Virus record (IMG/VR): IMGVR_UViG_3300025154_000210 | Span: 1-40,802 of that record | From: a virus | Strand: one strand, 5' to 3' | DNA: 40,802 bases | Part shown: positions 1-40,802 of the stretch, in pieces | How the letters are laid out: each line of letters starts with the position of its first letter | Position numbering within the stretch: the stretch's first letter is position 1 | Notes under the pieces: model-generated | Database searches by the model: none | What the model was told of the DNA's origin: nothing | What the model saw: the letters and a program-made list of their open reading frames with translations, nothing else | Program-made: the position numbers and the translations under genes

Positions 1-264
1 ATTATTTTCTCTAGCGATCTCAGCAAATTTTTCTTTACATTTTGGATTTAAGCATAATATCTTAGCCCTTCCTGTTATCTCGTCAAAATTTGTGGGATCA
101 TTACATATTCTACATTTTCCAGAAGTTTCGCCGCCGTGGTTTAGTGAATAATAATATTTACTAGGACTCATATTTTTTGGAAGTACATCATAATGCCGTA
201 CGTTGATATGCTTTATAACGTCTATTTTTAAACCAAAATTTCTTTTACAGATAGGGCATTTCAC
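1..264 (-). CDS. Zinc-ribbon protein, 3' end cut off by the window
   Basis: The reverse strand is open from a GTG start at 264 to the window edge (88 codons visible). GGAG lies 9 nt upstream of the GTG, and the ATG just before it runs straight into a stop, so GTG is the start. The visible protein has several metal-binding pairs: CPIC at the start, then CRIC, then C-x4-C (CLNPKC), with HGGET between the first two. I recall similar cysteine patterns in small phage proteins annotated as possible endonucleases, but no catalytic motif can be named here. It is transcribed divergently from the gp25-like gene at 358. Function unknown; DNA binding is an inference from the zinc knuckles. Confidence 0.65.
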   Translation of the reverse strand, partial: MKCPICKRNFGLKIDVIKHINVRHYDVLPKNMSPSKYYYSLNHGGETSGKCRICNDPTNFDEITGRAKILCLNPKCKEKFAEIARENN

Positions 265-325
265 TATACCATCTCCTTATATATGCTTATTATATAAATG
301 TCGTTATGTAATAATATAGTACAAA

Positions 326-337
326 AACAGTAGTATG
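326..337 (+). promoter_or_regulatory. Possible late promoter, imperfect AACA-N6-TG
   Basis: AACA at 326-329 is followed after six bases by TG rather than TA. It lies 21 nt upstream of the ATG at 358 and before a virion-type gene, which fits a late promoter, but the match is incomplete. Confidence 0.3.
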
Positions 338-357
338 AAGAAAGAGGTGGTATAATA

Positions 358-729
358 ATGGCAACTGTAAAAGACATGAGTTTCGAAATTGATGATTTTT
401 CACAAAATAAAATATTAGAGGGAGTGGTAGCATTAGCTCAGCAATTATATATCTTATTAAATATGCGGCCAGGTGATGCTCCAGACGATCCTGAAAAAGG
501 AATTAACTTTTTACAATATAGAGTTGGTTTTGCTGAAGAGAATGGTTCATTTCTTAAAGCAAGTATTGAAAAGCAAGTTGAGGAATATTGCGAATTTAAT
601 ATATCAGAAATTGAAATCTTATTAAGAAATGGAGAATTAATATTAGGAATAACATCGCCGAGTTTTAATGAAATTATCGTATTTAAAACTGATAATGAGA
701 ATATTTTGACATCCATAATAAATTCTTAA
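358..729 (+). CDS. Probable baseplate wedge protein, gp25-like
   Basis: A 123-residue protein whose length and layout match the T4 gp25 family. An N-terminal helix leads into LLNMRPGDAPDDPEKGI (about residues 33-49), corresponding to the family pattern L-L-x-T-x-P-G-E-R-x-x-x-P-x-x-G. An alternating beta/alpha C-terminal half follows. In T4-like virions gp25 is part of the baseplate wedge that connects to the sheath. The start is set by AGAGGTGG 8 nt upstream of the ATG. The next gene has zinc pairs and could be a baseplate hub protein, which agrees with a baseplate cluster. The assignment rests on motif and context, not on an alignment score. Confidence 0.55.
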   Translation: MATVKDMSFEIDDFSQNKILEGVVALAQQLYILLNMRPGDAPDDPEKGINFLQYRVGFAEENGSFLKASIEKQVEEYCEFNISEIEILLRNGELILGITSPSFNEIIVFKTDNENILTSIINS

Positions 730-802
730 TACATATATAGGTATTAAAAAGTATATCTTAAACAAAAGGAAAATATTAACATACTGAAAGGGAGAATTAA
801 AC

Positions 803-2350
803 ATGGATAATACTACAAATAAAAAATCACTAAAAGACGTTATTGGTTCTATAATGGATACGCCAGAGGCTGAGGAGCTTACGATGTCGATGCCGGATAA
901 AGAACTGGAAAAAACGGATTGGTTCAAGTCGTTATCTCAGAATCAGAAAGATAAATTCAGAGCTGGGGATATTCTAGATCCAGAGATGAAGGAATTGGAC
1001 ATGGCCGTCTCCAAAAGTGAGCAGGAAATCCTAGACGATATTAACCAAGATCTTGCAAGTAAGGATAAAAATGCAATATCTATGGAAGATCTCAAATCAG
1101 ATGATTACACAATTGAACCAGATAGGGATAGTGAAGATTCTGAATTATCATTCAGAAAACAACTTTCTGAAAATAGTGAAGTCGAAGAAGAGCCAGAAGT
1201 ATCTCTTGAAGAAAATAAGAAAAATGACTTAAGAGAATTTGAAAGGTCACTTAGAGAATCTGTTCTTGTAGAATTTGATGTTGCGACAGATAATATTATA
1301 ACAGCTGGAAATAAATCTGCCGCATTGAATGTTAGTATTATTAAGAATACTGAATATAGCGACACTATTAAATCTGTATTAGATATAAATAATATCAAGT
1401 TTAAAACGTCTAAAAAGGGTAGATTAAAAAATGCCTTGCTTAGAAATTATATACAAAGGAATCCGCACGTAACCACACCATTGGTAAATTCTGGAATATT
1501 TATCACCCTATCAGGAGCATCCGTTCCTGAGATTATTCATATAAATAGCCTAGAAGGGAAAAAACGATCTGAGATAGAAATTAAGAAAATGTCATTAATC
1601 CAAAAGCACTTAGTCGATACCTCATTGGGTTCTAAAATTAGTCTAACTCAACTTCTTAAAATTATATACTATAAAGATATACAGACATTATGGTTTAATA
1701 TCTTTATTGGAACTTTTCCACCAGTCAATGAGTTCCCGGTAAATTGTGAAAATCCTAAATGTAAAGCCGAATTAAAGCTGCAAATCCATGCGGCTGATTT
1801 AGTTCTTAATGCCGAAGACTTTGAGAAGCCAATAAATGATATCCTATATCATAATACAGACATATTAGACGTTATTAAACAATCTGAATTAGCTAGAGAA
1901 AAACGTGTCCTTATGAATGATCATACGATTATAGTATTTAAAGATCCTTCTATTTACGATCTCATTTACCTCACAACTAAATTGGAGGAACTTCAATCTA
2001 AAAAGGATCTATCACAATATCAGAATATAGTAGAATTATTAATGTTTATCGCATATGCGGCTCTTCCAGATACAGACGGCGAATATAATAAATTTGATTC
2101 TATTGATGATATATTAGAAATTATTCTATTGATGAGTGAAACTGATAGGATTAGTCTTGGCGAACACGTTGAAGATTACACACAAAAGAATATCGTTAAA
2201 TACGGATTAAAATCATATACTTGTCCAAAATGTAATAAAGTTCATGCCGAAAAAGAGCTAGATATGAGTGATCTAATTTTTACTTTCTCCCGTATCCGCT
2301 GGGCGAAAGTAAAAATTAGATCGCTGCGGGAGAGCGAGACGAACGGTTAA
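803..2350 (+). CDS. Zinc-ribbon virion or baseplate hub-like protein
   Basis: A 515-residue protein with ATG after AAAGGGAG. Residues 1 to about 155 are highly acidic and low in complexity, probably disordered. The folded part carries C-x4-C (C315, C320) and CPKC (C474, C477), a likely split zinc ribbon, followed by a C-terminal stretch rich in aromatic residues and arginine. The CPxC followed by a hydrophobic segment recalls the T4 gp26-type baseplate hub family, and the gp25-like neighbour upstream supports a baseplate role; this remains inference. The last 60 bases are unusually GC-rich for the region and overlap an open frame in the -1 phase that leads into the next gene. Confidence 0.5.
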   Translation: MDNTTNKKSLKDVIGSIMDTPEAEELTMSMPDKELEKTDWFKSLSQNQKDKFRAGDILDPEMKELDMAVSKSEQEILDDINQDLASKDKNAISMEDLKSDDYTIEPDRDSEDSELSFRKQLSENSEVEEEPEVSLEENKKNDLREFERSLRESVLVEFDVATDNIITAGNKSAALNVSIIKNTEYSDTIKSVLDINNIKFKTSKKGRLKNALLRNYIQRNPHVTTPLVNSGIFITLSGASVPEIIHINSLEGKKRSEIEIKKMSLIQKHLVDTSLGSKISLTQLLKIIYYKDIQTLWFNIFIGTFPPVNEFPVNCENPKCKAELKLQIHAADLVLNAEDFEKPINDILYHNTDILDVIKQSELAREKRVLMNDHTIIVFKDPSIYDLIYLTTKLEELQSKKDLSQYQNIVELLMFIAYAALPDTDGEYNKFDSIDDILEIILLMSETDRISLGEHVEDYTQKNIVKYGLKSYTCPKCNKVHAEKELDMSDLIFTFSRIRWAKVKIRSLRESETNG

Positions 2351-2397
2351 GAAGAAAAAAAATATCAGACGATAGGATAGAATCCTATAAGACATTA

Positions 2398-2586
2398 TTG
2401 GATCAGTCTAATGAGATGCTGCATGATATAATGCCATATAGTGAAATACAAACCATGCCATATAAGGAACTATTAGAGGCATTGGAACGAAGACGATTAT
2501 TCTTAGAAAAAAATAAACAACATGCTGAGAATGCTCAATTAGAGAAAAACTTAAATAACAAAAAAAATTCACAAAATAATAGATAG
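2398..2586 (+). CDS. Small charged protein downstream of, and perhaps coupled to, the hub-like gene
   Basis: From the first conventional start, a TTG at 2398, this frame gives 62 residues. It is charged and probably helical, with an asparagine/lysine-rich tail. The TTG has no recognisable ribosome binding site. The same frame is open back to 2320, inside the previous gene in the -1 phase, and the extra 26 codons also look like coding sequence (GERDERLRRKK, then ESYKTLLDQ). There is no ATG, GTG or TTG between 2320 and 2398. It may therefore be translated by coupling, from an unusual start, or as a frameshifted extension of the 803-2350 product. The reading frame is credible; the start is not settled. 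Function unknown. Confidence 0.5.
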   Translation: MDQSNEMLHDIMPYSEIQTMPYKELLEALERRRLFLEKNKQHAENAQLEKNLNNKKNSQNNR

Positions 2587-2618
2587 ATAAGCAGTATACT
2601 CTATGGGAGGTATTATAA

Positions 2619-3122
2619 TTGGATATTGATATGACTCCAACCCCTTATTGGTTATCGTCAAATAGAGCAGTATTGGAAAACTTCATTGAGAATTTTGATG
2701 AACATTTATGTTTAGATTGGAAGTGGATAGGCTCAAATCAGATTCTATCAGAGAGCTTTATTCGAAAATTCAAAGACGATGTTGATTGGTTTTATATAAG
2801 CTTAAACCAAGAATTGTCTGAGGATTTTATTAGAGAATTTAAAGATAAAGTCGATTGGATGAATGTTAGTAGTAAGCAAAAGTTATCAGAAAATTTTATT
2901 AGAGAATTTAGAAATGATGTTGATTGGTCGGGAATAAGTTTTAATCAGGTTCTGTCAGAGGCATTTATTATTGAATTTCAAGACAGAGTCAACTGGGTTG
3001 GAATAAGCAGTAACCAGGTAATAACAATTGGTCTTATTGAAAAGTTTAAACACCTATTAGATATGAATTGGGTATCTTATAGACATTGTATAGTCGGATC
3101 TAATAAAATAAAAAGTAAATGA
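2619..3122 (+). CDS. Protein made of about six 23-residue tryptophan repeats
   Basis: A TTG start at 2619 follows GGGAGG by 8 nt (an in-frame ATG at 2631 is the alternative). Nearly the whole 167-residue protein is a tandem repeat of 23 residues with consensus LSExFIxxFKDxVDWxxISxNQ. About four clear copies (residues 45-136) are flanked by two diverged ones. Each unit ends in a conserved DW and an IS-x-NQ turn. The period suggests a solenoid of paired helices used for binding, but that is inference. I know of no catalytic activity for such repeats. It lies between the baseplate-like genes and an RNA polymerase gene. Confidence 0.7.
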   Translation: MDIDMTPTPYWLSSNRAVLENFIENFDEHLCLDWKWIGSNQILSESFIRKFKDDVDWFYISLNQELSEDFIREFKDKVDWMNVSSKQKLSENFIREFRNDVDWSGISFNQVLSEAFIIEFQDRVNWVGISSNQVITIGLIEKFKHLLDMNWVSYRHCIVGSNKIKSK

Positions 3123-3128
3123 AAGGAA

Positions 3129-3488
3129 GTGTTTACAGCGTCTACTGATTTAGATAGGGTTGAACTCCTATTACAACTGATACAGAAAAATGGAGCCGAG
3201 GATATAGAATTATTCAATATGCTTGTTCCAAAATATGATATACAGTTGTATTATCTATATAATATATTAGTTGAATCAGATATAATTGATGGTTGTAAAC
3301 CAAAAAATCCAACTATCGAAAATAATATATTAAGCGTATCAATACACTTATCCAATAAAAATATAGATAAGTGTGTTAAATATCTGGATAAAAAAGATAA
3401 TAAAGTTAAATATCTTAAGAAAGAAGAATATGAAATTTTAACTGTGGTAGATGATAAAGTATTAACACTATCATTTCAAAAACTATAA
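3129..3488 (+). CDS. Unknown protein with an unusually placed start
   Basis: A 119-residue protein opening with a helical region (LLLQLIQKNGAEDIELFNML) and ending in a lysine-rich beta section. The only conventional in-frame start near the 5' end is GTG at 3129. The AAAGGA preceding it leaves almost no spacing, so the true start may be non-standard or translation may be coupled to the gene ending at 3122. A strong terminator follows directly. I do not recognise the family. Confidence 0.55.
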   Translation: MFTASTDLDRVELLLQLIQKNGAEDIELFNMLVPKYDIQLYYLYNILVESDIIDGCKPKNPTIENNILSVSIHLSNKNIDKCVKYLDKKDNKVKYLKKEEYEILTVVDDKVLTLSFQKL

Positions 3489-3490
3489 AT

Positions 3491-3526
3491 AAATTCTCTA
3501 TACCGTTAATATGGTATAGAGAATTT
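3491..3526 (+). terminator. Intrinsic terminator
   Basis: A perfect 14-bp inverted repeat (AAATTCTCTATACC and its complement) with an 8-nt loop runs into TTTTAT. It ends the unit that includes the repeat protein and the 119-residue protein. Confidence 0.85.
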
Positions 3527-3550
3527 TTATATATTATTCTTTATTAAAAA

Positions 3551-3562
3551 AACAGATGTATA
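3551..3562 (+). promoter_or_regulatory. Candidate late promoter AACA-N6-TA
   Basis: AACA (3551-3554), six bases, then TA (3561-3562). It lies just after the terminator and 26 nt before the ATG of the beta-prime gene, and matches the AACA-N6-TA form known for the AR9 non-virion polymerase promoter (established for AR9; applied here by inference). Confidence 0.5.
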
Positions 3563-3588
3563 ATCATAGAGTGAAAAGGAGATGTTAC

Positions 3589-4956
3589 ATGAAGCTTCAT
3601 AAGTTAGATATTGATAGATTTATAAAATTAAATGGATTAAAAGAGATAACTAGTATGAATTTTTTAGATAAAGGTATGGTTACAGAAGATGGTTTATTTA
3701 GTTCATCCATTTTTGGATTTTCAACTAATGAACGTAAGTCTATACCTGCATATATTAATCTTAAAGGAAAATATCTACACCCACTTACATATAATATCTT
3801 AAAATCATTAAATCGAAAATTTGAATCATTAATTATGGGAATAAAATATTTTAAAATTACAGATAAGGGGGAACTGATAGAAGATCCAACTGGAGAAACA
3901 GGATTAGATTTTCTATATAGGGAATGGGATAAAATAGATTTTAAAGATACTAAATCAATCTTCAATACTGAAAAAATTAAAAATATTAAAGATATAAATA
4001 TAGCTTGGATAGATAAATTAATTGTATTGCCAGCATTCTATCGAGATATAAATTTTAATGATGAAAAACGACCATCATATGATGAAATAAATGAAAAATA
4101 TATCAATTTAATTAGGATGGCTCATAATATATATCAACAAGAGCAGTATAATTTCATAACAAATCAATCTAAGGCCAGAATACAATTAATAATAAATGAT
4201 ATTCATGATACTCTAATAAATTCACATCTAAAGACAAAACATGGTACATTTAAAAAGAATGTAATGGGTAAGAATATAGATCTTGGTGCTAGGTTAGTTA
4301 TATCTGCTCCAGACATTAGGGGAGAAACATATAAAGATTTACAGGTTAGGTTTAATTACATGGGAGTTCCATTAGCAACTGTATGTTCTATCTTTTTTCC
4401 ATTTGTATTATATGGCATACGAGAATATTTTTATAATGAATTTATATACGGTGGATTAAAATACCCGTATAAAACGGTAGAAGGCGAGATTCAATATGTG
4501 ACACTTATAGATCCAGAAATACATTTTTCAGACGAATATTTTATTAAGAGAATTAAGAAATTTATATTTGGACCAGATACACGGTTTGAAACTATAGATA
4601 TACCAGAAAATAAAGAAGGTTTAAAATTAAAATTAAATATATCTGGAAAATTTGGTAAAGAGAATACAAGTATATCTAGAAATGCGACATGGACGGATAT
4701 ATTATTTATCATATGCAATAAAGTGATTGAAGATAGATATATATATGCAACAAGATACCCAGTTGATAATATAAATAGTATAAACCCATCTAAAATAAGC
4801 GTACTTACGACAAAAAATACAATGCCAGCTTTAATCGGAACTGAATATTATAAATTCTATCCGATAATTGAGTCTGATAAAGATAGTAGTCGAAAGTTTA
4901 TAGACACGTTAATTGTCGGTAACGCATACCTGTCGTCATATGGAGGAGACTACGAT
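3589..4956 (+). CDS. RNA polymerase beta-prime N-terminal half, exon 1
   Basis: Residues 1-456 of a phage multisubunit RNA polymerase subunit. The start is the ATG at 3589, preceded by AAAGGAGAT; an ATG at 3556 lacks a ribosome site. Residues 221-241 contain FKKNVMGKNIDLGARLV, matching the bacterial beta-prime signature N-x-L-G-K-R-V-D-Y-S-G-R-S-V. The exon ends in NAYLSSYGGDYD (445-456), the first part of the metal-binding NADFDGD motif. Unspliced, the frame would close at 4992 after 12 intron-coded residues, losing the active site. Splicing to 5389 restores D-Y-D-G-D. The gene sits behind a late-type promoter, so I infer it belongs to the virion polymerase. No N-terminal zinc ribbon is present, unlike in the paralogue at 39737. 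Confidence 0.85.
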
Positions 4957-5388
4957 AAGTTATACTTGTCGCCTTTAAGAAGAAATTCTTAATTGAATAA
5001 TCTGTCTAATTGCTGGAACCCACTAAGAGCCTCTATGCCTATAGTTTACTATAGGAACGAAAGTAGAAATAAGTTAGAGGATGTCCTATGGTGATAGTAA
5101 GCCTAAGGGATATTAACAATGGGGAATCAAGCAGCGAAATCTAATCTGAAAAGATTAGTAATCGTTCAACGACTATCCGAAAGCTACTATATAATAGTAG
5201 TGAGTAGTCCTGAAATGGGCATTAGGAGTACGGCCTAAGCAGGTGGGTGAGAATCCCTTAAATGGAAATGGCAGAACTCTAACGAATAGTAATATTCTAT
5301 GAGTAATGATATAGTCTCGACTTCTAGGGAAAACCTAGAGAAGTTCATAAGAGAACTGCATAGATTAGCGACCTATGTGAAGATACCG
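4957..5388 (+). ncRNA. Group I intron inside the RNA polymerase active-site motif
   Basis: 432 nt without an endonuclease gene. The 5' exon ends in T and the intron ends in G, as group I introns require. CGAT at the exon end (4953-4956) can pair with GTCG (4968-4971) to form P1 with the U.G pair at the splice site. ACT at 4964-4966 can pair with the GGT that begins exon 2, as P10. Core elements are visible: GTTCAACGACTATC (R region; P7 strand GACTAT at 5171-5176) and GATATAGTC (S region; P7 complement ATAGTC at 5311-5316). Also visible are a P8-like hairpin at 5184-5200 and a P9-like hairpin at 5321-5343. The core resembles the phage IA subgroup. Exon frames join precisely, giving Asp-Gly-Asp across the junction. 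Confidence 0.87.
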
Positions 5389-5610
5389 GGTGATATGCTA
5401 TCTGTAATAGGCTTATTTACAAATGAGGCAAATGAGAATGCCAAAAAATTTACTGAGAGTAAAATGAATATTATCAATCTCACCAATGAAAATATGCGCA
5501 CTATTCAGCGCGACTTTGTTCAAACGATATATGCATTTACAAAACACCCGACTAGTAAGAATAACGACATTCCGAGCTTTAAAAACTTATCCAGATCTTA
5601 TAACTTTTAA
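5389..5610 (+). CDS. RNA polymerase beta-prime N-terminal half, exon 2
   Basis: Exon 2 adds 73 residues to exon 1 for a spliced product of about 529 residues. It begins GDMLSV, supplying the third catalytic aspartate (D458 of the spliced protein, after D454 and D456). It continues with a helical segment (LFTNEANENAKKFTESK) equivalent to the region after the catalytic loop in beta-prime. An ATG at 5299 can extend this frame upstream, but those 30 codons are intron sequence containing the P9 hairpin and have no ribosome site. They should not be annotated as protein. The gene ends 3 nt before a bidirectional terminator. Confidence 0.85.
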   Translation, partial: GDMLSVIGLFTNEANENAKKFTESKMNIINLTNENMRTIQRDFVQTIYAFTKHPTSKNNDIPSFKNLSRSYNF

Positions 5611-5613
5611 AAA

Positions 5614-5644
5614 AAGAGAGATAGCTAAAATAGCTATCTCTCTT
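5614..5644. terminator. Bidirectional terminator between convergent operons
   Basis: A 14-bp inverted repeat AAGAGAGATAGCTA / TAGCTATCTCTCTT with a 3-nt loop. A run of T lies on the reverse-strand side and a weaker one on the forward side. It separates the rightward RNA polymerase gene from the leftward small-protein operon. Confidence 0.8.
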
Positions 5645-5653
5645 ATTCGCATC

Positions 5654-5806
5654 TTATTTAAGTCTGTTGAATATTTCAGTTAATATCACTACAAGCACTG
5701 ATGTTTTAATCATAAACATAAAATATCTACTGAATACATTATCCTTTCTAAATATATTACTTTTACAAAACTTTTTTGTCTCAGTTTCAATAGTTCTATT
5801 AGCCAT
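5654..5806 (-). CDS. Tiny membrane protein (50 residues)
   Basis: ATG at 5806 to a stop at 5654. The N-terminal half is charged (ETETKKF); the C-terminal half has a hydrophobic stretch (FMFMIKTSVLVVILTEIF) long enough to cross the membrane once. A weak GGTGAT lies 8 nt upstream. It is the last of three tiny genes in one leftward unit driven from an early-type promoter. Small membrane proteins made early by phages often alter the host envelope or block superinfection; nothing in the sequence chooses between these. Confidence 0.5.
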   Translation of the reverse strand: MANRTIETETKKFCKSNIFRKDNVFSRYFMFMIKTSVLVVILTEIFNRLK

Positions 5807-5912
5807 TTAAAAATCACCAGCCCTTTCATTTTTAAAATCGATTAACGGTATTCAATTTGATTTATATCCCACACCACACCTTTCTTTATTAACAATATTT
5901 TTAAATTACTAC

Positions 5913-6110
5913 TTACCCCATAACGGCATCGATAATCGCACACACGATCGCGATTTCAATATACAATTTTCCGATAAACTTTAATACTGAAACAACTGGA
6001 TTACTCTTTTTTGGAACAGGACCACTATTAGAAGTCGCGGCTTGTTGTTCGATAGCCTCACAGTTAGCACTAGTTTGGATTCTAATTTTACAATTAGCAC
6101 AATCTGACAT
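5913..6110 (-). CDS. Small protein with cysteine-rich start and C-terminal membrane segment
   Basis: 65 residues from ATG 6110, with GAGGG upstream. The N-terminus has cysteines at 4, 7 and 17 (CANC-x9-C), followed by a serine/proline linker. The last 25 residues, from VLKFIGKLY to IDAVMG, form a hydrophobic segment compatible with a membrane anchor. The start codon lies 6 nt beyond the stop of the preceding gene, so translation is probably coupled. Function unknown. Confidence 0.6.
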   Translation of the reverse strand: MSDCANCKIRIQTSANCEAIEQQAATSNSGPVPKKSNPVVSVLKFIGKLYIEIAIVCAIIDAVMG

Positions 6111-6116
6111 GTTACA

Positions 6117-6242
6117 TTACCCTCTTTCTAAAATTAAAATTACGATTATGTATATTCCAATTGATGAGTAAAATGCTTTCATACAATAAGAGCCGTATTT
6201 AGTTGCATAGTTAGATATTTCTTCCTTCGATAATACTTCCAT
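6117..6242 (-). CDS. Tiny membrane protein (41 residues)
   Basis: ATG at 6242 preceded by AAGGAGCG; stop at 6117. A short charged N-terminus (SKEEISNYATKY) is followed by one membrane-length segment (IGIYIIVILILE). It is the first gene of the three-gene unit and lies about 44 nt downstream of an early-type promoter. No family recognised. Confidence 0.55.
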   Translation of the reverse strand: MEVLSKEEISNYATKYGSYCMKAFYSSIGIYIIVILILERG

Positions 6243-6285
6243 TTCTTAAAGCACGCTCCTTTTATAGTGTCTTATATTATTGATA

Positions 6286-6305
6286 CTATATATATAATAT
6301 ATAAT
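6286..6305 (-). promoter_or_regulatory. Early-type promoter, leftward
   Basis: Reverse-strand copy of the recurring AT-rich element (reads ATTATATATTATATATATAG). It points at the tiny-protein operon that starts at 6242. Confidence 0.6.
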
Positions 6306-6369
6306 CCAATTATGTCACTATAGCGGGTGTGATAAAAAATTAATATCGTATTATAATTTATATAAAAAT

Positions 6370-6401
6370 ATTGGTAGATAGCAAGTAAGCTATCTACCAA
6401 T
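6370..6401 (-). terminator. Intrinsic terminator, leftward
   Basis: A 13-bp perfect stem ATTGGTAGATAGC / GCTATCTACCAAT with a 6-nt loop, followed on the reverse strand by a T-rich run. It lies 5 nt after the stop of the 6406-7095 gene. Confidence 0.85.
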
Positions 6402-6405
6402 TTAA

Positions 6406-7095
6406 TTAACGACTCGTTTGTGTAATCTTTCTCATCGGAGTTGGGCTAATCTGTGAGGGATTACTTTTTGGAGATTGTAGTACTTCCACAGGTTGCCTAT
6501 CCTCAATCAATTCCTCTTTTACAGGTTCGGGAATATTTGTAGTATCTATATCATCTTTTAATAATGTATCGACTACAATCCCGTCCTTAAGATTCACCTC
6601 ATTTATAATTGGAATATCTATAAGCTTCGCACTACTTTTTAATATAGCAGCTTCCAAAATTTCAGCATCTGATGTAACTAAAATTGGTTCGACTAGTTCA
6701 GTATAAGAAGATTTCACAAATGTCTCTTCTATAACTTCCATATCTTTAAAAATTTTAGAAACTTCTTCAACTGTGGGAGTAAGCTCATCGACGGCCTTAC
6801 TTGTCTGAATAAGTTCCTCGACTTCAGTTTCCCATGGGAAAATCTTATCTGGGTTTTCTTCTTTCCATAGTTCAATAAATGGTTTTTTATAATTCTGAGA
6901 AGTCAATTTAACTCTCATAGATTTGTCTTTTTCATATGCCTCATACATTTTTGTAACACCAGACATATTAATCAGTTTACCAATCGTCGTCAATGGAAAT
7001 TTGGACGGCATTAATACCGGACTTTGAAAGTTATATCCGATCGCATTCAACGTGCGACCTATGTCCTCGATGATAATATATTTAGTTTGTTCCAT
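6406..7095 (-). CDS. Unknown protein with acidic, disordered C-terminal part
   Basis: The start is the ATG at 7095 behind GGGGAG. A longer frame to 7143 overlaps the upstream gene and lacks a ribosome site, so I reject it. The product has 229 residues. About 100 N-terminal residues look folded (EDIGRTLNAIGYNF, then an aromatic region with EELWKEENPD-like charge). The remainder is acidic, rich in E, V and P, ends in a basic tail and is probably disordered. It is the last gene of a three-gene leftward unit after a likely virion protein. Function unknown. Confidence 0.65.
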   Translation of the reverse strand: MEQTKYIIIEDIGRTLNAIGYNFQSPVLMPSKFPLTTIGKLINMSGVTKMYEAYEKDKSMRVKLTSQNYKKPFIELWKEENPDKIFPWETEVEELIQTSKAVDELTPTVEEVSKIFKDMEVIEETFVKSSYTELVEPILVTSDAEILEAAILKSSAKLIDIPIINEVNLKDGIVVDTLLKDDIDTTNIPEPVKEELIEDRQPVEVLQSPKSNPSQISPTPMRKITQTSR

Positions 7096-7117
7096 GTTAA
7101 AATACTCCCCTTTATTT

Positions 7118-7423
7118 TTATATTTTTTCCAAAATAGTCTCATGTGTAGCTATATAGTCATCCAGCTCTTTCGAACTCATACTTAGTATATCCAACATAT
7201 TAAATTCGCTAGATATATGTTTAAAAGAATTCTCAATATCATCTAATTCTTTATCTGTGACATTTGTTAAATCGTCTCCCATTATTGAATCGACTTCTTG
7301 TAAATTAAGTGTAAGACCATCGTCATCATCCATGATAACATCTTCAGCCATTTCACATATAGTATTATTATGATCTCTATTAATACTTCGTTTTCGTCTC
7401 TCCTCTGATAATAACTCAAACAA
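7118..7423 (-). CDS. Small acidic protein, unknown
   Basis: A TTG start at 7423 has AAGGAGG in good position. The 101-residue product is strongly acidic, with a DDDDG run near residue 33, and predicted helical. It lies 22 nt upstream of the 229-residue gene. An AACA-N6-TA motif on the reverse strand ends 46 nt upstream. No family recognised; the acidity could mean an assembly or chaperone-like partner, but this is conjecture. Confidence 0.6.
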   Translation of the reverse strand: MFELLSEERRKRSINRDHNNTICEMAEDVIMDDDDGLTLNLQEVDSIMGDDLTNVTDKELDDIENSFKHISSEFNMLDILSMSSKELDDYIATHETILEKI

Positions 7424-7468
7424 TGTAATAGCACCTCCTTATACTATAACTATGCGTAATAAATACGT

Positions 7469-7480
7469 TATTTAGATGTT
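7469..7480 (-). promoter_or_regulatory. Possible late promoter AACA-N6-TA, leftward
   Basis: On the reverse strand AACA (7480-7477), six bases, TA (7470-7469). It overlaps the end of the preceding coding region and lies 46 nt before the TTG at 7423. Could be chance in such AT-rich DNA. Confidence 0.3.
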
Positions 7481-8704
7481 ACGCCCAGCTTGTAATGATT
7501 TAATTTTTATCTTAAGAATTACTAATATTAATGGTATAAAATAATATCGAAACAAATCAGTTACATTATAATCATCTATACTATTTTCAAATTCTGTGGC
7601 TGTGATTTCTACACCATTGATAAATTTTGAGATTACTAATTCTATTGGAGTTACATTGATATAATCTTTATTGATTATTTTATCTATAAATATACTATTA
7701 TATAATAGTATTTCTTTATATCCTATAATATATGAAGCTTCATCTACTTTTGGTATAAATTTAAACCCAATTGACTGCTCTATTGTTTCATCATATACCT
7801 CTTTAAATAGTGATACTGGAAATTCCTTAAAGCTAATATACATAGAACCAGATGTTAATGTCTTTTTAATAAATGGCAATAATGGAAATGATCTGTTATA
7901 TATTTTATTATGAACAGACGTAAATGGCAATACATCTTCAAATGCAAATATAGATTCTAATATCTCATCAAAATATATAACTCTATTTGTCATTAAATAT
8001 TTCATTAAATATTTACAAGTTCCAAATCCTATAATATCCGATAACCATTCTGGTGTTTTTAAATAGCTGATTTCTTCATCATAATTTTCATCAATATATC
8101 TTTCATGAATAATCCTATATGATTCCATATAATTTCTAAGATCGTTATAGTCTGATTGTCGTATTAGAACATTATCTTCAGTTCCAATATTCTTAAATAG
8201 AACATTATAATTTTCAATTACTTGTAATTCAATATTTTTTATTCTAGATGTTTGCACTACAGCATAGCTTATTATATAATGATCCCGTCCTCTAATCGCA
8301 CGTATCTTTACTTCTGTTATAGCAAAAATAATTTCAGTATTAAAATCTGGAATAATAAAATGATCACCAGGTAATGGTTTTAATACTGATTCTAGACATA
8401 ATCCATCATCTTCAAATTCTGTATATACCCCTAATGTTTCATCATATGAGATTTCGGCTGTTATAGCATTTAATGAATATAATGGCATACTAGTTATTTT
8501 TTTAAACTTAACAGGTGAATCCGTATTGACATAATCCATTATGTCTCTTGTTCCAATTTCTGTAGTTGAGTTTACCTCATCTATTGAATAATATGTAACA
8601 AATGATGGAGTTGAATCTAATAGTCTAGAAAATTGAGATAATAATCTATCTTTATGAACTTGAGATTGTGTCTCTATTAATTTCTGGACATTAAGAACTT
8701 TCAT
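7472..8704 (-). CDS. Probable virion structural protein
   Basis: ATG at 8704 behind AGGAGTG gives 410 residues; an ATG 33 nt upstream lacks a ribosome site. The N-terminus (TPSFVTYYSIDEVNSTTE, about residues 28-45) and the later KPLPGDHFII segment resemble a conserved large protein I recall from Firmicutes jumbo phages, usually annotated as virion structure. The fold looks mixed beta with a hydrophobic C-terminal end. It precedes two small genes that may be expressed with it. No catalytic motif is visible. Confidence 0.55.
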   Translation of the reverse strand: MKVLNVQKLIETQSQVHKDRLLSQFSRLLDSTPSFVTYYSIDEVNSTTEIGTRDIMDYVNTDSPVKFKKITSMPLYSLNAITAEISYDETLGVYTEFEDDGLCLESVLKPLPGDHFIIPDFNTEIIFAITEVKIRAIRGRDHYIISYAVVQTSRIKNIELQVIENYNVLFKNIGTEDNVLIRQSDYNDLRNYMESYRIIHERYIDENYDEEISYLKTPEWLSDIIGFGTCKYLMKYLMTNRVIYFDEILESIFAFEDVLPFTSVHNKIYNRSFPLLPFIKKTLTSGSMYISFKEFPVSLFKEVYDETIEQSIGFKFIPKVDEASYIIGYKEILLYNSIFIDKIINKDYINVTPIELVISKFINGVEITATEFENSIDDYNVTDLFRYYFIPLILVILKIKIKSLQAGRNI

Positions 8705-8770
8705 ATTATACACTCCTCTTAATATCATATTATACACACTTTAATAAAATGTCTTACTAATACAATAAAA

Positions 8771-8801
8771 AAAGAAGCTACTTATTATAAGTAGCTTCTT
8801 T
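8771..8801 (-). terminator. Intrinsic terminator, leftward
   Basis: Near-perfect stem AAAGAAGCTACTTAT / ATAAGTAGCTTCTTT with a reverse-strand T run, just after the 8813 stop. It is almost the same hairpin as at 9621-9651. Confidence 0.85.
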
Positions 8802-8812
8802 ATTCTCTGTAC

Positions 8813-9235
8813 CTATATCTTATTTTCACGCAATAAGATTTCAGCATTTAATGCATCTAGTTTCAATGTCAATTTTTCAATATTGGATAATAATTCCTCA
8901 TTAGTTTCATCTCCGTCCAAATCCCAAGATGTCCAATATGAAAAATTATTCTTAATATCAGAATATAGTTCTTTGGCTAATTCCACGATATTCTTTTTAT
9001 CTTCATATACAATTACAGTATCGGCATCTACAATAACATAACTTTTATAATATGATGATATAAGATGAAAATCATAGCCTTCTGCATCAAAATAAACTGT
9101 GGCTGGTATGTTATTTTGTAATGCACGTATAAACGCATCTAAACAGTTGTCATAGATATTATTCAAACATCCAATTCTTTCTGAACAATTAGCCAATCGT
9201 AGCTCATTCCATCCATTTTCATTAATTACTAGCAT
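8813..9235 (-). CDS. Unknown 140-residue protein
   Basis: ATG at 9235 with AAGGAGTG upstream. The first 90 residues form a mixed alpha/beta pattern (IPATVYFDAEGYDFHL, then YVIVDADTVIVYED) suggesting a small beta-sheet domain. The last 30 residues are a leucine-heptad helix (LSNIEKLTLKLDALNAEILL) likely to form a coiled coil. The upstream intergenic region contains an AT-rich variant of the early element. No family recognised. Confidence 0.6.
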   Translation of the reverse strand: MLVINENGWNELRLANCSERIGCLNNIYDNCLDAFIRALQNNIPATVYFDAEGYDFHLISSYYKSYVIVDADTVIVYEDKKNIVELAKELYSDIKNNFSYWTSWDLDGDETNEELLSNIEKLTLKLDALNAEILLRENKI

Positions 9236-9344
9236 CGTTAACTAAACACTCCTTTATTATAATAACAATATTATTTATTACAATTAATTATGATCTACTT
9301 AGATTATAATATTATAATTTCATAAAGTTTTCCGTTACAATAGT

Positions 9345-9545
9345 TTATTTTAGTATATCATACATTTTTGATCGTATATCTGCCTTAAGTCGCGATTCTA
9401 TTATCCAATCATCTGATTCGGAATTAATTGGAATAACATTCATAACACCTTTAATCATATTTATAGCGTCAATAATGTGTTGAGCATCATCTTCTCGCGT
9501 ATCTCTAATAAGTGTAACTGTAAGCCCCTTAAATCTTGTAGTCAT
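9345..9545 (-). CDS. Conserved small phage protein with the MTTRFKGLTVTL start
   Basis: 66 residues from ATG 9545, with AAGGATGGGA upstream. The pattern MTTRFKGLTVTL-x-(D/E)-D-(T/I)-REDDA followed by a helix (IIDAINMIKGV) belongs to a small family I recall from many unrelated phages and prophages. No function is known to me for that family. It has its own early-type promoter 37 nt upstream, so it is probably made early. Confidence 0.75.
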   Translation of the reverse strand: MTTRFKGLTVTLIRDTREDDAQHIIDAINMIKGVMNVIPINSESDDWIIESRLKADIRSKMYDILK

Positions 9546-9581
9546 TTCAATCCCATCCTTTTATATTATATTTTTTAGTTT

Positions 9582-9602
9582 ACACATATATAATATATAA
9601 TT
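9582..9602 (-). promoter_or_regulatory. Early-type promoter, leftward
   Basis: Reverse-strand copy of the recurring TATATTATATATGTG-like element. It drives the small conserved gene starting at 9545 and sits just after the terminator of the long upstream operon. Confidence 0.65.
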
Positions 9603-9620
9603 GGATTTGGTCACGATAAA

Positions 9621-9651
9621 AAAGAAGCCACTTACTATAAGTAGCTTCTTT
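9621..9651 (-). terminator. Intrinsic terminator, leftward
   Basis: Stem AAAGAAGCCACTTA / TAAGTAGCTTCTTT with one mismatch and a reverse-strand A/T tail. It ends the long leftward operon of small genes. Confidence 0.8.
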
Positions 9652-9682
9652 ATTTAGAAGATTTATACAATATGATTATATA

Positions 9683-9790
9683 TCAAAAATTATTTCGCAA
9701 TAATGATATGGAAAATCTACATAGAGTATATGAACATGCTAACAGTAATATTCCACAAACCATGAGTGATCCACCTATAATCATATTCAT
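9683..9790 (-). CDS. Tiny membrane protein (35 residues)
   Basis: ATG at 9790 to TGA at 9683, with AGAAAGG upstream. One hydrophobic segment (GGSLMVCGILLLACSYTL) occupies the centre and a short basic tail follows. LLLAC resembles a lipobox, but cleavage there would leave only about 16 residues, so a simple membrane peptide is more likely. Last gene before the terminator. Low certainty because of size. Confidence 0.4.
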   Translation of the reverse strand: MNMIIGGSLMVCGILLLACSYTLCRFSISLLRNNF

Positions 9791-9818
9791 TATACTATAA
9801 CTACCTTTCTATTATAGA

Positions 9819-10025
9819 TTAAGCTAATATATTAGTAAAATAATTACAAGTTAAACATTTAATTCTTTTTTGAGGTGGATTGCTTAAGAATACTGCATTA
9901 TCTGGATAAATCATTTCACTTTTACAGATAGGACATTCGGCTCCCGATTTATTAGATCCTTTTTTTCTATATGGTAATACAGATTTATCATTTAATTCTT
10001 GTAGAGTTATTAATTTATAATCCAT
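9819..10025 (-). CDS. Small zinc-ribbon protein
   Basis: 68 residues; the ATG at 10025 overlaps the stop of the preceding gene (TGATG), so translation is coupled. It has two CxxC pairs, CPIC and CLTC, about 27 residues apart, as in a rubredoxin-like zinc ribbon. A basic loop (RKKGSNKSG) precedes the first pair. It may bind nucleic acid or act as a subunit of a larger assembly; nothing more can be said. Confidence 0.65.
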   Translation of the reverse strand: MDYKLITLQELNDKSVLPYRKKGSNKSGAECPICKSEMIYPDNAVFLSNPPQKRIKCLTCNYFTNILA

Positions 10026-10303
10026 CAGATATCCTCTTCTTTTCTATTATCTCTAATTTCACATCTGGAAGTACAAATACTAGCATTTGCTGTCGTAAAT
10101 CCGAGAATTGAGTTACATAATTCGACACACTCTTCGCATATATTAACTCTAGGACCTGCAACTAAACGTACGCTAGATTGTGACTTACCACAAAAAGAAC
10201 ATGACAATTCAACTCTTTTATTAATGATTAATAATTCATCATATTTCTTAGCTTTATCCATAAGTATTGCTAGATCTGAAATTTTAATAGTATCATTAGA
10301 CAT
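10025..10303 (-). CDS. Standalone ClpX-type zinc-binding domain
   Basis: The start is the ATG at 10303 (AAGGGTG six bases upstream); an upstream GTG lies inside the ribosome site. The 92-residue product has, at residues 35-67, [17 protein letters not shown] then [12 protein letters not shown], which is nearly the textbook N-terminal zinc domain of bacterial ClpX (C35, C38, C56, C59). The ATPase part of ClpX is absent. In ClpX this domain dimerises and binds adaptors such as SspB. A free phage copy could compete for adaptors or cap ClpX; that is inference. A helical N-terminal 30 residues and a cysteine-containing tail are extra. It is next to another zinc protein and is probably made early or mid infection. 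Confidence 0.85.
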
Positions 10304-10353
10304 ACCAATCACCCTTTCTTAATTGCAGTAATTTAACTATTTAGCTTATCCAT

Positions 10354-10545
10354 TCATTTATTAATTTTTACACATAATTTGATATTTATTACGTCACAAT
10401 ATCTACAACCAACAATTTCGTCTCCAAATCCAAATGGATCGATTTGCTTTATTGGTTCGTGAAATCTAAATATGCATAATAATCTTCTAATCATTGCCAA
10501 CTTTCTTATATAATTCAAATGCCTTTTAATAGTATCATTGGTCAT
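10354..10545 (-). CDS. Small cysteine-containing protein sharing a leader with the ClpX-like gene
   Basis: 63 residues from ATG 10545. The ribosome site, spacing and first codons (M-T-N-D-T-I-K) are nearly identical to those of the ClpX-like gene (M-S-N-D-T-I-K). The rest differs: a basic helix, then IDPFGFGDEIVGCRYCDV with one CxxC. The C-terminal pattern G-C-x-x-C recalls small phage zinc knuckles. Function unknown. Confidence 0.55.
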   Translation of the reverse strand: MTNDTIKRHLNYIRKLAMIRRLLCIFRFHEPIKQIDPFGFGDEIVGCRYCDVINIKLCVKINK

Positions 10546-10586
10546 ACTAATCACCCTTTTCTTAATTCCCTAATTTGAATATCTAG

Positions 10587-10739
10587 TTATCGGGAATTTT
10601 CAACCCACGATTTTTTAATATCTTTCTGATTTCCATTTATTTCAATTCTGTATTCTCCATAAATGGTATCGAACCAACGTACTTTATACCATTCTCCATG
10701 ATATTGTATTTCAATGATTAACTGCCCATGCTTTATCAT
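10587..10739 (-). CDS. Small beta-rich protein (50 residues)
   Basis: ATG at 10739, 3 nt after the stop of the HAD gene, so probably coupled to it. The sequence alternates as a small beta sheet (QLIIEIQYHGEWYKVRWF, then YRIEINGNQK) with several tryptophans. No family recognised. Confidence 0.45.
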   Translation of the reverse strand: MIKHGQLIIEIQYHGEWYKVRWFDTIYGEYRIEINGNQKDIKKSWVENSR

Positions 10740-10741
10740 AG

Positions 10742-11113
10742 TTAATCATCTCCGATTATCATTCCTGTATTCTTTTTAACATGATAAGCTCGATCATCAT
10801 ATATCTTCGTTATATGGAAGTCTTTTTCAGCAGTTACTGGAAATTCCTTACCAAAAACTTCAATACACCATTTTTTAATAGCTTCTATCTCAGTATCTCT
10901 ATTTTTATTTGAAGTCGAAGCTCTTGCTGTTAATATTTTAATGCTAATACCATTAGATAACCACTCCTTAACTTTTTCGACCATTAAAGGAATTGGTTTT
11001 CCTATTATTCCATTTCCTCGATAATGATCATAATGGGCTAATGTTCCATCTAAATCTATAGCATATGTTTCTAATTCATGTTTTGGTTTTCCACTAGCAA
11101 TTTCATTAAACAT
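10742..11113 (-). CDS. HAD-superfamily phosphatase
   Basis: ATG at 11113, with GGAGGTTG upstream; a further in-frame ATG at 11134 overlaps that ribosome site and is rejected. 123 residues. Motif I is DLDGTLAHYD (D20, D22), motif II is ILTARAS (T62), and the C-terminal acidic motif is IYDDRAY (D106, D107). The lysine motif is not certain. This is a compact cap-less HAD enzyme of the kind many phages carry, commonly a nucleotide or polynucleotide-end phosphatase. The substrate cannot be read from sequence. It is in the operon with the primase, so nucleotide or DNA-end metabolism is plausible. Confidence 0.8.
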   Translation of the reverse strand: MFNEIASGKPKHELETYAIDLDGTLAHYDHYRGNGIIGKPIPLMVEKVKEWLSNGISIKILTARASTSNKNRDTEIEAIKKWCIEVFGKEFPVTAEKDFHITKIYDDRAYHVKKNTGMIIGDD

Positions 11114-11135
11114 AGTTCCAACACAACCTCCCATA

Positions 11136-11363
11136 CTATTTTATAGATATAGATGATAAATTCATAATAGTTATGATTAATAATATGGTTGTTATTGTTG
11201 TAAAAATACTCATGTATACTATAGGATGATTTGAATGAAGATATGCGTGATTAAATATAAAGGCACTAGTAAATATTAAAGATATGAATATAAGAAATAA
11301 TACAATTATGTTATATACTAAAAATACATAATGTAAATATCTAGCGACATGTTGAATTAGCAT
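11136..11363 (-). CDS. Small two-span membrane protein
   Basis: 75 residues; the ATG overlaps the stop of the preceding gene by a few bases. Two hydrophobic spans, about residues 12-37 (YVFLVYNIIVLFLIFISLIF) and 49-68, are joined by a histidine-containing loop (HAYLHSNHP). No charged catalytic residues. Could be an envelope-acting or holin-like peptide; unassigned. Confidence 0.55.
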   Translation of the reverse strand: MLIQHVARYLHYVFLVYNIIVLFLIFISLIFTSAFIFNHAYLHSNHPIVYMSIFTTITTILLIITIMNLSSISIK

Positions 11364-11755
11364 ATATATTTATATACCTTATCATATTTTGCAGAATAAA
11401 AATTATCATCAAATATAGATTCGTCTAGCGGCATTAATTCATGAGAAACCATTAATACCAACCGAAGATTATCAAATTTGGTTATGATTAATTTGATAAT
11501 CTGAATTTCTTTATCTGATAATCTAAATTTTATATCTCTTCCCAATATCAATCGATTGGATATCTCATATATTAAATCAATTTTTACAGAAATATTTAAA
11601 ATATCCAATTTTGTTATATCGACATCCTCATTATTGGCTATTCTTCTGTCTAACTTAACCAACTGTTCGGACATTTCAGCATCTACAATATCTACCATAG
11701 ATAAGCATAATATCTTGGCTTTTTCAACACCCATTAGTAATGCGAATTTATTCAT
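11357..11755 (-). CDS. Unknown helical protein (132 residues)
   Basis: ATG at 11755 behind AGGAGG. Almost entirely predicted helical with leucine/isoleucine periodicity (SEQLVKLDRRIA, LIYEISNRLIL, EIQIIKLIITKF). It lies between the primase and a membrane protein in the same operon. No family recognised. Confidence 0.6.
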   Translation of the reverse strand: MNKFALLMGVEKAKILCLSMVDIVDAEMSEQLVKLDRRIANNEDVDITKLDILNISVKIDLIYEISNRLILGRDIKFRLSDKEIQIIKLIITKFDNLRLVLMVSHELMPLDESIFDDNFYSAKYDKVYKYIC

Positions 11756-11774
11756 GAATAAAAACCTCCTCTTA

Positions 11775-12842
11775 TTAATATATAATATTCTTTTGCAATT
11801 TAATATTGGCTAATGGAACTCCAAAATCTTTTTCATTATCCATTTTATTATAATATATAGTCATTTCTAGATAGTTAGTATATTTCTTAATTTCTTTATT
11901 AAGTTTTTTATAAGTATCTATATTAATATCCTTATCAGAAAAGATATTAATAATACAATCGACTAATCCATATTGTCGTATAAAATGAATTAGAACTTTC
12001 TTATAGCTAGAACCAGATACCGATAGAAAGATTTGATTATCATATTTTTTATCTCTATCTATATCCAAATTATAATATATAGATAAAATATCAAATGCAC
12101 CCTCTGCCATATTAATAACAGCTGGAGCTGATGATAATAAATTAAGTTTAAAAGGAATTGTATAAAATTTAAATTTATCTAATACAGTATCATCTTCCTC
12201 TATATCTACAATCGTATATCTATTAATTTCTCTATTTTTAGTAACATTTCTCACAATCAAATAATCATTATATACGCTAATAAATGCTAGGCCATAGTCT
12301 GATAATTTACTATAAAATACTTGTTTTTTTACTGGTGGTTTTATTTCATTATACTCATACAGCTCTTTTAGAGCTGTATGAATTTTTAAGCTATTTAACT
12401 CATTTAGTGATATATTAGTACCTAACCGCTTATTGATATAATTAAGTTTAGCAATAGATAGTTTAGTATTTGGATTTGGAAAATTCACGATATATCGTTT
12501 TCTTTTCTCATTAAATCTGACATTCTTTTTTGATGATTTATTAATTCTTTTAAGATATACATTAGTTTCATGATTATTATAATCTAGAAGTCGTAAGAAT
12601 TCTGATGTGATATAACCATGAGAACTACAACCAGAACGAAAGCAATTATATAGCCATCTTGGATTATCTTTATCTGGAACTTTAATGTTTAAGCTTGCTG
12701 CATTTCTATCAGCAGCACTATCGCCACAAAATATACATCTCATATAAATATAACTTTTATCTAAATTATATCTCGATTTAGGTTGCTGTAGTAAGATATC
12801 AGCTATACGTTTTTTTCCTTCATCAAAATCTTTATCCAGCAT
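11775..12842 (-). CDS. DnaG-type DNA primase
   Basis: 355 residues. A CHC2-like zinc domain is at the N-terminus: C36-x2-C39, C67 and C72 with H75 (CIFCGDS, YNCFRSGCSSHG). The catalytic TOPRIM fold is marked by NMAEGAFD (E247, D251) and SDKD (D303, D305). It is shorter than bacterial DnaG (about 600 residues) and lacks the helicase-binding domain, as is usual for phage primases. It would make RNA primers for phage replication. There is no clear ribosome site; the ATG is 4 nt after the stop of the 57-residue gene, so translation is probably coupled. Neighbours include a HAD phosphatase and a winged-helix protein. Confidence 0.87.
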   Translation of the reverse strand: MLDKDFDEGKKRIADILLQQPKSRYNLDKSYIYMRCIFCGDSAADRNAASLNIKVPDKDNPRWLYNCFRSGCSSHGYITSEFLRLLDYNNHETNVYLKRINKSSKKNVRFNEKRKRYIVNFPNPNTKLSIAKLNYINKRLGTNISLNELNSLKIHTALKELYEYNEIKPPVKKQVFYSKLSDYGLAFISVYNDYLIVRNVTKNREINRYTIVDIEEDDTVLDKFKFYTIPFKLNLLSSAPAVINMAEGAFDILSIYYNLDIDRDKKYDNQIFLSVSGSSYKKVLIHFIRQYGLVDCIINIFSDKDINIDTYKKLNKEIKKYTNYLEMTIYYNKMDNEKDFGVPLANIKLQKNIIY

Positions 12843-12845
12843 TGT

Positions 12846-13019
12846 CTAATAACAGCCGCGTATCGTTTTAATAGCAACTTCTATTCCGGATATGATATAC
12901 TTCTCCTTTTTTATTGCATTTTTATCATCCATATTGGCTATTTTTAATCTTCTCTTTTCTATTTCAGTATTTAACTTTTCAATAATCGTATCGTATGCGA
13001 TATCGCTAAACATTCCCAT
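12846..13019 (-). CDS. Conserved small protein with the MGMFSDIA start
   Basis: ATG at 13019 with GGAGGTTG upstream (an earlier in-frame ATG at 13034 overlaps the ribosome site). 57 residues, mostly one charged helix (IIEKLNTEIEKRRLKIA). The opening MGMFSDIA followed by a helix is a pattern I recall in small proteins of many phages, function unknown. It is directly coupled to the primase. Confidence 0.65.
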   Translation of the reverse strand: MGMFSDIAYDTIIEKLNTEIEKRRLKIANMDDKNAIKKEKYIISGIEVAIKTIRGCY

Positions 13020-13049
13020 AATTACAACCTCCAACTAATTATTTATATA

Positions 13050-13616
13050 TTATTTTACTTGGTTATACTCTTTATGTCTAAGTCGCCACCACTGACTATC
13101 ATACATATACCCAGTAAGCGTGGTTGCAATATCATTAGCCATTCTTTCCTCTGGATCATTATCGTGAATTGAATCAACTGTACTAGAATATACGTCAGTA
13201 TAATACTCTTGTATATTTTCACTTTTCAATGTATTTGTAACATATTCAAGCCTCAAGGTATTCATATATAAATACATCATTCTATTTGTTAATACAGATC
13301 TATGAATCAATTCATGTATAATCAACCATATGATACTTGATGTTGTTTCAATATCGTCTACAAATATATAAATTGTATCACTAGTAATGCCACACCAAGA
13401 TCTGAAACTATGATCTCCTGGATATTCCTTGTTATTGTATGGAAATATACAAGAATTATATAAATCTTTCTTATGCTTTACATCTGCAATTATAATTTTA
13501 GTATCTATGCTAGGTATAATTTCTAAACCTTTTAGTGTATTTAGTGATACAAATGTATCGATGATTGTAGTTAAATTAATATTATCTGGACAATCCATAT
13601 TTACTATGTTAAGCAT
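13050..13616 (-). CDS. HExxH zinc metalloprotease-like protein
   Basis: 188 residues. HELIH at 101-105 is preceded by a hydrophobic helix (SSIIWLII), the hallmark of zincin metallopeptidases. A candidate third ligand is in PEERMANDIA (E156/E157), 50 residues downstream, as in gluzincin-like families. No signal peptide, so it would act in the cytoplasm. The gene overlaps the preceding one tightly. Possible targets are host regulators or phage structural proteins; nothing in the sequence decides. Inactive scaffold use is also possible but both zinc histidines and the catalytic glutamate are intact. Confidence 0.7.
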   Translation of the reverse strand: MLNIVNMDCPDNINLTTIIDTFVSLNTLKGLEIIPSIDTKIIIADVKHKKDLYNSCIFPYNNKEYPGDHSFRSWCGITSDTIYIFVDDIETTSSIIWLIIHELIHRSVLTNRMMYLYMNTLRLEYVTNTLKSENIQEYYTDVYSSTVDSIHDNDPEERMANDIATTLTGYMYDSQWWRLRHKEYNQVK

Positions 13617-13621
13617 TTAAA

Positions 13622-13888
13622 TCAATCCTTCCATAATTTAAATCCTAATTTTCTATTTGATGTCTTTCCTTTTTGTAGTATGCTTTCTTTAACTAGCATA
13701 TTTAATGCCGATGATATAGATGATTCGTTAAATCCAATAGCTTTATGAATATCAATATTTCTTATAAATATTGGATACTCAGAATTTAATATTGTTAATA
13801 GATATAAGAATACCGAATAGGAACATCGTGAAAATTTCTTATTACACATTTTCAAAATAAGATTTTCTTTTATGATAATATCTTTCAA
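13622..13888 (-). CDS. Winged-helix DNA-binding protein
   Basis: The start is taken as TTG at 13888, 9 nt after AGGGA. An ATG at 13921 lies in the terminator hairpin of the gene before and is unlikely. 88 residues. A helix (CSYSVFLYLLTIL) precedes a helix-turn-helix (NIDIHKAIGFNESSISSALN), then a wing with basic residues (QKGKTSNRKLGFKLW). This is the layout of MarR/replication-type winged helices. It probably regulates transcription or acts in replication; it sits next to the primase operon. Confidence 0.65.
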   Translation of the reverse strand: MKDIIIKENLILKMCNKKFSRCSYSVFLYLLTILNSEYPIFIRNIDIHKAIGFNESSISSALNMLVKESILQKGKTSNRKLGFKLWKD

Positions 13889-13906
13889 CTTTCCCACTTC
13901 CCTTAA

Positions 13907-13932
13907 AAAAGATAGCCACATGGCTATCTTTT
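13907..13932 (-). terminator. Intrinsic terminator, leftward
   Basis: Stem AAAAGATAGCCA / TGGCTATCTTTT with a very short loop and a run of T on the reverse strand. It overlaps the stop codon of the 13924 gene. Confidence 0.8.
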
Positions 13933-14586
13933 ATTTTTATATTTTATTGGTTTATTTTTCGTCTTTAAATCGTATAATTTTAAGAATTTTGAATACTTAA
14001 TCTTTCTAATCTGTCCATTGGTGTATAGAATTTCACATTCTTTATTCGATACACTCAATATATAGAATTTGGCAGATATAAATATTTCATTTGTTCGATC
14101 AAATTCTGTTTCAAATGTTATTAGCTTTAAAAGTTGAGCTATAGATAATACATACTCAGTCATTGTTGGAATGTCATACCAACTATACTGAGAAGTATCT
14201 GTTCCTTCTGGAGATAATAGCTCATACGATCTTGTAAATTGCATGAATCTAATTTTACTTAATTTTTTATATAAACTAAGTGGTATCTTCTTATATAAAT
14301 CAGCCGCCAATTCTATCATAACTGTGGCATTTTTATATCTACTTGTAATCTTATTTAACTTTTTCTTAGGAATTGATCCATCGAATCTAAATATCTCTTT
14401 ATCATTATCGTAGATTATTATTGACTTTACATCTGGTTTATTGTGCTTCTTTACATATTTATATATACTTAGCAAGTTTCTTGTATCCTTAATCTTCTTA
14501 ACTTTCTTTGGTTTAGGTATTTTAGATTCCTTTAGACTCTTAATAAGTCTTTTTCCAGTAGCGGTTGGCACAATTCGATATATCAT
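13924..14586 (-). CDS. Unknown basic protein, paralogue of its upstream neighbour
   Basis: ATG at 14586 behind AGGAGG; 220 residues. A lysine-rich N-terminal third (KESKIPKPKKVKKIKDT) leads to a folded C-terminal part. The segments IPLSLYKKLSKIRFMQF and KYSKFLKLYDL align in order with the upstream neighbour's IPYKLYKELSKIKFMTL and TFSDFLRTYGL, so the two are tandem paralogues. Unlike the neighbour it has no CGTC pair. Function unknown; nucleic-acid binding is suggested only by charge. Confidence 0.65.
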   Translation of the reverse strand: MIYRIVPTATGKRLIKSLKESKIPKPKKVKKIKDTRNLLSIYKYVKKHNKPDVKSIIIYDNDKEIFRFDGSIPKKKLNKITSRYKNATVMIELAADLYKKIPLSLYKKLSKIRFMQFTRSYELLSPEGTDTSQYSWYDIPTMTEYVLSIAQLLKLITFETEFDRTNEIFISAKFYILSVSNKECEILYTNGQIRKIKYSKFLKLYDLKTKNKPIKYKNKR

Positions 14587-14598
14587 TTGCAATTCCTC

Positions 14599-15288
14599 CT
14601 ATAAGTATATGTTTAGGCCATACGTACGTAAAAAGTCGCTAAATGTAGTTTCTTTATACGTATTATTTTTATATAATATCTTAATAGTTTCAGTAATTTC
14701 AGTTACAGAATACCACCCAATAGATACGTGATACAATTTCATAAATTCTCGTAATCCAGATAATTTATTCAATAGACCAAATAAGAAATTCATATGTTGA
14801 ATAGTATATGTGTGACTAAATACATTGTCATATTCCTCTTCACCGTCTTCTAATAGATCAACATTAAATTTCAATGTCATAAATTTTATCTTTGATAATT
14901 CTTTATATAGTTTATATGGGATCTTATGATACGTTGATTGCCCTGAGCTAATCAATATATGGGTTGCTGATAGCTTGTTAGATAGTTTACTAAAGTTCTT
15001 TTTACTAACTCTACCAGTTATATTCATATATGATTGATTCTGATCATTGAATAAAACAATATTCTTACAAGTACCACACATAAATTTATCAGTATTGCTT
15101 AAGTTTGTATTGTTCATAATCTCTATAAGATTTTTAATCTTCTTTGTATATTTTTTCTTACTTTTAATATCTGTCTTTTTAAATTTAGCTATTTTTGTAC
15201 TTAAATTGTCACGTTTATTGAGTTTCTTTTTAGAGTCAGAAACTGCCTTAGTTGTATTGGGGTCATTTTTTAGTATAATTTTCGACAT
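14599..15288 (-). CDS. Unknown basic protein, paralogue of its downstream neighbour
   Basis: ATG at 15288 with AAAGGGTG upstream; 229 residues. Residues 1-65 are very lysine-rich, then CGTC, then the shared core (IPYKLYKELSKIKFM) and the shared C-terminal block (KILYKNNTYKETTFSDFL). It ends 12 nt before its paralogue begins. The pair probably arose by tandem duplication and then diverged. No known domain recognised. Confidence 0.65.
   Translation of the reverse strand: MSKIILKNDPNTTKAVSDSKKKLNKRDNLSTKIAKFKKTDIKSKKKYTKKIKNLIEIMNNTNLSNTDKFMCGTCKNIVLFNDQNQSYMNITGRVSKKNFSKLSNKLSATHILISSGQSTYHKIPYKLYKELSKIKFMTLKFNVDLLEDGEEEYDNVFSHTYTIQHMNFLFGLLNKLSGLREFMKLYHVSIGWYSVTEITETIKILYKNNTYKETTFSDFLRTYGLNIYL
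14602..14613 (-). promoter_or_regulatory. Possible late promoter AACA-N6-TA, leftward
   Basis: On the reverse strand AACA (14613-14610), six bases, TA (14603-14602), 16 nt before the ATG at 14586 and overlapping the end of the gene before. May be chance. Confidence 0.25.
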
Positions 15289-15322
15289 TATAAACACCCT
15301 TTCATTTTATAAAATATAAATA

Positions 15323-15360
15323 AAATGATAATAACAGACCTTAATCTGTTATTATCATTT
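15323..15360 (-). terminator. Intrinsic terminator, leftward
   Basis: A perfect 16-bp stem AAATGATAATAACAGA / TCTGTTATTATCATTT with a 6-nt loop and following reverse-strand T residues. It ends the unit of the radical SAM and small conserved genes. Confidence 0.85.
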
Positions 15361-15383
15361 ATTTCTAATTATGGTTTGATAGT

Positions 15384-15725
15384 CTAACCATTAATATCAT
15401 AGTCTACGATTATTCTATCTCCAGGGTCCATAGATTCACCATCAGGACTCCAAATAAATTCTTTTAGGGGTCTGTGCATCGAACAGTGGCAACAATAAGT
15501 GCTACTATAGAAATATGGATCAGTGGCATATGTCTCTGCGATTTTCGTATTAATCGACGTCGCCTTATTACAAGTTAGATGAACATAGCTAGTTCGATAC
15601 GGCTTTACAAATCCCTTATCAATCTCGGTCTGTGATAAAACTAAATATACTTTATTTAGTTCAACTTTGATATCATCAATTCCGCGTCCTAATTCTGGGT
15701 GATTTGGATCTGTTGTAAATCCCAT
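15384..15725 (-). CDS. Conserved phage zinc protein with AETYATDPYFY and YCCHC motifs
   Basis: ATG at 15725 with GGAGAG upstream; 113 residues. HLTCNKATSI, then ETYATDPYFYSSTYCCHC and HRPLKEFIW form a pattern I recall from a widespread family of small phage and prophage proteins. The three or four cysteines (LTC, YCCHC) likely bind one zinc. No biochemical role is known to me. It overlaps the 71-residue gene upstream. Confidence 0.65.
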   Translation of the reverse strand: MGFTTDPNHPELGRGIDDIKVELNKVYLVLSQTEIDKGFVKPYRTSYVHLTCNKATSINTKIAETYATDPYFYSSTYCCHCSMHRPLKEFIWSPDGESMDPGDRIIVDYDING

Positions 15726-15726
15726 C

Positions 15727-15942
15727 TCACACACTCTCCTTATTATTATGATAATTTAGTGCATATTCAAGTTGTTTAATAGAGCAATTTAATAGTCGTA
15801 AGCTTTCTAATGCTTCAGTATACTTCTTCTGTAAAATATAATCATGTGTTATAGATGCTGTTACAAGAACTACATCTCCCATGACATCTCTAATATCTCC
15901 AGCATTTTCTAAGGTAACTTTACTTATATTTATAAATGACAT
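15727..15942 (-). CDS. Unknown 71-residue helical protein
   Basis: ATG at 15942 with AAGGGGGA upstream. The protein is mostly helical (LQKKYTEALESLRLLNCSIKQ). It is directly followed by the conserved zinc protein, with which it is surely cotranscribed. No family recognised. Confidence 0.55.
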   Translation of the reverse strand: MSFINISKVTLENAGDIRDVMGDVVLVTASITHDYILQKKYTEALESLRLLNCSIKQLEYALNYHNNKESV

Positions 15943-15956
15943 TTCGATAATCCCCC

Positions 15957-16100
15957 TTAAAGAATGTCGCTTAATGGCTTACAATTTTTTGGTCGATTTT
16001 GTAACCATATATATGGACACGTATTATTTTTCCATTTACAATTAGTACATTCATGTGGTTTTAATTTATCTATCGGACTATATTTCCAACAATTAGCGAT
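15957..16100 (-). CDS. Cysteine-rich small protein lacking a normal start codon
   Basis: An open frame between stops at 16119 and 15957 encodes a convincing small metal-binding protein: CWKYSPIDKLKPHECTNC, then NNTCPYIW and KNCKPL (six cysteines in about 35 residues). No ATG, GTG or TTG exists at its 5' end. GAGG lies 11 nt before an ATC at 16100, the best guess for a start. It could use a rare start or be a decayed gene. It lies between the radical SAM gene and the 71-residue gene. Confidence 0.4.
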   Translation of the reverse strand: MANCWKYSPIDKLKPHECTNCKWKNNTCPYIWLQNRPKNCKPLSDIL

Positions 16101-16130
16101 ATGATCACTATCCTCTCTTTATTATATCGA

Positions 16131-16883
16131 CTATATTCGTTTACATTTTGAATACCCATCCTTATAACTTTCACATGGAATAATAATCCCATTGGCAAGC
16201 ATAACCAATTTATCTATGCCAGCTGTGCATTTTCCACTAGAGAATGGCAATCCGATTTTTACAACATCATAATATTTTTTAAACAAATAGTTTATTTGTT
16301 CCTTTAAAATTCTGTCATCTAATATAAGATACTGGTTATTAAAACATCGTCCTTGATTTACTAGTTTTAATAATTTTATCTCTTTAATTCCTATACTTAT
16401 TAAATATTGAATAGTATCATCTAATGAATATATATTGACAGTTGTTGGGACTATATGAATTGATACATTCATATTAAATTTTAAAGCAGCATCAATACTG
16501 AGCATAGTCTCTGAATATGAGTTAGTATCTGCCATAAAATTAAATATATTACGCCTGTCGCTATGGACTGGAAAAACAATCGTATTGATTGCATATTTAT
16601 ATGATGATATATTTTCTATCTCAGCTATAGAATAACCATATCCTGATGTATATAAATTTACTTTTATATTTTTACGGTTTAAATATTCTAGTAATTCATA
16701 TACCCTTAGATATAACATAGGTTCTCCTCCGCTAATATTTACATATTCCGGATTATATTTATCTATAGTATCTTTTATTACGCCAATATCCAAAATATCC
16801 ACCCTATTTGGATCGGCATAAGATGAACAATGCAAACATTTATTAAAGCATTTATTTGTCAGTTCGAAAGTTATTTCTTTCAT
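16131..16883 (-). CDS. Radical SAM enzyme
   Basis: ATG at 16883 with AAAGGAT upstream; 250 residues. C12-x3-C16-x2-C19 (CFNKCLHC) binds the [4Fe-4S] cluster that cleaves S-adenosylmethionine, and GGEP at 52-55 is the SAM-binding motif. The rest fits a partial TIM barrel (VNISGGEPML, then NIKVNLYTSG, then NVSIHIVPTT). C-terminal cysteines in GKCTAG and IIPCESY recall a shortened SPASM domain, as in enzymes that modify peptides or RNA. The substrate is unknown. It heads a leftward unit of small cysteine-containing proteins. It is not QueE by its context. Confidence 0.85.
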   Translation of the reverse strand: MKEITFELTNKCFNKCLHCSSYADPNRVDILDIGVIKDTIDKYNPEYVNISGGEPMLYLRVYELLEYLNRKNIKVNLYTSGYGYSIAEIENISSYKYAINTIVFPVHSDRRNIFNFMADTNSYSETMLSIDAALKFNMNVSIHIVPTTVNIYSLDDTIQYLISIGIKEIKLLKLVNQGRCFNNQYLILDDRILKEQINYLFKKYYDVVKIGLPFSSGKCTAGIDKLVMLANGIIIPCESYKDGYSKCKRI

Positions 16884-16917
16884 AGTCAATCATCCTTTCT
16901 TATATAACTATATATAA

Positions 16918-18405
16918 TTAGAAGGCCTCTATTAGTCGTATTAGCTCGTCGGAAATTAATTCTTCTTGTACTTTGATATCAATTTGTAGTAAATCGGGCC
17001 TATTGTGGTCCACGTAGGTGAATGGGGTATTTATGAATACAGAGATATATTTTAGAATTAGGTTTTCTGTTACAGAACTAGAAACATCTTTATATTGTTG
17101 CAACAAATTGATATACCTTGGAGATTGTTTTATTTTTGCAAGCTTTTTATTTCCAATCCTTCTTCCCTTAATTCTCTTTGAGATGTTGCCAGATATCAGT
17201 TCTGGTAACATCTTAAATCCTTTTCTTTTGAGATATGTCTTCATTATGATTAACATTCTATAGAAATCTTTTCTTTTAATAAATTTCATATTCTCCATTC
17301 CCTTAAAGTCCTCGGCAAAGAACTGAAGAATTATACTAGTCTGGAATCCATTAAGTTCTATATTATCTTTATAGAACTCAATATCTTCATCTTTAATTTC
17401 CACATTATATTTAGCTTCTAATCGTTTAATCTTACTTTTACTACCATAGCTAGAGATAATAATATCTCGTTCATCGACTCTGGCAGCATTCATCTCTAAT
17501 TGTTCTAATCCAGACATCTTATTATTGAATCGTTTTGTATTGATATCTATATAATCATGCGTATCCTTTCCTTCGACTAGATACTTTAAAGCTTTTCTAA
17601 TTCCAGCATAATTAAGATTGATCATTATCGCATTAAATGTGTATTTATACATCAAATCTTGAATAACCATTTTGGTTATTCTATTTTTTGCGATCGTTGG
17701 CGTTATTCCTTTATTCTTATTACGTTTCCACATACCAGGATCTCTATAAGTTGATGTATTTATTGCATTATCAACTGTGGCATATATCTTATTATATATA
17801 TTGGTATCTTTTTCAAATATTGGAAATAAATTATAAAAACATGTGTATAGATAATTTTTTAGCGATAAGTGACTAACCATATCATCTCTCACTGAATAGA
17901 AATGTGATATGATTGGAATACAAATTTTGATAGCTGTGCTGATAGACATTAATATTTTGCCATGATCGTTAGTAAATTGCTGTGGATTATCACTATACCT
18001 TTCTTTTTCATTGGATGATTCTAGATTAATCCGATACTGATCTTCTACGAACAATTCTATTTTTTTGATCATAGAAGGACTGAATAGGCGATTTACGATA
18101 TCGTCCAAGAAACTATTGAAAGAATATCTCATATTTGATAAATCACACATCGTTTTTAAGTTAATATAGCATGTTATTAATTCATTATCTTTGTCATAGT
18201 ATTTCATAAAGATATTCAATGTATCACATATAAGAGATGCTTTATTATAGAATGCTGGTCTTGATATATAGAAGATATTTAAATTCTTCTTTTCGATATT
18301 GAATATTTGGTCGAAATCACATATAATGATATCTTTCTTCCCCTTACGAAATATTGTACTTTTTATGTTTAAATACTTTTTTGGCTTATGAACATCTGCT
18401 ATCAT
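16918..18405 (-). CDS. Large conserved jumbo-phage protein, early; function uncertain
   Basis: 495 residues from ATG 18405 with AAAGGAG upstream and an early-type promoter 36-60 nt before it. N-terminal IICDFDQIF, a central GMWKRNKNKGITPT segment and a late ELNGFQTSIILQFF block match a family I recall only as hypothetical protein in large Firmicutes phages. It is mainly helical, with no catalytic motif. In AR9 the promoter-recognition subunit of the non-virion polymerase (gp226) lies close to the chaperonin gene. The similar position and size here make that a possibility worth testing, but not an assignment. Confidence 0.55.
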   Translation of the reverse strand: MIADVHKPKKYLNIKSTIFRKGKKDIIICDFDQIFNIEKKNLNIFYISRPAFYNKASLICDTLNIFMKYYDKDNELITCYINLKTMCDLSNMRYSFNSFLDDIVNRLFSPSMIKKIELFVEDQYRINLESSNEKERYSDNPQQFTNDHGKILMSISTAIKICIPIISHFYSVRDDMVSHLSLKNYLYTCFYNLFPIFEKDTNIYNKIYATVDNAINTSTYRDPGMWKRNKNKGITPTIAKNRITKMVIQDLMYKYTFNAIMINLNYAGIRKALKYLVEGKDTHDYIDINTKRFNNKMSGLEQLEMNAARVDERDIIISSYGSKSKIKRLEAKYNVEIKDEDIEFYKDNIELNGFQTSIILQFFAEDFKGMENMKFIKRKDFYRMLIIMKTYLKRKGFKMLPELISGNISKRIKGRRIGNKKLAKIKQSPRYINLLQQYKDVSSSVTENLILKYISVFINTPFTYVDHNRPDLLQIDIKVQEELISDELIRLIEAF

Positions 18406-18445
18406 TAATTAAATCTTCAACTCCTTTTATAACCAATCCATATTT

Positions 18446-18464
18446 ATATATATAATATATAATT
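18446..18464 (-). promoter_or_regulatory. Early-type promoter, leftward
   Basis: Reverse-strand copy of the AT-rich element (AATTATATATTATATATAT), overlapping the stop of the 18463 gene and driving the 495-residue gene. Confidence 0.65.
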
Positions 18465-19230
18465 ACTTAATTATTTTAGCTTTTTTCACAATTTTAGATT
18501 TTACGGCATTACTCGGAGTCTTCGAACTCTTAGTTGTTTGAGAAAATGCTGTATTATTATCTCTATTATATCTATCTGCGCGTGCTATATTAGAAATAAT
18601 CTTTGCATTTTTCTTCTTTTCCTTCTTTTTTTCTTGGATAGTTTTGATATGTTCTTTTTTGATTAACTCCATTAGTATATCAAAGTTTAATAATTCAGAT
18701 TTAAGCTCTTTTAGATTTAGTTTATCGGATAACTGATTTAATGTAGTTATACTACTATAATTATCTAATATATATAAACATGTATAATATATCGTTTTTT
18801 CAAATCCAACAACGTGATTTGGATTTCTTATCTTAGCCGGTTTATTGATAGCTTCTTTAGGTAATATAGATCTAAGCTCGTCTATTAATAGATTATTCGT
18901 TTTAAAAGTATTTGTATATGTAAATACAAATGATGGAGAATTGCATATGGCTTTTATATTCCAATCTTTAATATTCGTAGTAGAGCTATATGTTCCTTTT
19001 TCAAATCGAATAACTGTGTCATATAATATGCCTTTTTTAGTTTCGGATGGAATCTTAATATAGAGATAATATATATCCCTATATCTATATATCTTAGTCT
19101 CAAATTTTTTATGAAGTTCAAGCAATTTTTCATATCTTGAGTTGTATTCTTCTTTTATATATTTCATATTTAATACAGCTGATCCTTTTCCAGAAGGATT
19201 GGTTAAATACTGATCTAAAGATAGTTCCAT
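18463..19230 (-). CDS. Conserved jumbo-phage protein (255 residues)
   Basis: ATG at 19230 behind AGAGGTG. The start LSLDQYLTNPSGKGSAV and the block YYLYIKIPSETK (about residues 54-65) are patterns I recall from conserved proteins of unknown function in large Firmicutes phages. A lysine-rich helix (EKKKEKKKNAK) and a basic serine/threonine tail close the protein, suggesting nucleic-acid contact or disorder. It lies between the chaperonin terminator and the 495-residue gene. Confidence 0.6.
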   Translation of the reverse strand: MELSLDQYLTNPSGKGSAVLNMKYIKEEYNSRYEKLLELHKKFETKIYRYRDIYYLYIKIPSETKKGILYDTVIRFEKGTYSSTTNIKDWNIKAICNSPSFVFTYTNTFKTNNLLIDELRSILPKEAINKPAKIRNPNHVVGFEKTIYYTCLYILDNYSSITTLNQLSDKLNLKELKSELLNFDILMELIKKEHIKTIQEKKKEKKKNAKIISNIARADRYNRDNNTAFSQTTKSSKTPSNAVKSKIVKKAKIIK

Positions 19231-19260
19231 CGACTAAAACACCTCTTTCATAGTAAAATA

Positions 19261-19295
19261 ATTGTCCATAGCAATAGAAGTATGCTATGGACAAT
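19261..19295 (-). terminator. Intrinsic terminator, leftward
   Basis: A 13-bp stem ATTGTCCATAGCA / TGCTATGGACAAT with a 9-nt loop, then ATTATTTTA on the reverse strand, 12 nt after the chaperonin stop. Confidence 0.8.
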
Positions 19296-19306
19296 TTTAT
19301 ATTAGA

Positions 19307-21031
19307 TCAATCTAATGTTCCTTCAAATTCCAACTGATCAGTTAATATTGTATTAGTTGTAGCTAATAGTAATGCCACATCCAATGATTTTTGAATGATA
19401 TTAATATCTGTTTTTGCTGGATTCAATATTTGATGACCATCACCTCTTAAATCGATTGGGTATAATAGAGGTTTTCCATCGGTTATTAATATTTTATCAT
19501 TCATATCATCATAATTAGTTTCAAAATTTGGTCCCATTATAATTTTCATTATTTCAATATCTTCAATATTTGCACTATTAGAAATCAATTTCTTATATAC
19601 ATCAACATAAGCTTCAAGAATTACCATTTCAAGATGATAATAAATTGAAGGATTTCCTTTATCGATTTCTAGCTGAGAATACATCATCTGAGATAATGTA
19701 TTTGGAACTGTCGTATTACATCCATAAAAATATCCATATGCTAAGGTAGATTGTAATGCTTTTAATCCATCTTCAGCTAATCTATATAAAATACTCTTGC
19801 GTTGTGGAGAATCTCCACCAATGAATAATGTGGTGACCCCATCTTTCAATTTATGATATCTAGTTAATAAGGAATTCTTTTGAATTGTTAGTTTTGACAC
19901 AGTATCTGAATCTAGTTGCCCAGAAGTTAACTGGTTTGATATATCTATCATATCAGTATTTAATCCATCTAGATACTCAATAAATGAATCGGATTGCGTA
20001 AATCCTCCTAGTGTGATTCTATTATTTTTAATAACAACTCTTGAAGCCTCTCCCTTAATTAGCTGATCGATAGAGTCTGTTGATATTTCTGTATTTTCTT
20101 GAAGATATCCACAATTTGTTATATTTAAAATATCATAAAATGTATCTTTATCCATAATAGTATTAGCAGTACTATATGCCACACAGAAATTTTTCAATAA
20201 TTCTGGTTGACTCTTATGAATTCCCTCGATATATCTATAAAAGTTTTCATTAACTCCACTACATATGACAAGCAATGATTTATTATGAACCTTTAGCTTA
20301 TTAACATAGGTTAATATATCATTCATGATATTTACTTTACCATCGATAATTAATATCTCCACATTTTGTAAATTACATTCTACGTCATTTTTATTTCCAA
20401 ATGCTTTATTCATCAATTTTCCATATAGTTCTACGCCTTGAACGGTTTTAAAATAGCTCACATTTGTAGAACTGTAGTCAATCAAAATATTCTTATTTGC
20501 AATATTATCTACATTCTTGTATAAATCAAATAGCGTATCAGTCAAATCTTTATTTGCATCAGTAGAAGTGTGAATTACATCCTTAACTTCTGCATCTTCT
20601 GAAATCTTAAAAGAATATTCAGTTAATCGTTTAATCAATTCGTGTTGGATTTGCTGCATTGCATCATATATTTCGGAATTTGTATATTTATCCCATAACA
20701 CTTCATCATTTCGTAATCTGCTATATACGGCTGCTGCAATTAAAATTGCTGAACTCGTTCCATCCCCAACATCGTTAGCCTGACTAGCTGCTACATTCAT
20801 AAGCATTTGATGGATAGCTCTAGGAATAGTTCCATCCATTTTAATCATCGTTAAATTCTCAAGCCCATCTTTCGATGCTCTAATTTCTGCACCATTTAAG
20901 AAGATATTATGCGTACCACCAGGACCAAATGTGGAACTAATTACGCTAATGATTAATTTTAATGTATGATCTACCGTATTATGAAAAAGATAAGGTTGTG
21001 AGATATTTGAGTGAAAATATTGTCTGTTCAA
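19307..21031 (-). CDS. GroEL-like (Hsp60) chaperonin
   Basis: The start is the TTG at 21031, preceded by AAAGGGG; a longer frame to 21097 overlaps the upstream gene and is rejected. 574 residues, against about 545 for bacterial GroEL. TFGPGG (34-39) and ANDVGDGTSSA (86-95) are the nucleotide-binding signatures of the equatorial domain; the aspartate of GDGT coordinates ATP hydrolysis. The middle is poorly conserved, as expected of a diverged apical domain. No co-chaperonin gene is seen nearby. AR9 and some other jumbo phages carry such single-gene chaperonins. It likely folds large phage proteins. It is in the leftward unit that starts at 23099. Confidence 0.88.
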   Translation of the reverse strand: MNRQYFHSNISQPYLFHNTVDHTLKLIISVISSTFGPGGTHNIFLNGAEIRASKDGLENLTMIKMDGTIPRAIHQMLMNVAASQANDVGDGTSSAILIAAAVYSRLRNDEVLWDKYTNSEIYDAMQQIQHELIKRLTEYSFKISEDAEVKDVIHTSTDANKDLTDTLFDLYKNVDNIANKNILIDYSSTNVSYFKTVQGVELYGKLMNKAFGNKNDVECNLQNVEILIIDGKVNIMNDILTYVNKLKVHNKSLLVICSGVNENFYRYIEGIHKSQPELLKNFCVAYSTANTIMDKDTFYDILNITNCGYLQENTEISTDSIDQLIKGEASRVVIKNNRITLGGFTQSDSFIEYLDGLNTDMIDISNQLTSGQLDSDTVSKLTIQKNSLLTRYHKLKDGVTTLFIGGDSPQRKSILYRLAEDGLKALQSTLAYGYFYGCNTTVPNTLSQMMYSQLEIDKGNPSIYYHLEMVILEAYVDVYKKLISNSANIEDIEIMKIIMGPNFETNYDDMNDKILITDGKPLLYPIDLRGDGHQILNPAKTDINIIQKSLDVALLLATTNTILTDQLEFEGTLD

Positions 21032-21059
21032 TGTAAAAATCCCCTTTATTAATGTATTT

Positions 21060-21710
21060 TTAAAATAGATCCATAAACGCCAAATCGAACATGTCATTTT
21101 CTTTTAACTCGAATATTTCTGGATATAGACTTGTAAATGTGTCATTTTCCCTTTTAAAATTATAACTTAATTTTGATATAATAAATGTCATTCCTTTTAT
21201 ATTGATATCTGCTTTAGTAATTAAATTATATGCCATACCCATATCATGTAAGAATATTGATGTTATTCCATTATCATTAATAAATTTTGCCACTTTATCA
21301 ATATCAAATATATCAAAAAAAGATTGTAAGCAGGCCGTATATACAGCTTCACCATTAAAATATTTTGGTGATGCTATATAAACTTTATTTGTAAATTCTT
21401 GTTTTGATAATATGGTAGCAATTGTAGATATATTTGTCATAGGAGATAGATATGAAATATCATAAAATTTTTTATTAATAACCTGTAAATATTCCTCATT
21501 CGTTATTATTGGGTCTAGCAATTTAGCTGGGCATTTAATGAGTGTGTTTAATACAAGATTTAGTATTTTATGCTGGTCTAGGAGATATAATTCATTATCT
21601 CCCAAACCAGCCGTTTTCATCAACTCAATAAATCCCATACTTTGAAGTAGTATGGTATTATAATTCAAGAAAAGAATATTTTCTTTATCTATATTATATA
21701 TTGAGTTCAT
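21060..21710 (-). CDS. Unknown protein upstream of the chaperonin (216 residues)
   Basis: ATG at 21710 with AAAAGGATG upstream. The fold appears alpha/beta (NKVYIASPKYF, TSIFLHDMGMAYNLI, KGMTFIISKL). A phosphatase- or nucleotide-like Rossmann arrangement is possible but no catalytic motif is intact. It lies 28 nt before the chaperonin start and may be a partner or substrate of it. No family recognised. Confidence 0.6.
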   Translation of the reverse strand: MNSIYNIDKENILFLNYNTILLQSMGFIELMKTAGLGDNELYLLDQHKILNLVLNTLIKCPAKLLDPIITNEEYLQVINKKFYDISYLSPMTNISTIATILSKQEFTNKVYIASPKYFNGEAVYTACLQSFFDIFDIDKVAKFINDNGITSIFLHDMGMAYNLITKADINIKGMTFIISKLSYNFKRENDTFTSLYPEIFELKENDMFDLAFMDLF

Positions 21711-21731
21711 AAATAAAACATCCTTTTTACA

Positions 21732-22196
21732 TTATGATTTCCAACAGTCGTGTTTACTTCCGTCACTAAGACGTTCGAAAAACTGGCTTTGAGATTCTGG
21801 ATTCATATGCAACATGTCCGCTAATCTGAAATATAAAGATGTATACCAATTCGATTTATATTGTATTGGGTGCATATATCCAATAACTTCTATGGCATGT
21901 ATAAAATGCATTAGCCAATGTACTGGATACTGATCTGGTTGTTTTAAGAAGATTGCAATATCTTCTTCAGTTACATCAAACTGGATAAATTTTGGAACAT
22001 AGCCAACTGCGGCACTATTCATGATATCACTTCGTAATGCCCTTACAAATTTCTTAGATATATCTTCCTTGGTTACTCCATCACAACCCCGGATAGCAGA
22101 TATTAAAGTACCTTGCATCCGTAAAGAGCATAAGTCCATAACCCAATCTTGCAACACGCTTTGTTTTTGACCTTTTATAAATCTAGTTTCAGTCAT
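21732..22196 (-). CDS. Conserved phage protein with the KGQ-x-SVL-x-DWVM start
   Basis: ATG at 22196 with GGAGGG upstream; 154 residues. The motif KGQKQSVLQDWVMDL followed by MQGTLISAIRGCDGV is one I recall from small proteins of many phages, usually in replication or packaging neighbourhoods and without known function. The second half is aromatic-rich (PVHWLMHFIHAIEVIGYMHP). It is cotranscribed with the chaperonin. Confidence 0.65.
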   Translation of the reverse strand: MTETRFIKGQKQSVLQDWVMDLCSLRMQGTLISAIRGCDGVTKEDISKKFVRALRSDIMNSAAVGYVPKFIQFDVTEEDIAIFLKQPDQYPVHWLMHFIHAIEVIGYMHPIQYKSNWYTSLYFRLADMLHMNPESQSQFFERLSDGSKHDCWKS

Positions 22197-22235
22197 ACAA
22201 CAACCCTCCAATTATTCTATATAGATACTAGGGAA

Positions 22236-23099
22236 CTAATGCAACATTTGAGATATGATGGTATCAATGTCTGCATCGCTACTATCGACTTCGATTGTTT
22301 GAACTGAATCAGACGATGCAGATCCTCGACTACTTTGATTAGACTCGGATGAACTATTTCCCCAATTAACTCCCGGTTTTGATGGTCGTGAAGGTTTCGA
22401 TAGATCGACACCTAGATTAGTTGCAAGTTCAAAGGCCATTCGTTCCCATTTTTTACGATCAAACCTGGAATCATGTTTCATCGAATGGGTATATCCATTT
22501 GTCATTGCTTTTGCAAAATCATTTAAGGCATCTAAGAAATATTCAAATTCAATAATGTCAGGTTCCATATTGTATTTTCCAGTATCTGGAGAATATCCGG
22601 TGATGACAGTATCGACATTAAATGAGTGGATTAGATATTTGTCGGTTTTCTTGGAATCATCCAACTCTGTATATATAACAACACAAACATCAGTTGGATT
22701 AATACTGTCTTTACAAATATTTGCTGGCATATTATCATCTTTTAATTCTTTTAATTTCTTTTTCAAATCTTTTGCTTGAGCAATTTGGATAAGACCTCTT
22801 TTTAATGGTAATCCAAATTCTTTAAATTCGCCGGTTTCTTCTAGTTGTTTAAGCGCTTTCTTTCCTGCTTTGTAGATAAGTTTACAATCTTTTGGTTGAA
22901 GATATGCTTTAATTCCTTCGGCATAATTAAACGTAGGGTAATCATTCTTAGAATTTCCATCTGGAAGATGAATACCTATAGTGGCCATGGCATTAAAATA
23001 ATTGATAGATAAGGCAGTCATGGTTTGATAATTTCTGCTAACGAAACCGAATGAATTACTATTGACTTGGTTTGATTTTTCATTGTTGAATTGAGGCAT
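22236..23099 (-). CDS. Possible single-strand DNA-binding-like protein with acidic tail
   Basis: ATG at 23099 behind AAAGGAGTG; 287 residues. A folded N-terminal two thirds with many aromatic and basic residues is followed by a serine/asparagine-rich linker (about 240-270) and an acidic tail (DSSDADIDTIISQML). That layout is typical of phage and bacterial SSB proteins, but no OB-fold signature can be confirmed by eye. It begins the chaperonin unit and has an early-type promoter, as would suit a replication protein. Alternative: a structural or recombination-mediator protein. Confidence 0.45.
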   Translation of the reverse strand: MPQFNNEKSNQVNSNSFGFVSRNYQTMTALSINYFNAMATIGIHLPDGNSKNDYPTFNYAEGIKAYLQPKDCKLIYKAGKKALKQLEETGEFKEFGLPLKRGLIQIAQAKDLKKKLKELKDDNMPANICKDSINPTDVCVVIYTELDDSKKTDKYLIHSFNVDTVITGYSPDTGKYNMEPDIIEFEYFLDALNDFAKAMTNGYTHSMKHDSRFDRKKWERMAFELATNLGVDLSKPSRPSKPGVNWGNSSSESNQSSRGSASSDSVQTIEVDSSDADIDTIISQMLH

Positions 23100-23170
23100 A
23101 ATTATAAATCACTCCTTTAAAAGTTTAATCTTGTGTTATTATATAAATTATATTCTACATCACCTACTTT

Positions 23171-23190
23171 CTACATATATAATATATATT
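23171..23190 (-). promoter_or_regulatory. Early-type promoter, leftward
   Basis: Reverse-strand copy of the element, ending in TATATATTATATATGTAG. It drives the SSB-like to chaperonin unit; the leader is about 70 nt. Confidence 0.65.
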
Positions 23191-23200
23191 TTATTATAAA

Positions 23201-23212
23201 AACATACTAATA
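23201..23212 (+). promoter_or_regulatory. Candidate late promoter AACA-N6-TA
   Basis: AACA (23201-23204), TACTAA, TA (23211-23212). It lies 35 nt before the TTG of the holin-like gene and only 10 nt from the divergent early promoter. Confidence 0.45.
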
Positions 23213-23246
23213 AACTTATTTAGCTAAAAAGGAGGAGGTATTTGAT

Positions 23247-23615
23247 TTGGACTCTCAGCTATTTACATGGGAATCTTTGGCCACAATAAGTAGTATTTCA
23301 TTATTAATATATCTCATTGTACAAAATACTAAAAAATTGGTTGATAGATTAAGTATATGTATTCCAACGGATTTCTATACTATTATAATATCATATATTG
23401 TCTTACTATTAGTAAATGGCGCACGTGGAACAGATATGAATGATTGGAAACCTTATGTGCTATGCTTATTTAACTCATTTTTAGTTGCCAGTTTAGCTGG
23501 TCATGTTCATCATAAATCTGTCAATCCTCCAGTATTTTTTAAAAAACCAGATACTAGTTCTGATACTATAATACAAGATAATACAAACCCAGATTCAAAA
23601 ACTGATAAAGTATAA
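23247..23615 (+). CDS. Holin-like membrane protein
   Basis: A TTG start at 23247 behind GGAGGAGG; 122 residues. Three hydrophobic spans are visible: about 10-26 (ESLATISSISLLIYLI), 43-58 (FYTIIISYIVLLLV) and 68-88 (YVLCLFNSFLVASLAGHV). A charged loop after the first (NTKKLVDRL) and a hydrophilic tail complete it. The layout matches a family of phage holin-like proteins that begins with F-T-W-E-x-L-A-T-I. Holins make the membrane lesions that time lysis. The late-type promoter supports it; no endolysin gene is seen beside it. Confidence 0.5.
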   Translation: MDSQLFTWESLATISSISLLIYLIVQNTKKLVDRLSICIPTDFYTIIISYIVLLLVNGARGTDMNDWKPYVLCLFNSFLVASLAGHVHHKSVNPPVFFKKPDTSSDTIIQDNTNPDSKTDKV

Positions 23616-23634
23616 CTCATATGAGTTATACTTT
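23607..23634 (+). terminator. Intrinsic terminator
   Basis: A 14-bp palindrome AAAGTATAACTCAT / ATGAGTTATACTTT spanning the stop codon of the holin-like gene, then ATTTTCTATTTT. Confidence 0.8.
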
Positions 23635-23698
23635 ATTTTCTATTTTATTTATACCATAATAATAAGTATATTATTAATATGTAAAGGTAGGAACATAG

Positions 23699-24670
23699 AT
23701 GAAACTACTTTATATTACCCCAAATTTAATCAATATGTCTATCTATATGACTAATATCTTAAATGGTAATTACAAAAATAATAATACACAAATAGATCCT
23801 GTGTTATTTAAACATTCTTTTGCTATAATAAGAATAGATAAAGATAATGATATACAAAATGAAATGTTTAAATTTATACTATCAAATAATAATCAAAATG
23901 TATTAATTGAGACACAGACTTATTATTATCTTAGACTGTCTATTTCTAATATTCTAGATATAATATATACAGAAATTGATAATACATTTAAAGATAATCT
24001 AAGTTCATTACTGACTGATATATTATCATTTATTAACTCAAATTCTACTAAAAATCTTCGTGGTGATTATATATCATATCCAATAAATTATGTTCATAAG
24101 TTGGAGTTTAATATAATACACGATATTAAATATCTAGTCACTAGATATTTTAATATATTACAATCTAATGATGAGATATCTAGGGAAGATTTAAATAAAT
24201 TATTTCATATTACTATTCATTTTAAACTTCCTATATATTTAATAAGAGAATTATATAGAACTTTTAATATAATATCAGACTCAAACTATTCCACCTATAC
24301 TCTTGAGTTTGATAAAATTCAATATAATAGATCTAAAAAGTGTTTAAAATTATCGTCCTTAATTGATAAAAATTCAATTGATATTAATGCTGATGCAATA
24401 CTCGTTAATACGACACAAGATAGGTTAATAACTAATATGCATAATATATATAGATCTCATATCGATAGTGAGTATTATGAATCAGAACTCCCATTAAGTA
24501 CCCTATCTGATGTATTTATAAGCTTAAGCTTAGATGAATTATCTAAATTTTCTGACAATACTTATATATATGAGAATAATAAACTATATACCTATATGAA
24601 ATCCGTAATATGGATATTATTGAGTTCATATAATATGGAGTATATTTTATTAGATAAAATAAGAGGATAA
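23699..24670 (+). CDS. Unknown 323-residue protein
   Basis: ATG at 23699 with AGGTAGG upstream. Very rich in asparagine, isoleucine and tyrosine, mainly helical, with no motif I recognise. A weak variant of the early element lies at about 23664-23685. It is followed by the HNH-like gene, which has its own promoter. Function unknown. Confidence 0.6.
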   Translation: MKLLYITPNLINMSIYMTNILNGNYKNNNTQIDPVLFKHSFAIIRIDKDNDIQNEMFKFILSNNNQNVLIETQTYYYLRLSISNILDIIYTEIDNTFKDNLSSLLTDILSFINSNSTKNLRGDYISYPINYVHKLEFNIIHDIKYLVTRYFNILQSNDEISREDLNKLFHITIHFKLPIYLIRELYRTFNIISDSNYSTYTLEFDKIQYNRSKKCLKLSSLIDKNSIDINADAILVNTTQDRLITNMHNIYRSHIDSEYYESELPLSTLSDVFISLSLDELSKFSDNTYIYENNKLYTYMKSVIWILLSSYNMEYILLDKIRG

Positions 24671-24707
24671 ATGGTATTTAGACTAAATAACACTTAAATA
24701 ATGTCTG

Positions 24708-24724
24708 AATTATATATTATATAC
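24708..24724 (+). promoter_or_regulatory. Early-type promoter
   Basis: AATTATATATTATATAC, a copy of the element that diverges after the core, 20 nt before the ATG at 24744. Confidence 0.55.
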
Positions 24725-24743
24725 ACGAAAGGAGATACTATAG

Positions 24744-25463
24744 ATGAAAATTCCAAAAATAAATAAGAATCTACAATCTATCTCAGATAATGAGGATATA
24801 ATTGAAGATATAGATATAGAATTATTAAAACGAGTCGAATTTGAAACTGATATAGATCCAGAAGATGAAAAGAATTTCTCTAAAGCAGTTAAGAAAATAA
24901 AGATATTAGTTAGAGATTCATTTGAATATAAGTCATTAGTTAGCTTTCTAAAAAAGCATATGAGTATGGATTCATCATTTTTATATAAAAATATTAAAAA
25001 TACACAAGAAAAGAAGTTCTCTATTGAGATTCACCACTCGCCTTTCCCGATGGAGGATATTATAGTAATTGTAATTTATAAAAGACTATCAAACAATGAG
25101 TCATTAGTATATACAGATATAGCTGATGAAATTATGTATCTACACTATACAAATATGATTGGTTTAGTTTCCCTAGATAAAACATTACATGCTCTTATTC
25201 ATTCAAATATGTGTCCTGAGGTATTTATCCCTCTTCAACACATTACCTTCGGAGAACCGCATGATTTCTTCAAAGCATATAAACAATATATCCCAGAAAA
25301 TATTAAAGTATCATATTCATATCTACAGGAACTATCTATGAAATATGAGAATATTAAGGATATCATACCTACTTATTTAAAAATTAAAAAATTATATTAT
25401 CGTGGATTCATTAAAATAGATGAGTTTGAAAAGTTACTAGATGAAATGGCAGAATCTGAATAA
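24744..25463 (+). CDS. HNH-like conserved phage protein
   Basis: ATG at 24744 with AAAGGAG upstream; 239 residues. The core FSIEIHHSPF (H97, H98), then MYLHYTNMIGLVSLDKTLHALIH (H134, H149, H153), matches a phage family whose histidine spacing resembles the beta-beta-alpha metal fold of HNH nucleases. The usual zinc cysteines are missing, so nuclease activity is uncertain. The N-terminal 45 residues are acidic. A second, cysteine-bearing relative lies at 33060-33683. It could act as a nuclease on host DNA, or as a homing-derived domestic protein. Confidence 0.5.
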   Translation: MKIPKINKNLQSISDNEDIIEDIDIELLKRVEFETDIDPEDEKNFSKAVKKIKILVRDSFEYKSLVSFLKKHMSMDSSFLYKNIKNTQEKKFSIEIHHSPFPMEDIIVIVIYKRLSNNESLVYTDIADEIMYLHYTNMIGLVSLDKTLHALIHSNMCPEVFIPLQHITFGEPHDFFKAYKQYIPENIKVSYSYLQELSMKYENIKDIIPTYLKIKKLYYRGFIKIDEFEKLLDEMAESE

Positions 25464-25469
25464 AAATAG

Positions 25470-25501
25470 ATCTAGGAAGAGAAATCAATCTCTTCCTAGA
25501 T
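25470..25501 (+). terminator. Intrinsic terminator
   Basis: A 13-bp stem ATCTAGGAAGAGA / TCTCTTCCTAGAT with a 6-nt loop, then TTTATTTTA. Confidence 0.85.
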
Positions 25502-25537
25502 TTTATTTTATAAAGTAAAAAGAGGAGGGTCTATATT

Positions 25538-25723
25538 ATGAGCAATATTCTTGCTAGATGTTATTATGGTGCCCAGGATTTATATCACGGAATTCCTGAA
25601 TTAAAAGATGCTGTCATAATTGATGTAATTCGCGACGCTGACTCTAAAGATTATAGAACAACACTAGTACTCAAGGATGTTCATGGAACTATCCACCATA
25701 TTACAATAGCTCAAGCAAATTAG
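25538..25723 (+). CDS. Small conserved-looking protein (61 residues)
   Basis: ATG at 25538 with GAGGAGGG upstream. The short alpha/beta protein has a strand-rich second half (AVIIDVIRD, TTLVLKDVHGTIHHITIA). It lies between a terminator and the SH3-like gene, 15 nt before the latter. No promoter is obvious, so read-through of the terminator may supply it. Function unknown. Confidence 0.55.
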   Translation: MSNILARCYYGAQDLYHGIPELKDAVIIDVIRDADSKDYRTTLVLKDVHGTIHHITIAQAN

Positions 25724-25738
25724 AGGAGGAGTTTTACT

Positions 25739-26074
25739 ATGAGAGTTGGAACTACTGTTAAAATACGAGAAAATTTAGTTGATGGTCAAAAAGTTGGCCA
25801 ATTTACATTTAGGAGTTATATGGAAAAGTATAGAGGTAAATATGCTAAAATTACCAGAATAACGGAGCCGCTTAGAGGTGAAAAGATGCAAGAAATATTA
25901 CTAGATATCGATGGCGGTTTAAATTATTGGGATATCACGATGTTTGCAGAATTTATTGACTGCGATGATAAAAAAGAAGATAAGAAAATTAATATTTATA
26001 AAAGCATTAAAGGAGGTAATGCATGTAATGTTATTCGAAATTTTTACCGACGGATCGTCAATTATAAACACTGA
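25739..26074 (+). CDS. Small SH3-like barrel protein
   Basis: ATG at 25739 with GAGGAG upstream; 111 residues. VGTTVKIRENL, KYRGKYAKITRITE, EILLDIDGGLNYW and ITMFAEF read as successive strands of a KOW/SH3-type barrel, a pattern often seen in small phage proteins. The last 15 residues overlap the RNase H gene in another frame, so the two are translationally coupled. Function unknown. Confidence 0.6.
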   Translation: MRVGTTVKIRENLVDGQKVGQFTFRSYMEKYRGKYAKITRITEPLRGEKMQEILLDIDGGLNYWDITMFAEFIDCDDKKEDKKINIYKSIKGGNACNVIRNFYRRIVNYKH

Positions 26075-26708
26075 GAAAAAGATTAAATCATGCTCAGCAT
26101 CATTTAAAATCTATATAAATAATAAAAAAATAGCTGAAGGAAATAAGTTCTTTAAAGATGGAACTAATAATTTCGGCGAAGCATATGCTATACTATTTAG
26201 CTTAAAGACATTTGAAAAAATGATTAAAAAAGTTGATAGTAAAATATTATCATATCCAATAAGTATCAATGTATATTCTGATTCTTTAATATCAGTACTT
26301 GCTTGTCGTGAATGGATATATAAATGGATTATATCACAAAAGAATGGAGTTTTACGAACGTCTGATGGTTCTATTGTGGCAAATCAAGAGATATTTAAAG
26401 AGATCCACGATGTATATTTAAATAATATTTTATTTAATATAAAATTTATACACATATCTAGCCATGTAATAGATTCTAAGGAGTATATAAAAAATATTAA
26501 AGATTTAATAGATATATATTCTAATAATAAGGTAGTTGATATTTCTAAGGACTTATTTATACCTAAGAAATTTAAAATAGCAAAAGAGAAATTTAAAAAG
26601 AAAAATGGATATGAGATACCCAATGTAGAATTTTTACGACTGTTAGTTTATAACTATACTGTCGACAGATCTGCAAGTTTATGTTTAAAACATGGTCTTG
26701 GGAGTTGA
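26028..26708 (+). CDS. Ribonuclease H
   Basis: The start is the ATG at 26028, 11 nt after AGGAGG; upstream ATGs in frame lie inside the previous gene or too close to the ribosome site. 226 residues. FEIFTDGSS (D8), NNFGEAYAIL (E51) and NVYSDSLIS (D85) are the first three catalytic acids of RNase HI. The fourth is probably in NNKVVDIS or in YNYTVDRSA near the C-terminus, after the KFIHISSH strand. The 226 residues exceed the usual 155 because of loop insertions. It would remove RNA from primers or hybrids during phage replication. Confidence 0.78.
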   Translation: MLFEIFTDGSSIINTEKKIKSCSASFKIYINNKKIAEGNKFFKDGTNNFGEAYAILFSLKTFEKMIKKVDSKILSYPISINVYSDSLISVLACREWIYKWIISQKNGVLRTSDGSIVANQEIFKEIHDVYLNNILFNIKFIHISSHVIDSKEYIKNIKDLIDIYSNNKVVDISKDLFIPKKFKIAKEKFKKKNGYEIPNVEFLRLLVYNYTVDRSASLCLKHGLGS

Positions 26709-26714
26709 TATAGT

Positions 26715-27290
26715 ATGAGTAAGTCTAATAAGCAAAAAAAGCTAAATACGAAGATTAAACGATTAAATGGCGATCTGTATGATAATAATAAACATATAAC
26801 CCGTGAGGAGTTTGTTATATCTAAACTATCTAAACGAGTTAAGCAATATTATATTAAATTATCAGAGGAGAGAAAACTTGCATTTATACGGTATATAATA
26901 AAGCAAGATGATTGGCAAATTACTATGAACTTAGAAGAATTATCTGTAAAAAATACCGTGCCTGTGCTATGTTCGAAAAAATGTAAATCTATAGCTGAAT
27001 TAATAGATAATATAAAGAAAGAAAAGAAGAGTATCAAAAAGAAAGAAAGGAAATATATATTAAAATCCAAATCTGGCCTAATTACATTATTGAATCCAGA
27101 AGCATATGATCATACACTACTATCTAAAAAGAACTATAGAAAATATTTAAAAAAGTTAGCTAAAGATGAACAAGAAGCTCCGAGCGTGGAATTAGACTGT
27201 ACATTAAAAAATTTTAAAAAAGAATTAATGAAAAATAATAATGTTAATGGTGCTGTTATGGATAGCTTCTATAACAAATTTGGATATTAA
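26715..27290 (+). CDS. Unknown basic protein (191 residues)
   Basis: ATG at 26715 with GGGAG upstream inside the RNase H end. Strongly basic, with lysine clusters at the start (KQKKLNTKIKRL) and middle (IKKEKKSIKKKERK). CSKKC near residue 88 may be a half zinc site. Probably binds nucleic acid, given the RNase H neighbour, but no domain is recognised. Confidence 0.6.
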   Translation: MSKSNKQKKLNTKIKRLNGDLYDNNKHITREEFVISKLSKRVKQYYIKLSEERKLAFIRYIIKQDDWQITMNLEELSVKNTVPVLCSKKCKSIAELIDNIKKEKKSIKKKERKYILKSKSGLITLLNPEAYDHTLLSKKNYRKYLKKLAKDEQEAPSVELDCTLKNFKKELMKNNNVNGAVMDSFYNKFGY

Positions 27291-27291
27291 T

Positions 27292-27930
27292 ATGATGGAT
27301 ACCGCATCTAAGTATCCATTATTACATGTAACTAAATTACAATATGTTAAATCTATACTATTAACTGGAATTAAACCGAATACTCCATTATTATCACATC
27401 ATAATATAGCTTTTAAGAAATTAATTCCAAACTATATAGACTCTTGTATTTATACCTGGTTATCTTCTATTAATAATATCAAGTATTTAAATGACTTTGT
27501 ATTTTATAAAATGTATGGTGAATTATGTAATAAAAAACTAATAAATACAACAAGCGATACAGAGTATCAAACAATGCTAGAAAAACTAAAATATATGAGA
27601 TATAATATTGGAATTGAAGATGCCCAATATGTTATACTCGAAATAGATAGAGGGTTTATATTCAATTTAACTAATCAAAGTGTATTACATGCTCAAACAA
27701 ATGATATGAATGGATTTCATAATATGCCTGATAAATATTGCCATAATGATAAATTAATCACAATATTAACAACTCCAAGAATATTGCCAACTCAAATTAA
27801 AGTGGCTGGATTGATAGACTGTAATCTTGGAAAATATGATATTGAAATACGTCATAGATCCAAAATACATCTTCCATTATATGCCAGACACTATAATCCA
27901 AATAAGAGTATCGAGTATCTTTTAAAATAG
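27292..27930 (+). CDS. Possible ADP-ribosyltransferase-fold protein
   Basis: The start is one of two adjacent ATGs at 27292 or 27295, just after the previous stop; a longer frame to 27241 runs antiphase inside the previous gene. About 212 residues. The opening PLLHVTKLQYVKSILLTGI followed by P (residues 8-27) matches the H-x-T-x(4-6)-IL-x-x-G-I pattern that begins many ADP-ribosyltransferase-fold proteins (RNA 2'-phosphotransferases, DarT-like and PARP-like groups). VILEIDRGFIF and LITILTTPRILPTQIKVAG may be the later strands. The catalytic glutamate is not clear. This is a suggestion only. Confidence 0.45.
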   Translation: MMDTASKYPLLHVTKLQYVKSILLTGIKPNTPLLSHHNIAFKKLIPNYIDSCIYTWLSSINNIKYLNDFVFYKMYGELCNKKLINTTSDTEYQTMLEKLKYMRYNIGIEDAQYVILEIDRGFIFNLTNQSVLHAQTNDMNGFHNMPDKYCHNDKLITILTTPRILPTQIKVAGLIDCNLGKYDIEIRHRSKIHLPLYARHYNPNKSIEYLLK

Positions 27931-27950
27931 ATTATATATTATATATGTAG
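27931..27950 (+). promoter_or_regulatory. Early-type promoter
   Basis: ATTATATATTATATATGTAG, a full copy of the element, immediately after the preceding stop and 31 nt before the kinase-like gene. Confidence 0.7.
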
Positions 27951-27981
27951 ATACAAATAAATATTTTAGGGGGAATATATA

Positions 27982-29658
27982 ATGAATATACTAAATAAAA
28001 TTATGCCAGAGGAAATTCTAGAAAAAATTGGAAATATTGTGGAAAGGCCTATTAATCAGATTGAAAAGATTGAAAAGTATGAAAAAATATTAAAACCATT
28101 CGGCTTTAAATATGTCGACAGTGGGACTAACCGGGTGGTATTTTCTCATAAAAATTATCCAAAAGTTGTTTTTAAAATAGCGTTGGATGAGCAGGGATGT
28201 CTGGACAATCTCAATGAAAATGAAAAGTCTGATAAATCGGTGTATTTTCCAGATTCGCACGATATAGATTTAAATGGTTATATCTTATGCCAACAAAAGA
28301 TTTCAATTTTATTCACATCTGAGTCATTCAATAAAGATGGTATACAAAAGAGAATGCGATTAATGTTAAAAGACTTAGATAAGGAGGGTTTTATTCTTGT
28401 AGACCTAGGGATGGACAAACACAAAAATTATGGAATGGATAAAGATGGAAATATATTCATTATAGATTTTGGATATATTGAATATAAATCTCTTGGAAAT
28501 TTCAATTGTCCACATACTAGATATAAGAGTGATGATAAAGTTAAATATTGTAAGGGTCAGCTACATTATACTAAAGATTATACAATGGTAAAATGCGATG
28601 AATGCAATAATAAGTTCAATGTAAATGTGGTGTTGGAGGGATATACGGAAAATAAGTATGCAGTGCCTCCAACTAAAAAAGAATCGTTTGTCGCATCTGA
28701 TAATCTTCAAGATTTCTATAAAAATTTTAATACAACTAGAGATCGTAAAACATTAACTAAGTATGTCGAGATTTCACATACGTCTAAAGAATTTGAAATT
28801 GGGAGGGATACTAATATGCAACCATCATTAAAGGATCGATTCTTGAGGAAAATCAAAGAATCGAATACTCAAGAAAATAGTATTATACAGGATGTTATAA
28901 AAAGAGATACGCGTCCGCCGCAGCATATACCATATGAAACTATTGAAAAAGATATCGATGTGATATTTGAGCATACACAAGAAGTCTTTCAAATACCGTC
29001 GGTTAGTTCTTTTAGTCCTAGGATATCCAACATGGCTTCTAGGCCAAAACCAATAATTACTACAACAGAGACATTTGAATCATTTATTAACTATTTTAAA
29101 GAAGATGAGCAGGATCTAACTAGATTTGTTCAATTCTTATTTAATAAAATTCCAGCAATTAGAAATCGCTTCATAGTAGATACCAGCCAATTAGGAAGTG
29201 ATGATATGGTAGTTACAAACTTTGTAGAAAATTCTAGTAGTTTACAAAATGTAGCAAACTTCATTTTAGATATATTTAAGCAGTATCCTGAGATATTAGC
29301 AGAAACAGAATATAGTACAGCAACTCTCAATACGGATAAGGTTGAAAATGCACAAGCATCTATAACCTATAATGGTATTCAATTAATTGTGCCAGATCCT
29401 GAAAGTAGTCTTATTCAGATCTATGTTCCATTAGATACTATGACTAAAAATCCAACATTATGCTTTCAAAAAGATGGAATATCATATTATGTCGATATAG
29501 TAGAACATGCAAATCAATTACGATCTTCTTCATCGTTGATCGGAGAAGAGGGTGTTGATAAAATTATTACAACTATGGTCATAAACGACTATGACACATT
29601 TGATGGAAATTACACTTCTGAATATGCCAAATTAGACGGTGTGTATGGTGATGAGTAA
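27982..29658 (+). CDS. Protein-kinase-like protein with zinc ribbon
   Basis: ATG at 27982 with GGGGGA upstream; 558 residues. The N-lobe shows DSGTNRVVF (glycine-loop position, 46-54) and VVFKIALD with the ATP-binding lysine at 65. The catalytic loop is LVDLGMDKHKNYG (D141, N149) and the metal loop is IIDFG (D162). A zinc ribbon follows (C176, C190, C205, C208). The C-terminal 300 residues have a proline/serine linker and a beta-rich end. Such kinases occur in several large Firmicutes phages. An early promoter suggests action on host proteins soon after entry. The lobe is compact, so a pseudokinase cannot be excluded, though the key residues are present. Confidence 0.72.
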   Translation: MNILNKIMPEEILEKIGNIVERPINQIEKIEKYEKILKPFGFKYVDSGTNRVVFSHKNYPKVVFKIALDEQGCLDNLNENEKSDKSVYFPDSHDIDLNGYILCQQKISILFTSESFNKDGIQKRMRLMLKDLDKEGFILVDLGMDKHKNYGMDKDGNIFIIDFGYIEYKSLGNFNCPHTRYKSDDKVKYCKGQLHYTKDYTMVKCDECNNKFNVNVVLEGYTENKYAVPPTKKESFVASDNLQDFYKNFNTTRDRKTLTKYVEISHTSKEFEIGRDTNMQPSLKDRFLRKIKESNTQENSIIQDVIKRDTRPPQHIPYETIEKDIDVIFEHTQEVFQIPSVSSFSPRISNMASRPKPIITTTETFESFINYFKEDEQDLTRFVQFLFNKIPAIRNRFIVDTSQLGSDDMVVTNFVENSSSLQNVANFILDIFKQYPEILAETEYSTATLNTDKVENAQASITYNGIQLIVPDPESSLIQIYVPLDTMTKNPTLCFQKDGISYYVDIVEHANQLRSSSSLIGEEGVDKIITTMVINDYDTFDGNYTSEYAKLDGVYGDE

Positions 29659-29679
29659 CTATATTTATTATTAAATATA

Positions 29680-29697
29680 GTTATATATTATATTAAT
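29680..29697 (+). promoter_or_regulatory. Early-type promoter (variant)
   Basis: GTTATATATTATATTAAT matches the core but differs downstream of it. It lies about 48 nt before the ATG at 29745. Confidence 0.5.
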
Positions 29698-29744
29698 AAC
29701 ACACTATCATAATTAAACCAAAATAAGAGGAGGAAATGATTAAA

Positions 29745-30545
29745 ATGATTATTCTAAATGAGGAACAGTTTGGGAAATTTACAAGTAATAGTAGGGTTCT
29801 TGAAAACAGCTATGTTTACCTAATATCGAGGGATCTAAAGCCGATCGACGGCGAAGATGGAAAGCTCCTCGGTAACGATAGTCTAGCCACGTTATGTCCA
29901 TCAGAAGCTCTATATGGGCAGCTGATCGATGGTTCTATCAATAATAAAACATTTGCAAAGAAATATATTAAAGAATTAAAATCATATGAAAATAAGTTTC
30001 TCATGTATACCATTATGCGAGCATTCAATGAGAAACAATTTCTCCCAATATTTATCTGCTCCGATGCAGAGTGGGAAACTAAGTATCTAAAGATTTTCGC
30101 AAGCTATATCACAAAAGTATTCGGAATTAAGCCGATAAAGGCCAACAAATATAGAAAGACTGTATCGGCTATTTATAAGAAAACTAAAAAGGTTAATAAG
30201 CGGCGGAAAAAAGTTTTCCGGAAAATGTTGGTTGATTATATTAGAGACAATGCCCAATTATCAATGGACGGCATTGAGCTCCTTGAGTCGCTCGATAAAG
30301 CATTTGCTATTGATCGGATTGCCATCCTAATTAATCAATCCGATATTACCGATAAATCAATTTCGAAAAAATCAGTTATCAAAGCTATTCAGCTATATGC
30401 TAGCTGCAATAAGAAGTCTGCCAAGTTAGTTAAATCTGTTATGAAGAAACTGAAAGTGTCTAAGAAGATAAATCGATGGTCTGGACAAATCGCATACGAG
30501 GTTGCGCTGACGATTTATTCAGAGATCCATTCTTCTGATAAGTAA
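29745..30545 (+). CDS. Unknown early protein with basic middle, GC-richer than neighbours
   Basis: ATG at 29745, 11 nt after GAGGAGG; the ATG at 29736 is too close to it. 266 residues. N-terminal alpha/beta part (FLMYTIMRAFNEKQFLPIFI), then a strongly basic stretch (KANKYRKTVSAIYKKTKK) and a helical C-terminal part (LVKSVMKKLKVSKKIN). Codons use more G and C than those of flanking genes, which may mean high expression or separate origin. It has its own early-type promoter and terminator. No family recognised. Confidence 0.6.
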   Translation: MIILNEEQFGKFTSNSRVLENSYVYLISRDLKPIDGEDGKLLGNDSLATLCPSEALYGQLIDGSINNKTFAKKYIKELKSYENKFLMYTIMRAFNEKQFLPIFICSDAEWETKYLKIFASYITKVFGIKPIKANKYRKTVSAIYKKTKKVNKRRKKVFRKMLVDYIRDNAQLSMDGIELLESLDKAFAIDRIAILINQSDITDKSISKKSVIKAIQLYASCNKKSAKLVKSVMKKLKVSKKINRWSGQIAYEVALTIYSEIHSSDK

Positions 30546-30561
30546 ATAATATTTATAGGGT

Positions 30562-30587
30562 AGGGATAGTTTATATAAACTATCCCT
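30562..30587 (+). terminator. Intrinsic terminator
   Basis: A 13-bp palindrome AGGGATAGTTTAT / ATAAACTATCCCT, then CTTTATTATTTTTTT. Confidence 0.8.
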
Positions 30588-30621
30588 CTTTATTATTTTT
30601 TTAAGAATGGTGGGCTCGATA

Positions 30622-31422
30622 TTGATAACGATTAAATTATTAGATGATTTAACTTTAGATAATAAATTATGGAAAAGAGATCTATATGTACAAGATATAG
30701 ATTATATAATTAATTCTAATATATATGAGTATGATATTAAAAGAGCCGGATTCAATTTGATACAGTATTATGAGTTATTAGATGATAAAACTATTGAATA
30801 TCTGGCATCTCTTCAAAAAGATGAACAAACGCGTCGTATTGGATTATTAAGAAGAGATGATGTTCAATTAAATAAGGAATTGTCTAAAGCATTTGAAAAT
30901 ATGCGAAAGAAATTCTTTATTGATAATAAAATAAAAGATCATCAGGTTTTATCGATAAAGAAAGATGCGATATTTATAATAAATAAAGTATGTGAAAAAT
31001 GCTCATATAGAAATATTGAATTTATTCTTAAAAATAGATACACATCATTCCATAAGTTTAATAATATTGAATTTTATTATCGGAATACAACAAAAGATAT
31101 AGCTATTAAGGGTATAAATGATTTAAAGTTAAAAAACCATAAAGATTATATGTTATCATTCCTAATTGATATTTTTAATTCATTGGAAGTATCTAGTAAT
31201 GATCGTACAGTATATAAACTAAAAAAATTCGCATCATTATATAAGACAAATCAGCTACCAATTGAGTATTATAGAGAATTAAATTCAGATTCATTATTTA
31301 ATCTAGTGGTAGATAATAAAAACATTAAAGCTGATGACTATATAAAAGGGTTTGAAATAGATAAAAGTCATAACTATATAATGTATATATTAAAGCTAAT
31401 ACAACGATTTTTCTTTATCTAA
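30622..31422 (+). CDS. Conserved jumbo-phage protein with faint polymerase-like motifs
   Basis: The start is the TTG at 30622, 7 nt after GGTGGG; an ATG at 30607 lies before that ribosome site. 266 residues. I recall a related family in large Firmicutes phages. EYDIKRAGFNLI and, about 100 residues later, QVLSIKKDAIFII have the shape of motif A and motif C of DNA polymerases (one aspartate in each), with Y-S-F-H-K-F and EFYYR strands after them. It is too short to be a complete polymerase. A degenerate palm domain is possible, but untested. No promoter is evident directly before it. Confidence 0.5.
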   Translation: MITIKLLDDLTLDNKLWKRDLYVQDIDYIINSNIYEYDIKRAGFNLIQYYELLDDKTIEYLASLQKDEQTRRIGLLRRDDVQLNKELSKAFENMRKKFFIDNKIKDHQVLSIKKDAIFIINKVCEKCSYRNIEFILKNRYTSFHKFNNIEFYYRNTTKDIAIKGINDLKLKNHKDYMLSFLIDIFNSLEVSSNDRTVYKLKKFASLYKTNQLPIEYYRELNSDSLFNLVVDNKNIKADDYIKGFEIDKSHNYIMYILKLIQRFFFI

Positions 31423-31448
31423 AAGTACCCGCATTAGCTTCAATAATC

Positions 31449-31469
31449 AATTATATATTATATATGTAG
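31449..31469 (+). promoter_or_regulatory. Early-type promoter
   Basis: Full copy of the element ending in TATATTATATATGTAG, about 50 nt before the ATG at 31521. Confidence 0.7.
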
Positions 31470-31520
31470 TAACAAGTTAGTATATTCTATAAATTAATTA
31501 AAAAAGAGGAGAGATGTTAA

Positions 31521-32246
31521 ATGAAAAATCAACAAAATGGTTCTACAAGTTTTAAAGATGCTTACAACAAAGCAAAGGGTGCTGCTCCAGTCGCTCAATC
31601 ACAGAAAAAGGTTATTAACGTAATCGACATCGATGAGTCTTTCTCCCAGTATACCAAGGAAAATCCGTACCACAATTTCGGATACGCCCTGTGGGTAAAT
31701 ACAATTGGCAAACTTATCTGCCTTCGCGATGCTGATCTGTACAAAAAGAATGCGCCTTTTTACACATTCTTCTATGAGCCTGGTACTGTTCACATCGTTA
31801 GCGGCGCTTCAAAATATGTCTTCTTCCGCGGACGTACGTTTCAAGATTTCCTTGAAAAATACGGGATTGATCGGGTTATCAAAGCTGATCCGAATGGTGA
31901 GTATCAAGCACGTGAAGGCGTCAACCGGTATTGGCAAAATAACTTTAGCATCGTTACAGATGGTGAAGTTACTGAATTGCCAAAGTCTAATATCTTCTCA
32001 AGTGAGGAACCCGTTATCGGCATGAAGTTTGCAAATGCGTATTTCCGCATCAAAAATGCAACATTTGCCTTATTTACTCAACGATCCATGAAGCTGGAGA
32101 ATGATACCGTTACTCAAATTACCCAGCTTGTAACATCAAGCGATGTCATGGGAATTGGCGCATTGCTAGACAAAATGAATCTCAATGATGAGGTTGGAGA
32201 TGCGAACAATTATGCTGAACCAGCCGATCAAGTCGACAAAGGCTAA
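31521..32246 (+). CDS. Unknown early protein with GC-rich codons, probably abundant
   Basis: ATG at 31521 with GAGGAGAG upstream; 241 residues. The middle is a mixed beta-rich domain with many aromatics (FGYALWVNTIGKLI, FFYEPGTVHIVSG, KYVFFRGRTF). The C-terminal end is acidic (NDEVGDANNYAEPAD). Codons favour G and C far more than neighbours do, as in the pentapeptide gene. It has its own early promoter. The acidic tail with a beta-rich core allows an SSB-like role, but I cannot confirm an OB fold. No named family. Confidence 0.6.
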   Translation: MKNQQNGSTSFKDAYNKAKGAAPVAQSQKKVINVIDIDESFSQYTKENPYHNFGYALWVNTIGKLICLRDADLYKKNAPFYTFFYEPGTVHIVSGASKYVFFRGRTFQDFLEKYGIDRVIKADPNGEYQAREGVNRYWQNNFSIVTDGEVTELPKSNIFSSEEPVIGMKFANAYFRIKNATFALFTQRSMKLENDTVTQITQLVTSSDVMGIGALLDKMNLNDEVGDANNYAEPADQVDKG

Positions 32247-32560
32247 TTTGGTTTGAGCCTCTGATATAATAACTGATATATGTTAGCTGACGGCAACCAT
32301 CAATGTTGCTTGCGACTATATCAGTTATTGATTATAGGTTTAAATAAATAAGATATATTAGTATAACTCCATTTATGCTAATAGAAAGAAGGTGTGTGTT
32401 ACGGTTATTACAAAAATTGATAGTATTATATAGGATTGTCGCACCGGGCCGCCAGCCGATCGATATTGGATAAATATTTAATATCGATCAGGCAATGTAC
32501 GCTTGAAAATTGGTAGGTATACTAAAATAGTAAATTTAATGCAACTATATGGAGTAATAG
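32247..32560 (+). other. Gene-poor stretch with RNA hairpins and one tiny ORF
   Basis: No ordinary gene fits these 314 bases. AATAACTGATATA (32268-32280) pairs perfectly with TATATCAGTTATT (32317-32329), enclosing a smaller hairpin GCAAC (32293-32297) / GTTGC (32305-32309). Further on, GCCGATCGATATT (32455-32467) pairs with AATATCGATCAGGC (32480-32493) with one bulge, next to an unusually GC-rich patch at 32438-32458. A 25-codon frame (GTG at 32396 behind AGAAGG, stop at 32471) overlaps the second hairpin. It may be a structured 3' RNA, a small RNA or a leader peptide. Confidence 0.45.
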
Positions 32561-32586
32561 GGGGAGCTGGAAAATTCCAGCTCCCC
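32561..32586. terminator. Strong hairpin between convergent genes
   Basis: A perfect 12-bp GC-rich stem GGGGAGCTGGAA / TTCCAGCTCCCC with a 2-nt loop. It lies between the rightward 31521 unit and the leftward gene that stops at 32592. T runs are weak on both sides, so efficiency is uncertain. Confidence 0.65.
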
Positions 32587-32591
32587 TAATA

Positions 32592-33014
32592 TTATTTTAA
32601 TCTTTTTTTTCTTTCAGTTTCAACATACTTAACAAATATCAATCTCATCTTTTCATATATTGATGTATATAATCTATCTTCCCCATAAAAAGTAGTCATA
32701 TATTTTAAATAAAATATAGGCATATTAGAAAAAATTTCTTTACATACATATGAAATACCGTCTATTACAAAATTGGAATTGATATTAAGTTCATCTTCTT
32801 TAATGAATTCTTTGCCTTTAATTTCTTCTATATATTTTGTCATATATATACTTATAGTATGATTCAACCATGTTTCATAATTTGATATTATTTCAGAACT
32901 AAAGTTAATCATCTCGACTTGTTTATTTTTATATCTTTTATAAATTTGATTGAGTATCGTAGATATTGCATTAATACATGCATATATTACGATACATTTA
33001 ATAATATAATCCAC
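32592..33014 (-). CDS. Unknown protein with N-terminal membrane segment
   Basis: The GTG at 33014 is the best start (AGAGG upstream; an in-frame GTG at 33023 lies on the ribosome site). 140 residues. The first 20 residues (DYIIKCIVIYACINAIS) form a probable membrane anchor; the rest is helical and polar. It directly follows the HNH-like gene. No family recognised. Confidence 0.55.
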   Translation of the reverse strand: MDYIIKCIVIYACINAISTILNQIYKRYKNKQVEMINFSSEIISNYETWLNHTISIYMTKYIEEIKGKEFIKEDELNINSNFVIDGISYVCKEIFSNMPIFYLKYMTTFYGEDRLYTSIYEKMRLIFVKYVETERKKRLK

Positions 33015-33059
33015 ATTTACCACCTCTTTATTATTAATATCATTGATATGTCTTATCTA

Positions 33060-33683
33060 CTATTTTTTTACATATTTCTTTACTAGATCTAGTATTTCAT
33101 ATATTCCATTATCTGTAGCACTGAATGTTTTAGATAAATCTAAATATTCTTTTATTATTCCAATATGCTCTTTACTTACACCTTTTTTATACTTTTTTAA
33201 GAATTTTTCTAATTGTCCAAATCCTTGTTTAAATGATACAAATATTGATCCGTTTTCTGCAGCTTCATGGCATGTTTCACATAACATTACTAGCTGTATA
33301 TGATGCTTTTCATGCTCGATTAATACCTTATTTGCAACTATAAAGCTATTAACCAGCTTCTCTTCAGCTAATAAGTGATCTGTGACAATAGTACATATAT
33401 CAAACATACTAAATATTGGCCCATGGTGCATTTCTATTGGGGCCATTTCAGAGTTTATACCATGATGAAATTGGCATTTATCTAATCCTATTTTATATAG
33501 TTCTGATTTATAATTAGTATATCTCAAATCATGCCTAACTGTTGATTTAACTTTATTGATGAATTGACAAAATAGTTCATAATCTGATAGATCCTTTCTA
33601 GTTAAATAGTATTTTAAAACTGCTTCACTATCTACTGCTATAATTTTAGGATTTTTAGTTCCAACTGTTTCAAATTGATCCAT
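33060..33683 (-). CDS. HNH-like phage protein with zinc cysteines
   Basis: ATG at 33683 behind GTAGGAGG; 207 residues. DKCQFHHG (C70), APIEMHHGPI (H86, H87) and VMLCETCHEAAENG (C135, C138, H139) give a zinc-stabilised HNH/beta-beta-alpha-metal layout more complete than in the relative at 24744. That makes nuclease activity more plausible here. It is a family I recall from large phages. It runs opposite to its neighbours as a two-gene island, as homing-type elements often do. Confidence 0.6.
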   Translation of the reverse strand: MDQFETVGTKNPKIIAVDSEAVLKYYLTRKDLSDYELFCQFINKVKSTVRHDLRYTNYKSELYKIGLDKCQFHHGINSEMAPIEMHHGPIFSMFDICTIVTDHLLAEEKLVNSFIVANKVLIEHEKHHIQLVMLCETCHEAAENGSIFVSFKQGFGQLEKFLKKYKKGVSKEHIGIIKEYLDLSKTFSATDNGIYEILDLVKKYVKK

Positions 33684-33733
33684 ATTTCAATGCCTCCTAC
33701 TTTAAAGTTTATGTATTATATTTATATCTGGAA

Positions 33734-33745
33734 AACAAAAAGATA
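33734..33745 (+). promoter_or_regulatory. Candidate late promoter AACA-N6-TA
   Basis: AACA (33734-33737), AAAAGA, TA (33744-33745). It lies 45 nt before the ATG of the virion operon. Confidence 0.5.
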
Positions 33746-33789
33746 ATATAGTTTATTACTTGTTTAATATAAATAAGGTAGGTGATAGC

Positions 33790-36027
33790 ATGGATGACTT
33801 ATTACTCGATCAAGCATATGTCATGGGAATTTCTAATGATTTAATAACTTTTATATCTAGTATTATAATAAAACGGGAGGATCTAGCTTCTAAATATGAA
33901 ACATTGAATACTTTAAAAAATTATGATTTATATCTATCAGCATATACTAAAACAGACAGATTCGAAACATATGAAACATTCGATGAACAAGTACTGATTG
34001 ACGCTGGATTGACGACAGAAGAAGTGGCATTAGCATTACAATTTAAAATGAATATACCAAGCGATAAGAGAGATGCTGTCGTTTTATTGCAAAGAGCCAA
34101 AATATTGGATGAATATATCGAATCTAATAACTATTATAGAATGCTGTATGGATTACCTGCAAACGAAGACTACTTAAATATTTATATTGAAGATACAATA
34201 GTTGGCGTTAATACAACACTACCAGTTCATAGTATGTCTAGTAGTGAGATAGATATATTATCGGCATTAGGATATATAGATAAGTTAATAGTGCAATATC
34301 CAACTCGTCCATATCTAAGATATCTTGGAGATAATAAAATTAATTTTATTATAGCTAGAACAGCTAAAAGGTTTGAAATTATACAATCTGGAGAAATGTC
34401 TAATATATTCATTAAAAATCGATTTAATATAAATTATGAACTATCCAGGGCATATATATTAAATAACTATTATAAAAAAAGATTTTCGATAGATCAAACA
34501 TATTTTGATGCATATATAGGATTCATTATATTAATTAATAGTATTGTAATGACTATTAATGAATCACTAGATATATTTAATAAGAAAGAATATTTCAATG
34601 AAGTAATGGTTAAAGAAATATTACAGTCCCACAATCTTAATATATTTGATGATATACCATTATCATATAGAAGAAAAATAGTGGATAATATAGAATCATT
34701 GATTGTGTCTAAAGGAACTGATGAAGTTCTTTTTAAGATATTTAAAATATTTGGATTCGATGATATCTCAGTCAAGAAGTTCCTACTAATAAAGCAACAT
34801 AAAAAAGATATTAATGGAAAGTATATATTTAGCTATGAAGCGGATCTCGTTACTCCAAAATATAATGAGATGTTTGATATCGAATTTGCACAAGTTGATA
34901 TTAAGTCAACTAACATCGATGCCGAAATACGAAAGCCGGAAAATAAGTTAGTATATACAGATATAACTAATAATGATATATATTGGGGTGGCTATGAGAC
35001 TGACGAGGCCATAAGACAAAAACTACTTAAAGAAAATTTTAACTATATCAATACTGATTATATCAATATCGATATTGCATATGCATTATCTAACTTATCA
35101 TTTGAAGTTACATATTTCTTTTCAATGTGTTTGGCATTGAAGGATTCCTTTAAAAAACTGCTATTAATAGAACCAATATTTGGACAAGAAATTAGTTTAT
35201 TTTATTCGATAACTATGCTAACAGCATTATTAAGTAAAAAATCTGGATTTACCGGAAATATAATAACAAATCCTGAAGATATTGCAGTTATTTATAAATT
35301 TAATTTTGATAGAAGTTTAACCGAAATAAATAATATAATGAAAAAATATGGGTATACATCATCTTCAAACTATGCTCCATTGTTGCCTACTAGTGAGTAT
35401 ACTAAGACATCGGATCTAGTAGATCTATATTTTAGAAATAAAGAGATATATGATCTATTGGTTAAAGTAAAAACATCTACTCGCAATTATAAGGAATATC
35501 TAGCAATACGAAATTTATTAGAATATACAATGCAATCAAAACTATCTTCTAATGTTTATAAAAAATCAGATGGTTCGATTGCAACGACATATATAGATTA
35601 TTTATATGATGAAAATATATTAATAGCTAATTATATTGAGACAATAGCTATCTCCGATATCGATTCTGCGGTATTAAAAATATTAACAGCATTGGAAGAT
35701 TACATTCAAACTGACAGATTTCAATATTTATTTTTAAATATATCATCATCATCTGGAAGTGATGTATTTATGAAATATATATTGAAAATACTATCAGTAT
35801 TTAAAGCATTTACTATTAATATATTCTCAATGACCACTACATATAATATTGATAGCTATCTAAATAATATTAAAATAATAGATAAAAACTATACTGAAGG
35901 TAATGTATTCTCGCATAATAATATAACACTGACAGACACATTGCAGGTTAGTACAACTTTAACTTCTGAAGAGCGGTTTTTAATCAACGATAAATTGGAA
36001 ATTATAGACTCATTAGAGTATTTATAG
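33790..36027 (+). CDS. Large virion protein, probably baseplate
   Basis: The start is the ATG at 33790 (GGTAGGTG upstream); a frame to 33760 has no better site. 745 residues. Blocks NYYRMLYGLPANEDYL, YLRYLGDNKINFIIAR and SKGTDEVLFKIFKIFGFDDISV match a family of large structural proteins I recall from jumbo phages, where the last block resembles baseplate or tail components. Mainly helical. It begins the late operon that continues with another virion-like protein and the RNA polymerase C-half. Confidence 0.6.
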   Translation: MDDLLLDQAYVMGISNDLITFISSIIIKREDLASKYETLNTLKNYDLYLSAYTKTDRFETYETFDEQVLIDAGLTTEEVALALQFKMNIPSDKRDAVVLLQRAKILDEYIESNNYYRMLYGLPANEDYLNIYIEDTIVGVNTTLPVHSMSSSEIDILSALGYIDKLIVQYPTRPYLRYLGDNKINFIIARTAKRFEIIQSGEMSNIFIKNRFNINYELSRAYILNNYYKKRFSIDQTYFDAYIGFIILINSIVMTINESLDIFNKKEYFNEVMVKEILQSHNLNIFDDIPLSYRRKIVDNIESLIVSKGTDEVLFKIFKIFGFDDISVKKFLLIKQHKKDINGKYIFSYEADLVTPKYNEMFDIEFAQVDIKSTNIDAEIRKPENKLVYTDITNNDIYWGGYETDEAIRQKLLKENFNYINTDYINIDIAYALSNLSFEVTYFFSMCLALKDSFKKLLLIEPIFGQEISLFYSITMLTALLSKKSGFTGNIITNPEDIAVIYKFNFDRSLTEINNIMKKYGYTSSSNYAPLLPTSEYTKTSDLVDLYFRNKEIYDLLVKVKTSTRNYKEYLAIRNLLEYTMQSKLSSNVYKKSDGSIATTYIDYLYDENILIANYIETIAISDIDSAVLKILTALEDYIQTDRFQYLFLNISSSSGSDVFMKYILKILSVFKAFTINIFSMTTTYNIDSYLNNIKIIDKNYTEGNVFSHNNITLTDTLQVSTTLTSEERFLINDKLEIIDSLEYL

Positions 36028-36053
36028 AATAATATGAAAAGGGGATTGTTAAT

Positions 36054-36869
36054 ATGGGCGAGATTATAGAAAAATTAGGATTATCAGAGGAACTTTTCAT
36101 AAATGGAAAGCTAGAATCCTCAAGAGGAAAACACGAATCTAAGCTCATAGGCGTTGTTGAAGTATATAATGGATTAACTGGTAGTAAACTATTTACATTT
36201 AATGATGTTATATTACCAGGAGCAACTTATGTATTAGAGCAGTTTTTTAAAAAGAGATCGACCTTTGCAATGACAACACTATCTACCGATCTTGGAATTA
36301 AAGCAGATATTGCTATTACACAAGAAAATCTTAAAAATGAATTAACATTTGGGTTTGTTGTCGGAATTGGTGGAAGTGATTCTGCCAATCTGATTAAAGC
36401 TGTTAAGTTTAAAGATAAATCTGTAGATACTATTGTTCCATTACGAGTTGTTCCAATTACTGCTGACTTATCTGCATCAGATCAAGCAAAATATGCTCTA
36501 AAGAAGACTGTCGGTTCCAATTATTATTATTATGCTAAAAAATTTGATACAGATATCGTAATACGTCATCTATTTACAGATGGAACTGAGATACCTCCAA
36601 ATATTAATGAGACTGATACAAATCTTGGGCTATTAGTATTTGGAGAAATGGTATTTACAATCTCGACTGCTGATTTAAGAGAATATTTTATAAATGTATA
36701 CGGAAATATTGATAATTGCAGATTTAATTCTATTGGTCTAGTTACAGGATTCTTAGATGGTACTGACTATGCCGGAGTTAGAGTAACAACTAAAATAAAT
36801 TTAAGAGACTTATACCTATCTAATAGCGAAAATTATTTTCGTTTTATCTACAAATTATATAGCATTTAA
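36054..36869 (+). CDS. Probable virion protein (tail or baseplate)
   Basis: ATG at 36054 behind AAGGGGA; 271 residues. A beta-rich protein with glycine turns (GFVVGIGGSDS, RFNSIGLVTGFLDGTDYAG) and a strand-rich end, a style common to tail-surface and baseplate proteins of large phages. It lies 26 nt after the 745-residue gene and 48 nt before the polymerase gene, all in one late unit. No enzyme motif. Confidence 0.55.
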   Translation: MGEIIEKLGLSEELFINGKLESSRGKHESKLIGVVEVYNGLTGSKLFTFNDVILPGATYVLEQFFKKRSTFAMTTLSTDLGIKADIAITQENLKNELTFGFVVGIGGSDSANLIKAVKFKDKSVDTIVPLRVVPITADLSASDQAKYALKKTVGSNYYYYAKKFDTDIVIRHLFTDGTEIPPNINETDTNLGLLVFGEMVFTISTADLREYFINVYGNIDNCRFNSIGLVTGFLDGTDYAGVRVTTKINLRDLYLSNSENYFRFIYKLYSI

Positions 36870-36917
36870 TGTATAAAAGTTATGAAATATGATCGCTAAA
36901 AAAGGAGACTTGAGGAT

Positions 36918-38114
36918 ATGAGACTATTGACTAATGCTGAAATAGATGAAGTATTAAAAATACGCCATACAGATATTACAAATACCCTATTTAAATCGTA
37001 TTTTGGACGAACTATTAAACATCCTATATCTAGATTTAAAGTAACTGATTATTTTCATATCCCAGAAAATACTTGTAGTAATAATATAGCTGGAGTAACT
37101 ACTATTGCATTATATCTATTCAATAGATTGGTAACTGACAAATATCTATCGGATATTGTTGGTTATGTTAATGTACCAGTTACTAATAAAATTATGAAAA
37201 AAATCTATGAATTAATATCACAAGCATTCTATGCCAATAAGATTATATCTGAACAATTTTTTGAATTAATCGATATTTTTGAATGGTTAGGTGGATCTGA
37301 TATATCAGAACTAATAAATGTGTCATTTTCTAGTAAGATGTTTTCATTACCTCCAGATATACAAAAACGTCGAGAAGAATTATTTGATAAATATGATAAA
37401 GAATTTAAAGCTGGTGATGTCATAATAGCATCTAAGGTTGAAAAAGAATTAATAAATTTATCAAAGGATTATATGTCAAAATTGCCAGAAAATGATAATT
37501 TTGCATCTGGCTCTAAACTAGATTTTGAAAATCACTATAAAACAATGGTATTAATGAAAGGTCCGATATTAAATACTGGAACTGGAAAATGGGAGATAGC
37601 AAAATCAAATTACGATACTGGAATATCTAAGGAAGAATATTCGTTATTTGCAAATAGTGCAACCTCTGGAATATATAGTCGGGCAAAGGGTGTTGCTGTT
37701 GGTGGATATGAAAGTAAAAAGATTATAGCAACATTGCAGGATGTTTCGATAGCTGAGGAAGGCTCTGATTGTAAAACGACTGATTATCTAGAAATATTAG
37801 TCGATCCATATTTTAAAAATGAATTATTATATTTGTATATGGTTGAAGGTACAAAACTTAAACTATTAACTCCAGATAATTTTGATCAATATGTGTGGAA
37901 GAAGATAAAATTTAGGTCGCCTATGTATTGCAAATGGGAAGTTCCTAATATCTGTAGTAAATGCGTTGGAACTCATCCATATACATTAGGAATGACTACT
38001 ATAGGATTAGCAACCACCAGGATAAGTGAAACGCTCAAAACTAAGAGTTTAAAATCATTCCATGAAAAGACAGTCCATCTTTATAAAATCACATTAGATG
38101 ACTTATTTAAATAA
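36918..38114 (+). CDS. RNA polymerase beta-prime C-terminal half
   Basis: ATG at 36918 behind AAAGGAG; 398 residues. MVLMKGPILNTGTG (210-223), then ANSATSGIYSRAKGVAVGGY (245-264) and ATLQDVSIAEEGSDC (271-285), correspond to the bridge-helix/trigger-loop part of bacterial beta-prime (N-x-L-R-G, D-T-A-x-x-T-A-x-x-G-Y-x-x-R-R). C285, C338, C346 and C349 make the C-terminal zinc cluster (FRSPMYC, CSKC). ETLKTKSLKSFH (371-382) matches the E-P-x-T-Q-L-T-x-R-T-F-H block. It pairs with an N-half; its place in the late virion operon points to the virion polymerase, so the intron-split gene is the likely partner. Confidence 0.85.
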   Translation: MRLLTNAEIDEVLKIRHTDITNTLFKSYFGRTIKHPISRFKVTDYFHIPENTCSNNIAGVTTIALYLFNRLVTDKYLSDIVGYVNVPVTNKIMKKIYELISQAFYANKIISEQFFELIDIFEWLGGSDISELINVSFSSKMFSLPPDIQKRREELFDKYDKEFKAGDVIIASKVEKELINLSKDYMSKLPENDNFASGSKLDFENHYKTMVLMKGPILNTGTGKWEIAKSNYDTGISKEEYSLFANSATSGIYSRAKGVAVGGYESKKIIATLQDVSIAEEGSDCKTTDYLEILVDPYFKNELLYLYMVEGTKLKLLTPDNFDQYVWKKIKFRSPMYCKWEVPNICSKCVGTHPYTLGMTTIGLATTRISETLKTKSLKSFHEKTVHLYKITLDDLFK

Positions 38115-38118
38115 TAAT

Positions 38119-38150
38119 AAAAGAAGATAGTAATTAAACTATCTTCTTTT
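38119..38150 (+). terminator. Intrinsic terminator
   Basis: A 13-bp stem AAAAGAAGATAGT / ACTATCTTCTTTT with a 6-nt loop, after the polymerase stop. Confidence 0.85.
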
Positions 38151-38178
38151 ATTATTATTCGATATAGGTGAGAATTTT

Positions 38179-38198
38179 AATTATATATTATATATCTA
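38179..38198 (+). promoter_or_regulatory. Early-type promoter
   Basis: AATTATATATTATATATCTA copy of the element, 27 nt before the ATG at 38225. Confidence 0.65.
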
Positions 38199-38224
38199 GA
38201 TTATATATAAGGAGAGTGTTTGAA

Positions 38225-39073
38225 ATGTTAATAACTATTGGCGATCTAAACACAATTTTGGAAAATCATAATAGATGGTTAAGCGATAATCGAATCGGCA
38301 TTCGGGCTGACTTGCGCAAGATGGATTTATGTGGGGCAAACCTACGTAAAGCTGACCTGAAAAAAGCCGACTTACGAATGGCAGATTTACGTTGGGTTAA
38401 TTTAAGTGAATCAGATTTGACTGAAGTAGACCTAAGTGGGGCAAATCTGCATAAAGCAAATCTGAATGGGGCCGATATAGGCAGGGCCAATCTAAGCGGG
38501 GCCAACCTGAGTGAGGCAAATCTGCATAAAGTAAATCTGAATAGGGCAAACCTGAGTGGGGCAAACTTGCATAAAGTAAACCTAAATGGGGCAAACCTGA
38601 GTGGGGCAAATTTGGATGCTGCAAATCTAAGTGAGGCCGACTTATTCTGGGCAGACTTAAGTAATTCGAATTTGCATAAAGCAAGTCTACATGGGGCAAA
38701 CCTAAGTGTTGCAAACTTAGGTGGATCAAATTTAAGCTGGGCAGATCTAGGTGGTGCAACTTTGATTAGAGTAAACTTAAGTGGTTCAAATTTGATTGGG
38801 ACAGATCTGAGCAATGTTGATCTAATTGGCGTAGATCTAAGTGGTGTAAACTTAAATGATGTAATTTCAGATAAAAGATATATCAGTATCTCCCTCATTG
38901 GTAGCCGAAAAGGAACATCTGTCTATTGTTTCAATAATGATCATATATGGTGTGGGTGTTTCAAGGGAAGTTTGGACGATTTCGAACAGGCTATTACTAA
39001 AACACATGCAAATAATAAACAAGCTCTTAAAGAGTATATCGGAATGATTCAGTATATTAGAAGTCTTATTTAA
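38225..39073 (+). CDS. Pentapeptide-repeat protein
   Basis: The start is the ATG at 38225 behind AAGGAGAG; a frame extended upstream to 38168 has no ribosome site and lies over the promoter. 282 residues. About residues 26-215 are pentapeptide repeats of the form A(D/N)LxX (NLSGANLHKANLNGAD and so on), which fold as a four-sided beta-helix and can mimic DNA. The C-terminal 60 residues (VISDKRYISIS, then GTSVYCFNNDHIWCGCFKG) form the cap seen in many such proteins. Gyrase-protecting or -inhibiting relatives (Qnr, McbG, MfpA) are known, but this one is not identified as such. It has its own early promoter and terminator, and GC-rich codons. Confidence 0.87.
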   Translation: MLITIGDLNTILENHNRWLSDNRIGIRADLRKMDLCGANLRKADLKKADLRMADLRWVNLSESDLTEVDLSGANLHKANLNGADIGRANLSGANLSEANLHKVNLNRANLSGANLHKVNLNGANLSGANLDAANLSEADLFWADLSNSNLHKASLHGANLSVANLGGSNLSWADLGGATLIRVNLSGSNLIGTDLSNVDLIGVDLSGVNLNDVISDKRYISISLIGSRKGTSVYCFNNDHIWCGCFKGSLDDFEQAITKTHANNKQALKEYIGMIQYIRSLI

Positions 39074-39077
39074 GTAT

Positions 39078-39109
39078 AAAAAAAGATAGCATCTAAGCTA
39101 TCTTTTTTT
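39078..39109 (+). terminator. Intrinsic terminator
   Basis: A 13-bp stem AAAAAAAGATAGC / GCTATCTTTTTTT with a 6-nt loop and a U run, 5 nt after the pentapeptide stop. Confidence 0.88.
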
Positions 39110-39124
39110 ACATATTCATAAACT

Positions 39125-39145
39125 AATTATATATTATATATGTAG
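39125..39145 (+). promoter_or_regulatory. Early-type promoter
   Basis: Full copy of the element (core TATATTATATATGTAG), 29 nt before the ATG at 39174, and the nearest promoter to the second beta-prime gene. Confidence 0.7.
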
Positions 39146-39173
39146 ATCAACAGAAAGTGAGGTTATTACACTA

Positions 39174-39719
39174 ATGAAGGAAATTATTAGAAAGGTATTT
39201 GAACACTATAATTCTTTAAATTTATCAAATTTTAGTATCAATATCGATTCACTTCAACGAGATACTATGTTTAGGGTTAACTTTATCAATTATAATATAG
39301 TAAGAATGAAAAGTTGCACTGTGGATATTGATAAGATTGATTACTATATCAAGACAAATTTTAATATTATAGAAAAATATATACTTAAAAAAGAAGTATA
39401 TATATTATTTGCAGAAGCTATTGTTATATTCTTACACACACTATCCGATAAATTGACTATAATTAAACAAAATAGGTTATATGATGATGCAGTAGCTATA
39501 TTATTCAGTAATGGAATAGATGATATTCATAATATAGTGGATTCATTTTTAAAAAATCTATATACTGAAGTAATACAAAAATGTGATACAACTGGACGAG
39601 TGTACTCATATCCACGAGATGGACATAGTTCATCATTATTTAGAAAGTATAAAAGATACACACTTAAACGATTTTACTATGTTATATATTACAATTTCGA
39701 TAGTTTACTAATACATTAA
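39174..39719 (+). CDS. Unknown 181-residue protein before the second beta-prime gene
   Basis: ATG at 39174 with GTGAGG upstream. Helical with a basic, tyrosine-rich end (RKYKRYTLKRFYYVIYY). It ends 17 nt before the RNA polymerase gene, so the two are likely cotranscribed from the early-type promoter. A polymerase accessory role would fit that arrangement but nothing in the sequence shows it. No family recognised. Confidence 0.55.
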   Translation: MKEIIRKVFEHYNSLNLSNFSINIDSLQRDTMFRVNFINYNIVRMKSCTVDIDKIDYYIKTNFNIIEKYILKKEVYILFAEAIVIFLHTLSDKLTIIKQNRLYDDAVAILFSNGIDDIHNIVDSFLKNLYTEVIQKCDTTGRVYSYPRDGHSSSLFRKYKRYTLKRFYYVIYYNFDSLLIH

Positions 39720-39736
39720 AAAGGGTGGTGTTTTTA

Positions 39737-40802
39737 TTGATAGAAACTATGTCGAATGGTGATGTTATAGATTTTGGAGATACTAAACAGTTTAAGCTTC
39801 CAAAAATAACGAGATATTTTGATAAGTATGATAGTGTAATTAAAAAAGAAAAATTAGTTAAAGCTAATCTAGATAAGATATCAGATTCTAGATTAAAGAA
39901 AGGTAAAGACTTTTTAATTACAAATCATATAAGTGTAGATAAGAATGGAAATAAAACTGAAGATGGTATATTTTCTCCAAAGTTTGGATTTAGCCAATTT
40001 GATGATCAGGCTGGGACGAAAGATTCATATAGATGCTATTGTGGAAAATTAACAGGGGCTATTTACCTAGATGAATTATGTCCAAACTGTAATACTAAAG
40101 TTAGTTTTGCTGATGCCGATTTATCAATTATGGGTTGGATACCATTGAATGAATATGTTGTAATTAATCCAGCTATGTATACTCATTTGGAATCTCTTAT
40201 TGGTAAAGAAGAATTATATAGTATATTACATTTAACTTCTGCAAAAATGAATGTCGATGGGATAGTTCAAAAGGATATAAATCCGGATAAACCATATGCC
40301 GGAATAGGAATGATGGCCCTATATCAGAATATAGATGAAATCTTAAAATTCTATGTGACTAAAAATTCTAAGTATTCTAACCACTATAAACTATTGATAG
40401 AATATAAAGATTCAATATTCACGCATCATATACCAGTCTATAGTGCGATAATAAGACCAAGAATAGAAAGTAATGAAAAAATACGATTATTTCAAGCAAA
40501 TAAGATATATGATACGATAATGAATCAGTATAACTTAATAAATACCGAAGTTGGTAATATGTTTACTATATTACCTGTATTGTATGAAATACAAACAGAA
40601 TTTAATGAATTGTATGATATTATCATAGATAGCTATTCTGGAAAAGATGGATTATTTAGAGCAAATATGGGAGGAATAAGAATTGATTACGGTTCCAGAA
40701 GTGTAATTGTAAACGGAAAAGATTTAAAGCCAGATGAAATTGATGTTCCATATATTACAGCGATTACATTTTTAGAATTAGAATTGATATACCTATTAGA
40801 AT
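39737..40802 (+). CDS. Second RNA polymerase beta-prime N-terminal half, runs off the window
   Basis: The TTG at 39737 has GGTGG 7 nt upstream; an in-frame ATG lies 12 nt further. 355 codons are visible, with no stop before the edge. GIFSPKFGF (78-85) and the zinc ribbon CYC-x12-C-x2-C (C100, C102, C115, C118) match the beta-prime N-terminus. FRANMGGIRIDYGSRSVIV (307-325) is the conserved N-x-L-G-K-R-V-D-Y-S-G-R-S-V-I-V block. The gene is a paralogue of 3589-5610, not its continuation, because both contain this block. Its catalytic D-x-D-G-D would lie beyond the window. An early-type promoter upstream suggests the non-virion polymerase. Confidence 0.85.
   Translation, partial: MIETMSNGDVIDFGDTKQFKLPKITRYFDKYDSVIKKEKLVKANLDKISDSRLKKGKDFLITNHISVDKNGNKTEDGIFSPKFGFSQFDDQAGTKDSYRCYCGKLTGAIYLDELCPNCNTKVSFADADLSIMGWIPLNEYVVINPAMYTHLESLIGKEELYSILHLTSAKMNVDGIVQKDINPDKPYAGIGMMALYQNIDEILKFYVTKNSKYSNHYKLLIEYKDSIFTHHIPVYSAIIRPRIESNEKIRLFQANKIYDTIMNQYNLINTEVGNMFTILPVLYEIQTEFNELYDIIIDSYSGKDGLFRANMGGIRIDYGSRSVIVNGKDLKPDEIDVPYITAITFLELELIYLLE

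Follow-up and report, generated by a model that had tools for sequence, protein, structure and literature searches.

How does a phage maintain an intron inside the codons that form the catalytic centre of its RNA polymerase, and how could such an element have got there? The question is raised by IMG/VR record IMGVR_UViG_3300025154_000210, an uncultivated virus whose 40,802 nt we call the window. Our answer, given with high confidence, is that the interruption is a group I intron, predicted to splice constitutively, that most likely arrived by homing or spread from one of its sister introns, and that the HNH endonuclease gene of such a sister may move it.

The interrupted virion polymerase gene

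Once its two exons are joined (Table 1), the gene specifies the N-terminal half of the beta' subunit of a multisubunit RNA polymerase. The product matches PHROG 2986 (RNA polymerase beta subunit, E 9e-76), a family recognised through PHROGs and not through Pfam, and tblastn retrieved 277 phage records, headed by jumbo phages of Bacillus, Listeria, Staphylococcus and Yersinia at 33-35% identity. Its counterpart in AR9, g145, consists of three joined exons and carries the annotation of a virion RNA polymerase subunit, and gp145 has been named among the AR9 virion polymerase subunits (PMC5312081). A single-protein scan of viral contigs returned zero relatives and an alignment-based scan retrieved them; likewise, exon 1 alone as a phmmer query found no solved structure, and the family profile retrieved the AR9 non-virion polymerase (7s00/7s01). 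The DYDGD of this profile aligns to the DYDGD of the solved enzyme, and the interrupted motif is therefore the magnesium-binding motif of the catalytic centre, as the preliminary description of the locus had proposed. The likely start codon, ATG 3589, was placed by alignment downstream of AAAGGAGA. An inverted repeat behind exon 2, with T-rich DNA next to it, is probably the transcription terminator of the polymerase gene.

Table 1. Coordinates of the interrupted gene, its intron and other features of the window
Feature	Position	Strand	Remarks
Exon 1	3589..4956	+	ends GAC TAC GAT at 4956 (..GGDYD)
P1 hairpin	4953..4971	+	CGAU^AAGU-UAU-ACUU-GUCG, 8 bp; fold
Group I intron	4957..5388	+	432 nt; free of endonuclease ORFs; in-frame stop follows 11 codons
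P3, 5' strand	5001..5006	+	UCUGUC, pairs GGCAGA 5270-5275; Rfam alignment
P7, 5' strand (guanosine-binding helix)	5171..5176	+	GACUAU, pairs AUAGUC 5311-5316; Rfam alignment and fold
Exon 2	5389..5610	+	opens GGT GAT ATG; GDMLSVIGLF...LSRSYNF; 73 residues and stop
Inverted repeat	5611..5646	+	GAGAGATAGCTA-AAA-TAGCTATCTCTC, T-rich DNA next; probable terminator, read from the sequence
Radical SAM protein	16131-16889
GroEL-like chaperonin	19307-21097
Further RNA polymerase subunit (PHROG 2962)	36918-38114
Pentapeptide-repeat protein	38168-39073

Fold and splice sites of the intron

The preliminary description had assigned the insert to group I from its letters, and a covariance search bears this out. 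Rfam model RF00028 (Intron_gpI) matches positions 4952-5340 with 60.0 bits (E 1.5e-14) in a regional search run with permissive filters, the gathering cut-off being 50 bits. A fast Rfam scan of the whole window at gathering thresholds gave no intron match, a null that, taken alone, would wrongly refute the intron. An unconstrained single-strand fold placed helices at the positions of P1, P2, P6, P7, P7.1/P7.2, P8 and P9 and beat shuffled sequences (z -3.09, 1 of 100). As P3 and P7 make up a pseudoknot, P3 was taken from the Rfam alignment; alignment and fold together contain the P3-P8 core with its guanosine-binding P7. Helices at the places of P7.1 and P7.2, the extra elements that subgroup IA would carry between P7 and P3, appear in the fold, and P7.2 covaries, with several compensatory pair types across 70 introns of the family; subgroup IA is no more than a possible assignment. 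The invariant P7 of that comparison carries no weight as evidence, since the sequences were selected by their P7 motif.

Both predicted splice sites can be placed to the nucleotide. In P1, the U4956.G4968 pair marks the 5' splice site, with GUCG as the internal guide that pairs exon CGAU, and the 3' end is the terminal G5388, fixed by frame and homology; a short P10 (UACU 4963-4966 with GGUG 5389-5392) is possible. The division of the motif into D-Y-D and G-D-M, already read in this way from the letters, is confirmed by two uncultivated phages that read straight across the junction. In one (L174), the uninterrupted gene is 53% identical to residues 5-540 of the spliced 540-residue reading (tblastn); in the other (L022), 58% identical, the motif is likewise unbroken. 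That the spliced frame aligns with both puts the junction far beyond chance and, on sequence comparison, these intron-free alleles are the strongest evidence for the 4956/5389 joint. The covariance match, the junction by homology and the empty alleles are direct observations, from which we infer splicing. With the guide holding U4956 in P1, guanosine would attack behind that nucleotide, and exon 1 would then attack after G5388 to restore D-Y-D-G-D. In the simplest reading, the transcript would be spliced constitutively and the protein left intact.

Unspliced RNA would append KLYLSPLRRNS to exon 1, that is, 11 residues before the stop and not the 12 first counted. As the sequence comes from a virus that is uncultivated, one might suppose a dead insertion and a truncated, non-functional subunit. 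We give that explanation hardly any credence, as P1, P3, P7 and the terminal G are intact, the guide fits its exon, and exon 2 is open and conserved. An ORF at 5299-5610, which begins in the intron and continues through exon 2, has probably arisen incidentally from the conservation of the RNA sequence and from insertion between codons, because sister introns give the same reading. The open-reading-frame list holds zero endonuclease ORFs within the intron, in agreement with the preliminary description, and Pfam recognised no homing endonuclease among the window ORFs scanned, which were all except a few small ones.

Occupied and empty sites in other phages

Placement of the kind seen here had been called typical of homing introns, and the coexistence of occupied and empty alleles among relatives fits that view. 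The second intron of g145 in AR9 and PBS1, whose protein is about 35% identical to that of the window, is also group I (86.7 bits) and interrupts DYD^GD at the identical nucleotide, whereas Goe21, near-identical to AR9/PBS1, has no intron at the site, and L022 and L174 are intron-free as well. The AR9 exon directly upstream of the site is only about 82% identical to that of Goe21 (some 30 of 185 positions differ, nearly all silently), against 98-99% in the flanking exons, which is the mark of co-conversion during homing. The converted exon is flanked by two introns, either of which could have driven the conversion; intron 1 of AR9 g145 belongs to group II.

Beyond their shared position, the two DYD^GD introns differ. 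That of AR9/PBS1 spans 1,889-1,890 nt, holds a Hef-like homing endonuclease and has a divergent core; the window intron is far shorter and free of an endonuclease. In a tree of the 3' core, the window intron joins introns from its own phage and from a related one (support 0.99), and the AR9/PBS1 intron lies far away from this cluster; the site has therefore probably been hit twice, independently, as far as sequence relationships tell. On the strength of this tree we rejected the alternative that the window intron descends from the one that AR9 has at this site. In AR9 (L008), the endonuclease gene of intron 2 apparently lies within the P1 loop, and the guide GUCGUAGU pairs exon ACUACGAU over 8 bp.

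One codon later, at DxDG^D, the gene is broken in Staphylococcus phages MarsHill, Madawaska, Machias, PB50, LY01 and AH12, in Yersinia phage phiR1-37, and in IMG/VR loci L024, L031, L034/L035 and L047. Exon maps of AR9 and of the Staphylococcus jumbo phages combine GenBank annotation with alignments made here. Rfam gave no group I class for some of the inserts at DxDG^D. The introns of Machias (L013), PB50 (L016) and MarsHill (L012) are only 149-158 nt long and group I-like; Rfam searches of MarsHill and Machias reported neither of these two. The U.G pair is replaced in Machias and PB50 by a final exon C that faces a guide A. Two small introns of LY01 (L015, ~7535-8279) divide the motif into D, FDG and D, leaving a 9-nt micro-exon (TTTGACGGT) for FDG. 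Upstream of it lies another micro-exon, of 15 nt (ALGAD), and the annotation of this split gene is limited to truncated hypothetical proteins. Similarly, a 15-nt micro-exon between two introns encodes the motif in AH12 (ADFDG; L006, ~4520-4867) and in L047 (GDFDG; ~7059-7540). The annotated g178 of phiR1-37 (L014/L058) stops at DFDGKF because its intron is unannotated; downstream lie a group I match of 44 bits, below the cut-off, and a second exon.

Phage introns thus land repeatedly in the most conserved codons of multisubunit RNA polymerase. Within the five residues of DxDGD, they occupy three codon boundaries in one phage or another, and the same nucleotide was picked by two introns that seem to be unrelated.

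Sister introns and known mobile introns

The closest kin of the window intron reside in a second polymerase. Contig IMGVR_UViG_3300025010_000081 (L084) overlaps window positions 33512-40802 (7.3 kb) at 99.86% identity and extends past the window; it therefore comes from the same phage or a very near one. Its next gene past the window encodes a second beta' N-terminal subunit (phrog_2987), best matched in the PDB by the AR9 non-virion beta' (7s01, E 2e-26), and is interrupted twice, at GRP^PTL in the RxP motif and at SGDFDG^D. The latter insertion lies one codon downstream of the window's DYD^GD and includes the gene of an HNH endonuclease (PHROG 59, E 9.5e-22). These directly observed sister introns, on L084 and L172, are 80-94% identical to the window intron over parts of their length and form one clade with it (support 0.99), whose members sit in RNA polymerase genes. 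An intron of this type also interrupts the beta' C-terminal gene on a related contig (L104), at a site that we read from the sequence as near the bridge helix; introns near bridge-helix codons (DAKG/DAVGK) of that gene were noted in both L165 (G003) and L104. Guides and exons match intron by intron (CGAU/GUCG, GGCCU/GGGCC, CGGU/GCCG, GGGU/GCCC), and their joint change across the sisters speaks well for functional introns and for correctly placed splice sites.

This kinship bears on whether splicing is regulated. The preliminary description had suggested that it might switch polymerase activity, the active virion polymerase being held back until intron removal. Unspliced RNA would indeed yield a polymerase cut off within its catalytic motif, and with the catalytic codons of both polymerases of the phage interrupted, splicing would gate both. 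Yet the close relatives L022 and L174 manage without the intron, same-type introns are present in many other phage contigs, and a search for regulatory elements, by Rfam, found zero. The idea is without support and seems to us highly improbable, as constitutive self-splicing accounts for everything observed.

The sisters also bear on how the constitutively spliced intron came to its site. An immobile relic, inherited vertically after loss of its endonuclease, would lack an internal ORF and occur patchily among relatives, as the window intron does. That history is nonetheless unlikely, since the partial identity with introns that this phage and a related one carry in other polymerase genes suggests recent spread, and the core is not close to that of the AR9/PBS1 intron at the same site. 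Most likely, the intron arrived through homing driven by an endonuclease, or a sister in the same genome spread to the site. The earlier suggestion of an endonuclease acting in trans has gained a candidate: the HNH gene of the close sister, at the homologous motif of the non-virion polymerase gene, might move the endonuclease-free copy, a plausible role on present sequence grounds, although the virion-polymerase site differs from that of the HNH intron at several bases and is entered one codon away. Mobility and a trans helper, like splicing, are what we infer, and the HNH enzyme encoded in the second polymerase gene may decide whether the window intron is still mobile. A broader scheme, which we put forward only tentatively and consider rather doubtful, is that one intron lineage colonised the catalytic codons of both polymerases, with the HNH copy mobilising the others and both enzymes needing splicing.

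A limited literature search found no description of a phage with sister introns in both of its polymerases, nor of micro-exons at the metal-binding motif. Introns in this polymerase gene have already been reported, and ours is a new example of a known phage-intron habit. Group I and group II introns invade this gene family, according to the relevant passages of PMC12350094; these introns carry endonucleases, unlike that of the window, and their position within the metal-binding motif is not discussed in those passages. Introns without ORFs are known to be moved in trans by endonucleases (PMC3984707). The sister introns in the catalytic codons of the second polymerase make that of the window more notable, and endonuclease-bearing and endonuclease-free sisters at homologous motifs of two polymerases in one phage offer a testable instance of trans mobility. 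The same pair is a testable case of inter-phage endonuclease competition, for which PhiPA3 provides the precedent: there, an intron carries the HNH endonuclease gp210, which nicks the gene of the competitor PhiKZ (PMC11620839). Like the window intron, that of PhiPA3 is group I and interrupts catalytic codons of a virion RNA polymerase directly after conserved aspartates; it sits in beta, whereas ours sits in beta', and it keeps its own endonuclease.
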